Shown here piece by piece: positions 1 to 64,000 of a stretch of DNA of 64,000 bases. Source of the stretch: an uncultured Opitutales bacterium (GTDB lineage Bacteria > Verrucomicrobiota > Verrucomicrobiia > Opitutales > Seribacteraceae); the NCBI GenBank assembly GCA_905478775.1, contig CAJQKB010000034.1, positions 1 to 64,000 on the forward strand. Reading direction: 5' to 3'. Under the pieces are notes generated by a model, which saw nothing but the letters and a program-made list of their open reading frames with translations, had not been told where the DNA came from and searched no databases. Within the stretch, counting starts at the first letter, position 1. Each line of letters opens with the position of its first letter. The translations under genes and the position numbers were made by a program.

Positions 1-413
1 TCGTAATAGGACGGAAAGGCCAGGAGTTAGATACATTACGAGACTCCTTAAATCGTACAATCAGCAAGGATATCCGTCTAGAGATACAGGAAATAAAAAA
101 ACCTGATCTCGTTGCTTCACTCGTTGCTGAAAACGTTGCATTACAACTAGAGCGTAGGATTGCATTCCGTCGTGCTATGAAAAAAGCCGTTCAGACTACC
201 ATGTCAATGGGTGCTGAAGGCATCCGAATTCAGTGTGCTGGTCGACTTGGTGGTGCAGACATTGCAAGAACCGAACAGACACGCGAGGGAAGAGTTCCAC
301 TTCACACGCTTCGTGAAAATATTGATTACGGTCTTGTTGAAGCTAATACTGTCTACGGAATAATTGGGATCAAGTGTTGGATCTGCCTTAAGGACGAAGA
401 CAAAATTTTCTAA
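1..413 (+). CDS. rpsC: 30S ribosomal protein S3 (uS3), 5' end outside window
   Basis: This is the 3' part of the gene for small-subunit protein S3, which sits at the mRNA entry side of the 30S head. The reading frame is open from base 3. It starts inside the type II KH domain, with a GxxG-like loop (VIGRKGQE), and continues into the C-terminal domain with the signature [12 protein letters not shown]. The stop is at 411-413 and rplP begins 11 bases later, as expected in the S10/spc order rpsC-rplP-rpmC. An ATG at 177 is internal, not a start. The identification is secure; only the N-terminal half is missing. Confidence 0.97.
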
Positions 414-424
414 TATTGTAAGTT

Positions 425-847
425 ATGCCAAAATTACTTCCATCCCGTACTAAGTATAGAAAAGTTTTCAAGGGTCGTGTCCGTGGCACCGCTTCCAAAG
501 GCAACACAGTTTCTTTTGGGGAGTTTGGTATCCAATCTCTTTCCCGTGGTAGGATGACATCCAATCAAATTGAAGCTGCTCGTGTGTCGATCAATCGTCA
601 TTTAAAGAGAAAGGGAAAAGTTTGGATTCGTGTGTTTCCTCACAAGCCAGTTACGAAGAAACCCGCTGAAACCCGTCAAGGTAAAGGTAAAGGTCCTGTA
701 GATCATTGGGTCGCAGTTGTTAAGCCTGGTCATGTTCTTTTTGAAATTGCAGGCTGTTCTCTTACACTTGCCCGAGAAGCCTTGGGTCTAGCCGATGCTA
801 AATTACCATTTCGATGCCGATTGGTTCAGCGTCAACAATCATTCTAA
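425..847 (+). CDS. rplP: 50S ribosomal protein L16 (uL16)
   Basis: L16 is a large-subunit protein near the A-site tRNA and peptidyl-transferase centre. At 140 residues it is the usual length. It shows the conserved core [17 protein letters not shown], then [14 protein letters not shown] and the glycine-rich [12 protein letters not shown] stretch that contacts 23S rRNA. It sits between rpsC and rpmC. The leader before the ATG (taatattgtaagtt) has no Shine-Dalgarno motif. Nothing else about the protein is unusual. Confidence 0.97.
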
Positions 848-857
848 TATTTGGACA

Positions 858-1055
858 ATGAAAATCTCAGAAATCAAAGAATTAACAGTTACAGAACTTA
901 ACAAGAAGTTTCGAGAATTAGGGGAAGAGCTTCTACAACTCCAAATCAGGAAGCAGACCGGTCAAGTTGAAAAACCACACTTGATCAAAAGCATCCGTAG
1001 AGATAGGGCCAAAATTTTAACCACTCTTTCGGCTAACAAAGCACAATCTGCTTAA
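858..1055 (+). CDS. rpmC: 50S ribosomal protein L29 (uL29)
   Basis: L29 is a small two-helix protein at the polypeptide exit tunnel, where it helps dock nascent-chain factors. The ATG at 858 gives 65 residues starting MKISEIKELT, the standard N-terminus, with the conserved core LNKKFRELGEELLQLQIRKQ and the C-terminal IRRDRAKILT. The same frame is open back to 795, but that would overlap the end of rplP and add non-homologous residues, so the 858 start is chosen. It follows rplP by 10 bases and precedes rpsQ. Confidence 0.95.
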   Translation: MKISEIKELTVTELNKKFRELGEELLQLQIRKQTGQVEKPHLIKSIRRDRAKILTTLSANKAQSA

Positions 1056-1067
1056 ACATATAATTTT

Positions 1068-1340
1068 ATGACCACAGAAGAAGTTAGAAATAATCGTAAA
1101 GAATTGATCGGGTTCGTCCGTGCAAAGACTGGAGACAAATCCATAAAAGTTGTTTATGAGTACAAAACTCCTCACCCACTTTATAAAAAGGAGATTCGAC
1201 GAAAAACAACTGTCCATGTACATGATGAAGAAAACGTCTCTTCGGTTGGGGATAAGATCAAGATCATAGTAACAAGACCAATGAGTAAGTTAAAGAGATG
1301 GCGTGTTCTTGAAATATTAGAAAAAGCCCCCGTAGCATAA
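1068..1340 (+). CDS. rpsQ: 30S ribosomal protein S17 (uS17)
   Basis: S17 is a primary 16S rRNA-binding protein of the 30S body with an OB fold. The 90-residue product has the family pattern: [19 protein letters not shown] for the first strands, [21 protein letters not shown], and [21 protein letters not shown] near the end. It lies between rpmC and rplN, as in the classical spc order. The leader (catataatttt) lacks a Shine-Dalgarno motif. Length and domain are typical. Confidence 0.96.
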
Positions 1341-1347
1341 TTTTGCC

Positions 1348-1710
1348 ATGATACAATTACTGAGTAGGCTAGAAGTAGCAGATAACACAGGTGCCAAGAA
1401 AGTTCGTATGATTAGACGGATTGGTCAGAACAAAAAAACTGCATCTATTGGCGATATTATTGTTTGTCATGTCAAGGAATGTACAACCGACTCTGCAGTT
1501 AAAAAAGGAACGGTAGTTCGTGCTCTTGTCGTGCGAACCAAATCAGCAGTTCGTAGAAGAGATGGTAGCTATTTACGCTTTGACGAAAATGCAGTAGTAA
1601 TCGTTAACGATGACGGAACTCCCAAGGGAACTCGAATTTTTGGACCAGTTGCACGAGAACTTAGGCAAAAATATATGAAGATAATTTCATTAGCCCCTGA
1701 GGTACTTTAA
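1348..1710 (+). CDS. rplN: 50S ribosomal protein L14 (uL14)
   Basis: L14 is a five-stranded beta-barrel protein at the subunit interface, contacting 16S helix 14 and L19. The product is 120 residues, close to the usual 122. It starts [19 protein letters not shown] and contains the signature [22 protein letters not shown] followed by [13 protein letters not shown]. The start is 8 bases after the rpsQ stop, and rplX follows 4 bases after the rplN stop, so translation within the operon is tightly packed. Confidence 0.97.
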
Positions 1711-1713
1711 ATT

Positions 1714-1950
1714 ATGGCAAACAAACTAAAAAAAGGAGACGAAGTTGTCGTCATATCTGGAGATCATAAAGGCAACAAAGGTAAAATTTTACAAATGCTT
1801 CGTGAAAAAAATCGAGTAATTGTAGAGGGCGTAAATATGATCAAAAAACACGAGAAAAAAACTCAGGATAATCCACAAGGCGCTATTATCGAAAGAGAGG
1901 CTTCTTTGCATTTTTCGAATGTTCGCAGAACCGACCTCAAAAACAAGTAA
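1714..1950 (+). CDS. rplX: 50S ribosomal protein L24 (uL24)
   Basis: L24 starts 50S assembly by binding the 5' domain of 23S rRNA. The 78-residue product begins with a KOW motif (KKGDEVVVISGDHKGNKGKIL) and continues with VIVEGVNMIKKHEKKTQDNPQGAIIEREA, both family hallmarks. It is at the short end of the family range of about 75 to 105 residues. The start is 3 bases after the rplN stop. A GAGG lies 11 bases upstream inside rplN, too far to be a normal ribosome binding site. Confidence 0.96.
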   Translation: MANKLKKGDEVVVISGDHKGNKGKILQMLREKNRVIVEGVNMIKKHEKKTQDNPQGAIIEREASLHFSNVRRTDLKNK

Positions 1951-1983
1951 TACTTTGTAGCATTAATACTGAATTATTGATTC

Positions 1984-2559
1984 ATGAATATACCTGAACT
2001 AAAAAAAATTTATATAGACGAAGTTGCACCAGCTTTGCTTAAAAGCTGTGGATTGAAGAATGTGCATCAAGTGCCAAAGATCGAAAAAGTAGTACTTAAT
2101 AGTTCCTTTGGTGCTGAACTTGATAAAAATGGTATTGAAGAACTCAGAAAGGACATGACTGCGTTGTCGGGCCAAGCACCAATCGTTATTCGTGCCAAAA
2201 TGAGTGTTTCTAATTTTAAGTTGAGGGAGGGCATGCCAGTAGGAATTAAGGTCACGTTGCGAGGTAATGTAATGTGGGATTTTCTACTCCGCTTAATCGC
2301 CATCTCGTTACCAAATATTCGTGATTTTCGTGGTGTCCCCGCCAAACTTGATGGTTCTGGTAACTACACCTTGGGAATAATAGATCATAGCATTTTTCCT
2401 GAAATTAATGTGGAACGCCAACGAACTAATACAGGATTAGATATTTCAATTGTAACTTCTGCTAGTAACGACGCAGATGGTAGTGAACTTCTCAAATTAC
2501 TCGGGATGCCCTTTCGCAAGAATTCTTCAGAATCATCAAATCAGCAAGAAGCTGCTTAA
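1984..2559 (+). CDS. rplE: 50S ribosomal protein L5 (uL5)
   Basis: L5 binds 5S rRNA and forms part of the central protuberance. The product of 191 residues has the family core: KIEKVVLNSSFG, ITGQAP-like LSGQAPIVIRAKMSVSNFKLREG, MPVGIKVTLRG, LPNIRDFRGV and YTLGIIDHSIFPEI. It carries a short Ser/Gln/Ala-rich tail of about 12 residues beyond the usual end. It follows rplX by 33 bases and precedes rpsN. Assignment is unambiguous. Confidence 0.97.
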   Translation: MNIPELKKIYIDEVAPALLKSCGLKNVHQVPKIEKVVLNSSFGAELDKNGIEELRKDMTALSGQAPIVIRAKMSVSNFKLREGMPVGIKVTLRGNVMWDFLLRLIAISLPNIRDFRGVPAKLDGSGNYTLGIIDHSIFPEINVERQRTNTGLDISIVTSASNDADGSELLKLLGMPFRKNSSESSNQQEAA

Positions 2560-2571
2560 TTATTTTATATT

Positions 2572-2877
2572 ATGGCCAAGAAATCAGTAATTCACAGAAA
2601 CAAGAAGCGCGAAAGGCTTGTTGCACAATATGCAGCAAAGCGCACCGCTCTAAAAAATATTTTATCAAACCCTGAAACTTCAGAGGAAGATTTTTACAAA
2701 GCCCAAGCGAAGCTTACTAAATTACCTAAAAATTCTTCTCCTGTTCGTTTAGTCAATCGTTGTACATTAACGGGGCGTCCCCGTGCGACGATTCGCAAAT
2801 TTGGACTCTCTAGAATTTCATTTCGTGAGCTTGCTCTTCAAGGCAAAATACCGGGTGTAATTAAAGCCTCTTGGTAG
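2572..2877 (+). CDS. rpsN: 30S ribosomal protein S14, zinc-free type (uS14)
   Basis: S14 is a 30S head protein near the decoding region. The 101-residue product is the long, zinc-independent form: it has no CxxC pairs, and the C-terminal core reads [30 protein letters not shown]. Zinc-type S14 proteins are about 61 residues, so this genome uses the non-zinc variant at its main ribosomal locus. A second, zinc-type copy elsewhere cannot be excluded from this window. Its place between rplE and rpsH is standard. Confidence 0.96.
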
Positions 2878-2901
2878 ATCTATATCTAACTCTTAAAAAT
2901 T

Positions 2902-3300
2902 ATGTCAGTTCACGATACAATAGGAGATTTTATAACCGTAATACGAAATGCAGGTAGTGCTGGTAAAAGTACATGTTCCTACCCTCATTCAAACCTTCGC
3001 GTAGGAATTGCAAAAATTCTTAAATCACGTGGTTTTGTAGCAAATTGTGATGAACAATCTGCTGAAAATGGTCACAAGAATATTCAAATCACACTTAAGT
3101 ATGTTGATGGCCAGCATGCCATAAGGGGTATTAATAGAGTAAGCACACCCGGGAGGCGTACTTATTGCGGGTATCGAGAAATACCCCGTGTGCTTGGTGG
3201 ATTAGGTATCTCTATCTTGAGTACTCCGAACGGCATCATCGACGACAAAACAGCAAGAAAAAATAAGCTTGGAGGTGAAATCCTCTGTAGCGTTTGGTAA
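2902..3300 (+). CDS. rpsH: 30S ribosomal protein S8 (uS8)
   Basis: S8 binds 16S helix 21 and in Escherichia coli also represses the spc operon by binding its mRNA. The 132-residue product begins MSVHDTIGDFITVIRNA and ends with the strongly conserved STPNGIIDDKTARKNKLGGEILCSVW, matching the usual [23 protein letters not shown]-type end. It sits between rpsN and rplF. Whether the autoregulatory S8 site exists here cannot be judged by eye. Confidence 0.96.
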   Translation: MSVHDTIGDFITVIRNAGSAGKSTCSYPHSNLRVGIAKILKSRGFVANCDEQSAENGHKNIQITLKYVDGQHAIRGINRVSTPGRRTYCGYREIPRVLGGLGISILSTPNGIIDDKTARKNKLGGEILCSVW

Positions 3301-3319
3301 CATTTATTTATAATTCCCC

Positions 3320-3856
3320 ATGAGCAGAATAGGAAAAATTCCCGTAGTAATCCCGTCCGGTGTCGATGTAACAATTGACGGCCAAAGCGTCCGCGTGAAG
3401 GGTCCAAAGGGTGACATCACTCAGGAGTTTTCGCCCCTAGCACAAATTACAAAGAGTGAAGACACAGTAGTCATCACACCAACTGACAGTTCACGATCTG
3501 CTCAAGCTAATTATGGCACTGTACGTTCTATCATTGCAAATATGGTGCAAGGTGTGAATAAACCCTACAGTAAAAATTTACTGATTGAAGGAGTAGGTTT
3601 CCGAGCAACAGTGAAGGGTCCAAAAATTGATTTAGAACTCGGTTACTCGCACCCAATTTTACACGATATCCCCGAAGGTGTTACAGTAACAGTTTCGGAC
3701 AATGTAAAAATTCTTGTTGAAGGAGCCGATAAACAGAAAGTGGGACAAGTTGCTGCTGAAATCAAAAGTTATTATCCCGTCGAGCCTTACAAAGGTAAGG
3801 GCGTTCGAATACTCGGTGAATATGTTCGCCGAAAAGAAGGTAAAAAATCTGCTTAA
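3320..3856 (+). CDS. rplF: 50S ribosomal protein L6 (uL6)
   Basis: L6 lies at the base of the L7/L12 stalk near the elongation-factor binding site. The 178-residue product consists of two related alpha/beta domains: MSRIGKIPVVIPSGVDV opens the first, and LLIEGVGFRATVKG with ELGYSHPILHDIPEGV marks the second. The C-terminal YKGKGVRILGEYVRRKEGKK is typical. The ATG lies 20 bases after rpsH, preceded by an AT-rich leader without a Shine-Dalgarno motif. Confidence 0.97.
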   Translation: MSRIGKIPVVIPSGVDVTIDGQSVRVKGPKGDITQEFSPLAQITKSEDTVVITPTDSSRSAQANYGTVRSIIANMVQGVNKPYSKNLLIEGVGFRATVKGPKIDLELGYSHPILHDIPEGVTVTVSDNVKILVEGADKQKVGQVAAEIKSYYPVEPYKGKGVRILGEYVRRKEGKKSA

Positions 3857-3864
3857 TTAGAATA

Positions 3865-4221
3865 ATGAAACTTTCAAAGAAAAAAGAATTAGCTCAGAAA
3901 CGTCGTTGGCGAATACGTAAAAAGGTAAACGGTACAGCCGAAAGACCTCGCGTTGCTGTTAGGTTTACAAACAAAAATATTCACGCCCAGTGTATTGACG
4001 ACGAATTAGGTCACACTGTTCTTGGTGTTGCGACTACCCATTCTGACTTTAAGGACTTACTGCCCAACGTGGCAGGAGCTCAAAAGCTTGGCGTTGCCGT
4101 TGGCGAACAAATTAAAGCAAAGGGCTACAAATCAATTGTCTTTGACCGTTCCGGTCGGAAGTATCACGGGTGCGTAAAAGCGTTTGCAGATGCAATACGC
4201 GAACAAGGATTAAAATTTTAA
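3865..4221 (+). CDS. rplR: 50S ribosomal protein L18 (uL18)
   Basis: L18 binds 5S rRNA together with L5 in the central protuberance. The 118-residue product shows a basic N-terminus (KKKELAQKRRWRIRKKVNG), then TAERPRVAVRFTNKNIHAQCIDD, and ends with the conserved FDRSGRKYHGCVKAFADAIREQGLKF. Length is standard. It is 9 bases after rplF and 7 bases before rpsE, consistent with a single polycistronic transcript. Confidence 0.97.
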   Translation: MKLSKKKELAQKRRWRIRKKVNGTAERPRVAVRFTNKNIHAQCIDDELGHTVLGVATTHSDFKDLLPNVAGAQKLGVAVGEQIKAKGYKSIVFDRSGRKYHGCVKAFADAIREQGLKF

Positions 4222-4227
4222 ATTACC

Positions 4228-4815
4228 ATGAGTAAACCGAATCGAAGAAATAAGAAATTACCAGAAGTAAACAAGGATGAACCTGAACTTTTTGAGAAAG
4301 TGGTTCACATTAATCGTTGTGCTAAAGTAGTTAAAGGTGGACGACGTTTTAGTTTTGCTGCCCTTGTTGTAGTAGGCGACCAAAACGGAAAAGTTGGTTT
4401 TGGCTACGGCAAGGCGCAGATGGTTCCTGATGCAATTCGCAAGGGAACTGATAAGGCTAAAAAAGCGATGAAGAATGTTGCAGTTTATGGTGATACTGTA
4501 CCGCATCAGATAGTAGGAACTTATGACGGCGGGAAAGTTTTGTTAAAACCAGCACGTCAGGGAACGGGTATTATTGCTGGCGGAGGCGTAAGAGCTGTTC
4601 TTGAAGCTGCAGGTGTGAAAAACATTCTTTCTAAGTCACTCGGGTCGAACAATCAATTGTCAGTAGTTTCTGCAACTATGGATGGACTGCTACAGCTTAG
4701 AACACCCAAAACAATTTCTAATATTCGAGGTGAAGAAGTTACGGGCCCCTCTTACATGGAAGCTCCCAAACCTTTACCAGTTGCTGTTCCTGAAACAACT
4801 GAAGTTTCTGCCTAA
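4228..4815 (+). CDS. rpsE: 30S ribosomal protein S5 (uS5)
   Basis: S5 lines the mRNA entry channel and contributes to decoding accuracy. The 195-residue product is somewhat longer than the usual 165. It has an N-terminal double-stranded RNA-binding-like domain ([35 protein letters not shown]) and a C-terminal domain with [26 protein letters not shown]. Both ends carry short extra stretches, an N-terminal basic/acidic segment and a Pro/Glu-rich tail. The next gene is rplO; rpmD, which usually lies between them, is not there. Confidence 0.97.
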
Positions 4816-4828
4816 ATTTTATATTATC

Positions 4829-5260
4829 ATGAAAGAAAATGAAATTCCAGCTGGAGCAAATCGCAAAAAAAGATGCGTAGGTAGAGGCCATGGAAATGGT
4901 CACGGAAAAACTTCTGGTCGCGGGCACAAAGGTGCAGGTGCACGTTCAGGCTACTCGTTAAGAGCTGGCTTTGAAGGTGGACAGATGCCACTTTTTAGAA
5001 AACTCCCTCAAAGAGGTTTTAATCGTACTAGGTTCCAATCTCCTTGTGCCATAGTGAATTTAAATGAATTAGAAAAGTTATCTTCGGACAAGGTAGATCT
5101 CGAATCCCTGATAAATGCAGGTTTGATTAGGTCTAATTCTACTGTTGTTAAACTTCTTGGGACTGGTGATGTTAATAAACCCTTTACCGTTAAAGTGGAC
5201 CAGATATCCAAGTCAGCAAAAGATAAAATTTTAGCTGCCGGCGGTACCGTATCCGAATAA
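4829..5260 (+). CDS. rplO: 50S ribosomal protein L15 (uL15)
   Basis: L15 is a late-assembly protein of the 50S core. The ATG at 4829 gives 143 residues. The glycine/arginine-rich N-terminal extension (GANRKKRCVGRGHGNGHGKT, SGRGHKGAGARSG) threads into 23S rRNA in known structures, and FEGGQMPLFRKLPQRGF is the family signature. The frame is open upstream to 4682 inside rpsE, but the residues there do not resemble L15, so the downstream start is used. It follows rpsE directly, without rpmD, and precedes secY. Confidence 0.96.
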   Translation: MKENEIPAGANRKKRCVGRGHGNGHGKTSGRGHKGAGARSGYSLRAGFEGGQMPLFRKLPQRGFNRTRFQSPCAIVNLNELEKLSSDKVDLESLINAGLIRSNSTVVKLLGTGDVNKPFTVKVDQISKSAKDKILAAGGTVSE

Positions 5261-5281
5261 TTTTAACTTTCTATCGCGAGC

Positions 5282-6838
5282 ATGCTTTCAGCATTTACAA
5301 ATTGTTTAAAAATCCCTGAACTAAGGCAGAAGATTTTCTTCACCTTGGCTCTACTTTTTATTGCCCGTGTTGGGGCAAATATTCCTCTGCCTGGTGTTGA
5401 CCCTTCTCCAATCAAGGAGTTTTTTGAACTAAGAGAGCAATCGAGAAGTGAGACTGAAGGTAATGATATTCTTGGGTTTTACAACATGTTTACTGGCGGT
5501 GCATTACTTAATGGTGCCCTATTTGCCTTAGGAATAATGCCCTACATCAGTGCATCTATCATAATGCAATTGATGGGTGCTGTTTTCCCACAACTAGCAA
5601 GACTTCAGCAGGAGGGTGAACCGGGTAGGCAAAAGATATCTCAATACACAAGATATCTAACTATAGTAATTTGTCTTATACAGGGTGGATTACTGGCATT
5701 AGCACTACGAGATAGTCCGGGCAGTCTTATCCAAGGCTTTAACCCAGCCGAGATCGGTTTGGATGGAAAACCACTCGGTGCAATTGTTGTGGCTACCTCC
5801 CCTTCCATATTTTTAATTACTACAATTATTTTCCTTACAACAGGGTCCTTAATTTTGATGTGGTTAGGGGAACAGATAACCCAGCGCGGTATTGGAAATG
5901 GAATTTCTTTATTAATTACCGTAGGAATTTTATCTGATCTCCCTAAGGCCCTCGCCGATGCATATGCGCTCATATTTCTAGCCCCTGCTGGTGACAATAT
6001 GGTGATCGTAAAAGCCCTGCTAATGGTGGGTCTCTTTCTAGTTGTTGTTGGTGGTATCATTGCAGTTACACAAGCTCAGCGTAAAATTCCTGTCCAGTAT
6101 GCCAAAAGAATGGTTGGACGAAAGGTTTTTGGCGGACAGAGTTCTTTCCTTCCGCTTAAGGTGAATTACGCAGGAGTAATGCCCGTTATTTTTGCAAGTG
6201 CCATTCTGATGTTTCCTGCCCAATTGCTTCGTACGCTAGGAGCTGCAATAGCAGATTCCCCTTCAGAAACTAATTGGGCAATTGATCTTGCAAATGTTTT
6301 CGCAAGTCGCGGTTGGTTTTACTATATTGTATATGGTGGTTTGATTCTCGTATTTAGTTATTTTTGGGTATCTATAATGTTTAAACCCGTTCAAATCGCC
6401 GATGATCTGAAAAAGAATGGTGGATATGTCCCTGGTGTTCGTCCAGGTGAACACACCGCTCGTTTTCTAGATTTCGTAATGACTCGGTTGACATTAGCGG
6501 GTGCTATATTCTTGACTGCTATTGCAGTCTTCCCGGATTTTATCTTCAAGACTGCGAATGTTTCCTATAATGTAGCAACCTTTTTTGGAGGTACTGGTAT
6601 GCTTATTATTGTGGGCGTTGTGTTAGATACGATGCGCCAACTAGAAACATTTCTTCTACAAAGACATTACGATGGCTTCCTGCGAAAGGGCCGAATTCGT
6701 GGAAGATCTTCGAGCAACAGTCAGGGAATAGAATCCCTTGAACTGAAAGACTTTGAAGCGCAATGGCGCCCTTTAATTTTTATCGCAATAGCATTATTCT
6801 TACTAGGACTCGTCGGGTTCATATTGAAGAGTACTTGA
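5282..6838 (+). CDS. secY: Protein translocase subunit SecY
   Basis: SecY is the inner-membrane channel of the general secretion pathway. The product has 518 residues, longer than the typical 430 to 450, mostly because of an extended loop after the first membrane helix (about residues 38 to 60, charged, FFELREQSRSETEG). About ten hydrophobic helices can be followed. Family motifs include SASIIMQLMGAVFPQLARLQQEGE, ITQRGIGNGISL and the cytosolic stretch QRKIPVQYAKRMVG. It follows rplO by 21 bases. Here it is followed directly by rpsM, without adk, map, infA or rpmJ. Confidence 0.97.
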   Translation: MLSAFTNCLKIPELRQKIFFTLALLFIARVGANIPLPGVDPSPIKEFFELREQSRSETEGNDILGFYNMFTGGALLNGALFALGIMPYISASIIMQLMGAVFPQLARLQQEGEPGRQKISQYTRYLTIVICLIQGGLLALALRDSPGSLIQGFNPAEIGLDGKPLGAIVVATSPSIFLITTIIFLTTGSLILMWLGEQITQRGIGNGISLLITVGILSDLPKALADAYALIFLAPAGDNMVIVKALLMVGLFLVVVGGIIAVTQAQRKIPVQYAKRMVGRKVFGGQSSFLPLKVNYAGVMPVIFASAILMFPAQLLRTLGAAIADSPSETNWAIDLANVFASRGWFYYIVYGGLILVFSYFWVSIMFKPVQIADDLKKNGGYVPGVRPGEHTARFLDFVMTRLTLAGAIFLTAIAVFPDFIFKTANVSYNVATFFGGTGMLIIVGVVLDTMRQLETFLLQRHYDGFLRKGRIRGRSSSNSQGIESLELKDFEAQWRPLIFIAIALFLLGLVGFILKST

Positions 6839-6871
6839 TCAAAAAAATTTAACCTCAACAGATATAATATT

Positions 6872-7246
6872 ATGGCTAGATTGCTCGGAGTAGATATTCC
6901 AAACAGAAAGAAAATTGAATTTTCTTTGAGATACATTTATGGCGTCGGTCCAACCCGTGCTAAAAAGATACTTGAGGTCACCGGGATCGATCCAGATCGT
7001 CGAACCCAGGAACTTAACGAACAAGAGATCAGCCTTATTAGTAATTACATCATTGATCAAAAAATTATGGTCGAGGGTGATTTACGCCGCGCGGTTACCA
7101 ATAATCTTAAACGTTTACAAAGTATTCGTTGCTATCGAGGTTTGAGGCATCAACGCGGTTTACCAGTTAGAGGACAAAGAACTATTACAAATGCTCGTAC
7201 TCGAAAAGGTGGGCGTAAAACCGTAGGTGTGGTTAGAAAAGCATAA
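6872..7246 (+). CDS. rpsM: 30S ribosomal protein S13 (uS13)
   Basis: S13 is a 30S head protein that forms bridges to the 50S subunit and touches P-site tRNA. The 124-residue product has a helix-two-turn-helix N-terminal part ([32 protein letters not shown]) and the conserved basic C-terminus [27 protein letters not shown]. It opens the alpha part of the cluster (rpsM-rpsK-rpsD-rpoA-rplQ). The AT-rich leader (cagatataatatt) has no Shine-Dalgarno motif. Confidence 0.97.
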
Positions 7247-7256
7247 TTTTTTTACA

Positions 7257-7832
7257 ATGAGCGAAGAAGAAAACAAAGATAAAACAGCTGAAACTGTAGA
7301 CGAAGTAGTCAAAACTGATCAAGTTAAGAAGGTTGTCGAACCAAAAGCGGAAAAGAGTTCCGAGGCAAACACTTCTGATAATCCCGAGAAAGCAGAGAAA
7401 ACAGAAAAGAAGGAAGAGACAGCAGCAGACTTACTTGGTGCCAATATTGAGCAGGTAAAAATTCGAAAGGCCAAAGGTAGCAAGAACATTACCTCTGGAA
7501 TTTGTTATGTAGTCGCTACTTTTAATAATACTAAAGTTTCTTTCACCGACATGAAGGGCAATGTAATTTCATGGTCTAGTTCTGGAAAATGTAATTTCCG
7601 TGGGTCTAGAAAATCCACAGCTTATGCTGCACAAGTAGTTACTCAAGACGCCGGGAAAGTAGCAATGTCCCATGGTATGAAAGAGGTTTTAGTTAAAGTA
7701 AAAGGACCTGGTATGGGTCGTGATTCTGCAATTCGAGCCCTACAGAGTCTTGGATTCAGTGTTTCTTCTATTCTCGATGTTACTCCTGTTCCTCACAACG
7801 GGTGCCGAGCACCTAAGAGAAGAAGAGTTTAA
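7257..7832 (+). CDS. rpsK: 30S ribosomal protein S11 (uS11) with charged N-terminal extension
   Basis: S11 forms part of the 30S platform near the E site. The S11 domain (about residues 66 to 191) is canonical: [48 protein letters not shown] and the end [13 protein letters not shown]. It is preceded by about 60 residues of low-complexity, Glu/Lys-rich sequence ([16 protein letters not shown] and onward, [20 protein letters not shown]) absent from typical S11 of about 130 residues. The start at 7257 is chosen because it is 10 bases after the rpsM stop; starting upstream would run into rpsM. There is no internal ATG that would remove the extension and leave a complete S11. Confidence 0.95.
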
Positions 7833-7867
7833 AATTAATTAACAGTTTTATCTAACAAAATTTTATT

Positions 7868-8476
7868 ATGTCTCGATATACCGGTCCAACTACAAGAATT
7901 AATCGCCGATTTGGAATGGCGTTGTTCCCTGCAAATAAAGCCTTTGAAAGAAGAGCCTACCCTCCTGGACAGCATGGTCCATCTTTTCGCAGAAAAGTCA
8001 GTGATTATGGCCAAGGCTTGATTGAAAAGCAAAAGCTTAGGATGATGTATGGCTTAACTGAGAAGCAATTTCGCAATATGTTCGAACGTGCGAAAAGTAA
8101 GAAGGGCGTAACCGGTGAAGCCTTTCTCACAATGTTAGAAACACGATTAGATAATGTAGTCTATCGACTTGGCTTTGCCAAGACTAGGCAAGCAGCAAGG
8201 CAATTTGTTAATCATGGACATCTTTTAGTGAATGGAAAAAAAGTGGACATACCTAGTTATTTTGTTGTTGCAGGTGATGTAATCGGAGTGCGTGAAAAGA
8301 CATCTTCACGACAAGTTGCAACCCAAAATCTAGAAGGTTCTCAATATCATCCCTCCCCACCTTGGGTCGAAGTCAATGTAGATTCCCTTCAAGGAACGGT
8401 AACTCGTCTCCCGCAATCTGATGAACTCGAACAAAGTATTAATGTTCAACTGGTAGTTGAATTTTATAGTCGTTAA
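7868..8476 (+). CDS. rpsD: 30S ribosomal protein S4 (uS4)
   Basis: S4 nucleates 30S assembly on the 5' domain of 16S rRNA. The 202-residue product starts MSRYTGPTTRINRRFG and shows RAYPPGQHGPSFRRKVSDYG, then the S4 RNA-binding domain TRLDNVVYRLGFAKTRQAARQFVNHGHLLVNGKKVDIPSY. The N-terminus lacks the four-cysteine zinc knuckle, so this is the zinc-free type. It lies between rpsK and rpoA, the normal alpha-operon order. Confidence 0.97.
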   Translation: MSRYTGPTTRINRRFGMALFPANKAFERRAYPPGQHGPSFRRKVSDYGQGLIEKQKLRMMYGLTEKQFRNMFERAKSKKGVTGEAFLTMLETRLDNVVYRLGFAKTRQAARQFVNHGHLLVNGKKVDIPSYFVVAGDVIGVREKTSSRQVATQNLEGSQYHPSPPWVEVNVDSLQGTVTRLPQSDELEQSINVQLVVEFYSR

Positions 8477-8511
8477 TCTTATTTTTTTACATATTTAACC
8501 CCAAAATTATC

Positions 8512-9510
8512 ATGGCAACAAAACTTGGAAAGTTTGAATTACCTAACCGTCTTATTAAAGAAGAGGAAACCGCGACAGATAAATACGCTAAGTTCATTGC
8601 AGACCCATTTGAATCTGGATACGGTCACACCATTGGAAATGCCTTTCGTAGAGTCTTACTAAGTTCAATTGAAGGTGCCGCTATTTCTTCTATTAAAATA
8701 GAGGGGGTTCAACACGAATTTCAAAGCGTAGATGGTATTGTAGAGGATGTAACTGATATTGTTTTAAATCTCAAAAAGATTCTTATTGTTAGTCACAAAG
8801 CAGACCCTGTTACTCTAACACTTGATGTCGAGAAGGAAGGAGAAATTACAGCGGGCGATATCTCGCCAATGGAAGGAATAGAAATTATCAATCCTGAGCA
8901 GTTGATTCTTACTACCGATCGTAAGAAAAACATCTTGGCCGATATGATTGTTTCAGTTGGGCGCGGTTTTTGCCTTGGTGAAGACAGTAAAATTGAAGGT
9001 CAGCCTATTGGAATGATTAATGTTGATGCTCTTTTTAGTCCAGTCAAACTTGTTAAATACGATGTTCAAAATACCCGTGTTGGACAAATGACGGATTACG
9101 ATAAACTTATTTTGGAAGTAAATACTGACGGTAGAATTACGCCTGATGATGCTCTTAAACAATCTGCTGCAATACTTCGACATCATCTAGATGTTTTTGA
9201 TCAAATCAGTGAAGAGCAGATTGAATTCGAAAGTCACACCAAGGAAGTAAGTGAAGAGCAGAATCGTTTAAAGAATCTTCTCGGAATGAGTGTTAACGAA
9301 ATTGAACTGTCAGTTCGTGCAGCCAACTGTCTAAACAATGCAAATATTGTAACAGTTGGAGAACTTGCCACGAAATCTGAACCAGAAATGCTTAAATATC
9401 GCAACTTTGGAAAAAAATCCCTGAACGAAATTAAAGCCAAACTCGAACAGCTTGGTTTATCGCTTGGAATGAAATTCGAAAGTCGTTTACTAGAAACAAT
9501 TGCCAATTAA
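8512..9510 (+). CDS. rpoA: DNA-directed RNA polymerase subunit alpha
   Basis: The alpha subunit dimerises to start RNA polymerase assembly. In the 332-residue product, the N-terminal assembly domain covers about residues 1 to 230 (motifs SGYGHTIGNAFRRVLLSSIEGAA, QHEFQSVDGIVEDVTDI). The C-terminal domain (about 250 to 325) contains the helix-hairpin-helix that contacts UP elements and activators (MSVNEIELSVRAANCLNNANI, VGELATKSEPEML, FGKKSLNEIKAKLEQLGLSLG). Length and domain order are typical. It lies between rpsD and rplQ. Confidence 0.97.
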   Translation: MATKLGKFELPNRLIKEEETATDKYAKFIADPFESGYGHTIGNAFRRVLLSSIEGAAISSIKIEGVQHEFQSVDGIVEDVTDIVLNLKKILIVSHKADPVTLTLDVEKEGEITAGDISPMEGIEIINPEQLILTTDRKKNILADMIVSVGRGFCLGEDSKIEGQPIGMINVDALFSPVKLVKYDVQNTRVGQMTDYDKLILEVNTDGRITPDDALKQSAAILRHHLDVFDQISEEQIEFESHTKEVSEEQNRLKNLLGMSVNEIELSVRAANCLNNANIVTVGELATKSEPEMLKYRNFGKKSLNEIKAKLEQLGLSLGMKFESRLLETIAN

Positions 9511-9532
9511 TAACCTATTATAATTTAACAAG

Positions 9533-10180
9533 ATGAGACATAGAAAACACAATCATCTTCTAGGGGTCAAAACAGCCCATAGAATTTCCTTGATTGCCAA
9601 CTTATCTTGTTCGCTCATTGATAATGGGCGGATTAAGACAACTCTTGCAAAAGCACGTGCACTACGCCCTTCAATTGAAAAAGCAATTACTTTAGCAAAG
9701 AAAGCACATGCTTCTGACGATGCAGCCAAAAAGGTTCATTTTCGTAGGCAAGCTATCGCACGATTGAGAAGTAAGACTGCAGTTAAAAAGCTTTTTGACG
9801 AATTGGTAGAACAATTTGCAGGACGAAATGGTGGTTACACAAGAATTTATAAGTTGGCGATACCTCGCTTGGGTGATGCTGCAGACATGGCTATCATTGA
9901 ATTTGTAGAAGAAATACAAAAGAAGAAACCTAAGAAGAAGCGTGCAGCAAAAAAAACTAAGACCAAGCCAGCAGCAAAAGAAGAAGAGTCCTCTACAGTA
10001 GAAAATTCCCCTGAAAATAGCGAACAAGCAGTTGAGTCTGCAGTTGTAGAAGAAGATACTACTCCCACAACGGTTGAGCCATCAGAAGAAGCATCCACAA
10101 TTGATTTACCAAAATCGAAAGATAAGGACGAAGATCAAGTTGTAGAAGAAAAGAAGACAGCCGAAAAAAAACCTGAATAA
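9533..10180 (+). CDS. rplQ: 50S ribosomal protein L17 (bL17) with long charged C-terminal tail
   Basis: L17 sits near the exit tunnel of the 50S subunit. Residues 1 to about 122 are a normal L17 (MRHRKHNHLLGVKTAHRISL, GRIKTTLAKARALRPSIEKAITLAKK, YTRIYKLAIPRLGDAADMAIIEF). They are followed by about 90 residues that first are Lys/Ala-rich (KKKPKKKRAAKKTKTKPAA) and then acidic and Thr/Ser-rich, ending AEKKPE. Typical L17 ends near residue 120 to 130, although tails occur in some phyla. It is the last gene of the ribosomal cluster. Confidence 0.95.
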   Translation: MRHRKHNHLLGVKTAHRISLIANLSCSLIDNGRIKTTLAKARALRPSIEKAITLAKKAHASDDAAKKVHFRRQAIARLRSKTAVKKLFDELVEQFAGRNGGYTRIYKLAIPRLGDAADMAIIEFVEEIQKKKPKKKRAAKKTKTKPAAKEEESSTVENSPENSEQAVESAVVEEDTTPTTVEPSEEASTIDLPKSKDKDEDQVVEEKKTAEKKPE

Positions 10181-10196
10181 ATAACATTTTTGATTT

Positions 10197-10222
10197 GTAG
10201 AACCCTATTTCATAGGTTCTAC
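10197..10222 (+). terminator. Hairpin after rplQ, possible end of the ribosomal operon
   Basis: Bases 10197-10208 (gtagaaccctat) and 10212-10222 (ataggttctac) form an 11-bp stem with one bulged C and a 3-base loop, 17 bases after the rplQ stop. The base after the stem is not T-rich, so classical intrinsic termination is uncertain. A second, weaker stem with a T-run follows at 10256-10278 (aaaagg/cctttttt). Together they are the best candidates for ending the ribosomal transcript before guaA. Confidence 0.5.
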
Positions 10223-10339
10223 CTCTTCAGACTTCATGACTAAGTTTGTGTTGCTAAAAGGTGTGCTTATCCTTTTTTAATAATTACTTTGCTTTGTACG
10301 TTTTATATTTCATTCTTTATGACTAATTAAGACCTTCTT

Positions 10340-11878
10340 ATGCCACAAACAATCATAGTTCTAGATTTTGGTTCCCAATATACACAAGTAATTGCGAGGC
10401 GAATACGTGAGGCAAATGTTTATTCGAAGGTATTACCTTTTAATACTAAGATTGGAGACATTAAAAGGTTAAGACCGGTTGGTATTGTTTTATCTGGTGG
10501 ACCTGCAAGTGTTTTGGCAAAAGGCTCACCTAAACCCAAAGCGGAAATTTTTTCATTAGGAATTCCCATATTGGGGATTTGTTATGGGTTACAATTAATG
10601 GGAAAAATGCTGGGTGGTGAGGTTAAAAACAGTAGTCATCGAGAATACGGCAGAGGAAAATTGAAGGTGTTAAAGAAGGGTTTATTATTTAAGGATTTGC
10701 CAACACAACTCACGGTTTGGAATTCCCATGGCGATTGCCTGGTAAAAATGCCTAAGGGTTTTAAAGCTTTAGCTCAAACTGAGAATTCGAACTTTGCTTC
10801 GATTGAAGATTCGACCAGAAAGTTTTATGGTTTGCAATTTCATCCTGAAGTAGAGCATTCAGAGAAGGGAAATGAAATTATTCGAAACTTTCTTGTTACA
10901 ATCTGTAAGTGTAAATGCGATTGGGATATGGAGGATTTTACTCAAAGTGCGATCGATGAAATAAAAAATAAAGTTGGAAACAAGAAAGTTATTCTTGGCC
11001 TTAGCGGAGGAGTTGATTCGTCTGTCGCAGCCGCTCTTATTCATCGTGCTATAGGAGATCAACTCACCTGTATTTTTGTTGATAATGGATTACTCAGATT
11101 AAATGAAAGGGACCAAGTAAAGAAACTTTTTAAAAACCACATACCCGGAAAGCTCAAAGTTGCTCTCGCGGGTAGTTTGTTTCTTAAGAAGCTTAAGGGA
11201 GTTACTGATCCTGAAAAGAAACGTAAAATTATAGGTAAAACTTTCATCGAAGTTTTTGATAAAGAAGTAAAGAAGTTAGGTGACGTTGATTTTTTGGCCC
11301 AAGGTACCTTATATCCAGATGTGATTGAAAGTGTACCTATTGCCGGTAATCCTGCATCATTGATCAAGAGTCACCATAATGTAGGTGGGTTGCCTAAAAA
11401 AATGAAACTGTCCTTACTTGAGCCCTTAAGGGAATTGTTCAAAGACGAAGTTCGTAATTTAGGTCGTGCCCTCGGCTTGACTGAAAATGTTCTCATGCGC
11501 CACCCTTTTCCGGGACCCGGCTTAGGAGTTAGGGTAGTAGGGTCGATCAATTCAAATAACCTTAGGGTTTTAAGAGAAGCGGATGCCATCTTTATTGATG
11601 AACTGCATAGCTCGGGTTGGTATCATAAACTTTGGCAGGCATTTTGTGTTTTTCTTCCCGTTCGGAGTGTTGGAGTAATGGGGGATGAGAGAACTTACGA
11701 AAATGTGATTTCTCTTCGAGCAGTTACTAGTAGCGATGCAATGACAGCAGATTGGGCTGAATTACCAGATAAACTTTTAAGAAAAGTTTCAAATCGAATT
11801 ATCAATGAAGTAAAGGGTGCCAATCGAGTGGTATATGACATTAGTTCAAAACCACCTAGCACTATTGAGTGGGAATAA
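10340..11878 (+). CDS. guaA: GMP synthase (glutamine-hydrolysing)
   Basis: GuaA converts XMP, ATP and glutamine to GMP in purine synthesis. The 512-residue protein has an N-terminal class I glutamine amidotransferase domain with nucleophile Cys81 (GICYGLQ) and the His168/Glu170 partners (FHPEV). It continues with an ATP-pyrophosphatase domain with PP-loop SGGVDSS at 222-228. The C-terminal dimerisation domain has the conserved [13 protein letters not shown] and ends KPPSTIEWE. The domains are complete and in the usual order. It lies alone between the ribosomal cluster and the his genes, 18 bases before hisD, so it may be cotranscribed with them. Confidence 0.97.
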
Positions 11879-11895
11879 ACTTAAATCTCCTCTAA

Positions 11896-13191
11896 ATGAT
11901 TACTAGTTTTTTGAATGATGAGAGCGATCTTGAAGATCGTCTTTCAGAGTTTTGCACAGCGTCGCAAAGCGATCAAACCGTCAAGGATACAGTTTCGGAA
12001 ATATTACACGAAATTCGCAAAAACGGCGATGCTGCGATGCTTGAAAAAACTCTCAAATATGATCATGCAAAGCTTAGTCAGAATGAAATTAAGGTAACAA
12101 AAATCGAGTTAGAAGAGGCAAAGTCTCAACTCACCGTTTTAGAACGCGAAAGTATAATAGAAGCGATCGAAAATGTTTCTTTGTTTCACGAAAGAAGTAT
12201 TCCAGAAAATTGGAGTACATCTAATAATCATGGAGCAAAAGTAGGCGAAAAATTTTACCCCATTAATCGAGTTGGAATTTATGTGCCCGGGGGAAATGTT
12301 CCGTTAATCTCAACTGTTATTATGACAGTTACAATTGCAAATGTTGCAAAAGTAAAAGAGATTGCGGTCGTTACTCCTCCAGATTCAGAGGGTAAAATTG
12401 CACCTCAAATGCTTGCCGCTTTAGAACTGCTTGGAGTCGATGAAATTTATAAAGTGGGGGGAGCACAAGCAATTGGCGCATTAGCTTATGGTACAGATAC
12501 AATTCCTTCAGTTGATAAAATTTATGGACCTGGGAATGCATTTGTTAATGAAGCGAAGAGACAAGTTTTTGGTACAGTTGGAATTGATCTGTTACCGGGT
12601 CCGAGCGAGGTAATGATTATCGCGGATTCTTCATCTAATCCGGCTTTTGTAGCTGCAGCCCTCTTATCCCAAGCTGAACATGGATCTGGAAAGGAAAAAA
12701 TATTCTTACTTTTTTCGGAAAAGAGCCACTTTGATAAAATCGCTTCTGAAATTAAAACTCAACTTCAGGACCTCTCCCATAAGGAAGCGGTTGCAGGTGT
12801 TTTAGAGCGAGGGTTCATGTCGATTTATCTTCCTAGCTTTAAGAGAATCTCAGAAGTTGCCAACTATATTGCCCCCGAACATTTAGAACTTCAAGTTGCA
12901 GATGAGCACATTGGCTTTTTAACCGACCATATAACAACGGCGGGTGCATTTCTGCTAGGTCACGAAACCGCAACTACTTTGGGGGATTTTATTGCTGGTC
13001 CAAGTCATGTGCTTCCAACTGGCCGTTCCTCCAGATTTTCTTCGGGTCTGAGACTACAAGATTTTTTAAGGCGTTCGAGTTTTATTCAGTATGATAAGAA
13101 GTCAGCGATTCGGGCAAAGAAGGCAGTAGCAGTTTTTTCTGAAATGGAACAGTTGGATGGACATGGAAAATCTTTTTCAATTAGGCTGTAG
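11896..13191 (+). CDS. hisD: Histidinol dehydrogenase
   Basis: HisD oxidises L-histidinol twice with NAD to give histidine, the last step of the pathway, and needs zinc. The 431-residue product shows the family motifs YVPGGNVPLISTVIMTV, KVGGAQAIGALAYGT, KIYGPGNAFVNEAKRQVFG, GPSEVMIIAD and QAEHGSG, with the zinc/catalytic Gln-His pair. Near the C-terminus are HLELQV and GPSHVLPTGRSSRFSSGL. It is the first gene of a hisD-hisC-hisB-hisH run. Length is normal. Confidence 0.97.
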   Translation: MITSFLNDESDLEDRLSEFCTASQSDQTVKDTVSEILHEIRKNGDAAMLEKTLKYDHAKLSQNEIKVTKIELEEAKSQLTVLERESIIEAIENVSLFHERSIPENWSTSNNHGAKVGEKFYPINRVGIYVPGGNVPLISTVIMTVTIANVAKVKEIAVVTPPDSEGKIAPQMLAALELLGVDEIYKVGGAQAIGALAYGTDTIPSVDKIYGPGNAFVNEAKRQVFGTVGIDLLPGPSEVMIIADSSSNPAFVAAALLSQAEHGSGKEKIFLLFSEKSHFDKIASEIKTQLQDLSHKEAVAGVLERGFMSIYLPSFKRISEVANYIAPEHLELQVADEHIGFLTDHITTAGAFLLGHETATTLGDFIAGPSHVLPTGRSSRFSSGLRLQDFLRRSSFIQYDKKSAIRAKKAVAVFSEMEQLDGHGKSFSIRL

Positions 13192-13208
13192 TCGAATAAT
13201 TTCCAATA

Positions 13209-14306
13209 ATGTCAGTTCAAGACCTTACCGCCCATTCTATTTGTAAGCATAAACCCTACATCCCGGGTAAGCAGCCCGTTATTTCTGGACGAACAATTAA
13301 GCTTAATACAAATGAAAATCCCTACCCCCCTACCCCCAAAATATCAGAGTTAATTGTTACGCAAGTAAACGAACTTCATCGTTACCCAAATTCGTCAGCA
13401 AGTGATTTAAGAGAAATAATAGCCAACTTGCACAATGTTCATCCCGATCAAATTATTGTAGGTAATGGATCAGATGATATTTTAAATCTTTGCGTTCGCT
13501 GTTTTTCAGATTCGTCGAAATCGATCGGAATGCTCGATCCAAGTTATTCCTTGTATGAAGTTTTGGGCTCATTACAGGGAACAAAAGTAATAAAGTATCC
13601 TTTTCAAAATGAAAGGTTCGAGATTGATTCTGAAATAATTACTGACTCGGGAAGCAATCTGTTTTTTTTAACTAGCCCGCATGCACCTACTGGAAGGATT
13701 TACGAAAATCTGATATTTTCTACAATCCTTCAAAAGTATCCGGGAATACTTGTAATTGATGAAGCATATGCAGATTTTGCTCCCACAAATGCACTGCCTT
13801 TATTAACTGAGAGTGAGAATGTAATCATAACTAGAACCTTATCAAAATCATATTCTCTTGCTGGTTTGAGGGTTGGTTATGCTGTAGCAAGTAAGGAAAT
13901 TATTGCGATACTCAACAAGGCGAGAGAAGTTTATAATGTAGATAGAATTGCTCAATTTATTGCTCAAGTTGCCTTACAGGACCGCAGTTATTTTAAGAAG
14001 GTCACTCAGAAAATTATCTCGACCCGTGAGTTTGTTTACCAAACCTTTTTAGAGTGGCAATGGACTACCTATTCAAGTGGAACCAACTTTTTATTCACTC
14101 GACCTGTTGATTCGAAAGGGAATCACGGGAAGCAAACTGCTCAAGCACTATATCGATTTTTGACCGACAATAATGTGTTTGTTCGATATTTTCCTTCAAG
14201 TGAACTAACCTCTTCGTTTTTACGAATCAGTATTGGCAAAGACGAAGAAATGGATATTGTAATTAATTTGTTAAGCAAATGGAAACTAGTCGAACAGCAG
14301 AATTAA
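13209..14306 (+). CDS. hisC: Histidinol-phosphate aminotransferase
   Basis: HisC is a PLP-dependent class I/II aminotransferase that makes histidinol phosphate from imidazole acetol phosphate and glutamate. The 365-residue product has the N-terminal [14 protein letters not shown] motif, [32 protein letters not shown] and the PLP-lysine segment [18 protein letters not shown]. The C-terminal [11 protein letters not shown] is also typical. Its last 28 bases overlap the start of hisB in another frame, which points to translational coupling. Confidence 0.95.
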
Positions 14307-14881
14307 CAAGAAATACAAATGAAACTCAAATTGAGGTTTCATTAAAATTGGATGGAGAAGGGAAGAATGAAATTGCAACCGGTATTCCATTTTTAGACCA
14401 CATGCTTCAGTTGTTTTCAAAGCATGGCTTTTTTGATTTAAAAATTAAAGCCACGGGTGATATCGATATCGATTACCATCATCTTGTCGAAGATATGGGT
14501 ATCACTTTAGGCCAAGCATTTAAATTAGCATTGGGAGAAAAGGCGGGAATCAAACGTTATGGTTTTTTTGTTCTGCCCATGGATGAAACATTAGTAACAG
14601 TTGCACTTGATTTAAGTAATCGTGCATTTCTTGTTTTCGACGCTCCCCTCCCAATTTCGATGGTTCGAGATTTCAATATTCAATTATTTAAAGAATTTTT
14701 TCAAGCCTTTGCTAATGAAGCAGGGTGTAATTTACATATTCGTTTGGAACATGGACAAGAACCACACCATGTCGCAGAAGCAATGTTCAAGGGTTTTGCC
14801 AAAGCTTTAGATCTGGCAACTATTTTAGAACCGAGATTAAACGGCGGCGTTCCTTCTACAAAGGGCACCCTGTCTTCCTAA
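14279..14881 (+). CDS. hisB: Imidazoleglycerol-phosphate dehydratase
   Basis: This is the monofunctional dehydratase that turns imidazoleglycerol phosphate into imidazole acetol phosphate using manganese. The 200-residue product has the metal-binding motifs [31 protein letters not shown] and [19 protein letters not shown]. There is no N-terminal histidinol-phosphatase domain as in enterobacterial HisB, so that activity must come from another gene. The ATG at 14279 lies inside hisC (28-base overlap). The next gene, hisH, follows within 10 bases. Confidence 0.96.
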
Positions 14882-14890
14882 TTGACTCTC

Positions 14891-15538
14891 ATGGCGATTG
14901 ATTGTCACACAGTCGGTGTGGTTGACTATGGGACTGGAAACTTGAGAAGTGTAGTAAAAGCATTCGAATGCTTGGGTGCAAGAGTTCGCGTTTTACAAAC
15001 TCCCGAAGGTCTTGAAGAAATTGATGCCCTCGTCTTCCCGGGGCAAGGAACTTTTGATCAGTGTATGGCGGCCTTAAATCAAACGGGCCTTGCATCCTCA
15101 ATTAAGGAGTGGGTTTCCTCGGGAAAGCCATTCCTGGGTGTTTGCTTGGGACTGCAAGTGCTTTTTGAAAAGTCAGAGGAGGGAGAGTTGCCAGGGTTAG
15201 CCTTGTTCCCTGGATATGTGCAAAAGTTTTCCTTGGATAGGAAATTAAAGATTCCGCATATGGGTTGGAATTCTGTACAATGGGAAAAGGTAAGGCAGCA
15301 TCCAATTCGAATTGGACTAGAGGATGGTGATCAATTTTATTTCGTTCATAGTTATCATGTGGTTTCCAAGGATATCACTCTTTGCTCCCTCACTTCCAGT
15401 TACGGATATCCTTTTATTAGTGGAATTGTGCATGGTAATTGTGTCGCTACTCAATTTCATCCTGAAAAAAGTCAGGCAAAAGGTTTGCAAATTTACCGAA
15501 ATTTCCTTGAAAAGGTAGTTGCGAAATTTACTCCTTAA
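14891..15538 (+). CDS. hisH: Imidazole glycerol phosphate synthase, glutamine amidotransferase subunit
   Basis: HisH releases ammonia from glutamine for the cyclase HisF. The ATG at 14891 gives 215 residues. The frame is also open from a TTG at 14882 directly after the hisB stop, but the ATG is the more likely start. The class I amidotransferase features are complete: VDYGTGNLRSV at the N-terminus, the nucleophile Cys in GVCLGLQ, and the His/Glu pair in QFHPEKSQ. The partner hisF and hisA are not in this window. Confidence 0.95.
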   Translation: MAIDCHTVGVVDYGTGNLRSVVKAFECLGARVRVLQTPEGLEEIDALVFPGQGTFDQCMAALNQTGLASSIKEWVSSGKPFLGVCLGLQVLFEKSEEGELPGLALFPGYVQKFSLDRKLKIPHMGWNSVQWEKVRQHPIRIGLEDGDQFYFVHSYHVVSKDITLCSLTSSYGYPFISGIVHGNCVATQFHPEKSQAKGLQIYRNFLEKVVAKFTP

Positions 15539-15570
15539 GGATTTCCATACTTTTAAATACCCCACACAAA

Positions 15571-16857
15571 ATGGACAAAGAAGCTACACTTACTATTGGC
15601 GAGAATTCCTATCCCTTACACATTGTCGAAGGCACTGAATCTGAAAAGGCGATAGACATTAGTTTACTTCGTAAAGAAAGTAAGTTTATTACTTTTGACG
15701 ATGGATATGGCAATACCGGATCCTGTGAAAGCAAAGTTACTTTTATTGATGGCGACCAGGGTATTCTTCGTTACCGCGGATACGATATCGCAGATTTAGC
15801 GACACGGTCCAATTTTTTGGAAACTTCTTACCTGGTAATGTATGGCAATTTGCCAACCTCTGCAGAACTAGATTTATTTAGCGAGCGTATTGCAAAATTT
15901 ACACAATTACCGGATGAAGTGGTAACCGCAATTAATTCACAGCCCAAGAACTTACACCCCATGGGTGTATTAGCAGCGGGTTTGCACGCATTGGGCGGTG
16001 CCTATCCTCATTTGTGTACCAATGATCGTAAGTCAGATTTAGAGAGTTTTGATGAATCAGCCGCACTTATAATTTCAACAATTCGTACTATTGCGGCGAC
16101 TAGACATCGTTTTCTCTTAAACGAGCAAGTTCCTGAAATTGATCCAACTGAAAGTTATTGTAAGAATTTCTTAACAATGATGTTTGCCAAAGAATCGGAA
16201 CCAAAGGAAATTCCACCTTCTGTCACCAATGCCCTGGACTTGATCTTCTTACTTCACGCAGATCATGAGCAAAACTGCTCCACTTCAACCTGCAGAATGA
16301 TAGCATCTGGAGGAGCCAACCCATTTGCTTCACTTGCTGGGGGCGTTTCTGCCCTGTGGGGTCCGTTACATGGGGGTGCGAATATGGCCGTAATTAAAAT
16401 GCTTAACCAAATTCACGATGCAGGCGATGATGGTAGCCGTTTTATTGAGTCTGCAAAGCAGGGCAAGACACGCCTTATGGGCTTTGGCCATCGAGTCTAT
16501 AGAAATTATGATCCAAGGGCAAAAATACTAAAAGCAGCTTGTGATGACGCTCTTGAGGCACTTGGAGTTTCGAGTCCAATACTAGAAATTGCGAGAAGGT
16601 TGGAAGAGGAAGCACTAAAGGATTCTTACTTTGTTGAAAGAAAATTATATCCTAATGTGGATTTCTACAGTGGGATTATACTGCAGGCACTTGGCTTCCC
16701 TACAGATACCTTTACGGTTCTATTTGCAATAGGCAGGTCTCCTGGATGGCTTGCTCATTGGAAAGAGATTGCAGAGACTGGTAAAAAGATACATCGCCCC
16801 CGCCAAATTTACCAAGGCTCTCCCCTTCGGCCCTATCTTCCTACAGGGGACAGATAG
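15571..16857 (+). CDS. gltA: Citrate synthase
   Basis: Citrate synthase condenses acetyl-CoA and oxaloacetate at the entry of the TCA cycle. The 428-residue product is of the hexameric type II (proteobacterial-like) form with an N-terminal beta domain. Motifs include IDGDQGILRYRGYDIADLA, LHADHEQNCSTSTCR (catalytic His), GPLHGGANMAVIKML (catalytic His), FGHRVYRNYDPRAKI and VDFYSGIILQALGFP (catalytic Asp). The C-terminus has RPRQIYQGS. It ends 3 bases before the converging gene on the other strand. Confidence 0.96.
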   Translation: MDKEATLTIGENSYPLHIVEGTESEKAIDISLLRKESKFITFDDGYGNTGSCESKVTFIDGDQGILRYRGYDIADLATRSNFLETSYLVMYGNLPTSAELDLFSERIAKFTQLPDEVVTAINSQPKNLHPMGVLAAGLHALGGAYPHLCTNDRKSDLESFDESAALIISTIRTIAATRHRFLLNEQVPEIDPTESYCKNFLTMMFAKESEPKEIPPSVTNALDLIFLLHADHEQNCSTSTCRMIASGGANPFASLAGGVSALWGPLHGGANMAVIKMLNQIHDAGDDGSRFIESAKQGKTRLMGFGHRVYRNYDPRAKILKAACDDALEALGVSSPILEIARRLEEEALKDSYFVERKLYPNVDFYSGIILQALGFPTDTFTVLFAIGRSPGWLAHWKEIAETGKKIHRPRQIYQGSPLRPYLPTGDR

Positions 16858-16860
16858 AAA

Positions 16861-17646
16861 CTACTCGGCTAGGTTCTTTGGGACTTGCCCTTGGGTGAGG
16901 ACATCTTCGAAGGATAATCCCGCAAGCGAGCGTATACCTTTAATTAGCAGCCAAAATGCATACGCACTCACTACCATACATGGTAAGCTGATTATCGGGA
17001 AACTCCAACCCATCATCTTTCCCACTTCATCATTAAATGCTAATTTATCGATTGAAGGTTCCGTTACGACAATTGCGATTGCGAGAAAGTAGTTCAAGCA
17101 TGCGCTTAGTATAAAAGTAAGGGCAATCAACCATGTGCATTTCTTTAATAATTGGTTGAACTCATTTGTTGTCCCCCTCTCTGCTAGAGCTTGGTCTACT
17201 AAATCCACTTGAATGACATCTGGATTATACAGAAAAAGCTTAACTAAAGGCTTCTTTGTTTTTAATGTTATTACAGTAAGTAATCCGAGAATTCCAGGGA
17301 GAGCAGCTTCTTTAATTGCAAACATTGAAACTGTTGCACCCGGTAAAAGACCAATTCCCCCGGTTAAAAAAGCACTCAATGCCCCAAGTATTGATAAGAA
17401 ATTCCATTTCTTTCTTCTGCAAAAATCCCAAATCCCGTACCCAATAGGAAAAGAAATTGCCAGTAAGAGCATAACGGAGCCGACCAATGTTCCATCCTTC
17501 GGCGATTGAAGCAGGTTTTCTAGTGAAGGACCAAACCAATCACCTCCTTTTCGAAGAAATACTATTGGAATAACAAGATTAAACCCTAGGTTTAACCACA
17601 TGCTTTCTTTTTTTGGTTTATTATGATTTGGTAGAGTTTGATTCAT
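16861..17646 (-). CDS. VC0807-like multi-pass membrane protein
   Basis: The 261-residue product is a polytopic membrane protein with about six to seven hydrophobic helices. It resembles the family often annotated as VC0807 or intracellular septation protein A-like: NLGFNLVIPIVFLRKGGDWFG, then SFPIGYGIWDF, NFLSILGALSAFLTGGIGLL and a conserved long cytosolic segment before the final helices. The molecular function of the family is not established. It runs convergent to gltA with a 3-base gap and diverges from coaB. Family assignment is by recalled sequence pattern and is reasonably, not fully, certain. Confidence 0.75.
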   Translation of the reverse strand: MNQTLPNHNKPKKESMWLNLGFNLVIPIVFLRKGGDWFGPSLENLLQSPKDGTLVGSVMLLLAISFPIGYGIWDFCRRKKWNFLSILGALSAFLTGGIGLLPGATVSMFAIKEAALPGILGLLTVITLKTKKPLVKLFLYNPDVIQVDLVDQALAERGTTNEFNQLLKKCTWLIALTFILSACLNYFLAIAIVVTEPSIDKLAFNDEVGKMMGWSFPIISLPCMVVSAYAFWLLIKGIRSLAGLSFEDVLTQGQVPKNLAE

Positions 17647-17698
17647 TGTAGCATTTTAAAAAAAACTAAAAACTCACAAATGTCGCTCATATTATATT

Positions 17699-18337
17699 AT
17701 GCCTAATCAACTAAATATATTAATTTCCGCTGGTCCAACAAGAGAATGGATTGATCCCGTTCGCTTTATTTCTAATCCATCTTCGGGTAGAATGGGGTAT
17801 GCCTTGGCGACAAATGCACAAAAAAGAAATTATTCAGTTACTTTGGTGAGCGGTCCAGTCCACCTTCAAGAACCAAAGGGGGTTCACCTTAAACAAGTAG
17901 AGACTGCAGAACAGATGGGGAAGGCAATATTTGAAAATGCCAAGCATGCGGACATTGTTATTATGTGTGCCGCAGTTTGCGATCATCGACCTCTAGAGCA
18001 ATGGGTACAAAAAAAGAAAAAAGAAGTATTTCCAAATGAAATAAAGCTTGTACCAACTATAGATATTTTACAAGAACTCGGAATTCGAAAGAAGGAAAAT
18101 CAAGTATTGGTTGGATTTGCTGCTGAAACCGAAAATTTCGAGGAGAATGCAAAAATAAAGTTGAAAAAAAAGAACTTAGACTGGATTGCCCTAAATGATG
18201 TTTCTCAAGAGGGAATCGGTTTTAATGCAGATTATAACCAAATTACGATGTTATCATCGGAGGGAAAAAAAGTTAAATTTGAATATTCTGCCAAAGAAGT
18301 CATAGCTAATAAAATGCTAGATTTAATAATAAAGTGA
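17699..18337 (+). CDS. coaB: Phosphopantothenate--cysteine ligase (CoaB domain alone)
   Basis: CoaB joins cysteine to 4'-phosphopantothenate in coenzyme A synthesis. The 212-residue product is the C-terminal half of the usual CoaBC fusion: ISAGPTREWIDPVRFISNPSSGRMG (dinucleotide-binding start), ADIVIMCAAVCDHRP and VGFAAETEN. The flavin-dependent decarboxylase half (CoaC) is absent, so coaC must be encoded elsewhere or separately. The last four bases overlap the GTG start of the downstream histidine kinase (GTGA), an unusual partner for a CoA gene. Confidence 0.9.
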   Translation: MPNQLNILISAGPTREWIDPVRFISNPSSGRMGYALATNAQKRNYSVTLVSGPVHLQEPKGVHLKQVETAEQMGKAIFENAKHADIVIMCAAVCDHRPLEQWVQKKKKEVFPNEIKLVPTIDILQELGIRKKENQVLVGFAAETENFEENAKIKLKKKNLDWIALNDVSQEGIGFNADYNQITMLSSEGKKVKFEYSAKEVIANKMLDLIIK

Positions 18338-19533
18338 AAGCAGGAAAAAGCCCATTAGATAAAGTTCTCGGAAGACTTGACGATTTAGATGAAGTAAATC
18401 TAGGAATACTTGTTCAGCGACTTGCCAGAGAAAGGAAGTTGCTGGAAATAGTGTTTGATGTAATACGGGACGGAATCTTGGTATTGGATGAAAAAGGCGA
18501 TATAAGTTATGCAAATATCCAGGGTAAGAAAATAATTGGTTTAAAGGATAATCAAACAACCCAGGTTTCACTACTCCGTGCCGCCCCTGAGATTGCAAGA
18601 GCAATTGGATTAGGTCATGGGAAAGAAGGGACTCAAGCAGAAGTAATCGTGCGTGAAATGGAGATATCTTATCCGGAACTTCGTTACATTCGAGTATATG
18701 CAGTTCCGATCGAAGAAGTCTTTGCCAAGCAGGAAGAAAAAGAGGAAATTGGAATTGCGATTATTATTACAGATATTACCGAAGATAAAGTAAGTCTTGA
18801 AGAAAGAATAGAGAGTGAAAGAGTTGCCTGTATTATGGACCTCGCCGCTGGAGTTGCACACGAATTAGGGAACCCGCTCAATTCAATCCATATTCATTTG
18901 CAGGTATTACGCAGAAATTTAGATCTAGAAAGGGAGGATCAGGAGAAGTCAAAAAAATCACTTATTACCTGTATTAATGAAGTAGAAAGACTAGATGGAA
19001 TTATAGCTCATTTTTTAAAAGCAATTCGTCCACAAACTCCAGATTTCAAGAAAATTAATTTACTAGCAGTAATTGAAGAAACTGTACACTTAAAAAAAGA
19101 AGAATTAAGTGCTAAAAGTATTAACATAACTATGGAAGCAGGAGTCCGTGAACCCCTAGTAAATGGTGATTCAGAGCAATTAAAGCAAGTTTTTTTTAAT
19201 ATTATTGGTAATGCAATAGAAGCAATAAATTCAAAGTCAGAAATTAAAATTTTAAGCGGCTTAGAAGATCGTTTTGTATTTGTAAAAATAATTGATCATG
19301 GGAGTGGAATAAGTAAAGATGATTTATCTAAGGTTTTTGAACCTTATTACACTACTAAAGCAAGTGGAAATGGGATTGGAATGATGATTGTACACCGAAT
19401 TATGAGGGACCATGGCGGAGATGTAGGAATTGACAGTAAGGTAGGTGCGGGAACTATTGTTACCCTACGATTTCCGAGGAATTCTGAACGTAGTAAATTG
19501 TTGGAATCAAATCCTGCTGCTGATACAAAATAA
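18334..19533 (+). CDS. Soluble PAS-domain sensor histidine kinase (NtrB-like)
   Basis: This 399-residue protein is the sensor half of a two-component system. It has no membrane segments, so it senses a cytosolic signal. Order: a PAS-like domain at about 35-155 (VFDVIRDGILVLDEKGDISYAN), a HisKA dimerisation domain with phospho-acceptor His176 (AHELGNPLNS), and a HATPase domain with the N-box NIIGNAIEAI and the G-box GNGIGMMIVHRI near the end. The GTG start overlaps the coaB stop. The partner response regulator begins 2 bases after its stop codon, so the two are cotranscribed. The signal is unknown. Confidence 0.9.
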   Translation: MKAGKSPLDKVLGRLDDLDEVNLGILVQRLARERKLLEIVFDVIRDGILVLDEKGDISYANIQGKKIIGLKDNQTTQVSLLRAAPEIARAIGLGHGKEGTQAEVIVREMEISYPELRYIRVYAVPIEEVFAKQEEKEEIGIAIIITDITEDKVSLEERIESERVACIMDLAAGVAHELGNPLNSIHIHLQVLRRNLDLEREDQEKSKKSLITCINEVERLDGIIAHFLKAIRPQTPDFKKINLLAVIEETVHLKKEELSAKSINITMEAGVREPLVNGDSEQLKQVFFNIIGNAIEAINSKSEIKILSGLEDRFVFVKIIDHGSGISKDDLSKVFEPYYTTKASGNGIGMMIVHRIMRDHGGDVGIDSKVGAGTIVTLRFPRNSERSKLLESNPAADTK

Positions 19534-19535
19534 TA

Positions 19536-20903
19536 ATGAAATCAAATTTACTTATTGTAGATGATGAACAGCATACCCGTGAGGGTTTGGAGTTGGCCTT
19601 GGAGGATAAATTTGAAGTCTTTTTAGCATCTAATCCCGAGGAGGCTTTTAATGTAATGGAGTCGGAATCTTTAGAGGTGGTACTAACAGATTTAAAGATG
19701 GGCAATCAATCTGGAATGACTGTAATTGATCATGCGATCGCTCTTAAAAACCAACCTGTATGTATTATGATGACGGCTTACGGGGAGGTAGAAGTCGCTG
19801 TTGAGGCAATGAAACGGGGCGCATTTGATTTTTTAACCAAACCTGTAAATTTAGAAAAACTAGATCTCTTAATAAAAAGAGGAATTGATTCTAAAAACTT
19901 GCTTAAAGAGAACAAAGATCTCCACTATCGATTAGATAAGAAATTTAGTTTCCAAGGTATTTTAGGGAAGTCACCAGCGCTGGAAATTGTTCTTGATAAG
20001 GTGAAGTTAGTCGGTCCTTCCAAAGCTACAGTTTTGTTAACCGGAGACACGGGAACTGGTAAGGAATTAATTGCCCAATCAATTCACCAAAATAGCGACC
20101 GTTCACGTGGTCCCTTTGTGCCGGTCCATTGTGCCGCACTTCCCTCTAACTTGCTTGAAAGTGAGTTGTTCGGGCATGAGAAGGGAGCATTTACAGGTGC
20201 CTCAGAAAGAAGAATAGGCCGTTTTGAATCTGCCAATCAAGGCACATTGTTCCTAGACGAGATTGGAGAAATTGATTCTGCTACTCAGGTTAAATTACTT
20301 CGCTTCCTGGAAACTAAATCAATCGAAAGGCTTGGAAGTCTAGATACAATAGAGATTGATACTCGCTTGGTTTGTGCCACCAATAAAAATTTACACCAAA
20401 TGACCCAAAGCGGAGAGTTTAGAGAAGATCTTTATTACCGTCTCAATGTTGTAACGATCGAACTCCCAGCACTTCGTGAACGGGGTGACGATATTAAATT
20501 ATTATTAGATCATTTTTTATCTCAATTTTCAGTTGAGAATAATTTTCCTTTACCTCATTTAAATTCTGAGACGATTAATATTCTATCTTCTTATTCTTGG
20601 CCTGGTAATATTCGCGAATTAAGAAACTTTTGTGAAAATCTGGTTGTTCTCAATCGAGGTGGAGAAATTTCCCCATATGATCTAGATGCCCGATTTTTCT
20701 CAGGCTCTTCTGACAGTAATTCTAATGTACAAGGGGTTGATACAACATTATCGGTCGAGGAAAATGAGAAGAGACTCTTGCGAAATGCGCTTTTGCAGGC
20801 AGGTGGCAATAGGACAAAAGCAGCACAGCTAATGGGAGTTAGCCGACGAACATTGCATAGAAAGATTCTTCGTTGGCCAGAATTAGATACTGAATCTAAG
20901 TAG
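19536..20903 (+). CDS. Sigma-54-dependent response regulator (NtrC family)
   Basis: The 455-residue protein is an enhancer-binding activator that opens sigma-54 promoters when phosphorylated. It has a receiver domain with Asp52 as acceptor and Lys at the TKPV motif (101-104), then an AAA+ domain with Walker A GDTGTGKE at 170-177. The sigma-54 contact loop GAFTGA is at 217-222 and Walker B is LFLDEIGEI. A C-terminal Fis-type helix-turn-helix follows (GNRTKAAQLMGVSRRTLHRKI). It is directly downstream of its kinase. All key residues are present, so a functional rpoN is expected elsewhere. Target promoters were not recognised in this window. Confidence 0.93.
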   Translation: MKSNLLIVDDEQHTREGLELALEDKFEVFLASNPEEAFNVMESESLEVVLTDLKMGNQSGMTVIDHAIALKNQPVCIMMTAYGEVEVAVEAMKRGAFDFLTKPVNLEKLDLLIKRGIDSKNLLKENKDLHYRLDKKFSFQGILGKSPALEIVLDKVKLVGPSKATVLLTGDTGTGKELIAQSIHQNSDRSRGPFVPVHCAALPSNLLESELFGHEKGAFTGASERRIGRFESANQGTLFLDEIGEIDSATQVKLLRFLETKSIERLGSLDTIEIDTRLVCATNKNLHQMTQSGEFREDLYYRLNVVTIELPALRERGDDIKLLLDHFLSQFSVENNFPLPHLNSETINILSSYSWPGNIRELRNFCENLVVLNRGGEISPYDLDARFFSGSSDSNSNVQGVDTTLSVEENEKRLLRNALLQAGGNRTKAAQLMGVSRRTLHRKILRWPELDTESK

Positions 20904-20911
20904 TTTAAGAA

Positions 20912-20986
<75 letters not shown>

Positions 20987-21106
20987 TTCACTTTACCTTG
21001 TATTATACTTGGTCATCTGTCAATAAAGACGAAATAAATATCAACTGTATTTTCAATTACTTTTAAACATTCTTTACAGGAACATACAAAATGGTTTGAA
21101 AAAATA

Positions 21107-21134
21107 AGGCCCCCGCCAAAAAAGACGGGAGCCT
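21107..21134 (-). terminator. Intrinsic terminator for the TonB receptor gene
   Basis: On the minus strand a 9-position stem with one mismatch (aggctcccg / cgggggcct) and a 10-base loop is followed by tattttttc. It lies about 140 bases past the receptor stop codon. Stem strength and the T-run fit Rho-independent termination of the leftward transcript. Confidence 0.7.
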
Positions 21135-21170
21135 ATGCATATTAATTAACTTTTGTTAGGTCGAAAGGGT

Positions 21171-21199
21171 CCTCGCCTCGTTAAGCCTACGAGGCGAGG
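21171..21199 (+). terminator. Strong GC-rich hairpin with T-rich tail, rightward terminator
   Basis: A perfect 10-bp stem (cctcgcctcg / cgaggcgagg, loop 21181-21189) is followed on the plus strand by gattttacttttgttttc. This fits a terminator for the rightward two-component transcript, placed between it and the converging receptor gene. On the minus strand there is no T-run. Confidence 0.6.
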
Positions 21200-21276
21200 G
21201 ATTTTACTTTTGTTTTCTGCCCAAAAACAAAAGCATGAATCTTCAAGGCTTTTAAGCCTGAAACAAACAAAGGGTT

Positions 21277-23415
21277 TTAGAAATCATATGACATTCCAAC
21301 ACTCACTGCACGGGGTTTTCCCACGCGGTAGCCATCAGGTAATACACTTTGAACATAAGTCTCGTCGGTTAAGTTCGTAACCTTTGTGAAGACCGTAACT
21401 CCTTCACTTACATCATAAAAAGCAGACCAATCAAGTGAACCATATTTATTTAGCTCATTGCTGTTTGCCCCATCAGTGTATGAACTTCCTTGGTAGTGAA
21501 AGTTAAGATAAGTACTAGCTTTATCAAATACCAAACCCCCGCGAAGGTTCATCATGAAGTCTGGAACATAGGGGAATTCATTACCTGCACTTGCGCCACT
21601 AAGGTATCCAGTAGTTGGAGCGGTGGAGGACTCAAACTCCGTATTGGTGAAGGTAAAAGAAGCTGAAACGGGAATTCCAAAACCTCCATCGGTACCTAAG
21701 TCTGTAGCAAGCTGAACCTCAAGTCCATCAATCGAACCTTCTCCTATATTTGCTGACCCGGCAACTCCGTTGTTGAGGTTCGATAGAACAAGCATATCCT
21801 TGAGATGGGTATTGAAGTAAGCAAATTCAAAGGAAATGTCCGAGAAAACTCCTCTGGCACCAACTTCAAAACTGAGTGATTCTTCCTGATCCAAATTATC
21901 AGCAGCGACTGATTCAGCATCTGGGAAAGTATGCCCTTGATGAATCCCGGAGAAAAGCCCCAAGGTATCGGATAGCTCGTAAGTTCCTCCTAAACCGACT
22001 ATCACATCGTCTAGTGAGCGAGCGTTTGTACCATTTGCATAATCTATACTCGAGTAACGAACGCCAGGAGTAAGGCTGAGTGCTCCAAAGTCGATGTCGT
22101 CAACAATGTAAGCTTCAAAAGCTTCCGCGTCTTTGTATGCATAGTTTGCTGAACCGTCGTCTACAATTTTGGATCGAGTAGTTGTAGTTCCTGCAACAGT
22201 TACAGTGTACTTGTCCGTGTAGTATGGATTCTTGTCATAGTCGTCTTCAATGTAACTAAAGCCGAAGTCGATATCGTTGATCCCCACTTCATAGTCAAAA
22301 TTGGCCAAAATACCTTTTGATTGATAACTTCTGTCATTACTTTTTACTTCGTAGTATCCATCCGTCTCGCCTTTTAAAACGCTAATTAGTGTTGCGTCAG
22401 CGAAAACACCCTTACCAACTTTGGTTGTACTTGAAGCGGAAGTTCCAACTTTTGCTAGCTTTAACCAATTGCGGTTGAATTCATTCAAGAAAACAGTCGT
22501 GGACATGGTCAGACTATCAGAAAACTCTTTGTTATATCTAAGATAGTAACGAGTCTGGTCGGAGTCCATATTATCTGTGTCGGTATTTGCATAGCGCTGA
22601 TATGGATTAGTTGCATAGTCGGCTTTGGATAGTCCTTGGTAGCTGACATCAGCATCCATGTCCATGCGTCCAGCTTTAAACTCAAGGTAATCTCCTTCAC
22701 CAAACTCATAACTGAGCTTGAGCAAAATATCAGTTCTCTCAATGGGTGCGTTCCGATCTGGTGCACCATTTAGGGACTTCAATGTATGGAAACCATCAGA
22801 GCGATGATCAAACAATTCCAAGAGGTAACCAAGCTTTCCGCCACCAAAGTCTGTTCTGCCTCCAGAGTAAGCATGGGCAACGCGCTCGTTGTCTGTCCCG
22901 TAGCTAGCACGTAAATGAGATAGCTGTTGGTTCGGAATTGGTGTGGATAGATAGTTGATCACTCCACCTGTGGTATTGGGACCATGCTTGAGAGAACTTG
23001 TTCCCTTCAGGACTTCAAATCCAGCCATCCTTCCAGCTGTAGGGGAATAGTAAGCGGATGGATCAGCATAAGGTGTGGGTGCTGTGGGAATTCCGTCTTC
23101 CATAAGAGTTACTTTTGCAGAACGATTTGGATCGACGCCTCGAAGACTAATGTTCGGGAAGAAACCATAACCGGTTTCCGGTCTAACATAAACGCCGGGA
23201 ACCTGTCTGAGTATGTCGTTAATGTCTGTATAGTAAAACTTGTCCAAGTCTGACTTGTCTAGTATTGCACCAGAACCCTTAAGGCTCGGAACATCGGCCT
23301 TTGTTCCGATAACATTAAAGGGGGACAATTGATCCTTTTCCCCGTGGTCATCCGCAAAAGCGGAAAACGCAATTGAAGTCGATGCAAGCATCGAAGCAAG
23401 CTTTTGTATTTTCAT
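21277..23415 (-). CDS. FecA-like TonB-dependent outer-membrane receptor
   Basis: The 712-residue protein has a signal peptide (about residues 1-21, cleavage near AFA-DD). A plug domain follows (about 35-155: INDILRQVPGVYVRPETG, NISLRGVDPNRSAKVTLMEDG, PTPYADPSAYYSP, GFEVLKGTSSLKHGPNTTGGVINY), then a 22-strand-type barrel ending in the aromatic C-terminus (MSYDF). The plug sequence around DPNRSAKVTLMEDGIP resembles FecA-type ferric-citrate receptors. There is no N-terminal signalling domain, so it does not talk to a FecR/FecI pair directly. Two Fur-box-like palindromes lie upstream, which fits iron-responsive control. The substrate is inferred, not shown. Confidence 0.88.
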   Translation of the reverse strand: MKIQKLASMLASTSIAFSAFADDHGEKDQLSPFNVIGTKADVPSLKGSGAILDKSDLDKFYYTDINDILRQVPGVYVRPETGYGFFPNISLRGVDPNRSAKVTLMEDGIPTAPTPYADPSAYYSPTAGRMAGFEVLKGTSSLKHGPNTTGGVINYLSTPIPNQQLSHLRASYGTDNERVAHAYSGGRTDFGGGKLGYLLELFDHRSDGFHTLKSLNGAPDRNAPIERTDILLKLSYEFGEGDYLEFKAGRMDMDADVSYQGLSKADYATNPYQRYANTDTDNMDSDQTRYYLRYNKEFSDSLTMSTTVFLNEFNRNWLKLAKVGTSASSTTKVGKGVFADATLISVLKGETDGYYEVKSNDRSYQSKGILANFDYEVGINDIDFGFSYIEDDYDKNPYYTDKYTVTVAGTTTTRSKIVDDGSANYAYKDAEAFEAYIVDDIDFGALSLTPGVRYSSIDYANGTNARSLDDVIVGLGGTYELSDTLGLFSGIHQGHTFPDAESVAADNLDQEESLSFEVGARGVFSDISFEFAYFNTHLKDMLVLSNLNNGVAGSANIGEGSIDGLEVQLATDLGTDGGFGIPVSASFTFTNTEFESSTAPTTGYLSGASAGNEFPYVPDFMMNLRGGLVFDKASTYLNFHYQGSSYTDGANSNELNKYGSLDWSAFYDVSEGVTVFTKVTNLTDETYVQSVLPDGYRVGKPRAVSVGMSYDF

Positions 23416-23472
23416 TTGGATATGTTGTTTGTCAGTTTTGTTTGTTGGGTTTAGTTTGTGCTCAACTTAAGG

Positions 23473-23517
23473 TTGATACTGAGACTCAATCTCATTTGAT
23501 ACTGAGACTCAATCTCA
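23473..23517 (-). promoter_or_regulatory. Tandem Fur-box-like operator upstream of the receptor
   Basis: A 22-base unit occurs twice without a mismatch (23473-23494 and 23496-23517), 23 bases apart. On the minus strand each contains TGAGATTGAGTCTCA, a 7-1-7 palindrome with 6 of 7 arms matching, comparable in shape to Fur boxes. A TTGACA at 23530-23535 (minus strand) lies just upstream and could be the -35 box, so the operators would cover the -10 region. Identity of the regulator is inferred from the receptor type. Confidence 0.6.
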
Positions 23518-23594
23518 ACAGTGGTTGCGTGTCAAGCCTTATACAATAATTTTTTAGTCTATACTTGGTCTAAGACTTTCTTATTCGAAAGTTT

Positions 23595-24749
23595 TTAAAC
23601 TTTAGGTAGTTTAAATTCTTCTCTCACTGAATTTATTTTGAGGATAACTTCTTCAAGTGTCTTACCTAAAATTGAAACGTGTCCCATTTTACGACCTTTG
23701 CGTGCTTCTCGTTTTCCATAAAGATGCAAAGAGGCACCCGGGATATTCGTGATAGCAGACCAATCTGGGGATGAATGCTTTTCGGGCCATAGATCGCCTA
23801 ATAAGTTCATCATAATTACAGGGGATAATAAGCGGGTGCTTCCCAAGGGAACTCCGCTAATGGCACGGGCTTGGTTTTCAAATTGCGAACACACACAAGC
23901 GTTAATTGTATGATGCCCAGAGTTGTGGGGTCGCGGAGCAATTTCATTTACCAATAATCGTCCATCAGACGAGATGAAGAATTCCACCGCTAGGACTCCA
24001 ACATAATTTAGAGATTCAGAAATTTCTAGAGCCAGTCTTTTCGCTTCGGATAAAAAATTATCGGGTATTCTTGCGGGTACTATTGAAACATCAAGTATAT
24101 GATTTCTGTGAATATTTTCTACAGGATCGTAGGTAGCTACTTGTCCATCATTATTTCTAACCACCAGAACAGATACCTCCGTTTCCAAGGAAATACATTC
24201 TTCAATGACTACTCGTCCGCCCCCAAAGCTTTTCCATGCTTCATTAATCTCTAGGTCAGAAAGGCCAGATGTAAGCTTGAGTTGGCCTTTTCCATCATAC
24301 CCGAATTCAGCTGTTTTAACGATTACATCTGCGTTCAATTGAAGAAGTCCTGATTTGAATGATTCGAGATCTTTTGCGATTCTAAATTTCGCACAACTAA
24401 AACCATTTTCAGAAAGAAAAGCCTTTTCTCGTTCTCGGTGTTGACATATTGAAACTGCTTCACTGTTTGGATACAGGGGTATGTGCTGTTCCACTGCTTC
24501 AAGGGTAGCCTGAGGAAGGTTTTCAAATTCAACGGTCGCGACATTGACTTTTTCTGTAAATTTTTTCAGGGCAGCCTGATCATCAAATGGCTCGTCTAAT
24601 AGCTGATCTGCAGTAGCTGCTGCTCCGGAACGGTCGCCACCTGTCCAAGCTAAGACTTTGTATCCCATCCTTCGTGCATCCAAAGAAAGCATTCTTCCTA
24701 ATTGACCACCACCAAGAACGCCAATCCACAACTCACCTTCGGTTTCCAT
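23595..24749 (-). CDS. purK: 5-(carboxyamino)imidazole ribonucleotide synthase
   Basis: PurK makes N5-CAIR from AIR, bicarbonate and ATP in purine synthesis. The 384-residue product is an ATP-grasp enzyme: IGVLGGGQLGRMLSLDARRMGY for the N-terminal nucleotide fold, VATVEFENLP, VVKTAEFGYDGKGQ in the ATP-binding region, EVSVLVVR, and VNEIAPRPHNSGHHTINAC in the active site. The start is 7 bases downstream of the purE stop, so purE-purK is one leftward operon. The usual end of purine-locus partners is not nearby. Confidence 0.96.
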   Translation of the reverse strand: METEGELWIGVLGGGQLGRMLSLDARRMGYKVLAWTGGDRSGAAATADQLLDEPFDDQAALKKFTEKVNVATVEFENLPQATLEAVEQHIPLYPNSEAVSICQHREREKAFLSENGFSCAKFRIAKDLESFKSGLLQLNADVIVKTAEFGYDGKGQLKLTSGLSDLEINEAWKSFGGGRVVIEECISLETEVSVLVVRNNDGQVATYDPVENIHRNHILDVSIVPARIPDNFLSEAKRLALEISESLNYVGVLAVEFFISSDGRLLVNEIAPRPHNSGHHTINACVCSQFENQARAISGVPLGSTRLLSPVIMMNLLGDLWPEKHSSPDWSAITNIPGASLHLYGKREARKGRKMGHVSILGKTLEEVILKINSVREEFKLPKV

Positions 24750-24756
24750 TTAACTA

Positions 24757-25260
24757 TTAACTTGGGGGGAGCTCGGCCGATTCAATTTTTTGTGCTTGTT
24801 CGGCTCTAAAAATTTTGAGCTTTTCTGCCAATGTTTCATTTCCATTTGCGGCAAGCATGGAGATGGCAAAAAGAGCAGCATTTGTTGCTCCCGCTTCTCC
24901 AATTGCAAAGGTAGCTGTTGGTACACCAGCTGGCATTTGAACAATCGAAAGAAGAGAATCTACTCCTTTTAAGCATTTTGATTTAACTGGAACACCTAAA
25001 ACAGGAATGGTTGTCATGGAGGCAGTCATTCCAGGTAAATGTGCCGCCCCACCCGCACCTGCAATAATACATTTTAACCCTCTTTCCTCAGCCGCTTTTG
25101 CATATTCGAAAAGAAGATCCGGAGTACGGTGAGCACTTACGATTTTTGCTTCAAATGAAACCCCAAATTTTTTAAGTATATTGGCGGAATTTTCCATTGT
25201 GGGCCAATCTGATTGGCTTCCCATAATTATCCCGATGTTAGGCAAATTTGAATTGGACAT
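24757..25260 (-). CDS. purE: N5-carboxyaminoimidazole ribonucleotide mutase (class I PurE)
   Basis: PurE moves the carboxyl group of N5-CAIR to give CAIR, directly after PurK. The family core is intact: [20 protein letters not shown], the catalytic His in [24 protein letters not shown] and [12 protein letters not shown], which is the bacterial class I pattern. The frame extends upstream to 25311, but the first 16 codons are not PurE-like. ATGs at 25263 and 25260 are both possible starts; 25260 (MSNSN) gives 167 residues. No Shine-Dalgarno motif precedes either. Confidence 0.94.
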
Positions 25261-25449
25261 CATCCAACTGATAAGAAGTAGAAGCCTGCAAGCAAGATCA
25301 ATTCGTAGCATTCTAAAGAATTGAAATTAATTTATAACTCAAAGTCGAGTTGAACGGTGTTTTATAACTTAGCTCAAATTTAAAATGCATGAGATAATTA
25401 TGTTTTAAAAGTTTAATTTGGGTTAAGAGCGAAGCAAAAATTTAACCGA

Positions 25450-25479
25450 TTGACCGAATACCCGTATTTTCGTTAATTA
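25450..25479 (+). promoter_or_regulatory. Candidate promoter of tRNA-Arg
   Basis: TTGACC at 25450-25455 and TAATTA at 25474-25479 are separated by 18 bases and would place the start point a few bases before the tRNA at 25491. The match to sigma-70 consensus is moderate and rests on spacing and position only. Confidence 0.4.
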
Positions 25480-25490
25480 TAAGGATTGTA

Positions 25491-25565
25491 GCTCCTGTAG
25501 TTCAATGGATAGAACATTGGTCTCCGGAACCGAAGATCTGGGTTCGACTCCCAGCGGGAGCGCCA
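25491..25565 (+). tRNA. tRNA-Arg (anticodon CCG), CCA encoded
   Basis: The sequence folds as a full cloverleaf: acceptor GCTCCTG/CGGGAGC, D stem GTTC/GAAC, anticodon loop CTCCGGA with CCG reading CGG codons, and T stem CTGGG/CCCAG around TTCGACT. The discriminator is G and CCA is encoded at 25563-25565. Confidence 0.97.
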
Positions 25566-25619
25566 GTTTTTAGAAATTCTTACTTTGAATAATTTAATTT
25601 ATTGAATAAAATTCTACCT

Positions 25620-26375
25620 ATGAATCTTACTACCGTTGACCCCCTTTCTAAAAAGCTAGAATCCCATCAAGTGTTTACCAATTTGAATACACTTTCTGAG
25701 TTAAGGTTGTTTATGGAGCACCATGTATTTGCGGTTTGGGATTTTATGTCCCTTTTGAAAAAGCTTCAGGAGATTTACGTACCGCATGGTTCTCCTTGGG
25801 TTCCTAACCCGAATGGTAATGTGGTTCGCTTTATTAATGAAATCGTGATGGAAGAGGAGTCTGATCAATCTTATGGCAGTAAGGGAGAATCCTACAGTAG
25901 TCACTTTGAAATTTACTTAGAGGCGATGAAAGAAGTGGGAGCCTCCACAAATATTATCGATTCTTTTCTCGACCAAGTCCGTTCGGATGGAATTGAAAAA
26001 GCGTTAAATTTTAATCTTGTACCTGAACCATCCAGGGAATTTATGGGTTACACTTTTGATTTAATAAATCGAGGAAAGGGGCATGAAATAGGAGCTTCTT
26101 TCGCGATCGGTCGAGAGAGTATTGTGCCAATAATGTTTAAGCGCATACTTGAGAAGACAAATATATCCGCAGAAGAAGCGCCAGTGTTTCATTATTATCT
26201 TGAAAGGCATGCCCACTTAGATGGGGAACATCACGGGCCAATGGCACTCCGATTACTTGATGATTTATGTACAGACAGCGAACAAAAAGAAAAGGAGGTA
26301 ATCCTTGAAGTCGAATCAAGTTTAGAGGCCAGAATAAAACTGTGGGACGGGGTATTATCTGCTACCCAAAATTAA
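25620..26375 (+). CDS. DUF3050 family protein (heme-oxygenase-like fold)
   Basis: The 251-residue product matches the DUF3050 pattern: an N-terminal segment with FMEHHVFAVWDFMSLLKKLQ, a middle RFINEIVMEEESD, and a C-terminal HYYLERHAHLDGEHHGPMALRLL. The clustered His/Asp/Glu residues are reminiscent of heme-oxygenase-like metal-binding folds, such as those using two metal ions. No activity is established for the family. A TTG at 25602 is also in frame, but the ATG at 25620 gives the better N-terminus. It stands alone between tRNA-Arg and a converging epimerase gene. Confidence 0.8.
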   Translation: MNLTTVDPLSKKLESHQVFTNLNTLSELRLFMEHHVFAVWDFMSLLKKLQEIYVPHGSPWVPNPNGNVVRFINEIVMEEESDQSYGSKGESYSSHFEIYLEAMKEVGASTNIIDSFLDQVRSDGIEKALNFNLVPEPSREFMGYTFDLINRGKGHEIGASFAIGRESIVPIMFKRILEKTNISAEEAPVFHYYLERHAHLDGEHHGPMALRLLDDLCTDSEQKEKEVILEVESSLEARIKLWDGVLSATQN

Positions 26376-26390
26376 TCGTTTTCACCGCTT

Positions 26391-27302
26391 CTAGGCTAAT
26401 TCAATTTCGATTGTAAATTCATCTCTTCCTCCAGGGGGAACATGACGAACTGTTTTATTTTCTGGGGAATTGGGAGGAGACATCCATGGTTCAACGCAAT
26501 AATAAGGAGCTTTCTCTTGAGTCCATGTAACAAAGGTAAGTCGTGAGCCACTTTCTGCACCGCCAACTTCGGAGATTTTAATGGGTTCTTCTTGATTGAG
26601 GAGAGATATTTCCGCCACCGGTTTTTTTAATTCGTAATAAACTCGATTAATCAAATTGGGATCTTCCATACTAGAAATTTCTTTGGATACGGGAATTTTC
26701 TTCATTGTTCCTCCGGTTTGGTATTGAAAGACTTGTTTTGCATCAATTTGAACTTGATGATCTTCCAGTCGTAAATCTTTGCGCCAAGGTATTTGAAAAT
26801 ATGGATGTAACCCGGCAGACCATGGAATTGGTTCACGACCTTCATTTTCTAGAACAAGGCTAATTTGCAGAGATAATTCAAGAAAATGATAAATCACCGT
26901 GAAAGTGAAATCAAAAGGATAGCATTCTCTTGTTGCATCGGACGGTTTAAGCTCAACTTCAAATCCGTGTTGATCCATCGAACGAACTCGAAAATCTGAG
27001 CTACGAGCAAAGCCATGCATGGGCATGGGGAGTGAGTTTTGCCCAGACCTCCAATGATCTTCATTACCGGCATCATAACATTTTCCTGCAAAGGGAAATA
27101 GAATGGGGATTCCTCCGTGGGTTTGTTCAAAGTTTGTTGAATTATTCTCTTCTGGCCAATGGATAATATCGCGAACGGAACCATCGCTCATATTAATGTG
27201 CCAGTTTAAAAGACGTGCTCCCTTTTCAGGTAAGGCAAGAAAAGTAGATGGGCCCACATCCCATCGCTTAATTTCTTGGTTTTGGTAAATAACACTTTCC
27301 AT
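26391..27302 (-). CDS. Aldose 1-epimerase family protein
   Basis: The 303-residue protein has the galactose-mutarotase-like beta-sandwich pattern: a start with a hydrophobic turn (EKGARLLNWHI), HGGIPILFPFAGKC, MPMHGFARSSDFRV (candidate catalytic His) and SAGLHPYFQIP (second His). It ends with YYCVEPWMSPPNSP, whose Glu is the likely catalytic base. It is nearer to the D-hexose-6-phosphate mutarotase-like group than to GalM by pattern, but the exact sugar is unknown. It diverges from the NfeD1 gene; 83 bases separate the two starts. Confidence 0.85.
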   Translation of the reverse strand: MESVIYQNQEIKRWDVGPSTFLALPEKGARLLNWHINMSDGSVRDIIHWPEENNSTNFEQTHGGIPILFPFAGKCYDAGNEDHWRSGQNSLPMPMHGFARSSDFRVRSMDQHGFEVELKPSDATRECYPFDFTFTVIYHFLELSLQISLVLENEGREPIPWSAGLHPYFQIPWRKDLRLEDHQVQIDAKQVFQYQTGGTMKKIPVSKEISSMEDPNLINRVYYELKKPVAEISLLNQEEPIKISEVGGAESGSRLTFVTWTQEKAPYYCVEPWMSPPNSPENKTVRHVPPGGRDEFTIEIELA

Positions 27303-27385
27303 AAGATATCAATTGCCCGTTCTTTGAACTTAGTGCAATATATTTGTGTAAACAGCATAAGCTTTTTAAACTTTAGAATAATTCC

Positions 27386-28867
27386 ATGCTTACATACCAA
27401 AAATTAATTACCTTTTGTTGTTTTGCGATCACATTCTCATGTTTGCTAGGGGTGGACTCAGAAGAAAGCCAACCTGAATGGTTAGAAACAAATTCTAGCA
27501 CCCTTACTTCCGAAAAGATTGCTTTTCAAATTCCCATTCGGGATCAAATCGGATCTCCAATATTAGATATTTTGAGAAGAGGGCTTAAAAACGCGATTAA
27601 AGCAAATGCAGATATTGTGGTGATTGATATGGACACTCCGGGCGGAGAACTCGGGGTTACTCTTGAAATTATGCAGGAGATCATTGAATCGTTTGATCGA
27701 TTTGATGGCCCAATCATTACTTATGTTAACAGGGAAGCAATTTCTGCAGGAGCTTACATTGCAATTGCTACCAATGAAATTGCCTTTGCCCCCTTTGCCC
27801 AGATCGGTGCTGCAGAAGCCGTGAGTGGAGGAGGAGCTGATATCGATTCATCCATGAAGAGGAAATTAAATTCGTATTTGAAAGCAAAAATTCGAAGTTA
27901 CACTGGAAAATATAGGTATCGGTCACGAGTCATGGCCTCGATGATGGACTCGAATGAAACTCTTTTGATTGAAGGTGAGCGTCCACTTGCTGCCGATGGT
28001 TCTGTGATTCAAAAAGAGGGGGAGCTTCTAACATTGACTGCAGAAGAAGCAATTAAGGGATACGGCGACCCACTACAACCTCTTTTGGGGACCGGAATTT
28101 ATGAAAGCATTGATAAATTATTAGATGAAAAGTGGGGCGAGGGAAAATACCGCTTAATTAAAATGGAAATCAATTGGGCAGAGAATGTAGGCTTATGGCT
28201 TAATTCGGTTGGACCCATTATAATAGGAATTGGTTTACTGGGTTTATTTATAGAATTCAAGACACCCGGTTTCGGTTTTTTTGGGGTTGCTGGAATTATT
28301 TTTGTACTGATTTTCTTTGGCTCTAAATATGTCTCAGGCTTAGCGGGACAAGAAGAAATAATATTTTTTCTTATTGGAGTATCTTTGGTCGTGATAGAAC
28401 TCTTTTTGTTTCCTGGGTTAATTTTCCCCGCTGTTTTAGGCACCTTTATGATCTTCGGGTCAATTTTATGGGCGATGGTCGACATTTGGCCCAACTCTGA
28501 CTTTTCTTGGAACATTGAATTATTTCGACAACCACTCTTGGATCTTTTTCTGGCAATTGCGATTGCGCTCGGTTTAGGTCTACTCCTTTCCCGAATTCTG
28601 CCGCATACCTCGATATGGAATCAATTAATATTAGCGGAGACTGTGGGGAATTTGAGTGGGTCCAAAACAAATTCAATAGACAGTAAAGAAAAAATTAAAA
28701 ATGGGAGTAGGGGCTGTTCAGTTTCCGAACTTTTCCCAACTGGACAAGTTGAGATTGGCGGAGTTCGTTACGATGCAAGATCTAGTCTAGGGAAGATCGA
28801 AAGGGGTGCTTCTGTAGAAGTAACCGGTTTTAATGATTATGAATTAACGGTGACAAAAATTAACTGA
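27386..28867 (+). CDS. NfeD1-type membrane-bound ClpP-class serine protease
   Basis: The 493-residue protein has an N-terminal signal segment, a ClpP/SppA-like protease domain (about 45-260) and then four or five membrane helices (about 265-420). A C-terminal OB-fold-like NfeD domain follows (about 430-493). The protease domain shows VVIDMDTPGGELG and nucleophile Ser120 in AISAGAYIAIA. In the family it cleaves membrane-associated proteins and is linked with flotillin-like scaffolds. It overlaps the next gene by one base (TGATG) and heads the NfeD1-NfeD-FloA run. Confidence 0.9.
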   Translation: MLTYQKLITFCCFAITFSCLLGVDSEESQPEWLETNSSTLTSEKIAFQIPIRDQIGSPILDILRRGLKNAIKANADIVVIDMDTPGGELGVTLEIMQEIIESFDRFDGPIITYVNREAISAGAYIAIATNEIAFAPFAQIGAAEAVSGGGADIDSSMKRKLNSYLKAKIRSYTGKYRYRSRVMASMMDSNETLLIEGERPLAADGSVIQKEGELLTLTAEEAIKGYGDPLQPLLGTGIYESIDKLLDEKWGEGKYRLIKMEINWAENVGLWLNSVGPIIIGIGLLGLFIEFKTPGFGFFGVAGIIFVLIFFGSKYVSGLAGQEEIIFFLIGVSLVVIELFLFPGLIFPAVLGTFMIFGSILWAMVDIWPNSDFSWNIELFRQPLLDLFLAIAIALGLGLLLSRILPHTSIWNQLILAETVGNLSGSKTNSIDSKEKIKNGSRGCSVSELFPTGQVEIGGVRYDARSSLGKIERGASVEVTGFNDYELTVTKIN

Positions 28868-29340
28868 TGGAATCTATTCTTACAGCTCTGTTATTTGGAT
28901 ACATATTAATTTTAGTAGAAGGTTTTTTGCCGGGAGGAATTTTGGGACTTGCAGGAGCATTTTGCGTCGGGTTAGCATCTTACTTCGCATATTTGGAATA
29001 CGGTGGCTTGCTGGCACCTACGCTAACCTTCATATTAGGGGCATTTGGCGGTTTATTGATCGTATTTATAGAATTTAAATGGCTTTCCAAAAGTAGGCTG
29101 GGTAAAAACCTTTTTCTTTCCGGTTCTACTGATGGAATTAGCAATAAGGAATTACCAGGAGAGGAGATGATTGGACAAAAAGGAAAAACTTTAACAGAAC
29201 ACAAACCGGAAGGAATAACTTTGCTCAATCAGAAAAATTATGATGCCTTTTGCGAAGACGGTTTTTTACCGAAAGGAACATCAATTGTTGTAACCGGAAG
29301 AGATGACTTTCGCATTCGAATCAAACGATTTATTAACTAG
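28867..29340 (+). CDS. Short NfeD-like membrane protein
   Basis: The 157-residue product has two hydrophobic regions at about 5-35 and 45-70, then a soluble C-terminal domain (EEMIGQKGKTLTEHKPEGI, FCEDGFLPKGTSIVVTGRDD) that fits the NfeD OB fold. It lacks a protease domain. Its ATG overlaps the stop of the preceding NfeD1 gene, and floA follows after 57 bases. By analogy with such loci it probably helps build flotillin membrane domains. The function is inferred from context. Confidence 0.82.
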   Translation: MESILTALLFGYILILVEGFLPGGILGLAGAFCVGLASYFAYLEYGGLLAPTLTFILGAFGGLLIVFIEFKWLSKSRLGKNLFLSGSTDGISNKELPGEEMIGQKGKTLTEHKPEGITLLNQKNYDAFCEDGFLPKGTSIVVTGRDDFRIRIKRFIN

Positions 29341-29397
29341 TATTCAACTCACTTTCAAATTCACTCACAAAATAACTAATTTAACACAAATAATATT

Positions 29398-30393
29398 ATG
29401 GCAGACATGATTATATGGATAGGAATCGGAATCGCTCTAATTGGCGGTCTTGTAATAGCACTGATAATGATTTCCTTTTTCAGTACCTGGCTGAAGGCAC
29501 TTCTTGCAAAAGCTCCAGTTGGGTTTACAACCCTGCTTGCAATGCGCCTAAGGGGTGTACCTGTTGGGTTAATTGTCGATGCAAGAGTAACCGCGGTTAA
29601 GGCAAGTCTTCCCCTTACTACGGATCAACTTGAAGCCCACTACTTAGCAGAGGGAAATGTGGTTCAAACTGTTCAGTCGATTATTGCGGCATCGAAGGCA
29701 AATATCACTTTAAATTGGGATCGTGCCTGCGCAATTGATTTGGCAACCAGGGGAACTTCGAAATCGGTCTTGGAGGCTGTCAGAACTTCAATTAACCCCA
29801 AGGTAATTGATTGTGTGATCGAAGGTAGAGATACTATTGATGGCGTAGCGAAGGATGGCATTCAAGTAAAAGTGAGAGCTCGAGTAACCGTTCGAAGTAA
29901 TTTAGATCGTTATGTTGGGAGTGCGCAGGAGGAGACTGTTATTGCTAGGGTTGGCGAGAGTATTGTATCCACAATAGGTTCTTCTGAAAATTATAAAGTA
30001 GTTTTGGAGAATCCAAACTCTATTACAGAAAAAGTACTGGATCGAGGCTTAGATCAAGGTACTGCTTTCGAGATATTATCAATTGATATTGCAGATGTGG
30101 ATCTCGGGGAAAACCGAGGAGCTGCACTTCGTTCCTCGCAAGCTGCCGCAGATAAAGAGGTAGCCCAAGCACATGCTGAAATCCGTCGGGCGGCTGCTGT
30201 GGCATTAGAGCAAGAAAATGTGGCAAAAGTCCAGGAGATGCAGGCAAAACTTGTGGAAGCGGAAGCTCAAATACCGTTAGCAATGGCGGAAGCTTTTCGT
30301 AGTGGTAATTTAGGGGTTATGGATTACTATCGATTACGAAATGTGGAAGCTGATACTGACATGCGATCGAGTATTTCTAAGGATACAGACTAA
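29398..30393 (+). CDS. floA: Flotillin-like scaffold protein FloA
   Basis: FloA organises functional membrane microdomains. The 331-residue protein begins with one hydrophobic hairpin (about 5-40), then an SPFH/band-7-like region ([54 protein letters not shown]) and a C-terminal Ala/Glu-rich coiled coil ([32 protein letters not shown]). The match to the FloA/YqfA family is strong. It is downstream of two NfeD-type genes, the usual partners. Confidence 0.95.
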
Positions 30394-30403
30394 TTCCTAA
30401 AAT

Positions 30404-30874
30404 ATGCCTGATATTAACCTAGATACCCTATTTATCGTAGGGTTAATCTTGGCATCGTTGATCGGTAAGATTTTTAAGAAAAAAGAACCTGATGATTCGG
30501 TTGAAAAGAAAATTGAATCAGATACTTCACTTGAAGATGCCCTCAAGGATGCTTGGCAAAAAGTTACAAAGCAACCCGAAGAGAAAACGGAGCCCGACCC
30601 ACCCCTTCCAGCTGCACCTTCTCTCAAAATTACTGAAGTTGAAAAACCACCACTTCCTGTTATTTCTGCTTCTCCTGAAATAGAGTCAATTATTGACTCT
30701 ACCCTGAACGATTCCATTTCAGGTTCTATTTGGGATTCTACTGAGAGTAAGGTTGAATCGAGAAAGCGAATCACCTACAAGAAACAACTTTCTTCAAAAG
30801 CATCCTTAAAAAGTGCCTTTGTGCTAAGGGAAATTCTAGACCAACCGGTTTCAATTAGGCGAGAGAATCAATAG
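30404..30874 (+). CDS. Hypothetical protein downstream of floA
   Basis: The 156-residue product starts with one short hydrophobic stretch (about 8-21, LFIVGLILASLIG), then a Lys/Glu and Pro-rich linker (about 25-90), and ends with a basic segment containing LKSAFVLREILDQPVSIR. A similar C-terminal segment is, from memory, seen in proteins next to flotillins in other PVC genomes, so it may be a FloA partner. This is not verified. It begins 10 bases after floA and is likely cotranscribed. Confidence 0.65.
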   Translation: MPDINLDTLFIVGLILASLIGKIFKKKEPDDSVEKKIESDTSLEDALKDAWQKVTKQPEEKTEPDPPLPAAPSLKITEVEKPPLPVISASPEIESIIDSTLNDSISGSIWDSTESKVESRKRITYKKQLSSKASLKSAFVLREILDQPVSIRRENQ

Positions 30875-30875
30875 C

Positions 30876-31046
30876 TTATTTCTTAGGCTTCTGCTTCGGT
30901 TTTACTGCCTGCATCGCAGTTTTCTTACTGTTAATACTAAGATTTAGTCCTTCCTGCATACAACGGTTGTTCCACTTGCAAGTTTGCTTAAATTTGCATG
31001 AGTTTTCGGTACATTTTATATTCGCATTCTTCTCAGTGTCCTTCAT
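30876..31046 (-). CDS. Small hypothetical protein with four-cysteine cluster
   Basis: The ATG at 31046 gives 56 residues. The N-terminal half contains CTENSCKFKQTCKWNNRC, four cysteines in 18 residues, which could bind a metal; the C-terminal half is Lys-rich (KPKQKPKK). The frame is open to 31085 with a hydrophobic N-terminus, so a slightly longer form is possible. It starts on the strand opposite to floA's neighbour and abuts it. It could equally be a chance open frame. Confidence 0.4.
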   Translation of the reverse strand: MKDTEKNANIKCTENSCKFKQTCKWNNRCMQEGLNLSINSKKTAMQAVKPKQKPKK

Positions 31047-31102
31047 CAATAGAAAATAGAAAATATTGATTAAGAAAAAATTCAATCCTTATTCAGCAGA
31101 AG

Positions 31103-31468
31103 ATGTTAGAGAAATTACCAAATCATTCCCTTACTTCGGAGGAAGATAGAGTGAAATATACAGATGGCTCGATTTCGGTTACAATTTGGTTTGACGAAGA
31201 TAATTCAATATTTGCATTCGAGGTTATCTTTGACCTTTTAATGAATGAAGTAGCATTACTGTATTCCAAAAAAGCACCCTCAAGACTTGTCAATATTGAT
31301 CATGGAATATCCAAGCCGGGTCGAACGGTTAAGCAATCTATTGGCACAGAGAGATTACAGCTTACCCCCACTCGAGTGAATGAATTTAAAAGAGTTTCCG
31401 AAAGCCTGCCAGGCGATCACAGGGAATTCATACTGCAGGTTATGTATTCACTAGAAAACCAAACATAA
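31103..31468 (+). CDS. Hypothetical protein, 121 residues
   Basis: The product has no motif I recognise. It is soluble, with a beta-rich first half ([24 protein letters not shown]) and a helical second half ([27 protein letters not shown]), and looks like a real compact protein. It diverges from the small Cys-cluster gene 56 bases away. Its stop codon falls exactly where the sulfatase relic on the other strand ends, so it may have arrived with, or caused, that break. Codon use is not obviously different from the neighbours. Confidence 0.6.
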
Positions 31469-31470
31469 AA

Positions 31471-31620
31471 GCCCTCTTTTGCTAAATGATCTAAGTTTGG
31501 GATCTCTATTTCGGAGCCATAGCACCCTAATTCAGAAAACCTCAAGTCATCTGCCATGGTCAGCACAATATTAGGTCTTTTGGCCGAAAGGGATAAATAA
31601 GCCCAAAAACAAGGATTGTG
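31471..31620 (-). pseudogene. Relic of a sulfatase N-terminus
   Basis: The minus strand reads, in one open frame, a recognisable sulfatase beginning: [14 protein letters not shown], then [22 protein letters not shown]. This is the metal-binding Asp-Asp and the first conserved block of the family. No in-frame ATG precedes it, and homology ends within about six codons of the adjacent plus-strand stop at 31468. The catalytic CxPxR block and the rest are absent. It lies directly downstream of an intact sulfatase gene on the same strand, so it is probably what remains of a second copy. Confidence 0.8.
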
Positions 31621-31652
31621 AAAATACTTTTTATTGATTTATTTAAATTTAA

Positions 31653-33062
31653 TTAAAATTTCTTAAGTATTGATTTATATTCGGGTCGATCTTTCCATTT
31701 CCGCAAATATTTTTTATATTCTGGAAGTTCAGTCCAAAAAATTCTCGTTGGTTGTGGAAGAACTGATCCACTTGGGTAGTCTTTTCCATTAACACTTTTT
31801 TCAATGGATTTGCGAGATTCCACAAGGATTTTTCGTAAATGAATTACTTGAGGGTGTTTGGGTCGAAATTCATTGGTAGATTCTGTCGAGTCGGTTAACA
31901 GGTTATACAGTTCTATTTTTCTTCCGATATCTTTTGGTTGAGAAATCATTTTCCAATCGTTGTCAATTATTGCCATTCGTCCACGACTGCTGAAAACTAA
32001 GGGTTTTTCCCTTTTTGAAATCTTCGAGCTGAAAAGCGGAGTAAGGCTTACGCCATCCATAGGATTGAGCATAGCAGATTCTTGGATACCGGCAATGTCT
32101 GCTATTGTGGGAAATATGTCTACTGAACCAGAAGGATATTTGCTGATTCGGCCCGTCTTTATTTTGCTGGGCCACTCTATTATTGATGGAACCCGAATCC
32201 CACCTTCATACAGACTACCTTTATAATCTCTCAATCCACCCGTGGTGGACGGGTTTATTTTGGGTAGTCCCCCGTTATCACTGGTAAACCAGACTAGTGT
32301 ATTTCGATCGACTTCCATATCTTTAAGTCCTTTGCGAAGAGTCCCTATGCTTCGATCCATCGCTTTAAGTTCCGCATAGTGATCCTGAGAATTTTTATCT
32401 AGCTCTTTAAATTCTTTCCTATCTTCTTCGAGTGCCATCCAAGGGCTATGTGGAGTACCATACCAAATGACACAGAAGAATGGTTTTTCCTTTTTTGCTT
32501 CCTGCTCCATGAACTTAAGGGCTTCCTCAACTATGATTTCGGAGGAATCTCCCTTGAACTCTTCGATTTTTCCTTGGCGACTCATAATTGGGTTGAGGTC
32601 AAAAAAATTGGTAACTGAGAGCCATCTCTCAAAACCAAATACGTGGGGCCCATGAGGGTCTGTCTTTAGTATTGGAACACCCGCTCCTCGTAGTCCAGAA
32701 AGGTGCCATTTTCCGAAATGTCCAGTAGAATATCCCGCTTTAAGTAGGGCTTGCGGAAGTGTTTTTTCCTGTGTTCTTAATGCATAGCCGTGATCAAACA
32801 CTCCGGTTCGATCATGGGTTCTGCCGGTTAATACGGTAGCCCGTGTTGGCGAACATACTGGACCTCCTGCATAGAATCGATCCAATCGTAATCCGCACGA
32901 GGCCATTTTATCTAAATTGGGCGTCTTCAGCACAGGGTGATTGTAATAGCCAGTTTGTCCCCACCCTTGATCGTCTGTCATGACAAGAACAAAATTTGTC
33001 TTTCCATCTAACAGCAGCAGAGTAGAAAAACTCAGAAAAAGATTAATTATTAAAATCTTCAT
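31653..33062 (-). CDS. Secreted sulfatase (formylglycine type)
   Basis: The 469-residue protein has a signal peptide (about 1-21). It has the type I sulfatase fold: metal-binding Asp30-Asp31 in VMTDDQGWG and the CSPTRA motif with Cys70, which is converted to formylglycine by a maturation enzyme. Further motifs are TGHFGKWHLSG, the His of PHSPWMALEE, and FTSDNGG. It hydrolyses a sulfate ester, likely on a sulfated polysaccharide; the substrate cannot be read from sequence. The gene lies just downstream of the large multidomain gene with a 25-base gap, so the two are probably one operon. No maturase is in the window. Confidence 0.93.
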   Translation of the reverse strand: MKILIINLFLSFSTLLLLDGKTNFVLVMTDDQGWGQTGYYNHPVLKTPNLDKMASCGLRLDRFYAGGPVCSPTRATVLTGRTHDRTGVFDHGYALRTQEKTLPQALLKAGYSTGHFGKWHLSGLRGAGVPILKTDPHGPHVFGFERWLSVTNFFDLNPIMSRQGKIEEFKGDSSEIIVEEALKFMEQEAKKEKPFFCVIWYGTPHSPWMALEEDRKEFKELDKNSQDHYAELKAMDRSIGTLRKGLKDMEVDRNTLVWFTSDNGGLPKINPSTTGGLRDYKGSLYEGGIRVPSIIEWPSKIKTGRISKYPSGSVDIFPTIADIAGIQESAMLNPMDGVSLTPLFSSKISKREKPLVFSSRGRMAIIDNDWKMISQPKDIGRKIELYNLLTDSTESTNEFRPKHPQVIHLRKILVESRKSIEKSVNGKDYPSGSVLPQPTRIFWTELPEYKKYLRKWKDRPEYKSILKKF

Positions 33063-33087
33063 TTTTAATTAAGCGTATAATTATTGT

Positions 33088-36000
33088 TTATTTTACGATA
33101 AGATTACCTTTCATAATTGTCCAGTGTCCAGGAAAACTACAAAGGAAAGGATAATTCCCAGTTTTTTTAGGTGCATTAAAGCGAAGTATTTCACTTTCTC
33201 CTTGCTTGAGCATTTTAGTATGTACAATTATCTTGTTGGATTTCGGAATAAACTGTCCGCTTTGAGCTGCAATTGGATCCTTTGCCATATTGTTCGCAGC
33301 AAGACCAACCTCTTCTACAGAATTTGGTTTAACAAGAACAAAGTTATGTGGCGTGGCATCAGGATTTCTGAATTCAATTCGTATCGGTTGATTTCTTTTT
33401 GCATATATATCTCCCTTCAAGGACCTCTTATATTCTCCAAGGTTTGTCTTTTCCATAAGTTCAACGGAATAAAGCATTCTTTCCTTCATGCAGGAAACTT
33501 TGACTTTAACTAGATTTTTTTGTCGGTCAAATTTGTTATCTTCTTTTGTTTGTTCCGCTTTTTTATAAACATTTTTTTGTCTGTTTAAAAAAGCATAAAG
33601 GAGTGGTTGTTTTTCTTCCAATTCTTCCGAATCCCAAAATTTTTTCATGGGTGCTGAACCAAGGGAAGTTTTAATGGCGTAGCTTAAGTGTTTATCATTG
33701 GGTTTACTGCTTACAACTTTCAGTGCTTCAAACGCACTTTTGGTACCGATATAACTGCAAGCAATTGCTGCTTCTAATCTTACAAGCCCATTTTTATCTC
33801 GAGCCGCTTTTAGTAATAAATCATCTCCCCTATTGGTCAATGAATGCCAATGTCTAAGTTGTCGTGTGGCTGCTGCCCGAGCGTTGTGGTTTTCACATTG
33901 AAGCAATTCCGCAAGGAGTTTTATATTAGATTGCTCCACATTCCGGTAAGTCCACAATGCCTCGACTTGATGATGCCTGAAGCGTGGATCATTGGTATCG
34001 AGTTTCTTGACCCATTGGTCGAGTGCTTTTTTAACTAGAATTGGTTCCATCTCTCGAATCTCCCTTTTAGCCCAGTAACGGTAGCGATATTCTGGTCGTT
34101 TAAGCAGATTGAGCAATTGAGGAAGAGTAGCACCAGTAATTTTCGGTGGATTTACCTCTTTTGCTCCCTTTGGCAGGATACGCCAGATGCGACCGGACTT
34201 TCGATCTCTCCTTTCATCTCGGAGAGAATACTGGGCATGTCCCTTTACCGGGTTGTACCAATCGCAGACATACATCGCACCTCTTGGGCCGTATCTTAGA
34301 TCAACTGGAATAAAGCTGAGATTAGAGGAAAATATAATATCTGAAACATACTCTTCTTCGTATCCGTATTCGTATTCTTTCCACTTTAATAGCTCCACCC
34401 GGTTGGTTGATTTATAGCGGACTTTAACCATCATCCCCTGTAATTCTTTTGGCCAGTTTGGAAAGTCAATAAATTCCTGTCCGCATACTCCTGAATAAGC
34501 CTGCATCCCACTAGGCTTTGGGTGTTGTTTTGGGTAAGGAGGGTCGAGTGCATGATGGGCAGAGGCAAAAATTGGGTAACTGGCAACATGCTGGCCCCAG
34601 TCATCAAAGGTAACCCCCCATGGATTTGTACTGGGGTGAGTTCCAAAAGCAGTGAGTCTGTGTAGCTTGGGTTCCCAGGCGAACCAGCCGCTATTTTGTT
34701 GTCTAACTGGGCCGTAGGGGGTTTCCACCTGAGTGTGGTGAAAAATAGATTCCCGGAAAATTAGGTCCCCGTCCGGAGTCCAGACAAAGTCATGAAGTGC
34801 ATGGTGAGAATCTTCACACCCAAATCCAGTGAGGGGGATTTCTCGGAAGTCCGCTTTTCCATCTCCGTTGGTATCCTTAAGAAAAGTCATGTGCGGTTCC
34901 TCTGAGACATAGACTCCCCCATTCCCAAATTCGAATGACAGAGGAACATTCAAACCTTCTGCCCAGACTGAACATTGATCGGCTTTTCCGTCTTTGTCTA
35001 AATCTTCCAGGATTACTATCTTGTCATTTGGAGCCTGTCCCGGATAGACATGAGGGTAAGTGGTTGAACAGGATACCCACATTCTACCTTTTCCGTCCCA
35101 TCTCATTTGAATAGGACAGGCAATGTCAGGAAATTGCTCTTCACTTGCAAAAAGAGATACCTCGAATCTGGGATCAACCTTAAAAGCCGCTTTTTCCTCC
35201 TCGGGTGACATCCATTTGTTAGCACCCCTACTCTCCTTGGTGATGGGCAAGGGAGGGACATTAGAATCATTGATGATGGGGGAAGGCTTTTTGCCTTGGG
35301 CAAGGCGGTGAATTTGCCGATCCCTATTCTCGGTCATCAGATCAAAATTTCTCATAGCGGGCAGAAAATCGAGGTACCCATAACTCCCTTTTCTTCCACC
35401 GGTGTAATAAAATGTGTTGAGTGGGCGGTATCGATAAAAATGTTGTCTGTTTTTTTCAATCACCGCGGCGCGTATATCCTTATCTACAGAGGGAGCCTCT
35501 TTTTGAAAAACTCCTTCGAATAAAATTTTTGCAAACTTAGAATATCCGAGGGCATTTAAATGTGCTCCATTTATGGTTAGGTCGTTTTTTTTCAGGAGCA
35601 TTTCTGCAGCAGTTCCATCAAACACATTGACGAAGCCGACTTTTTGTTTGTCCGCAACTTTTTTCATGGACTTACAGTAAGCCTTAATGTTCTCATTATT
35701 CAGGTTGGCTGCGGAAACACCGTTGACATTTTCGTTTGCGATTGGCGAGACCAGCACCAGAAGTGGTGCGGATTTCCCATTGTACGATTTTGACCCTAAA
35801 TTTAACAAATAATTTGCCAGGCGAGTTTCAAAAGAGGAAAGTTCTTTTATTCCACCAAACGATTCGTTGAACCCAAAAGCAGCGATAATAATGTCTGCCT
35901 TCATTGCAGTAAGGTGTTGTTCAGTATCGGCAAAATTGGCGGGCCTTGGTTGCAGGTCAATCTCATCCGCTGACCAAGCCAAATTCCTGACCACCAAATT

Positions 36001-36297
36001 TAGATCGGGATGCGCTTTTTGTAGGATTGCCTCGAAATGGCCAAAATTTCGCATTCGATCAAAAAGGGTGTTTCCTAAGAGTGCAATGCGGGCATTCGCC
36101 TGTAACGTAAAGGGTAGCCTGGAGGGGATTGGGTTGGTAGATTCAGGCCTTTCTGCGTTGGACGCAAACATGGCGTATTTTCGAAAGTCTTCCTCTTCCG
36201 AGTGAAGGGAGATTGAGTAGAAAAATGCGAGGAGCCAAACGAAAGATAAGCTTGAGCCCTTAAACACTTTAGAGATTCTGTTCTTCATAAAATTCAT
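33088..36297 (-). CDS. Multidomain surface protein: SGNH, beta-propeller, HEAT, cupredoxin
   Basis: The 1069-residue protein has a signal peptide (about 1-32). About residues 60-280 look like an SGNH/GDSL-type hydrolase (ARIALLGNTLFDRM, AAFGFNESFGG, GAHLNALGYSKFA). About 380-680 is the PVC membrane-bound dehydrogenase-type beta-propeller (CPIQMRWDGKGRMWV, DKIVILEDLDKDGKADQ, DTNGDGKADF). About 720-900 has HEAT-like helical repeats. The last about 105 residues are a cupredoxin domain with copper ligands in PHNFVLV and CSFPGHWTIMKG. A heme c motif is not seen. It is upstream of a sulfatase and likely acts in the same carbohydrate system; its reaction is not known. Confidence 0.88.
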   Translation of the reverse strand: MNFMKNRISKVFKGSSLSFVWLLAFFYSISLHSEEEDFRKYAMFASNAERPESTNPIPSRLPFTLQANARIALLGNTLFDRMRNFGHFEAILQKAHPDLNLVVRNLAWSADEIDLQPRPANFADTEQHLTAMKADIIIAAFGFNESFGGIKELSSFETRLANYLLNLGSKSYNGKSAPLLVLVSPIANENVNGVSAANLNNENIKAYCKSMKKVADKQKVGFVNVFDGTAAEMLLKKNDLTINGAHLNALGYSKFAKILFEGVFQKEAPSVDKDIRAAVIEKNRQHFYRYRPLNTFYYTGGRKGSYGYLDFLPAMRNFDLMTENRDRQIHRLAQGKKPSPIINDSNVPPLPITKESRGANKWMSPEEEKAAFKVDPRFEVSLFASEEQFPDIACPIQMRWDGKGRMWVSCSTTYPHVYPGQAPNDKIVILEDLDKDGKADQCSVWAEGLNVPLSFEFGNGGVYVSEEPHMTFLKDTNGDGKADFREIPLTGFGCEDSHHALHDFVWTPDGDLIFRESIFHHTQVETPYGPVRQQNSGWFAWEPKLHRLTAFGTHPSTNPWGVTFDDWGQHVASYPIFASAHHALDPPYPKQHPKPSGMQAYSGVCGQEFIDFPNWPKELQGMMVKVRYKSTNRVELLKWKEYEYGYEEEYVSDIIFSSNLSFIPVDLRYGPRGAMYVCDWYNPVKGHAQYSLRDERRDRKSGRIWRILPKGAKEVNPPKITGATLPQLLNLLKRPEYRYRYWAKREIREMEPILVKKALDQWVKKLDTNDPRFRHHQVEALWTYRNVEQSNIKLLAELLQCENHNARAAATRQLRHWHSLTNRGDDLLLKAARDKNGLVRLEAAIACSYIGTKSAFEALKVVSSKPNDKHLSYAIKTSLGSAPMKKFWDSEELEEKQPLLYAFLNRQKNVYKKAEQTKEDNKFDRQKNLVKVKVSCMKERMLYSVELMEKTNLGEYKRSLKGDIYAKRNQPIRIEFRNPDATPHNFVLVKPNSVEEVGLAANNMAKDPIAAQSGQFIPKSNKIIVHTKMLKQGESEILRFNAPKKTGNYPFLCSFPGHWTIMKGNLIVK

Positions 36298-36556
36298 TTT
36301 TTAATACAAGTTTTTTGATGAAAGTTTGGGTACCCGTTGGATTTATTGCTTTATTTTTCGCACTCTATTGGAAGTGCAATCACTGTAATCTGATAGAATC
36401 TATTAAGGGCAACGACCTATTATCTTTCAACTGTCAAAACACATTCAATTGAAAATTCTAAATGAGGGGTATTGTCTTTGGAAAACAGTCGATGTTCCCA
36501 TCTGAAGTTAATTTCAGTGGGGTTTTAAAGTTCGCACTGAATTATAAGAAACCAAG

Positions 36557-37354
36557 TTACCGATTTATTCGGATCGAGATTCCCATTCCTCGGGAATGAG
36601 TGTGAGTAATTCCCGAGTATCCTCCACCTGTCACTCCAACTCCATTCATGTTCATTCCTCCAGTGTAAGGATTGACGAACACCGGAGCCGGACCTCGGGG
36701 TAAAACGATCAGTGAGTTTGGATTTTGGTTTTTGCCTAGGACCACAATTCTTTGTGGTTGCTGGTAAAGAATGGGTCCCCCGACGCTAGGCATGCCGTAT
36801 AAATTTCCTGAGGGGATAAGCACAGTTCCCGTATTTTGGGTAACGGATCGACTTGCCTGAAAGGATATACTTGCCCGCCAGTTGTTTTCGATTAGATCAA
36901 AATTTACTCTCGTTGCATTAAACCTACTATACGCCCGGCCTAGTTTGTCATAGCCGTCCACCCAAGCAAGAAAAGGGGTAGGCCCGTTTCCTATCGCAAC
37001 CGGAGGAAGTCCGGGATTATATAAGACCGTTTGGCCATACCCCACTCCGCCTGAATTTAAAATTTGTAGGAACATTTGAAGATGTCCGGGGTATTCCTTA
37101 CCGACATAAAGATAGTTTTCAGTCGCTCCCTCATGCCATTTTAAAGTATAGGCCTGATCTTCAACGCTAAAAGAAGAAAGCTTGCTATTAAAAGATTTTC
37201 CATCTTTCCGAATAATACTTACGACCTCTGATTTTTTATCATAGGCTGTAATGGAAGCCACGATTTTACGAACCCCATCTGCACTCGTGAATGTGCGGGC
37301 TTCCATAAAAGAAACAATAAGTAGAAGGCAGAAAATATGCTTAAATAATGGCAT
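36557..37354 (-). CDS. Secreted protein with SHD1-like N-terminal domain
   Basis: The 265-residue protein has a signal peptide (about 1-19). Residues about 20-75 (RTFTSADGVRKIVASITAYD, FSVEDQAYTLKW) resemble the small SLA1-homology (SHD1) domain frequent in PVC secreted proteins. The rest is a low-homology domain with a Gly/Asn-rich C-terminus (GGMNMNGVGVTGGG). No catalytic motif is seen. It diverges from the second sulfatase gene and lies 259 bases upstream of the multidomain gene's start. Function unknown. Confidence 0.7.
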   Translation of the reverse strand: MPLFKHIFCLLLIVSFMEARTFTSADGVRKIVASITAYDKKSEVVSIIRKDGKSFNSKLSSFSVEDQAYTLKWHEGATENYLYVGKEYPGHLQMFLQILNSGGVGYGQTVLYNPGLPPVAIGNGPTPFLAWVDGYDKLGRAYSRFNATRVNFDLIENNWRASISFQASRSVTQNTGTVLIPSGNLYGMPSVGGPILYQQPQRIVVLGKNQNPNSLIVLPRGPAPVFVNPYTGGMNMNGVGVTGGGYSGITHTHSRGMGISIRINR

Positions 37355-37482
37355 TTACAATCAATCTAGTCCGAAACCCTTCAAATCGTCAAATCGCAAG
37401 CTTGCTTTTTAAAGCTTGTGCATTCCGAAGGTAAGACTTGGGATGTTCTCTCAAGCCCCAATTTAAAACCAAACCATCAATC

Positions 37483-38976
37483 ATGAAAGTAACTTTATTC
37501 CTCTCCCTAATACTCTCTATTTTTACGGTAAACAAAATCTTAATATCCAAGGAGCTACCCTTTGGAGTCAGGCCCAATATCGTACTCATGATAACCGATG
37601 ATCAAGGTTATGGACCGATAGGAAAGCACGGCAATCCTTGGATCCAGACACCTAATCTTGATAAGCTACACGGGCAAAGCACCCGCTTTGAAAGGTTCTT
37701 GGTCAGTCCCACCTGCTCGCCCACCCGAGCCGCCCTTATGTCGGGCCGTCACCCCATGAAAAATGGAATTACTCACACCATTTTAGAAAGGGAAAGGATG
37801 GCATTAAGCACGGTGACCCTTCCTCAGGTGTTATCGAAGGCGGGCTATGTTTCTGGGATATTTGGCAAGTGGCATTTAGGGGACGAGGAGCCCTACCAAC
37901 CACATAAGCGCGGGTTTGACGAAGCCTTTATCCATGGAGCAGGTGGAATTGGACAGAAATTTAATTGCTCATGTGCTGATGTTCCGGGTAATCAATATTT
38001 TAATCCAACCATTCGTCACAATGGTTCCTTTGTAAGGACTAAGGGCTATTGCACCGACTTATTTTTCACCGCTGGAATGGGATGGATGAAAAAAATGAAA
38101 GACCAAGGGAAACCCTTTTTTGCCTATATCACGACGAATGCTCCGCATGGCCCTTTTATTGCTCCGCCCCAAAATGCAAAACGATTTACTGATCTTGGTT
38201 TCTCCGAAAGAGATGCCGGATTCTATGGAATGATAGAAAACATCGATCAGAATATGGGGCGGCTTATGAGCAAGCTCGACGAATGGAACCTCGCCAAGGA
38301 CACAATCCTTATTTTTATGTCTGATAATGGCTCAGTTGGCGGAATGGTACGAGAGGGCTCCAAGCTTGGTATGTCCAAGGACGGCAAGCCTATGGAAGGT
38401 TTCAATGCGGGGATGAAGGGTGCAAAAAGTTCGGCTGATGAAGGTGGGGTTCGCGTGCCATTTTTTGTTCGTTGGCCAGGCAAATTCGCAGCCGACCAAG
38501 CGGTTGAAAGGATTTCCGCTCATATTGATCTTTTACCCACACTTGCTGATATTGTGGGAATTGACCAGTTACCCAAGGGGCAAGTCGAGGGACGGAGCCT
38601 CCTGCCGCTAATCAAAAATCCACAAGCCAAGTGGAAGGACCGCTATCTTTTTACGCAGGGTGCCCGTTGGAAAACCGGTTCCGAACCGACTGATCATATG
38701 TGGAAGCGTTTTGCAGTTAGGAACGAGCGTTTTCGCCTAGTGGAGAACAAGCTCTACGATATGAAGAAAGATCCTTCGCAACTTTTGGATATTGCAGACA
38801 AAAATCCCAAAGTAGTTCAGTCGATGCGTTTAGCCTACGAAAAGTTTTGGAAGGAAACCCGCCCCCTTATGGTGAATGAGGAAGTTCCCATGTCTCCAAC
38901 CCAGCCCTACCATATACTTCATGCCAAGCAGTTAGAGAATGGCGGTATTCCGGACTGGAACGCACCCCCACTTTAA
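37483..38976 (+). CDS. Secreted sulfatase (formylglycine type), second copy
   Basis: The ATG at 37483 gives 497 residues; the frame is open upstream to 37438, but MKVTLFLSLIL is a good signal peptide start. The domain has RPNIVLMITDDQGYG (metal Asp39-Asp40), CSPTRAALMSGR with Cys78, FGKWHLGD, NAPHGPF and FMSDNGS. It is clearly divergent from the sulfatase at 31653. It heads a rightward set with the PSCyt/PSD1 and DUF1501 genes. Needs a formylglycine-generating enzyme encoded elsewhere. Its substrate is unknown; a marine sulfated glycan is likely. Confidence 0.93.
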   Translation: MKVTLFLSLILSIFTVNKILISKELPFGVRPNIVLMITDDQGYGPIGKHGNPWIQTPNLDKLHGQSTRFERFLVSPTCSPTRAALMSGRHPMKNGITHTILERERMALSTVTLPQVLSKAGYVSGIFGKWHLGDEEPYQPHKRGFDEAFIHGAGGIGQKFNCSCADVPGNQYFNPTIRHNGSFVRTKGYCTDLFFTAGMGWMKKMKDQGKPFFAYITTNAPHGPFIAPPQNAKRFTDLGFSERDAGFYGMIENIDQNMGRLMSKLDEWNLAKDTILIFMSDNGSVGGMVREGSKLGMSKDGKPMEGFNAGMKGAKSSADEGGVRVPFFVRWPGKFAADQAVERISAHIDLLPTLADIVGIDQLPKGQVEGRSLLPLIKNPQAKWKDRYLFTQGARWKTGSEPTDHMWKRFAVRNERFRLVENKLYDMKKDPSQLLDIADKNPKVVQSMRLAYEKFWKETRPLMVNEEVPMSPTQPYHILHAKQLENGGIPDWNAPPL

Positions 38977-39073
38977 CTAAAAGAATCAAAGACCATTAAA
39001 AGAAAATTAGCTAAATCGTGGGTGTAAATTTGACTTAAATAGTTGTTTTTAATGGTTTAAGTATGACTTTGTC

Positions 39074-41926
39074 ATGAATGTAATTTTCCGAACATTTGTC
39101 CTCTTTTGGATATTACAACTCGCCCATTTAAGTTTGGGGGTAGATGCCAAGAAAGTTGCGTTTTTTGAAAAGAAGATTCGACCCATTTTGGTAGAGAATT
39201 GTTACGAGTGTCATTCGGAAAAAGCCAAAAAAGTGAAAGCAAATCTATATCTCGACACGCGGGCGGGTTGGATTCAAGGGGGAGACAGCGGAACGGTAAT
39301 AGTACCCAAAAAACTTGGTCAAAGTTTATTATTTAAGGCGATAAGTTACGAGAGTAACGACCTGCGAATGCCGCCAGATGGCAAGTTGTCTAAAGAAGCG
39401 ATTAAGAATCTCCAAAAATGGATTTTGGAAGGAGCGATTGACCCTAGGGAAAATGAGATGGGAATGAAAAAAAAGCAAAACCCTATTTCCTTAAAGGAGC
39501 TAGCAGATGTACGGGACTATTGGGCTTTTAAACCGGTTCAATCTCAGCCATTTCCCAAAGTTAAGATGGCGGGATGGGCCGAAGATTCAATCGATTATTT
39601 TGTTTTGGCAAATTTGGAGTCAAAAAAATTAACCCCCTCGCGGTATGCGGATAAATATACTTTATTAAGAAGGATTTATTTTGACCTCATCGGATTACCT
39701 CCAAGCCCAGATCAAATTAATGATTTTATTTCTGATCGCTCTCCGAATGCGTTTCCAAAAGTGGTTGATGAATTACTCGGCTCAGAAAGGTTTGGAGAAA
39801 GATGGGGTCGACATTGGCTCGATGTTGCTCGTTATGCCGATACTATTGGTGGAGGCCGGAACAACCCTTTTCCTAATGCCAGCCGTTATCGAGATTATGT
39901 GGTATACAGTTTTAATAAGGACAAACCCTTTGATCGCTTTGTTATCGAGCAAATTGCGGGCGATCTGATGCCTTCAAAATCTAAATTGGAATATAATGAA
40001 TATCTTACAGGCACGGGATTTTTGGCTCTCGGTCCGCATAATTATGAATTACAGGACAAGGAACTCTTACGCATGGAAGTGGTCGACGAGCAACTAAGCG
40101 CGGTGGGTCGGGCGTTCATGGGCATTACTATGGGTTGTGCCCGCTGTCATGACCATCCCTTTGACCCGATTCCAACAAAAGAATACTATTCTATGGCGGG
40201 TATTTTTCGGAGCACTAATAGCTTGGTTCCAGGAAATGTAGCTAGTTTTCATGAAAGAGTATTGCAGGATGACTTTGGCACCCAACGAAAAGAACACGCG
40301 AGAGTCTTGACTTCTCTTGAGGAGAGATTGAAGGAAGCCATTTTAGCAGTTAGGTTATTAGGTGGTAAAAAGATAAGTTTGATTAGACAAAAAAGGAATT
40401 TAGACCCACTTTACTTAGACGGAATTGTTGTGGATGATTCAGATGCCAAATTGATCGGTAAATGGATTTCCTCGACTCACACAAATGGCTTTGTGGGAAA
40501 GCGATATTTGCATGATGACAATAAAGGTAAGGGTACTAAATCGATTACTTTTTCGGCAAATATTCCACGCAAGGGAGAATATGATGTTCAAGTTTCTTAC
40601 ACCGTTGGTTTAAATCGATCAAACAGAACTCCGGTGACCATTATGCATGCGGATGGCGAACATAAAGTCCTACTTGATCAAACAAAAGCCCCTCAAATAC
40701 TGGGAGCGTTTAAGTCGGTTGGAAGATTTAATTTCGACAGGAGAGTAATGGAGGTCGTTCAGATTACAACAGAAGGAACGAGGAAGGTTGTGATCGCGGA
40801 TGCGATCCGCTTGGTTCCGGTAATGAAAGTGCCTTCTCTCGACAAAACGGCGAAAAAAAGTACTGCTGATTCTAAAAAAAATAACATGCTTAAAGTTCAG
40901 ATTAAGAATGCAGAAATACGAGTCGAGGAGCTGAAAAATTTAATCGTTGAGCACAATAAGAAGGCTCCGCCTAAAGCTGAAAAGGCATTGTCAGTTCGAG
41001 AGCAGAAGGCAGTTGGTGATTGGCATGTTCATCTTCGTGGAGGAATCCGTAATTTGGGACCGCTTGTTCCGCGGGGATTTTTGGTAGTCGCAACCCCGCG
41101 GCATACATCTCCATTTCCCCAGATACCTGAAGGATCAAGCGGTCGCCTAGAACTTGCCCATTGGGTATCCTCTCCTCAAAACCCCCTTACTGCTCGAGTA
41201 TTTGTCAATCGGGCTTGGCATCATCTTTTTGGTCGTGGAATCGTATCGAGTACAGATAATTTCGGGAAAATGGGAAGTCGACCTACCCATCCAGAACTTC
41301 TCGATGACCTAGCACAATTTTTCATTGATAATAAATGGTCTATCAAGACACTTATCCGCAAAATTGTACTTTCGACAACATACCAAATGTCTTCCAACGC
41401 AAATGAAAAAGCATTAAAGGAGGATCCGGAGAATCAATTATTTTCTAGACAGAATAGACGAAGACTGGATGCGGAGGCAATTCGAGACGCCATGCTATTG
41501 GCAAGTGGGCAGATTACATTTGAAAACTCGAAGGCAAATCAAAATCGTTCATTGTTTCAAAAGATTGACCGGAACAAAATTCCAGAAATTTTTACTGTCT
41601 TTGATTATCCCAATCCAGGATTGGTTTCAGGGAATCGTAACACTAGCACTGTTCCTACCCAAGCTTTGTTTATGATGAATAGTGATTTTGTAATGAGGCA
41701 AGCTGTGCTTACCGCTCAAAATATCTTCGGTCGAGAAAGTGTAGATGTCGAACTCAAGATTAAATTGGTTTTCCTGAGCTGTCTTGGGCGTGAGCCGAAT
41801 TACGACGAAAAGAAACTGGTTTATAGTTACTTAGATCAAAGCTTGGACGGAGAAACTGGCTCTAAAGCAATGGAAGGCCTTGTGCATTCTCTTTTTGCAT
41901 GTTTAGATTTTCGATATTTGAATTAA
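39074..41926 (+). CDS. PSCyt1-DUF1549-DUF1553 cytochrome-like surface protein
   Basis: The 950-residue protein has a signal peptide (about 1-22). The PSCyt1 domain follows with a CxxCH heme motif (Cys43, Cys46, His47; CYECH), then DUF1549 (about 145-345) with a second CxxCH (GCARCHDHPFDP). A carbohydrate-binding-module-like insertion follows (about 450-580, KRYLHDDNKGKG), then a coiled coil (about 610-645), then DUF1553/PSD1 to the end (RVFVNRAWHHLFGRGIV, QNRRRLDAEAIRDAMLLASG). Such proteins are common in planctomycetes and verrucomicrobia beside sulfatases and DUF1501. The biochemical role is not established. DUF1501 follows 8 bases later. Confidence 0.92.
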   Translation: MNVIFRTFVLFWILQLAHLSLGVDAKKVAFFEKKIRPILVENCYECHSEKAKKVKANLYLDTRAGWIQGGDSGTVIVPKKLGQSLLFKAISYESNDLRMPPDGKLSKEAIKNLQKWILEGAIDPRENEMGMKKKQNPISLKELADVRDYWAFKPVQSQPFPKVKMAGWAEDSIDYFVLANLESKKLTPSRYADKYTLLRRIYFDLIGLPPSPDQINDFISDRSPNAFPKVVDELLGSERFGERWGRHWLDVARYADTIGGGRNNPFPNASRYRDYVVYSFNKDKPFDRFVIEQIAGDLMPSKSKLEYNEYLTGTGFLALGPHNYELQDKELLRMEVVDEQLSAVGRAFMGITMGCARCHDHPFDPIPTKEYYSMAGIFRSTNSLVPGNVASFHERVLQDDFGTQRKEHARVLTSLEERLKEAILAVRLLGGKKISLIRQKRNLDPLYLDGIVVDDSDAKLIGKWISSTHTNGFVGKRYLHDDNKGKGTKSITFSANIPRKGEYDVQVSYTVGLNRSNRTPVTIMHADGEHKVLLDQTKAPQILGAFKSVGRFNFDRRVMEVVQITTEGTRKVVIADAIRLVPVMKVPSLDKTAKKSTADSKKNNMLKVQIKNAEIRVEELKNLIVEHNKKAPPKAEKALSVREQKAVGDWHVHLRGGIRNLGPLVPRGFLVVATPRHTSPFPQIPEGSSGRLELAHWVSSPQNPLTARVFVNRAWHHLFGRGIVSSTDNFGKMGSRPTHPELLDDLAQFFIDNKWSIKTLIRKIVLSTTYQMSSNANEKALKEDPENQLFSRQNRRRLDAEAIRDAMLLASGQITFENSKANQNRSLFQKIDRNKIPEIFTVFDYPNPGLVSGNRNTSTVPTQALFMMNSDFVMRQAVLTAQNIFGRESVDVELKIKLVFLSCLGREPNYDEKKLVYSYLDQSLDGETGSKAMEGLVHSLFACLDFRYLN

Positions 41927-41933
41927 GAAAGTA

Positions 41934-43349
41934 ATGACTAGGCGTTTTCAAAAATTAACCCGAAGAAGTTTACTTCAAACAGTAGCTTGTGGGTTTGGTT
42001 CTATTGCCTTAGCCGGATTAGAAAATGCAAATGCTCAACCCTCAAGCTCCCTTCTTGCGAAGCCTCCCCGTTTTCCGCAACGAGCTAAACGGATTATCTT
42101 TATTTTTATGGCTGGTGGCCCGAGTCATGTGGATACATTTGATTACAAGCCTGAACTTTTTACGAAGGACGGAAAGGAGATCGATTTTGTAGGGGTTCGC
42201 ACAAATACATTTGGTAAAGCGAGCAAACGCAATTTGATGAAACCTCTTTGGGATTTTAAGCAACATGGACAGTGCGGAAAGCATATTTCCTCTCTATTTC
42301 CCAATATTGCGAGCCATGTCGATGAACTGGCTTTTATTCACTCCATGCATACCGAGGGAGTGGCTCACGGTCCCTCAACTCTTTTCATGCATACTGGAGC
42401 AACTAACTTGGTTCGTCCATCCATGGGGAGCTGGATATCGTATGGACTAGGATCGGAGAATCATAATTTGCCCGCTTTCGTAACTATTTCTCCATCTACA
42501 AGCAAGGGCGGTCCGAGAAATTATGGGAATGCCTTTTTGCCATCTATTCACCAGGGAACCGCCCTTGGAAGAGCTGGGAATGTGAATGGAGCCAAGATTC
42601 GAAATGTAGAAAATGCCATGCTCGGTGATTCTCAGAGAAAAAGTCGCTTTGACCTCTTGCAGAATTTAAATACGGTTCAGTCGAATCGTTATTCGCATGA
42701 TGATGAGTTGGAGGCGACTATTGAAAATTACGAATTGGCTTGGCGTATGCAGATGGAAGCGCCGGAATTAACGGATCTCTCCAAAGAAACCAAGTCGACC
42801 AAAAGTATTTATGGGATCGACGAGAAAGATACCGATGATTTTGGAAAGCAATGCTTACTGGCAAGAAGAATGGTAGAGCGAGGTGTTAGGTTCGTAAGTG
42901 TTAATTATTCGGATGAATCCGCTAATCCGAGGTGGGATCAACACAGCAACATGCCGAATCATGCCAACCATGCCAGAGCAACCGACAAGCCGGTTGCTGG
43001 ATTATTACAGGACCTAAAAGCGAGGGGCTTATTGGAAGATACCTTAGTATGGTGGGGCGGGGAATTCGGAAGAACCCCTTTTTCTCAGGGAAAAGATGGG
43101 CGTGATCATAATCCACGGGGCTTTACAGTATTTTTAGCCGGTGGTGGAATTAAGCCAGGTATTTCTTATGGTTCGACAGATGAAATTGGAGGCACTGCTG
43201 TTGATAACCGTGTCCATATGCATGATCTGCATGCCACCATTCTACACGCAATGGGCCTGAATCATGAAAAATTGACTTACAGATCTGCAGGGAGAGATTT
43301 CCGACTGACCGATGTACATGGAAGTGTGGTAGAGGATTTGTTTTCTTGA
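41934..43349 (+). CDS. DUF1501 protein with Tat-type signal
   Basis: The 471-residue protein starts with a twin-arginine signal (TRRSLLQTVACGFGS), which implies export in folded form. It continues with the DUF1501 core: RIIFIFMAGGPSHVDTFDYKP, the metal-type HTEGVAHGPS and GGEFGRTPFSQGKDGRDHNPRG. The fold is related to sulfatases/alkaline phosphatases, but it lacks the Cys-formylglycine motif. It is 8 bases after the PSCyt/PSD1 gene, the fixed partner in PVC genomes, so both probably work together. Activity is unknown. Confidence 0.92.
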   Translation: MTRRFQKLTRRSLLQTVACGFGSIALAGLENANAQPSSSLLAKPPRFPQRAKRIIFIFMAGGPSHVDTFDYKPELFTKDGKEIDFVGVRTNTFGKASKRNLMKPLWDFKQHGQCGKHISSLFPNIASHVDELAFIHSMHTEGVAHGPSTLFMHTGATNLVRPSMGSWISYGLGSENHNLPAFVTISPSTSKGGPRNYGNAFLPSIHQGTALGRAGNVNGAKIRNVENAMLGDSQRKSRFDLLQNLNTVQSNRYSHDDELEATIENYELAWRMQMEAPELTDLSKETKSTKSIYGIDEKDTDDFGKQCLLARRMVERGVRFVSVNYSDESANPRWDQHSNMPNHANHARATDKPVAGLLQDLKARGLLEDTLVWWGGEFGRTPFSQGKDGRDHNPRGFTVFLAGGGIKPGISYGSTDEIGGTAVDNRVHMHDLHATILHAMGLNHEKLTYRSAGRDFRLTDVHGSVVEDLFS

Positions 43350-43534
43350 GGTCTTATCCTTTAAACTTAGGATATCGAATTCAAAAAAGGCTAAAAGTAT
43401 TCAATCTACAATGTAGTACGTTGTTGTTAAATTTAATTCAGGATCTTCATTCTGATAGTAAAGAGCTTGCAAGATTTGCTGACAGCTGTTATTTCTGATC
43501 GCTTTCTCTAATTTTTGTACCCCCCCAATTTATT

Positions 43535-44194
43535 ATGTCAGAATTAAGTGATTTAACTATCAAGGTAGCGCCACGCGAACAAACTGGCCGCCAGGCTTGT
43601 AATAGACTCCGTGCATCCGGAAGGATACCTGCTGTTTTTTACGGCAAACAAATTAACAAGTCATATTCAATTGAAGATCGAGCAATGCGCATTCTTTTGC
43701 GAAAAGCTTCAGGATCATCGTCTTTGTTCCGTCTGCTTGGAGATAAAGGGGAAGATGAGCTTGTTTTGATTAAAGACATGCAAATGGATTCTATCAAAGA
43801 TACAATAACTCACATTGATTTTATTCAGGTTAATCGTGGTGAAGATCTTCAAACTAAAGTCCCTCTTACTCTTCTTGGAGAAGCGGAGGGAGTCAAGACA
43901 CAGGGTGGAATTTTAGAGGCACTGGTTAATGAAGTGGAAATTCGTTGCCGACCTAGTAATTTACCTTCTCAAATTGAACTTGATATATCAAAATTAGAAC
44001 TTGGAGAAAATTTACAGGTTAAAGATTTGCCGGTAATTGAAGGAGTCGCTTATGTTGCAGAATTGGATGGAATGCTTGTTTCATGCGTAGGTAGTGCGGG
44101 CGGTCGTTCATCGGCAGAAGATAGTGAGGACGGGGAGCCGGAGGAAGTTGCTACAGATCAAGAATCTACCGAAGAGACAAAATCATCTGACTAA
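43535..44194 (+). CDS. rplY: 50S ribosomal protein L25 / general stress protein CTC
   Basis: This 219-residue protein is the longer, two-domain CTC form of L25, which binds 5S rRNA. The N-terminal L25 domain has REQTGRQACNRLRASGRIPAVFYG and ITHIDFIQVNRGE; the C-terminal TL5-type domain has VPLTLLGEAEGVKTQGGILE, EIRCRPSNLPSQIELDIS. It ends in a 30-residue acidic Ser/Glu tail. It opens the rplY-pth-rpsF-ssb-rplI-dnaB run. The 186 bases before it contain no other gene. Confidence 0.94.
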   Translation: MSELSDLTIKVAPREQTGRQACNRLRASGRIPAVFYGKQINKSYSIEDRAMRILLRKASGSSSLFRLLGDKGEDELVLIKDMQMDSIKDTITHIDFIQVNRGEDLQTKVPLTLLGEAEGVKTQGGILEALVNEVEIRCRPSNLPSQIELDISKLELGENLQVKDLPVIEGVAYVAELDGMLVSCVGSAGGRSSAEDSEDGEPEEVATDQESTEETKSSD

Positions 44195-44240
44195 TCCGGA
44201 ATTTTTTATAATCTTAAAACCTTTCGATTGTAAATGACTC

Positions 44241-44834
44241 GTGGCAAATTTCGCAATAATTGGACTTGGAAATCCTGGAGATATTTATCAAAGCACTAGG
44301 CACAATTTAGGCTTTTGGTTACTTGATAAAATTGCAGAAAAAGAAAATGTCCGGTTTAATAATAGTAAAGAATTTCATGCCGATCATTTAATTATGAAAC
44401 GCAAGGAAAAAAAAGTTCTTTTAGTGAAACCCAAAACTTTTATGAATGAGAGTGGGCGCTATCTTTCGAGTATCCTGAATTATTTTCGATGCTCCCCTGA
44501 GAATGTTATAGTGCTTCACGATGAATTAACTTTGCCATTTGGCGAAATAAAAATTTCCAAAAATAGAGGAGCCGGCGGTCACAACGGGGTTAGTAGTGTA
44601 ATTTCATCACTTGGTAATTCCTTTGTGAGATTTAGACTTGGAATCGGCAACAAGCCTTTCCCTCAAATGAAACTTTCTGATTTCGTTCTTTCCAAACTTT
44701 CTGCTGAGGAATGTTTATTTTTAGAAAATAAAAAAGATAATTTTTATGACGCTCTATTTGGGATTTTAGATAACGGAATAGATGCCACAATGAATTTAAT
44801 TAACCAAACAAAACGATCCCAATCAACCTCATGA
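44241..44834 (+). CDS. pth: Peptidyl-tRNA hydrolase
   Basis: Pth releases tRNA from peptidyl-tRNA drop-off products. The 197-residue product has the signature NPGDIYQSTRHNLGFWLLD with catalytic His21, KPKTFMNESGR, VLHDELTLPFGEIKIS and GGHNGVSSVISSLG. The start is a GTG at 44241, because no in-frame ATG lies upstream and the family N-terminus begins here. Its stop overlaps the start of rpsF by four bases (ATGA), indicating coupling. Confidence 0.94.
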   Translation: MANFAIIGLGNPGDIYQSTRHNLGFWLLDKIAEKENVRFNNSKEFHADHLIMKRKEKKVLLVKPKTFMNESGRYLSSILNYFRCSPENVIVLHDELTLPFGEIKISKNRGAGGHNGVSSVISSLGNSFVRFRLGIGNKPFPQMKLSDFVLSKLSAEECLFLENKKDNFYDALFGILDNGIDATMNLINQTKRSQSTS

Positions 44835-45121
44835 ACAAGAGAAACTACTTAGCAACTATTGTATACAATGCCCGCGGGGCAGATGGATCTTCTGACGAAA
44901 TGATTCCAAAATTAAGTGAAATCATCCGCCAATCAGAAGGAGAAGTCACAAAAGTAGAAAACCAAGGTAATCACGATTTTATCTACCCACAAAGCAAGGA
45001 AGTGACCTCTGGAACTTACCTCCAATTCGAAATCGAGGCTGATGCAGAAATGCCTCTCCGCTTGAAAGAAAAATTAAAGCTAGAAAAAAAAGTTGATCGC
45101 GTTCTAATTGAGCGCAAGTAA
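44831..45121 (+). CDS. rpsF: 30S ribosomal protein S6 (bS6)
   Basis: S6 binds the central domain of 16S rRNA together with S18. The 96-residue product fits the alpha/beta S6 fold: MNKRNYLATIVYNARGADGSSDEM, an EIIRQSEGEVTKVENQG helix-strand unit, SGTYLQFEIEADAEMPLRLKEKLKLEKKVDRVLI. It is followed by ssb and then rplI. The usual rpsR (S18) gene between ssb and rplI is missing here. Confidence 0.92.
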   Translation: MNKRNYLATIVYNARGADGSSDEMIPKLSEIIRQSEGEVTKVENQGNHDFIYPQSKEVTSGTYLQFEIEADAEMPLRLKEKLKLEKKVDRVLIERK

Positions 45122-45157
45122 AGTAAGTTAAATCTTCTTTACTACTTTAAATTTATT

Positions 45158-45619
45158 ATGGCATCGTTAAACAAAGTTCTACTCATAGGAAATCTTACCC
45201 GTGACCCTGATGTAAGAATGATGACTAATGGTCGCCCAGTTTGCAATTTCGGGCTTGCCTTAAATCGCTCCTACAAGGACGCAGAGGGCAATCGTAAGGA
45301 TGAGACTACTTTTGTTGATGTTGAGTCCTTTGGCCCTAGGGCAGAAGCAGTCGGTCGGTTTTTCACTAAGGGTCGGGCAATTTTTATCGAAGGGAGACTT
45401 AAGTTAGATCAATGGGAGTCTAAGGAGGGTGAAAAGAGAAGCGCACTTAAGGTGGTTTTAGATAGTTTCGAGTTTGTTGATTCCAAGCAAGAGGGTGGTT
45501 CTACTGCACCTAGAAGTGGGGAGCAGACAGCACCACCTCAGGCAAATGAAGCCCGACCAAAACCTTCCCCCGAACCGGCTCCAGAAAGCAACGACTTAGA
45601 TGACGATGTACCTTTTTAA
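45158..45619 (+). CDS. ssb: Single-stranded DNA-binding protein
   Basis: SSB protects single-stranded DNA at replication forks. In the 153-residue product the N-terminal OB fold (about 1-108) has NKVLLIGNLTRDPDVRMMTNG, FGLALNRSYKDAEGN and FVDVESFGPRAEAV. A disordered Pro/Glu-rich linker follows, and the acidic tip DDDVPF recruits partner proteins. It lies between rpsF and rplI. The leader ends in tttattATG, the common start context of this genome. Confidence 0.96.
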   Translation: MASLNKVLLIGNLTRDPDVRMMTNGRPVCNFGLALNRSYKDAEGNRKDETTFVDVESFGPRAEAVGRFFTKGRAIFIEGRLKLDQWESKEGEKRSALKVVLDSFEFVDSKQEGGSTAPRSGEQTAPPQANEARPKPSPEPAPESNDLDDDVPF

Positions 45620-45639
45620 TCACTGACAAATTTATAATT

Positions 45640-46113
45640 ATGGCCACCACAGAAATACTACTCGTAGAACACATAAACAATCTTGGATCCGAAGGAGATG
45701 TTGTAAAGGTCCGACCTGGATTTGCACGAAATTATCTTTTGCCCCAGAAAAAAGCAGTTCCATTAAATCACGCAAATAAAAAACGTTTAGATTCATTAAA
45801 GGTTGCCCGTGCTGCCAGAGAGACTGACGAACTTCAGAAATCACAAGAGATTGCCACCAAGTTAAAGGATACAAAAATCGCCGTGGCGGTGAAGACGGGT
45901 GCGGGAGGAAAACTCTTTGGATCTGTGACTGTTCACCATATTCTTGAAAAGTTGAGTGAAAAAGGATTTACTTTCGATAAGAAACACATCACTTCATTTT
46001 CTCCGATCAAGGCATTGGGAATTAGTAAGATTTCGATTTCACTACACAAAGAAGTGGAAGCCGAAGTTGAAGTTGAAGTTGTATCTGAGAATCCAATTGA
46101 AGAGAGCGAGTAA
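45640..46113 (+). CDS. rplI: 50S ribosomal protein L9 (bL9)
   Basis: L9 is an elongated two-domain protein that binds 23S domain V. The 157-residue product has the N-terminal domain signature LLVEHINNLGSEGDVVKVRPG, FARNYLLPQKKAV and the C-terminal domain with GAGGKLFGSVTVHHIL. A short acidic tail (EVEVEVVSENPIEESE) follows. dnaB comes next, 35 bases away, the usual neighbour. Confidence 0.96.
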   Translation: MATTEILLVEHINNLGSEGDVVKVRPGFARNYLLPQKKAVPLNHANKKRLDSLKVARAARETDELQKSQEIATKLKDTKIAVAVKTGAGGKLFGSVTVHHILEKLSEKGFTFDKKHITSFSPIKALGISKISISLHKEVEAEVEVEVVSENPIEESE

Positions 46114-46148
46114 CTCTTACCTATTCGCTAATTAGCAGGATTATTTGA

Positions 46149-47630
46149 ATGCCAAGTCTAGGAACTTCTTCTTCCAAAGAAAAATCAGTTCCTAAGTACC
46201 AAGGTTCTGGAGCCAAACATCAATCATCTGTTAAAGATACCATAGAGGGTAAACCTCTACCTAGCAATTTAGATGCAGAGCAAGGTTTACTCGCGGCTTG
46301 CATTATGGATACATCCGGTGAGGTAATGGGAAGATGTGCGGAGCAAGCAATTAGTGCCGATCATTTTTATCATTTAAATCACCAAATTATTTTCGAAGCA
46401 CTTTTGGACCTTAATCGTGATAATAAGGCTGCGGATGAAATTTTACTGGCAGAAAAACTTGAAAGTAGAAAGCAACTAGAACAAGTAGGTGGACAAAATG
46501 GCTTATTTGAACTTACTTCAAGAATCGATACCACTGCCCATGCAACCTATTGGTTAGAGATCGTCAAAGAAAAAGCCCTTTTAAGAAGATGTATATATGT
46601 TGCTTTTGAAATTATAGACGGTGCGAATAACCTACAGGGCGAAGTCGATGATTTTCTTTCTGGAATGGAGCAAAGGGTCTGCGAGTTGGGTGATGATCAA
46701 AATACCCGTTCCTCTATACATTTTAGAGAGCCGATACAGAAAGCTATGGGTGAGATCCAAAAAATGCTTTCGAAGGAAGAATCGGATGGTTTGTTAACAG
46801 GCTATAAAGATTTGGACAATCTGACAAATGGCTTGAAATCGTCAGAAATGATTGTTATTGCGGCCCGTCCTTCTGTAGGTAAAACAAGCCTTGCGATGAA
46901 CATCGTCGAAAATATTTCCTTCTCCCACAAGTATATTAACAACCCGAAAAATATCTTAGTTTTTAGTTTAGAAATGAGTGCCTCATCATTAGCGATGAGA
47001 TTAATATGCGGAAAGGCAAAGGTAAATATGAATGATTTGCGTAAGGGCTTTGTTGCAAAGAATTACGCAGAAAAACTCAATGAAATAAGTCAGCAATTTC
47101 AACAAGCTCCCATTTGGGTAGACGATACAAGTGGCTTGAGTATCAATCAAATCCGTGCAAAAGCACGAAGAGTTAAATCAAGGAATGGTCTTTCTTTAAT
47201 TGTGATTGATTATTTACAGTTAATTTCAGGGGATCGTTATTCTTCTTCTCGGGAAAATGAGATATCAGTGATTTCAAGAGGATTGAAATCGATGGCAAAA
47301 GAATTAGAAGTCCCGGTTATTGTTCTTAGCCAGCTCAATCGAGATTCTGAAAAGGAGAAAAGGGACCCCCGACTTTCAGACTTGAGGGAATCCGGTTCAA
47401 TTGAGCAGGATGCTGATATTGTTATGTTATTGGGTAAAGAAAGAAAGGGGGAAGATATTCGTGCAAGTGATGTTTCTCAGACTGGTGAAGAAAGCCAAGC
47501 AGATGACTTTGAGCCTATTAAGTTAATCCTTGCCAAGCAAAGAAATGGGCCTACCGGTTATGTAAATCTTGCATTTGTGCGGAAATATACGAAATTTGAA
47601 AGTGCACAATATGACCCCCGACTTAATTAA
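46149..47630 (+). CDS. dnaB: Replicative DNA helicase DnaB
   Basis: DnaB unwinds the replication fork. The 493-residue product has about 35 extra Ser/Lys-rich N-terminal residues, then the N-terminal domain (LPSNLDAEQGLLAACIMD), a linker helix, and a RecA-like C-terminal domain. Walker A is ARPSVGKTS, Walker B LIVIDYLQLISG, the DnaB motif SQLNRDSEKEKRDPRLSDLRESGSIEQDAD. No intein is present. It sits at the end of the rpsF-ssb-rplI run, a standard arrangement. Confidence 0.96.
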   Translation: MPSLGTSSSKEKSVPKYQGSGAKHQSSVKDTIEGKPLPSNLDAEQGLLAACIMDTSGEVMGRCAEQAISADHFYHLNHQIIFEALLDLNRDNKAADEILLAEKLESRKQLEQVGGQNGLFELTSRIDTTAHATYWLEIVKEKALLRRCIYVAFEIIDGANNLQGEVDDFLSGMEQRVCELGDDQNTRSSIHFREPIQKAMGEIQKMLSKEESDGLLTGYKDLDNLTNGLKSSEMIVIAARPSVGKTSLAMNIVENISFSHKYINNPKNILVFSLEMSASSLAMRLICGKAKVNMNDLRKGFVAKNYAEKLNEISQQFQQAPIWVDDTSGLSINQIRAKARRVKSRNGLSLIVIDYLQLISGDRYSSSRENEISVISRGLKSMAKELEVPVIVLSQLNRDSEKEKRDPRLSDLRESGSIEQDADIVMLLGKERKGEDIRASDVSQTGEESQADDFEPIKLILAKQRNGPTGYVNLAFVRKYTKFESAQYDPRLN

Positions 47631-47637
47631 AAATTAA

Positions 47638-50037
47638 ATGAATAAAATTCGTTCTCTTTTCCCCATCCTGTTCCTACTTTCTGGAATGATGATTTTATGG
47701 TCTCAAGTAGTTCCAGATGGTAAAACAATTTCTTCCATATCCATCGAATTGGAAGGCCCTGATACCATTGGGAAATCTTTTATTTTACAAAATTTACAAA
47801 TAGAAACGGGAATCCCTTACAAATCCAACGCGATAGACAAATCGATTACTAACCTTATGGCAACGGGTGCGATTGATGATGTAAAAGTATTTTTGGACCC
47901 AGAAATAAGCACTGAACAAGAGGTGGCCTTAGTTTTTAAGGTCTATACAAAGTCTCGGATTGGAACGATTATCTTTGAGGGTAATGATAAGTTGTCCGAT
48001 CGAAAACTCGAAAAGGAAATTGAAATAAGTATCGGGGAATTGTTGGACGAGTCTGAGATAAAAGCTGATCAACGGGCACTTAAAGAGTTATATTTAGAAA
48101 AAGGTTTTTGGAATTCTCAAGTAGACAGTCAAATTATAACCAAAGAGGAAGGAAGAAGCGTCTCAGTTGTATTTAAAATTATAGAAAATGAAAAACGAAA
48201 AATAGGTAAAATTATTTTCGAAGGAAATAAGAATATTTCAGATAAAAAACTCTTAAAGGAAATGGAAACAGCACCCTGGAGGTTTTGGAGATTTTGGTCT
48301 AAAAGATCTCGTTACCGACCTAGTATCTTTGAAGAGGACTTAATTAAACTCAGAACTGCTTTCCGGGATCAAGGTTTCTTAGATGTCACAATTGAGCAAA
48401 GTGGAGTAAAAATTATTCCGAAAGGATCTAATTCTTTAGATGTTGTCATCCGTGTGGACGAGGGTGAGCGATCCTATTTCGGTGAAATATCTATAGTTGG
48501 TAATTCCGTCATTACTGCAAAAGATTTAAAGCGACTGGATAGTCGTGCTGACAAAGAACTAAAGACAGGGGATCACTATTCGCCAACACTTCTATCCGAG
48601 GAAAGAAATCGCTTGCGAAAGAAATACGGCGAGCAGGGTTATTTGGATGCCAGAGTGGTTTCGATTAGAAAGCCTAATCTTCAAACAGGACAAATTGATC
48701 TAAGGTTTGAGATTACGGAAAATAACAAATTTACAGTGAACACAATTCAAGTTCGGGGAAATGAGAAAACAAAAACAACTGCCATTGTTCGGGAACTTGC
48801 TTTGGCGCCAGGTGAGACGTTCGATTTACTTCGAATGGAAACGAGCGAATCCCGTCTAAGAAATACGCGTTTTTTCGAGAAAGTAACATTGGATGACGAA
48901 CCAATTGCATCACAGGATCCAGAATTGCAAAGTAGCAGAAGAAACCTGGTAGTAAATGTAGAGGAGGGTCGCACTGGACATGTTTCTTTTGGAGTTGGAT
49001 TTAGTACTTTAGAGAAAGCGATGATGTTTGCCGAATTTAGACAAGGAAACTTCGATATAATGAGATGGCGTAGTCCCCATCGCTTGCAGGGAGACGGACA
49101 GAAATTCCGCCTTCGTTTAAAGCTGGGTGCTCGAAGTAATGAGGTTCGACTTGCTCTTGAGGAACCCTGGTTTATGAATCGCAGGGTTGCTGCTGGATTT
49201 GAGTTATTTCGGGAAAAGTCTGATTACTACAGTTCATACTACGATGAAATGCGAGCAGGGTTTGAGGTCTATTTTAGAAAGAGATTATTCGAGCTTGTAG
49301 AAGGTCGCTTATTTTATCGTCTCGAAGATGTCATCATTAGTGATATCGGAATTGGTGTTCCTGCTTTCATAACTAACGATCCGAAATATGATCCATCGAA
49401 AAACGAAATTGACCGAACAATTTCTAAAGTGGGTCTTAGTTTAACCCGTGATACAAGAAATAGTATCTTATTTCCCTCCGAAGGTAGCATTGTTACCCTA
49501 CGAAAAGAATTTGCCGGTGGCCCATTTGGTGGAGATGCTGACTATGGCCGTTTCGAATTACAGGGAGCGAAGTTTTTTGAGACTTTTACTCCTATGGAAC
49601 AAGTTTTATCGATCGTAGGGAGAACAGGAACACTGGGTCGTTTTGATGGAAAAGATGCAGATGTACCTTTCTTCGAAAAATTCTTTTTGGGGGGGCCTTA
49701 TAATTTGAGAGGGTGGGACTATCGGGAGGCAGGGCCACAAGATTCAAAAGAACCTAATGGAGGAAATTCTTACAGTTATTTAAGTGCAGAGTATACTTTT
49801 AAAATTGCTGACCCATTGCGTTTTGCAGTTTTTTATGACGGCGGTTTTTTAAGAACCAATGATTTTAAATTTCTGCCTGGAGATGATATGGAAGGCTGGC
49901 ATGATAATTGGGGATTGGGAGCACGCATAATGGTTATGGGTATGCCCCTTCGACTAGATTTAGGTTTCCCGATCTCGGATCCCTCAAAAACAGGTGGATC
50001 GCCGCAGTTTCATTTTTCTGGTGGTACACGATTTTAA
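47638..50037 (+). CDS. bamA: Outer-membrane assembly protein BamA
   Basis: BamA inserts beta-barrel proteins into the outer membrane. The 799-residue product has a signal peptide (about 1-25). Repeated POTRA domains follow over about residues 26 to 430, with units such as GTIIFEGNDKLSDRKLEKEI and GKIIFEGNKNISDKKLLKEM. Then comes a 16-strand barrel with the loop-6 motif NLRGWDYREAG and C-terminal Phe (GGTRF). The cluster bamA-skp-lpxD that follows is the classical outer-membrane biogenesis set. It confirms a diderm, LPS-making cell. Confidence 0.95.
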   Translation: MNKIRSLFPILFLLSGMMILWSQVVPDGKTISSISIELEGPDTIGKSFILQNLQIETGIPYKSNAIDKSITNLMATGAIDDVKVFLDPEISTEQEVALVFKVYTKSRIGTIIFEGNDKLSDRKLEKEIEISIGELLDESEIKADQRALKELYLEKGFWNSQVDSQIITKEEGRSVSVVFKIIENEKRKIGKIIFEGNKNISDKKLLKEMETAPWRFWRFWSKRSRYRPSIFEEDLIKLRTAFRDQGFLDVTIEQSGVKIIPKGSNSLDVVIRVDEGERSYFGEISIVGNSVITAKDLKRLDSRADKELKTGDHYSPTLLSEERNRLRKKYGEQGYLDARVVSIRKPNLQTGQIDLRFEITENNKFTVNTIQVRGNEKTKTTAIVRELALAPGETFDLLRMETSESRLRNTRFFEKVTLDDEPIASQDPELQSSRRNLVVNVEEGRTGHVSFGVGFSTLEKAMMFAEFRQGNFDIMRWRSPHRLQGDGQKFRLRLKLGARSNEVRLALEEPWFMNRRVAAGFELFREKSDYYSSYYDEMRAGFEVYFRKRLFELVEGRLFYRLEDVIISDIGIGVPAFITNDPKYDPSKNEIDRTISKVGLSLTRDTRNSILFPSEGSIVTLRKEFAGGPFGGDADYGRFELQGAKFFETFTPMEQVLSIVGRTGTLGRFDGKDADVPFFEKFFLGGPYNLRGWDYREAGPQDSKEPNGGNSYSYLSAEYTFKIADPLRFAVFYDGGFLRTNDFKFLPGDDMEGWHDNWGLGARIMVMGMPLRLDLGFPISDPSKTGGSPQFHFSGGTRF

Positions 50038-50075
50038 ACTTTCACTATTCATTCATTACCTAACTCACATCTAAT

Positions 50076-50630
50076 ATGCATAAGCTAATTCTCTTTTTGA
50101 CCCCTCTCGCCTTTTTGTTTTTAATGCCTTCTTTTTCGACTGCACAAAAAGTAGCGGTGGTAGATGTACAGAAAGTTTTTGATGGATATCAAAAGGTAAA
50201 GGAAGCAAGAGCTAGATTGGACAAGTCCAAGAAAATTGCGATGGAGGAACTCGAAATTTTCCGTGCAGAAATGGAGAAAATTGTTAAAGAACTAAAAGAG
50301 ATGGAGGATAAGATTAAAAATCCAAATATTGACAGTACGGATCTTAGAAAAAAATACCAAGAAAAAGTTGAAAAAGCGAAGGTCAAGCAGGACGATATGG
50401 TTTCTTACGATAAACGAGCGAAGGCTACCATTTCTCAAAGGCAAAGAAACCTACTTGTCGAACATCTTGCAGATATCCGTAAAGCGGTCCAACAAGTGGC
50501 AGGTGCTAAAGGGTATGATTTGATCTTAAATTCTTCAGAAACGCAGTTGGGTGTATTTTATGCAGGAGATAAATTTAATGTGACTGAGGAAGTTATTATT
50601 ACTCTTAACGCATCCCAAGGTAAAAAGTAA
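50076..50630 (+). CDS. skp: Periplasmic chaperone Skp (OmpH family)
   Basis: Skp holds unfolded outer-membrane proteins on the way to BamA. The 184-residue product starts with a signal peptide (about 1-24, ending TAQK). It begins VAVVDVQKVFDGYQKVKEAR, the family N-terminus, then a long Lys/Glu-rich coiled coil (about 45-115) and a C-terminal domain with VAGAKGYDLILNSSE. Overall shape matches the trimeric jellyfish fold. It lies between bamA and lpxD. Confidence 0.9.
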   Translation: MHKLILFLTPLAFLFLMPSFSTAQKVAVVDVQKVFDGYQKVKEARARLDKSKKIAMEELEIFRAEMEKIVKELKEMEDKIKNPNIDSTDLRKKYQEKVEKAKVKQDDMVSYDKRAKATISQRQRNLLVEHLADIRKAVQQVAGAKGYDLILNSSETQLGVFYAGDKFNVTEEVIITLNASQGKK

Positions 50631-50666
50631 GTAGTCCGTTTAAAACTGCTCTGAAAGTAGGAGCTT

Positions 50667-51698
50667 ATGAACTTTAAGATAGCTTTCGATCAACTTCTTG
50701 TGATCCTTCCTTCTGCGGAAGTAGATGGAACTTTAAAGATTTCTAGTTTAAGTGGCATCGCTGCACTTGAAAGAGCGGTTGAAGGTGATATTTCTTTTCT
50801 AGGTAATTCAAAGTACAAGTCATTAGTTTCAAAATCTAATGCATCTATTATTTTATTGCCTAAGAACTACATTGGTTCTCCAAAAGAAAACCAAGTTTTT
50901 CTTCGAATTGATGACCCTTCACGTGGATTGGCTTCATTATGCAGCTTTTTAGAGGGTGAATTGTATCCCCCGCCAAAAGCTGAAATTCATTCAACTGCCT
51001 GGGTTGATTCAGGTGCAAAATTGGGTGCTGGAGTTGCCATTGGCGCATTTTGTTTTATCGGAAAAGAAGTTTTAATTGAAGCCGGCAGTATTATTGGAAC
51101 TCATTGCCATATCGGAGATTTTGCAAAGATTGGTCGTAATGCGAATTTACACCCCGGTGTGAAGCTATTATCAAGGTGTGAGCTCGGTAATAATGTTGTA
51201 GTTAATGCGGGAGCTGTCATTGGATCCGAAGGCTATGGATTTGATCAGGCCGAGGGCTCTCATAAAAAGATACCGCATCTTGGAAAGGTTGTGGTAGAGG
51301 ATGAGGTTGAAATTGGTGCAAATACATGCATAGACCGTGCTCGATTTGAGGAAACAAGGATTGGTGCGGGATCAAAAATTGATAATTTAGTTCAAGTAGG
51401 TCACAATGTAAGAATTGGAAAAGGTTGTTTAATCGTAGCTCAGGTTGGCATTGCCGGCAGTGTTGAGTTTGAGGATAATGTAGTGGTAGGCGGTCAGGCT
51501 GGGTTTGCGGGACATTTGAAAATTGGAAAAGGAGCGAAGATTGCCGGGCAGGCAGGTATTACAAAAAATGTCGAGCCTGGTGCATTCCTCAAAGGCAATC
51601 CTGCATTACCCTTTCAATTAGCACAAAGAATTTCTATTTTACAAAAAAGATTGCCTGAATTGTTCAATAGATTTGATGGCTTTGCCGATAAGGGGTAA
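50667..51698 (+). CDS. lpxD: UDP-3-O-acylglucosamine N-acyltransferase
   Basis: LpxD adds the second acyl chain in lipid A synthesis. The 343-residue product has the N-terminal uridine-binding domain (about 1-105, [16 protein letters not shown]), then a left-handed beta-helix of hexapeptide repeats (about 108-320: [27 protein letters not shown]). The catalytic His246 is in [13 protein letters not shown]. Its leader has AGGAG three bases before the ATG, one of the few Shine-Dalgarno-like sequences seen here. It completes bamA-skp-lpxD. Confidence 0.96.
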
Positions 51699-51707
51699 TT
51701 TTAAACT

Positions 51708-52658
51708 ATGGAGAACGGAAAAAAACTAAAGATTTTTACAGGTAATTCAAGTAAGCCACTATCTCAGGAAATATGTGAATACCTTGATGTTCCTCTAGGA
51801 GATGCAACCGTAACTTCATTTCCTGATAATGAGAGCTTTGTCCGTTATAATGAAAATATTAGAGGGATGGATGTATTTTTAGTACAATCGACCTGTTCCC
51901 CTGCGAATCATAATGTAATGGAGTTATTAATTATGATAGATGCCGCTAAAAGGGCATCTGCAGCAAGAGTCACCGCAGTACTTCCATTTTTTGGTTATTC
52001 AAGGCAAGACCGAAAGGATCAACCACGGGTTCCAATTACCTCAAAATTAGTTGCAAACCTTTTAGTAGCAGCGGGTGCCAATAGAATTTTAACAATGGAT
52101 TTGCATGCACAGCAAATTCAAGGTTTTTTTGATATACCAGTAGATCATTTGTATGCATCTCCTGTTTTCTTTGAAGAATTAAAAAGTCGTGATGCTCAAA
52201 ATATGACCATTTTTTCTCCCGACGTGGGTGGAATGAAAATGGCAAATGCATATGCTGAGGTGCTAGGCTGTCCGCTTGGATTTGTGGCAAAACGACGAAC
52301 TGGTGCAAGCACAGTCGAAGCGATGAATTTAGTAGGAGAGGTAGAGGGAAGAGAAATCCTCATGATAGATGATATGACAGAAACTGCGGGTACATTAACA
52401 GCAGCAGCAAAAATTTTGAAAGAACGAGGGGCAAAAAAAGTAAGTGCAATTGTAAGTCACTGTGTTTTGAACGAGACTGGGAAAGAGAGGCTAAGACAAG
52501 GTATTCTAGATGAATTAATTACAACGAATACCGTGAATATAGATATTGGTGATCTCCCAATTAAGAAATTAAGTGTTGCACCCTTACTTGGTGAAGCAAT
52601 TAGACGAACCAATACAGATAGTAGTATTTCAAGCCTGTTTCAAATAAAAGGTTTTTAA
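51708..52658 (+). CDS. prs: Ribose-phosphate pyrophosphokinase
   Basis: Prs makes PRPP from ribose 5-phosphate and ATP, the precursor for purines, pyrimidines, histidine and NAD. The 316-residue product is standard in length: KIFTGNSSKPLSQEICEYL, VFLVQSTCSPANHN, the flexible loop FFGYSRQDRKDQPRVPITSK, MDLHAQQIQGFFDIPVDHL and the PRPP-loop MIDDMTETAGTLTAAAK. It is 10 bases after lpxD. The window also carries purine, pyrimidine and histidine genes that use its product. Confidence 0.96.
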   Translation: MENGKKLKIFTGNSSKPLSQEICEYLDVPLGDATVTSFPDNESFVRYNENIRGMDVFLVQSTCSPANHNVMELLIMIDAAKRASAARVTAVLPFFGYSRQDRKDQPRVPITSKLVANLLVAAGANRILTMDLHAQQIQGFFDIPVDHLYASPVFFEELKSRDAQNMTIFSPDVGGMKMANAYAEVLGCPLGFVAKRRTGASTVEAMNLVGEVEGREILMIDDMTETAGTLTAAAKILKERGAKKVSAIVSHCVLNETGKERLRQGILDELITTNTVNIDIGDLPIKKLSVAPLLGEAIRRTNTDSSISSLFQIKGF

Positions 52659-52699
52659 GTATTTTATAAAATTAGACAACCGCGTGGAGTAAATACGCT

Positions 52700-54115
52700 A
52701 TGATAGTCATGAAACCAATTATTTTAGGCCTCATATTATTTACAGTGCTTGCGATTGGAAATGGGAACCTTTTTGCTCAGAATCGCAAACTTTCCTTAAA
52801 AATTGAAGATGGTGTTCTTGACCGCTCATTAAATAGAGCACCTAGTAGTTATTCTCCTGCTCTCAAGAAGGCGACTCCAGCTGTGGTTGCAGTAACTACT
52901 CAGCAAGTAGTTAGAAGGCTTTATCCAGGGGGAGGAAGTAGTCCGCGCGAAGAATTACTGAGGAGATTTTTTGGCTTACCCCTTTTAAATAATGCTAGAG
53001 TGGAAGAAGAAATGGTCCCTGCAGGCATAGGTTCGGGTGTCATTGTTAGCCCGGAAGGCCATACTATTACCAATGCTCATGTTATTACCGACCCGAGAAC
53101 TGGTGAACTAGTGGAAGAGGTAACAGTTCAATTATCGGATAAAAGGCAATTCCAAGCCAAAATTATAGGTTTTGATCGATCAACAGATGTTGCGGTTCTG
53201 AAAATAGAGGATGATAAACCATTCCCACATGTAACTTTAGCAAATAGTGATCATTTAGAGGTGGGTGATATTGTTTTTGCAGCTGGAAACCCTTTAGGAA
53301 TTGGTATGACGGTAACCATGGGAATAATTTCCGCGACAAAGAAATCAGAATTAGGTGTTCTTGACTTGGAGGGTTCATATGAGAATTTCATTCAAACGGA
53401 TGCAGCAATTAATAGAGGGAACTCCGGTGGACCATTGTTAGATGCAGTGGGTCGTTTAATCGGTATAAATACCGCAATAATTTCTCAAACTGGTGCAAGC
53501 ATGGGAATTGGATTAGCGATTCCGGTTAATATGGTTCAAAAAGTACTGACCGACTTGGTTGAAAGAGGAGGAGTGAGAAGAGGTTTTCTTGGTGTTGAAT
53601 TAGCACCTTCAAGTGATGGTACAGGTGTAATCGTTACAAAGATAGTACCGGGAAGTGCAGCAGATCTCGCTGGCTTTGAACCAAAAGATCGAATTATAAA
53701 GGTGGACTCTCAAGCAGTTGACTCAATCAATCAATCGAGGTTGGCAATCTCTCAAACTGCACCGGGCACAAAGATAACGATTGATGTTATCAGAGGAGGA
53801 AATAAAAAAACATTATTTGTTACGCTCGATTTAATGGGAGGTAAAAATAGAATATCAATGCCTGGCGTCTCCTTGGAAGAGTTGAGTGTGGAAAATCGAT
53901 TACGGTTTCAAATACCACCTACAACAAAGGGAGTGGTTGTGACAAAATCCACTGGTAATGCCGAAACCTTTAAGGAAGGCGTAGTAATTGTGGAAATTAA
54001 TGGATTCCAGGTAAATTCGATTCAAGAAGTTGAAGAACAGATCAAGAGTGGAATTAATCGTTTTTATGTATGGTACCGTAACAAGTACCGATTTTTAGCT
54101 TATCGCGTTCCCTGA
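52700..54115 (+). CDS. degP: DegP/HtrA-type periplasmic serine protease
   Basis: This 471-residue Do-like protease/chaperone has an N-terminal signal (about 1-26; a second ATG at 52709 is an equally plausible start). The trypsin-like domain (about 100-265) has a complete catalytic triad: His127 in TNAHVIT, Asp163 in STDVAVLKI, Ser242 in GNSGGPLLD. Two PDZ-like regions follow (about 278-365 and 375-471). It acts in the periplasm on misfolded envelope proteins. Placement after bamA-skp-lpxD-prs fits envelope quality control. Convergent pyrE ends 8 bases away. Confidence 0.93.
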   Translation: MIVMKPIILGLILFTVLAIGNGNLFAQNRKLSLKIEDGVLDRSLNRAPSSYSPALKKATPAVVAVTTQQVVRRLYPGGGSSPREELLRRFFGLPLLNNARVEEEMVPAGIGSGVIVSPEGHTITNAHVITDPRTGELVEEVTVQLSDKRQFQAKIIGFDRSTDVAVLKIEDDKPFPHVTLANSDHLEVGDIVFAAGNPLGIGMTVTMGIISATKKSELGVLDLEGSYENFIQTDAAINRGNSGGPLLDAVGRLIGINTAIISQTGASMGIGLAIPVNMVQKVLTDLVERGGVRRGFLGVELAPSSDGTGVIVTKIVPGSAADLAGFEPKDRIIKVDSQAVDSINQSRLAISQTAPGTKITIDVIRGGNKKTLFVTLDLMGGKNRISMPGVSLEELSVENRLRFQIPPTTKGVVVTKSTGNAETFKEGVVIVEINGFQVNSIQEVEEQIKSGINRFYVWYRNKYRFLAYRVP

Positions 54116-54123
54116 TATACGAT

Positions 54124-54699
54124 TCAACTGCCTGGCTTTATTGGATCAATTAGTTTTAATTCATCCGGGATTTCGCTGGGGTCATAAGTTGGAAAATGAA
54201 GCTTGAGAAGCGGCTGGAATGAGACACCAAAATCTAACTCATGAGTACTTCGGTCCACCAGTGAAGTTACGGCACAAATAGTGCACTCTGTTTCATTCAG
54301 TATAGATAGAGCTTCGGTAACCCGGCCTCCTTTAGTAACAACATCTTCGACTAGTAAAACATTGTCTTTCTTAGACAAAGAAAAGTTTCTGCGCAGTTCA
54401 AGTTTATCTTCCACTTTCTCTAAAAACAAAAAGCGACAGTTTAGTTGTCTGGCAACTTCCTGCCCAAGTACAAGCCCGCCCATTGCAGGAGCAACAATAG
54501 TGTTGGGGGTTGGACAATCTAATTGCTTTATGAGCAAACTTGCTAAAATGGAAACTTTGTCCAAGTACTGACAAACTTGTGCGCATTGGAAAAAATGCCC
54601 ACTACGCTGGCCCGATCTTAAAATGAAATGGCCAGTGAGAAGTGCTTTAGTTTCTTTAAAGATAGATATTACCTGATCATCGGTTTTATTTTCCATCAA
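54124..54699 (-). CDS. pyrE: Orotate phosphoribosyltransferase
   Basis: PyrE makes orotidine monophosphate from orotate and PRPP. The 191-residue product has the family features GHFILRSGQRSGHFFQCAQ near the N-terminus, APAMGGLVLGQEVARQL, the flexible loop region (LELRRNFSLSKKDN) and the PRPP-binding VLLVEDVVTKGGRVTEAL. Two Met codons open the frame (54699 and 54696); either may be used. It stands alone on the minus strand, converging with the degP-like gene. Confidence 0.93.
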   Translation of the reverse strand: MMENKTDDQVISIFKETKALLTGHFILRSGQRSGHFFQCAQVCQYLDKVSILASLLIKQLDCPTPNTIVAPAMGGLVLGQEVARQLNCRFLFLEKVEDKLELRRNFSLSKKDNVLLVEDVVTKGGRVTEALSILNETECTICAVTSLVDRSTHELDFGVSFQPLLKLHFPTYDPSEIPDELKLIDPIKPGS

Positions 54700-54803
54700 T
54701 TCACCATTTTGAAATAGGAAAATTTAGCAACAGAATTCACTCATTTATCTAATCTACTTGAAATAAGTATTTAAGTTCTAAGAAAAGCCGATGAATATGA
54801 GCT

Positions 54804-56228
54804 CTATTTTTTTGAGACAGTTGGGTTTTTCCAGCCTAAATTAATTTTCGGTCCCATGTTATAAAGTTTTGCATTAATATTTCGGAGTTCTTGTTGATTA
54901 TCTTCTATCAATTTATCCATCGATAGTCGGGCATTTTGCAAATTTGATGAGGCGGTTAAGTATTCTTCCGATGCTTTGAAGCTAGGAATTTTTGACTGAA
55001 TGGCATTATCTTGATCAAATTTAGCTTTGCATTTATCGCAGCAAAACCCGACTTTTCTCCCTTTGAAAATAGAAAATTTTTCGTCTACGATTTCTTTTTT
55101 AGATACGGGGCATTTGTTGTTAAATGGGGTTTTATCTTGAGTACGTAGGCCAATTTGAATGGTCTCTTCTTCCTGTATTTCGAACTTTAAGGTTTCCACT
55201 ACAATTAGTTTTTTTAAAGAATCTTGCCTGTCTTTTTTCTGAGCAATGAGAGCATTATAAGTTGGTGAGTCTACAAAATGTTTTTTCAATGATTCTGCAC
55301 CCTGAGGTGTTACTTTGGTTTGCCATAAAAAAAGTTTATTAAGTTTACCCAGTTTTTGAAGGTGAGGAAGAGACGCATCGGATATTTGAGTGCCATAAAG
55401 ATTCAGGTACTCTAGGTTGGGTAATTTGGATAAGTGAATGGAGGATTTGTCTGTTATTACAGTATTTTCAAGATGCAACCGAGAGAGAAGTCCATATTTG
55501 GTAAGGGATGCAATTCCATTATCAGTAACCTTTGTCCTGGCTAGATTTAACCAAACAAGTTGTTCGGCAATTGGTTCTAGTAACATAATTTTCTTATCAT
55601 CAAAATTTTGTCCTGCATAGGAAGCATTTACATATATCGCATTAGTATTTTGAGCGATTGGCATAGCTAAAATTCCAGCTTTCCGTAGATTGTTGAGTGC
55701 TTTGGGACTCGCTGGAGGCACGATGGGAAGCTTGGGTTGCAATATGATATTTTTGGATATCAATTTCTTCGGCATATTGGCTAAGATGTGAAAGGCAGAT
55801 TTTTGAGTTTTATCATCTAGGTCAGAAATCTGTAGGTCAAAAGATGCTCCTATCTTAATCCATGCCTTCATAACTTCAAGTTCCTGTCGTGTCACAGGAT
55901 TGTAGTGGTCAGAATCTTCCATCGGGGGCATGGCTTCTTCGTCTTCTTTGGGCAGGGTAATACGATAAATGAGTTCACTCTCTTCAATGTTCCCCTTTAC
56001 GATAATGTCTGCACCTACCCCGCTACCACCCTTTAGAAAGTCTTTTTTTGTATGAAGCTTTAATTTGCCTTTGCTTTTGTTTTCTCCATGGCATTCTTGG
56101 CACTTAGCTGCAAACACCGGAAGAATGAGACTGTCGTAAACATTTTTGTCGGATTTATCACTCTTGCCATGGACAAAAATTGAATTAGTTAAGATAAAAA
56201 CGGTAGCAGTATAGATAAAGAGCTTCAT
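54804..56228 (-). CDS. PSCyt1 protein with leucine-rich repeats and Cys-rich C-terminus
   Basis: The 474-residue protein has a signal peptide (about 1-22). A PSCyt1-type CxxCH (CQECH, about 41-45) follows in a domain ending SDHYNPVTRQELEVMKAWIKIGA. Then come several leucine-rich repeats (about 225-320: LVWLNLARTKVTDNGIASL, LEYLNLYGTQISDASLPHL, LNKLFLWQTKVT). A Cys-rich segment follows (about 370-405) with NKCPVSKKEIVD and GFCCDKCKAKFD, which looks like a YHS/TRASH-type metal-binding unit. The combination suggests a periplasmic redox or metal protein. Function is not known. Confidence 0.8.
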   Translation of the reverse strand: MKLFIYTATVFILTNSIFVHGKSDKSDKNVYDSLILPVFAAKCQECHGENKSKGKLKLHTKKDFLKGGSGVGADIIVKGNIEESELIYRITLPKEDEEAMPPMEDSDHYNPVTRQELEVMKAWIKIGASFDLQISDLDDKTQKSAFHILANMPKKLISKNIILQPKLPIVPPASPKALNNLRKAGILAMPIAQNTNAIYVNASYAGQNFDDKKIMLLEPIAEQLVWLNLARTKVTDNGIASLTKYGLLSRLHLENTVITDKSSIHLSKLPNLEYLNLYGTQISDASLPHLQKLGKLNKLFLWQTKVTPQGAESLKKHFVDSPTYNALIAQKKDRQDSLKKLIVVETLKFEIQEEETIQIGLRTQDKTPFNNKCPVSKKEIVDEKFSIFKGRKVGFCCDKCKAKFDQDNAIQSKIPSFKASEEYLTASSNLQNARLSMDKLIEDNQQELRNINAKLYNMGPKINLGWKNPTVSKK

Positions 56229-56308
56229 AATTCGATTGGGAAAAAGTAATTGATAAGTATTATAAAACTTATTGGTTTCGTAAATTGGAGCAAGTGAATG
56301 ATTATTAA

Positions 56309-56584
56309 ATGAATAAAAAAATTGATTGGAGTAAAGAGCTTTGGTGCATTCTTTTTTTTGGATGTATAGGATTTACTATTTGGCCCTTGATGGTTTATTA
56401 TTTATCCCAAGCTTTAGGAGTACATTATTTTATTGAACTGCCACTTAGAGTTTGGGCAGAGAATAAAGTTTATGGTCCACTTGCCTACTTTAATTTTCGC
56501 TCCCTTCTTAGTTTGCTTTTTTTGTGCTTTCCTTACCTTTCGTCAATTATTTTAAGGCTCCTTATTCGTTATTCACGAAAGTAA
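56309..56584 (+). CDS. Small two-helix membrane protein, hypothetical
   Basis: The 91-residue product has two hydrophobic segments (about 10-33 and 62-85) separated by a short loop, with a basic C-terminus (RLLIRYSRK). No family was recognised. It lies between the divergent PSCyt1 gene and the converging ABC transporter gene, with a tight 11-base gap to the latter's end. Its length and ATG context (attaaATG) make a real gene likely, but this is not certain. Confidence 0.55.
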   Translation: MNKKIDWSKELWCILFFGCIGFTIWPLMVYYLSQALGVHYFIELPLRVWAENKVYGPLAYFNFRSLLSLLFLCFPYLSSIILRLLIRYSRK

Positions 56585-56595
56585 AAAGTTTGAAA

Positions 56596-58353
56596 TTAAT
56601 TGTGAACCAAACTTTCTTGGTGTTTACAAAAATTAGCATAACTTCCCTGCATTGCGAGCAATTCGGGATGGCTTCCTTGTTCGATAATTTCTCCATGATT
56701 GAGAAAAATAATTTGGTCTGCATCTCGAATTGTGCTGAGCCTATGAGCGATGATAAGTGTAGTCCTATTCTTAATGAGTTGATTTAAAGCAACTTGAATA
56801 TCTCTTTCAGTCTCAACATCAACACTTGAGGTTGCTTCGTCTAAAATAACGATAGGGGGTGACTTTAATATTGCCCGTGCAAGAGTAAGTCTTTGCTTTT
56901 CACCCATGCTCAACCGGACTCCTCTTTCCCCAATTAATGTATTGAGTCCATCAGGAAGTTTTTGGACAAAATCCCATGCACTTGCAACTTTGAGTGATGA
57001 AATGATATCCTTTTCATTTGAACAAGGCGAAGCCAGCAAGAGGTTTTCTTCCACTGTTGTATCAAATAAGAAAGGGTCCTGTGATACGAAGCCAATATTG
57101 CTTCTTAATGAGCTTAGGGAAAAATTCCTAACATCAGTGTCTCCAATTGAAACTGATCCCTTTTCCACATCGTAATAACGAAGAAGAAGATTTGCGATCG
57201 TACTTTTTCCCGCTCCCGTTGGTCCCACCAGTGCAGTCGTAGAACCGGACGGCAAACAGAAATCCAAACCTTTGACAATCGATTGCCTTTCATCATAAGC
57301 AAATGTTACATTTGAGAACCTAATCGAATGATTTTCTTTGGGAAAGCGGGCTGGGTGTTTCGGGCTTTTAATTGAAACCTCTTCATCAAGAATCTCAAAA
57401 ACTCTTTCTCCCGAAGCTTTTCCAGCAGCAATCATATTATTAATTGATACCAATTGTCTAACTGGTTCGTAAAACATGTTGGTATAAAGCAGAAAAGCAA
57501 AGAATTGCCCATTTGTAAAATTGGGATCCGTTTGTAGCAGGTATGCCCCCATCCCCACAACAGCAAGGATTCCAAGAGAAGAAGTAAAGCTCGCACTCGG
57601 CCCTTGTATCGACCATCTGTACATTGCCTGGAGTGATCGAGCTTCTAATTCCCTGCTACTTTCGAGAAAGCGCTTTTTTTCCCGATTTTTTAAGTCGAAT
57701 GAATGAATTAATCGATTACCTTGAATATCCTCTACTAATAAGGAATTCAGGTCTCCAGAAGCTTCGCGCACGGCCTTCCAATTTTTTTTGGAAACCTTTG
57801 AATAACGAAAGGCCATGACTAAAAGTACAGGAAGTGGAAGGAAAACCAAAGCGGCAAGCCTTGGTTCTTGTAAAAACATCATAATGGTAACTCCAATCAG
57901 GGTAAGAATTGCGATTACCCCTTGCTCCGTCCCATCCAAAATAGCCCGTTCAACATTTTGCACATCTTCAACTACTCTGGAGGAAATATCTCCACTCTTC
58001 CTTCGGTCGTAAAAATTGATCGGTAAGTCCAATAGCTTGTCATGAAGAGCTTTCCTAATTCGTAGAATAACTTTTTGTTCTAATTTGTTATTAATCCTAA
58101 TTCGTAAGCAGTTTAGGATTTCCTTCGATAGAAAAAGCGCTCCGATAAAAAGAATTCCATTAATCAGAATTTTTGATTCTTCGAACCCTTGTGTGAAAAT
58201 TTGATCAAGTACTCTTTGAATAACGGACGGCACCAATACAGAGAGTACAGTCATTATAAAAGCCAATGATAGGGTAAGGATAAAGAGAAATTTATGCTCA
58301 AAAATATATCCCGAAACTCGTTTAATTACTTTTTTGTTTTTGCTTTGTTTCAT
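56596..58353 (-). CDS. MsbA-like ABC exporter (fused permease and ATPase)
   Basis: The 585-residue protein is a half-transporter. Six membrane helices (about 15-320) are followed by an ATPase domain (about 345-585). The latter has Walker A GPTGAGKST, the signature LSMGEKQRLTLARAIL and Walker B ILDEATSSVD, with the H-loop IIAHRLST. It works as a dimer, and the closest known types move lipid A or drugs. The presence of lpxD in the same window makes a lipid-A flippase role possible, but a multidrug or peptide substrate is equally open. Confidence 0.9.
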   Translation of the reverse strand: MKQSKNKKVIKRVSGYIFEHKFLFILTLSLAFIMTVLSVLVPSVIQRVLDQIFTQGFEESKILINGILFIGALFLSKEILNCLRIRINNKLEQKVILRIRKALHDKLLDLPINFYDRRKSGDISSRVVEDVQNVERAILDGTEQGVIAILTLIGVTIMMFLQEPRLAALVFLPLPVLLVMAFRYSKVSKKNWKAVREASGDLNSLLVEDIQGNRLIHSFDLKNREKKRFLESSRELEARSLQAMYRWSIQGPSASFTSSLGILAVVGMGAYLLQTDPNFTNGQFFAFLLYTNMFYEPVRQLVSINNMIAAGKASGERVFEILDEEVSIKSPKHPARFPKENHSIRFSNVTFAYDERQSIVKGLDFCLPSGSTTALVGPTGAGKSTIANLLLRYYDVEKGSVSIGDTDVRNFSLSSLRSNIGFVSQDPFLFDTTVEENLLLASPCSNEKDIISSLKVASAWDFVQKLPDGLNTLIGERGVRLSMGEKQRLTLARAILKSPPIVILDEATSSVDVETERDIQVALNQLIKNRTTLIIAHRLSTIRDADQIIFLNHGEIIEQGSHPELLAMQGSYANFCKHQESLVHN

Positions 58354-58393
58354 TTATGGTGTTGAACAGATAGACAAAACCTTTTTTTTCATT

Positions 58394-58855
58394 TTGACAA
58401 ACATCGACGATCAATTAATCGAAGGACCCACAGGCGCTATACTTCGTGACCTTCCTTCGCCCTATCAATCTCATCCATCTGGACTGCTCCATCTTCCTCG
58501 CTTTATTGGAAAGATAAGAAAACATTTAAAGGAGGGGTTGCCGAAAAGCTATCAGCGTAATTTCACAAAAGGTTTTGATGGTTTTTTATGCCTTCACTTA
58601 GGCGTTGAACCGAGCGATATAATAGAATGCGTACGAATCTCCAACTCAGAGGAAGAATTAAATTCTAAATTAAAAGAACTCTTTCCGGCTGAACTTAACT
58701 GTCATGTGTGGAATCGAAAAGTAGTGCAAATGGGAATGTCTGATATGGCATTAGAAAAATTGGAAGAAATCAAATCTGACCTTGGAGCTAAAAATCGTCC
58801 TGATTTACGATCTTTTGCGGATGTGATTGATTATGACGAGGGACGTATAGATTAG
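58394..58855 (+). CDS. DUF5069 family protein
   Basis: The product is recognisable as DUF5069 by pattern: LRDLPSPYQSHPSGLLHLPRFIGKIR, the KGFDGFLCLHLGVEPSDI core, and a C-terminal acidic end. The family is frequent in Verrucomicrobia and has no known function. The frame is open from 58334 inside the divergent exporter gene's start, but no ATG lies in frame before the homology; TTG at 58394 is taken as the start (154 residues). It diverges from the exporter gene and its end is 9 bases from the converging phosphatase gene. Confidence 0.8.
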   Translation: MTNIDDQLIEGPTGAILRDLPSPYQSHPSGLLHLPRFIGKIRKHLKEGLPKSYQRNFTKGFDGFLCLHLGVEPSDIIECVRISNSEEELNSKLKELFPAELNCHVWNRKVVQMGMSDMALEKLEEIKSDLGAKNRPDLRSFADVIDYDEGRID

Positions 58856-58863
58856 AAAATCTA

Positions 58864-60306
58864 TTAAACCCTTTTGACTGTCAAAAGGGTAATGTCGTCT
58901 CGGTCCGATGATATGGAGGAAAATTCCTCAAGGCTATTCATCAAAGAAGAATTGAATAAATGCGGGCTTTTTTCTAGAGCTCCCTCGAGTTTTTTACACA
59001 AGCGATCTATCCCGAATTCTTCCTTTGATTGATTTTGTGATTCTGTAACTCCATCAGTGTAGAGTACAAGCATATCACCCTTCTCGAATGAACAGGTTTG
59101 ATCTTCAATAACTTCTTCAAAAAGATCGGAAGGAACCATCCCGAGAGCCATTCCACTCCCGCGAAGTTTTTCTACACTTAATTGTTGCCCATTCACCTTT
59201 CCTAAAAGCGCAGGTTCATGTCCAGCACGAGAAAAAGTAATGGTGTTCGCCTGGGTATCAATAATTGCAAGAACTAGGGTGATGAACATATCTTCCCGAA
59301 TTCTTTCTTCAAGGTCCTGATTCAGCTTAATCAAAATTTCTCGGGGCGATTTAGATTTTTTTACATAATGCCGAAGGTTTGTTTGGCAAAGAGCCATAAG
59401 CAAGGAGGCGGGTACTCCCTTTCCGGACACATCTGCCACTGATACAGCAAACTTAGTAGCAGATAATTTATAGAAATCATAAAAATCGCCACTTACCTGA
59501 GCAGAAGGAATATATTGAGTATCAATTTCCAGTCCTTTAAAATAAGGTGATTCTTTGGCAAGGAATAATTCTTGGACATCTCGTGCCAATGTAAGATCTG
59601 AGTCCATTCGTGTTTTTTCAACCCGTAAGTTCATTGCGTCGGAATTTTTAATCGCTAATGCGGCCTGTTCGGCAAGAGAATTGACAAGTGATAGGTCTGT
59701 TTCACTAAAGGTTAAACCATTAGCAGGGTTGGCGACAACTAGAACTCCTGAAATTTGATCATCATGTACAAGTGGCGAAAAAATTAGGGATCGTAGAGTA
59801 AGCGATGGATCATTGTGCTTTACTACTCTTGGGTCGTTGAGAGCTTGCGGAACATAGACTGACTTTCCTGTTTTTGCCACTTCACCAATTATGCCCTCCC
59901 CTTCTTCCAAAACTTCAGTAGCTAGAATATTCTCCAAGAAACGGGCACGGGTTGTGCTAGTTTCAGTAAGGGAGGATTTAATCTTTCGTTGCGGGGGGAA
60001 AAGGCCTTCAGTTGCTACACTTTGCAACTTTCCATTGGGTAGTTTTTCGTAGACACATGCACTGATTGCACCAGTTGTCATCACTGCGGTATGAGCAATT
60101 CTTTGATACAGATCTTTTCGGACGACTCCCTCTCCGATAGCCACTGCTAAATTATGCATGAAATCAACTACGATTTCTTTTTCTTGTTGAAGGCGAATCT
60201 TTTGGTCGCTCAGTTCAGTGGTTTCAATCTTTGCTTTTTTTCTTGAGTAATTCCACGCGAGTAAACCCAAAATAAGTCCCGCCAGAAAATAAAGCAATGA
60301 GTTCAT
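58864..60306 (-). CDS. GAF-domain PP2C phosphatase (RsbU/SpoIIE type)
   Basis: The 480-residue protein starts with one membrane helix (about 4-20), then a short coiled coil and a GAF domain (about 45-215, VPQALNDPRVVKHNDP, SLVNSLAEQAALAIKN). A PP2C-type phosphatase domain ends it (about 235-480: SGDFYDFYKL, VADVSGKGVPASLLMALCQ, MFITLVLAIID, LYTDGVTESQ). In known partner-switching systems such enzymes dephosphorylate a STAS-domain antagonist. The STAS gene directly upstream (11-base gap, same strand) is the obvious target. What activates it through GAF is not known. Confidence 0.9.
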   Translation of the reverse strand: MNSLLYFLAGLILGLLAWNYSRKKAKIETTELSDQKIRLQQEKEIVVDFMHNLAVAIGEGVVRKDLYQRIAHTAVMTTGAISACVYEKLPNGKLQSVATEGLFPPQRKIKSSLTETSTTRARFLENILATEVLEEGEGIIGEVAKTGKSVYVPQALNDPRVVKHNDPSLTLRSLIFSPLVHDDQISGVLVVANPANGLTFSETDLSLVNSLAEQAALAIKNSDAMNLRVEKTRMDSDLTLARDVQELFLAKESPYFKGLEIDTQYIPSAQVSGDFYDFYKLSATKFAVSVADVSGKGVPASLLMALCQTNLRHYVKKSKSPREILIKLNQDLEERIREDMFITLVLAIIDTQANTITFSRAGHEPALLGKVNGQQLSVEKLRGSGMALGMVPSDLFEEVIEDQTCSFEKGDMLVLYTDGVTESQNQSKEEFGIDRLCKKLEGALEKSPHLFNSSLMNSLEEFSSISSDRDDITLLTVKRV

Positions 60307-60317
60307 AACATGAAGTA

Positions 60318-60818
60318 CTAAGCTGAATCCTCGACTTTCTGTTCAAGGTAATTCACCACATCTCGGAAAATCCGGGAATTTTTCTGATTTAGATCAAGTA
60401 AGGTTTTGTGTGCTCTGTAAATCACCTCAGGGCAGGCTTTCTCCTCTTCCGCTTTAACTTGTAGATTCTCTAGGTCATTTGGACTTGAGATGAACTCAGA
60501 ACTCACTACAGCAATTTTGTGAATACCAAGATTTTCTACAGTTTCTAAGTTTCTACCTACAAGATTAAGTAGCGTTAGGGTTCCTCCTTGTTTTTCTTTT
60601 TTTAACTTTAGTGAAAGTCCAACTAAAATTCCCAAAAATGTACTGTCCATACTAGAGCAGTTTTCAAAATCGATTACAAAAAATTTATTACCCTCCTTCA
60701 CCATTTCATGCAGAAAGGAGCGGAGTGGAGCACAATTTAAGTACGACGCTTTTTCTTTTATACGAACAAAAACTTCTTCGTTTGTTGCACAAACTTGATA
60801 AATTGATTCTTTGTTCAC
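60318..60818 (-). CDS. STAS-domain anti-sigma-factor antagonist-like protein
   Basis: The 166-residue protein has a STAS domain (about 10-110). The regulatory serine loop is in FENCSSMDSTFLGILVGL, with Asp-Ser in the place where RsbV/SpoIIAA-type proteins carry the phosphorylated Ser. A charged, mostly helical C-terminal extension follows. It is upstream of the RsbU-type phosphatase on the same strand. The anti-sigma kinase (RsbW type) that would complete the switch is not in the window. Confidence 0.87.
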   Translation of the reverse strand: MNKESIYQVCATNEEVFVRIKEKASYLNCAPLRSFLHEMVKEGNKFFVIDFENCSSMDSTFLGILVGLSLKLKKEKQGGTLTLLNLVGRNLETVENLGIHKIAVVSSEFISSPNDLENLQVKAEEEKACPEVIYRAHKTLLDLNQKNSRIFRDVVNYLEQKVEDSA

Positions 60819-61083
60819 GCAGGAATAAGGTAAAACAATATTTAGTTTACCTCAGCGAAGGCACACATAAAATAATCGAGTGACATATTGAAAAAACTCA
60901 TAGTTGATCAAGTGTTTAGTCTCGAGAATTTCAATGCCACTAAGAAGCGAAAATGAAATAGGATAACCAGTACACCTTCATTTCAAACAAATACCGAAAC
61001 AAAATGAATCGTTGGATTTTCCGAGGAAGATTGTTTAAAAAAGCAAAGAAGTCTCATAACTTCGTTTGTTGTAAAGGTTTGCC
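60819..61083. other. Intergenic region between STAS gene and peroxiredoxin
   Basis: This 265-base stretch holds no convincing gene. It lies between the start of the leftward STAS gene and the stop of the peroxiredoxin gene, so it should contain the promoter of the STAS-phosphatase pair. A plus-strand frame from 61004 runs into the peroxiredoxin coding region in antisense and shows no homology. No clear -35/-10 pair was recognised. Confidence 0.4.
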
Positions 61084-61551
61084 TTATAAAGCTTCCTTAA
61101 TGGCCTTAAAGTCTGGGAGCTGCTTTGGGTCATCAGAAGACCACGCAAATGCTATTTCTCCTTGCTTGGAAATCACAAAAGCAGATCTTTTACTTACGCC
61201 TTTGAAACCGATAAAATCTTCGTATAATACCCCGTAATGATCTGAGACTTCTTTATTGAAGTCACTGAGGAGCGGGAAATTAAGGTTTTCTTTCAAAGCC
61301 ATTGCTTCCTGTGCAAACGGACTATCCACGCTCAGTCCATACACTTTAGCGTTTAAATTTTCATAGGATTTTAGATCATCTCTAACCGAGCAGGCTTCTT
61401 CCGTGCAAACGCCCGTAAAGGCAAATGGAAAGAAAAGTAGTACTACCGATGATTCTCCTTGGTGCGAACTGAGAGTTACATCGGAAAGACCTTCTGGCGT
61501 TTTTGTTTTTAGAGTAAAGTCTGGGGCTTTCGAACCTAGCAATAATGTCAT
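61084..61551 (-). CDS. Peroxiredoxin (AhpC/TSA family, Prx5/AhpE-like)
   Basis: The ATG at 61551 gives 155 residues. The frame extends to 61620, but the extra residues are not conserved. It reduces peroxides through Cys in PFAFTGVCTEEACSVRD; the PxxxTxxC-type active site (P..FTGVC) is complete. A second cysteine four positions later may resolve the sulfenic acid. YGLSVDSPFAQEAMA and VSDHYGVLYEDFIGFKGVSKRSAFVI are typical AhpE/BCP-like blocks. It diverges from tyrS. Confidence 0.9.
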   Translation of the reverse strand: MTLLLGSKAPDFTLKTKTPEGLSDVTLSSHQGESSVVLLFFPFAFTGVCTEEACSVRDDLKSYENLNAKVYGLSVDSPFAQEAMALKENLNFPLLSDFNKEVSDHYGVLYEDFIGFKGVSKRSAFVISKQGEIAFAWSSDDPKQLPDFKAIKEAL

Positions 61552-61700
61552 GGCAATTTCTTCAATTTTAGGGTGAATAAATAGACTTAAATTAGGTAAC
61601 GGACTATACGACGAAAGCAAGAGGAATTCGTGTAGAATAAAAAAGAATTAATATTCTACGCTCGATGATTATGAAATCAGTCCTTATAATTTATAACTTT

Positions 61701-62885
61701 ATGAGTGTGAAAGAATTGTTAATAAATACCGAAATAGTAATTGGAGAAGAAGAATTCGCTAAAAAAATCTCCAGTGGACAAAAGCTGAAAATCAAATTCG
61801 GAGTAGATCCGACTAGACCCGATCTTACTTTTGGTCACTTGGTGGTATTTAACAAATTAAAGCAGTTTCAGGATGATGGCCATGAAGCAATTTTACTAAT
61901 CGGAGATTATACTGCAAGGATCGGTGACCCAAGCGGGCGATCGGATTTACGTCCGGAATTAACAGAAAGCGAGGTGAACGAGAATGCAAAAACTTATCTT
62001 GAGCAAGCTTTTCGAATTATTGATCCCGACAAGACAACGGTAAGAAGGAATAGTGAATGGTTTACCAAAATGGATTTTGCTGAAGCCCTCTCTTTGTCTA
62101 GAAAAATGACTGTAGCAAGAATGCTTGAACGCGATGATTTTGAGAAAAGGTTTAAAAATAATCAGCCTATTTCAATGGTGGAATTTATGTATCCATTAAT
62201 CCAAGGTTATGATTCCGTTGTTTTGGAATCTGATGTGGAGATTGGTGGTTCTGATCAATTATTCAATATGTTGGTGGGTAGAACATTACAAAAGGATAAG
62301 GGAGTGGATCCACAAGCCGTTTTAACTATGCCCTTACTGGTTGGCTTGGACGGATCAAAAAAGATGTCTAAAAGTTATGATAACTATATTGCATTTAATG
62401 ATAGTTCAAAAGATATCTTTGGCAAAACGATGTCGATTTCAGATGAAACGATGTGGGACTATTATAAGCTTCTTCTGATAAGGGATACAGAGGAAATTGA
62501 AGAGTTAAAAAAGAATCATCCTATGGAAACAAAAAAGAAATTAGCTGAGGAATTAACCGCACTTTTTTATAGTTCTAGTATAGCAGAAAGTGAAAAAAAC
62601 TCTTTTTCCAATGTTTTTACTCAGCGAGAAAATCCGGACGAAATGAATTCCTACTCGATGTCAGAACTACTTCGTTCCGATGAGTCACCAAGTGTTTTAA
62701 ATATTTTGAATAATTCAAACATTTTTGAATCTAAGGGACAAATTCGACGATTAATTCAGCAGGGAGCAATTAAAATTGATGGACAAAAAGTGATGAAGTC
62801 CGAGGATATAATCACTTTGGAAAAAGCAGACTCTGCAGTGGTGGTGAAAGCAGGAAAAAAAATCTTCTTTCGGGTTGTTTCTTAA
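61701..62885 (+). CDS. tyrS: Tyrosyl-tRNA synthetase
   Basis: TyrS charges tRNA-Tyr. From the ATG at 61701 the product has 394 residues. Upstream in-frame ATGs at 61665 and 61671 are possible but add non-conserved residues. It is a class I synthetase: the HIGH-like segment is FGVDPTRPDLTFGHL, the binding segment GYDSVVLESDVEIGGSDQLFNML, and the KMSKS loop GSKKMSKSYDNYI. A C-terminal S4-like domain (GQIRRLIQQGAIKIDGQKV) binds the tRNA. Its stop overlaps that of the converging uvrA gene. Confidence 0.95.
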   Translation: MSVKELLINTEIVIGEEEFAKKISSGQKLKIKFGVDPTRPDLTFGHLVVFNKLKQFQDDGHEAILLIGDYTARIGDPSGRSDLRPELTESEVNENAKTYLEQAFRIIDPDKTTVRRNSEWFTKMDFAEALSLSRKMTVARMLERDDFEKRFKNNQPISMVEFMYPLIQGYDSVVLESDVEIGGSDQLFNMLVGRTLQKDKGVDPQAVLTMPLLVGLDGSKKMSKSYDNYIAFNDSSKDIFGKTMSISDETMWDYYKLLLIRDTEEIEELKKNHPMETKKKLAEELTALFYSSSIAESEKNSFSNVFTQRENPDEMNSYSMSELLRSDESPSVLNILNNSNIFESKGQIRRLIQQGAIKIDGQKVMKSEDIITLEKADSAVVVKAGKKIFFRVVS

Positions 62886-64000
62886 TCTAAAATCTTTCTG
62901 AGAAAGGGAGCAGTCATGCTCGCATCACAATTTAATATTCCAGAAGTGTTACCTTTGTAAAGTAATTCCCCCCCATTCTGACCACCAGTTGGTCCAAGTT
63001 CGAAAAGAAAATCTGCCTCTGCTACAATGTCGGTATCGTGTTCAATTACAATCACGGTGTTTCCTTCATCAACTAAGCGATGAAGTAATAATATCAGTTT
63101 TTTACAGTCTAATGTATGCAGCCCAATAGTTGGTTCTTCGAGTATATAAAGGGTTGGTTTACTTCTCCTTAGATTTTTATGCTTTTGCTTATCTATACCA
63201 TGAGCTAATTCGGCCGCTAATTTTAATCTTTGTGCTTCTCCCCCCGATAATGTTGGAGAAATTTGGCCGAGTTTAATGTACCCCAGTCCGGTTTCAATCA
63301 TAAGTGAAAATGTTTGATGAAGGTAGTTATCGAATTTAAAAAAGTCAGCCGCTTCTTCAAATGTAAAATCTAGGATATCCGATATATTCTTACCTTTCCA
63401 AAATAATCCAAGTATTTCTTCTTTGTATCGTTTACCATTACATTCTGAGCACTTTACAAATGAATTGGGTAAGAAGCTCATTTCTACTTTTATTCTCCCT
63501 GCTCCTTTACAAACCTCACATCTACCTCCTTTAACATTAAATGAAAAATGTCCAGGTGGATACCCTCTTGCTTTTGCTTCTGGTAATAATGATATCATTG
63601 TGCGTATCTTATCCCATACGCCTAAATAGGTCGCAGGAGTAGACCGCGTAGTTTTTCCGATTGGGCTCTGGGTTACTTCAATTGCTTTATTAAAAATATT
63701 TCCGTTTTTAATTCTTCCATTACCCAAAATTAGATCCTTTGAATTTTCTAAAACTGCCTGCTTTATTGCTTGGAAGAGAAAGCCTCTCACAAAGCTCGAT
63801 TTTCCTGATCCAGAAACTCCGCAACACACCGATAATCTTTCGGTGGGAATTTCGATGGAGAAATTGGTAAGATTTCTAAAATTAACTTTTTCTACTTTTA
63901 TCCAGTTCTTATTTTTTAAATAATTAACTTTTGATCTTAGTTTTCGCCATTTGCCAAGCATCGGATGTACGATACCTTCTCGCATATATTGAGCTGTTGA
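62882..64000 (-). CDS. uvrA: UvrA excinuclease subunit, C-terminal part (5' end outside window)
   Basis: UvrA finds bulky DNA lesions for excision repair. The frame is open through the right end of the window. Visible are the second ABC domain with Walker A GVSGSGKSSF, the zinc module (CEVCKGAGR and CSECNGKRY), the signature LSGGEAQRLKLAAEL and Walker B LYILEEPTIGLH. The usual Walker B here is LDEPTTGLH, so Asp is replaced by Glu. Verrucomicrobial UvrA proteins can be very long with duplicated halves, which may be the case here; only the last 373 codons are seen. Confidence 0.93.
   Translation of the reverse strand, partial: STAQYMREGIVHPMLGKWRKLRSKVNYLKNKNWIKVEKVNFRNLTNFSIEIPTERLSVCCGVSGSGKSSFVRGFLFQAIKQAVLENSKDLILGNGRIKNGNIFNKAIEVTQSPIGKTTRSTPATYLGVWDKIRTMISLLPEAKARGYPPGHFSFNVKGGRCEVCKGAGRIKVEMSFLPNSFVKCSECNGKRYKEEILGLFWKGKNISDILDFTFEEAADFFKFDNYLHQTFSLMIETGLGYIKLGQISPTLSGGEAQRLKLAAELAHGIDKQKHKNLRRSKPTLYILEEPTIGLHTLDCKKLILLLHRLVDEGNTVIVIEHDTDIVAEADFLFELGPTGGQNGGELLYKGNTSGILNCDASMTAPFLRKILD

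Follow-up and report, generated by a model that had tools for sequence, protein, structure and literature searches.

The window, which is the whole 64,000-nucleotide stretch of DNA that was analysed, carries on its minus strand a gene for a 1069-residue protein and, directly downstream of it, a sulfatase gene. The features are listed here, and row counts for the predicted copper ligands refer to an 81-row family alignment with gapped rows set aside.

33088..36297, minus strand: whole gene, 1069 amino acids plus stop, with an ATG start and a frame open throughout
36196..36297, minus strand: probable signal peptide, residues 1–34, with a basic start (by eye, and from a helix at residues 17–31 of the structural model)
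35497..36114, minus strand: SGNH-fold domain, residues 62–267 (Pfam, alignment and structure match)
35212..35496, minus strand: conserved helical linker, residues 268–362 (model and family alignment)
34162..35190, minus strand: beta-propeller of the predicted PQQ-sugar-dehydrogenase fold, residues 370–712 (Pfam, NCBIfam, structure match and alignment)
33526..34140, minus strand: HEAT-like helical repeat, residues 720–924 (Pfam and model)
33091..33510, minus strand: predicted azurin/auracyanin-type cupredoxin, residues 930–1069 (Pfam, profile and Foldseek)
33346..33348, minus strand: predicted copper ligand His984 (His in 75 of 77 rows, Arg in 2)
33139..33141, minus strand: predicted copper ligand Cys1053 (75 of 76 rows)
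33124..33126, minus strand: predicted copper ligand His1058 (75 of 75 rows)
33112..33114, minus strand: predicted copper ligand Met1062 (75 of 75 rows)
31653..33062, minus strand: sulfatase (PF00884, 185.3 bits), 25 bases downstream of the gene above

Pfam models match the window protein at residues 87–252 (Lipase_GDSL_2, 33.9 bits, barely above the gathering score of 32.9), 364–588 (the DUF7133 propeller, 196.8 bits versus 27), 794–869 (HEAT_2, 35.5 bits versus 27.7) and 974–1069 (Copper-bind, 32.1 bits versus 21.2). An earlier note on this DNA had described one protein joining SGNH-like, propeller, HEAT and cupredoxin parts, and the intact frame, these Pfam matches and 80 like loci bear this description out. 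The same note had assigned the protein to the membrane-bound dehydrogenase type of PVC bacteria, in agreement with the NCBIfam model TIGR02604, which scores 198.7 bits against a curated cut-off of 122.2. As also stated there, no CxxCH motif is present anywhere in the chain, and the heme-domain model TIGR02603 yields no match to it at E values up to 1. The hydrophobic stretch formed by residues 17–31, recognized by eye and helical in the model, gives the N terminus the appearance of a signal peptide. The protein would thus be exported, which fits a periplasmic site for copper.

Relatives were collected by a single scan of a genome collection that comprises 84,980 species by its own description. 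The same chain is found at 80 loci (the best 80 of 118) in Verrucomicrobiota and Planctomycetota, with identities of 52–94%, and a chance join or assembly chimera is therefore ruled out. One of the six search peptides (HWTIMKGN) lies inside the cupredoxin, and so the set leans towards cupredoxin-bearing members. Full-length family members occur in 5 of 240 genomes drawn evenly from the phylum of the window, and matches of any kind at 1e-30 occur in 16 of the 240, with at most three candidates scored per genome. Among 57 genomes of close relatives, 23 hold a total of 25 matches at 1e-200. Of these matches, 18 span the model in frames of 1048–1113 amino acids, into which a heme tail would not fit; three start late and reach the end of the model (frames of 961, 795 and 1049 amino acids), and four end before it. 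The propeller is the best conserved part of the chain, with 124 of 343 columns invariant across the 81 rows, compared with 26 of 206 in the SGNH domain, 16 of 205 in the HEAT-like repeat and 18 of 140 in the cupredoxin.

The architecture is thus real and widespread; it represents a variant within the family of PVC heme proteins, and we found no description of an SGNH–propeller–HEAT–cupredoxin chain in the literature searched, which mostly excludes subscription journals. The PVC-type heme-binding CxxCH proteins (TIGR02604 plus TIGR02603; DUF7133) share the propeller family and the HEAT-like repeat with the window protein, some of whose relatives have a TIGR02603 tail. The difference lies in a copper domain that stands in place of the heme or, in Planctomycetota, before it.

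An AlphaFold2 model of the whole chain, built from an alignment of 44 sequences (pLDDT 82.8, pTM 0.78), contains a cupredoxin fold at the C terminus. Foldseek searches with this model return auracyanin (6kol, E 3.6e-8), with azurin also among the best matches, and give a TMt of 0.82 for 2aan; a profile of the cupredoxin region matches 2aan at E 3.4e-19, in agreement with Foldseek. The ligand loop CSFPGHWTIM lies in a region that aligns to auracyanin and has Cys-x4-His-x3-Met spacing, which we take to be that of azurin. The fold and near-invariant ligands accord with the complete cupredoxin copper site named in the earlier note, and the domain is, as judged from sequence and model, of the azurin/auracyanin type with a full set of type-1 ligands. 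It would presumably be loaded with copper and serve in redox chemistry. Fold, ligands and loop spacing are common to azurin, auracyanin and the window protein, but the cupredoxin here is one domain of a 1069-residue chain rather than a free carrier, and the azurin equivalog TIGR02695 stays below its cut-off (43 versus 105.1 bits).

The order of domains also invites comparison with the membrane-coat-like proteins of PVC bacteria, in which a propeller is followed by an alpha-solenoid. The definition given in the available part of PMC2799638, a propeller and then stacked helix pairs, describes the order seen in the window protein. However, this definition concerns fold order alone and leaves the near-invariant copper ligands without explanation, and the words ‘dehydrogenase’, ‘cytochrome’ and ‘heme’ are absent from the text of that paper. 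A structural role of this kind is, in our estimation, very improbable.

To judge how the chain ends in other species, we set aside seven of the best 80 of 118 relatives that end too early, leaving 73 complete members. All 73 carry the copper motif. The chain stops at the copper domain in 55 of them, as in the window protein, whereas in the other 18 a CxxCH domain follows the cupredoxin. This tail is TIGR02603 in all four members scanned (90.3, 97.5, 90.3 and 94.6 bits; cut-off 68.15). The 18 heme-tailed rows comprise 14 from Planctomycetota, three from Verrucomicrobiota (L092, L097 and L100) and one unassigned, and the tail is present in each of the 14 complete planctomycetal rows. A simple exchange of heme for copper is ruled out by chains that hold both domains, which likewise indicate that copper did not come in as a stand-in for heme. 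In the lineage of the window, the heme tail is absent rather than replaced by copper.

A tree of 74 rows (the window protein and the 73 complete relatives), computed without bootstrap from an alignment stripped of its copper and tail columns, requires two changes in tail presence and rejects a single clade of heme-bearing rows (p-AU 4.6e-6). In a tree rooted on two very long paralogs from the genome of the window, likewise computed without bootstrap and with an unsure root, the heme-bearing Planctomycetota are basal. This arrangement favours loss of the heme in Verrucomicrobiota, and the L092 group may have regained it. A tail survey across the phylum has too few members to draw on, with TIGR02604 in 2 and TIGR02603 in 1 of 59 genomes at E values up to 1e-8.

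The genome of the window presents a different pattern. Twenty of its frames match TIGR02604, and TIGR02603 lies on nine of these (ten matches overall, one in another frame), Pfam cytochrome c on one (C151) and a cupredoxin on three (C34, which is the window, C161 and C158). Heme and cupredoxin were seen together on none of the 20 frames, and this either-or pattern fits alternative tails. Frames at C160 and at C33 bear a cupredoxin as well, and at C25 the domain occurs by itself. In the closed genome of K23_9, the fused domain is the only azurin-type match at 1e-10, and so no free azurin of the fused type would be available for electrons there.

These data bear on the suggestion of the earlier note that copper may replace the cytochrome domain. 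The own-genome proteins with one domain or the other agree with it, but the relatives with both (18 of 73, with copper only in the remaining 55) do not. In its full form, this explanation holds that copper took over the role of terminal acceptor from the cytochrome in an otherwise ordinary PVC dehydrogenase that has a working SGNH hydrolase in front. It draws on the window protein lacking CxxCH and on the division of tails within its own genome (three frames with cupredoxin, nine others with TIGR02603, none seen with both). We regard it as unlikely, given the coexistence of both domains in one chain and the state of the SGNH active site, to which we turn below.

Residues from about 61 to 269 of the model match GDSL proteins in VIA-align comparisons (4q9a, Z 20.5; others about 19–20). 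Gly75-Asn76-Thr77 occupies the first strand–helix turn (strand 70–75, helix 77–82 in the model), where one would look for the GDS motif. Of 75 rows, 70 have Thr at position 77, 4 have Gly and 1 has Met; Ser does not occur. Similarly, Asn243, which aligns with the DGLH motif of 3mil, occupies the position of the DxxH aspartate in 79 of 79 rows. Asn144 is kept in all 79 rows, and position 246 is His in 75 and Gln in 4 of them. By eye, a GDS serine is likewise missing from L007 and L008, two paralogs in the genome of the window.

Thus, the window protein resembles SGNH/GDSL esterases (Axe2, 3mil and 4q9a) in fold, Asn144 and His246, but differs from them in having Thr77 for Ser and Asn243 for Asp. 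The Ser-Asn-His set is therefore incomplete, and the altered triad speaks against a working SGNH esterase. The hydrolase activity attributed to this domain in the earlier note does not hold up, as the nucleophile and the triad aspartate are replaced family-wide; the SGNH part is, judging by these residues, probably not a hydrolase. The high conservation of the altered site suggests instead a catalytically dead binding module.

The propeller (residues about 370–712) is matched in VIA-align by the PQQ sugar dehydrogenase 3a9g (Z 22.4, rmsd 3.1, 274 residues aligned), AA12 (Z 21.8), E. coli Asd (2g8s, 21.4) and sGDH (1cq1, 19.2). On the basis of the model, it is predicted to have the six-bladed fold of PQQ sugar dehydrogenases. 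Scores almost as good are reached by HHIP, DFPase and a putative lactonase, and so the chemistry is not given by the fold alone. Sequence comparisons are less generous: the propeller profile matches no sequence of a solved structure, and GSDH (PF07995) does not match the window protein, both at E values up to 1. With hhalign, a set consisting of the window protein and seven own-genome TIGR02604 paralogs matches YliI plus eight GSDH proteins at 98.8% (E 5.8e-17), whereas the family alignment by itself gives a weak match (6.5%, E 0.0056).

Profile alignment pairs the GSDH catalytic histidine (His144) with His499 and Asn229 with Asn558; Lys377 is paired with Lys625 by counting from aligned motifs. 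All three are invariant in 81 of 81 rows. The arginines fare differently. The equivalent of Arg228 is Thr557 (81 of 81 rows), and the YliI RIRD motif falls on Ile663-Pro-Val665-Asp of the window protein, which places Ile663 (81 of 81) and Val665 (80 of 81) at the Arg406 and Arg408 positions. By eye, four of the seven own-genome paralogs (L008, L007, L013 and L001) do have Arg at the Ile663 position. Here we assume the role of Arg406 in sGDH and the correspondence of YliI residues to sGDH numbers. Roles for His144, Arg228, Asn229, Arg408 and Lys377 of sGDH are given in the available parts of PMC6881810 and PMC6881789.

We also searched for pqqC, which scores above the cut-off in 5 of the 240 phylum genomes (7 at E 0.001), and these serve as the positive control. 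It was not found in the genome of the window, a result that is uninformative alone because no control gave a signal in that search. Among the 240 genomes, none of the five with a full-length family member has pqqC. Of 19 genomes other than that of the window that hold a family member, four of them among those five, 18 lack it. The single positive, the L061 genome, has a pqqC with an internal stop, and no pqqC was found on the closed chromosome of K23_9 (L075). The scarcity of pqqC and the lost arginine equivalents make PQQ doubtful as the cofactor, and weaken it as a safe assumption for this propeller.

A true PQQ sugar dehydrogenase could nevertheless scavenge PQQ from neighbours and hold it in an unusual binding pocket. 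As described in the available parts of PMC6881810 and PMC6881789, E. coli makes the PQQ enzyme YliI without making PQQ, so that scavenging is possible, and the fold is joined by His499, Asn558 and Lys625. With all three arginine equivalents replaced and so weak a relation between the family profile and GSDH, we consider this explanation quite improbable. The window protein thus shares the fold and the His144, Asn229 and Lys377 equivalents with sGDH, E. coli Asd/YliI and AA12, but departs from them in the arginines, in the general lack of pqqC and in its electron carrier, which would be copper where theirs is cytochrome b or c. The AA12 pyranose dehydrogenase of Coprinopsis, a sugar-oxidizing enzyme with bound PQQ (PMC6881789, available part), can be likened to it in working, since both join a propeller to a fused electron carrier; the AA12 carrier is an N-terminal heme b domain unrelated to that of the window protein.

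The adjoining sulfatase is probably co-transcribed with the gene. A counterpart with at least 65% identity lies directly downstream in 12 of the 80 loci (best 80 of 118). Beyond close relatives the neighbours are mixed (Gfo/Idh/MocA, FG-GAP, glycosyltransferase, FdhD, kinase and others), and no partner gene conserved across the whole family was found at these loci. In the available text of PMC5615132, carbohydrate use is connected with sulfatases and with cytochromes of the planctomycete type.

Such a setting would also suit a carbohydrate hydrolase or lyase, in which the copper domain serves for storage, oxygen protection or docking. The broader family offers one precedent from experiment: the TIGR02604–HEAT–cytochrome c protein Lac161_ORF7 was reported to hydrolyse lactose with a Km of 1.8 mM (PMC5342196, available part). 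The lost PQQ residues, the lactonase and DFPase among the similar folds and the sulfatase next door point the same way. However, Lac161_ORF7 bears a cytochrome, and that part of the source makes no mention of a cupredoxin in it. Moreover, copper and heme have repeatedly been fused to the same kind of propeller, a recurrence that is difficult to account for unless electrons flow. On balance, we judge a hydrolase or lyase improbable.

We give roughly even weight to the reading that the window protein is an exported, self-contained electron-passing enzyme, probably a non-canonical carbohydrate oxidoreductase, in which electrons would move from propeller to copper to a fused or free heme. The GSDH-like fold, the strong GSDH match of the mixed paralog set, near-invariant copper ligands, fused heme, the lack of a second azurin-type match in K23_9, conserved propeller and adjoining sulfatase speak for this oxidoreductase; the lost Arg equivalents, the mostly missing pqqC, the absence of a family-wide partner gene and the non-redox lactose hydrolysis by Lac161_ORF7 (PMC5342196, available part) speak against it.

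If this model is correct, a substrate, perhaps released from a sulfated polysaccharide, would be held near the propeller mouth with the assistance of the SGNH-fold module. The propeller would be the catalytic core, most likely oxidizing a sugar or sugar derivative at a centre that is probably not PQQ, and the HEAT-like helices would act as a spacer. The azurin-type copper would accept electrons from the propeller singly and pass them on. In Planctomycetota, the c-type heme fused behind the copper would take the next electron step, a direction read from the order of fusion, and in the lineage of the window a free cytochrome c, or free azurin, would act instead.

A more specific proposal, to which we assign a low but appreciable probability, is that the propeller holds a redox centre other than PQQ, perhaps a metal on its invariant histidines (His416, 498, 499, 502, 570, 582 and 687 in 81 of 81 rows; His520 in 80 of 81), wired to the type-1 copper and then, in Planctomycetota, to the heme. 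Nitrous oxide reductase has a propeller metal site and a C-terminal cupredoxin. The resemblance to it would be one of analogy, not descent, and nitrous oxide reductase is not among the matches listed by Foldseek or VIA-align. If the proposal is true, carbohydrate oxidoreductases would gain a new class, similar to that enzyme in general layout.

PVC bacteria are rich in propeller–HEAT–heme proteins, as the 20 TIGR02604 frames in this one genome illustrate. Copper and heme tails are modules able to coexist in this family, and some TIGR02604 members, the window protein included, are misdescribed by their database name, ‘heme-binding CxxCH protein’. Because type-1 copper shifts in colour on reduction, the copper-tailed variant would come with an inbuilt reporter, by which substrates could be screened directly. 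These findings put in question the assumption that this propeller uses PQQ.

The gene at 33088-36297 (minus strand), which encodes the window protein, has the following frames upstream or nearby.

36557-37354, same strand as the gene and upstream of it: frame of 265 aa
37438-43349: three consecutive frames, of which one is sulfatase-like and another, a long one, has a CYECH motif close to its beginning

The 265-aa frame matched no family over the cut-off in a Pfam search, and 8 of the 80 loci examined (the best of 118) retain it upstream of the gene. The three frames presumably resemble a planctomycete-type cytochrome gene set.

Several relatives, and one further frame, differ from the window protein. 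Those at loci L042, L050, L051 and L090 carry a few hundred additional in-frame residues N-terminal to the SGNH part, with frame lengths of 1328-1392 aa. The relative at L105:6001-9132 has Arg at the position of the first copper ligand (His984) and likewise lacks a heme tail; the next gene adjoining it encodes a propeller protein with cytochrome c. In contrast to the order of the window protein, the frame at L032:14014-15081 places an azurin-type domain on the N-terminal side, followed by what appears by eye to be propeller-like sequence.

Among the 19 other genomes searched that bear a family member, the only match to pqqC lies in the genome of L061 (C319:11504-12190) and contains one internal TGA.

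Azurin-type cupredoxin tails are also found elsewhere in the window's own genome, in frames of 883 aa (L142, contig C160), 255 aa (L143, C33) and 1097 aa (L145, C158). Such copper tails recur as a module.
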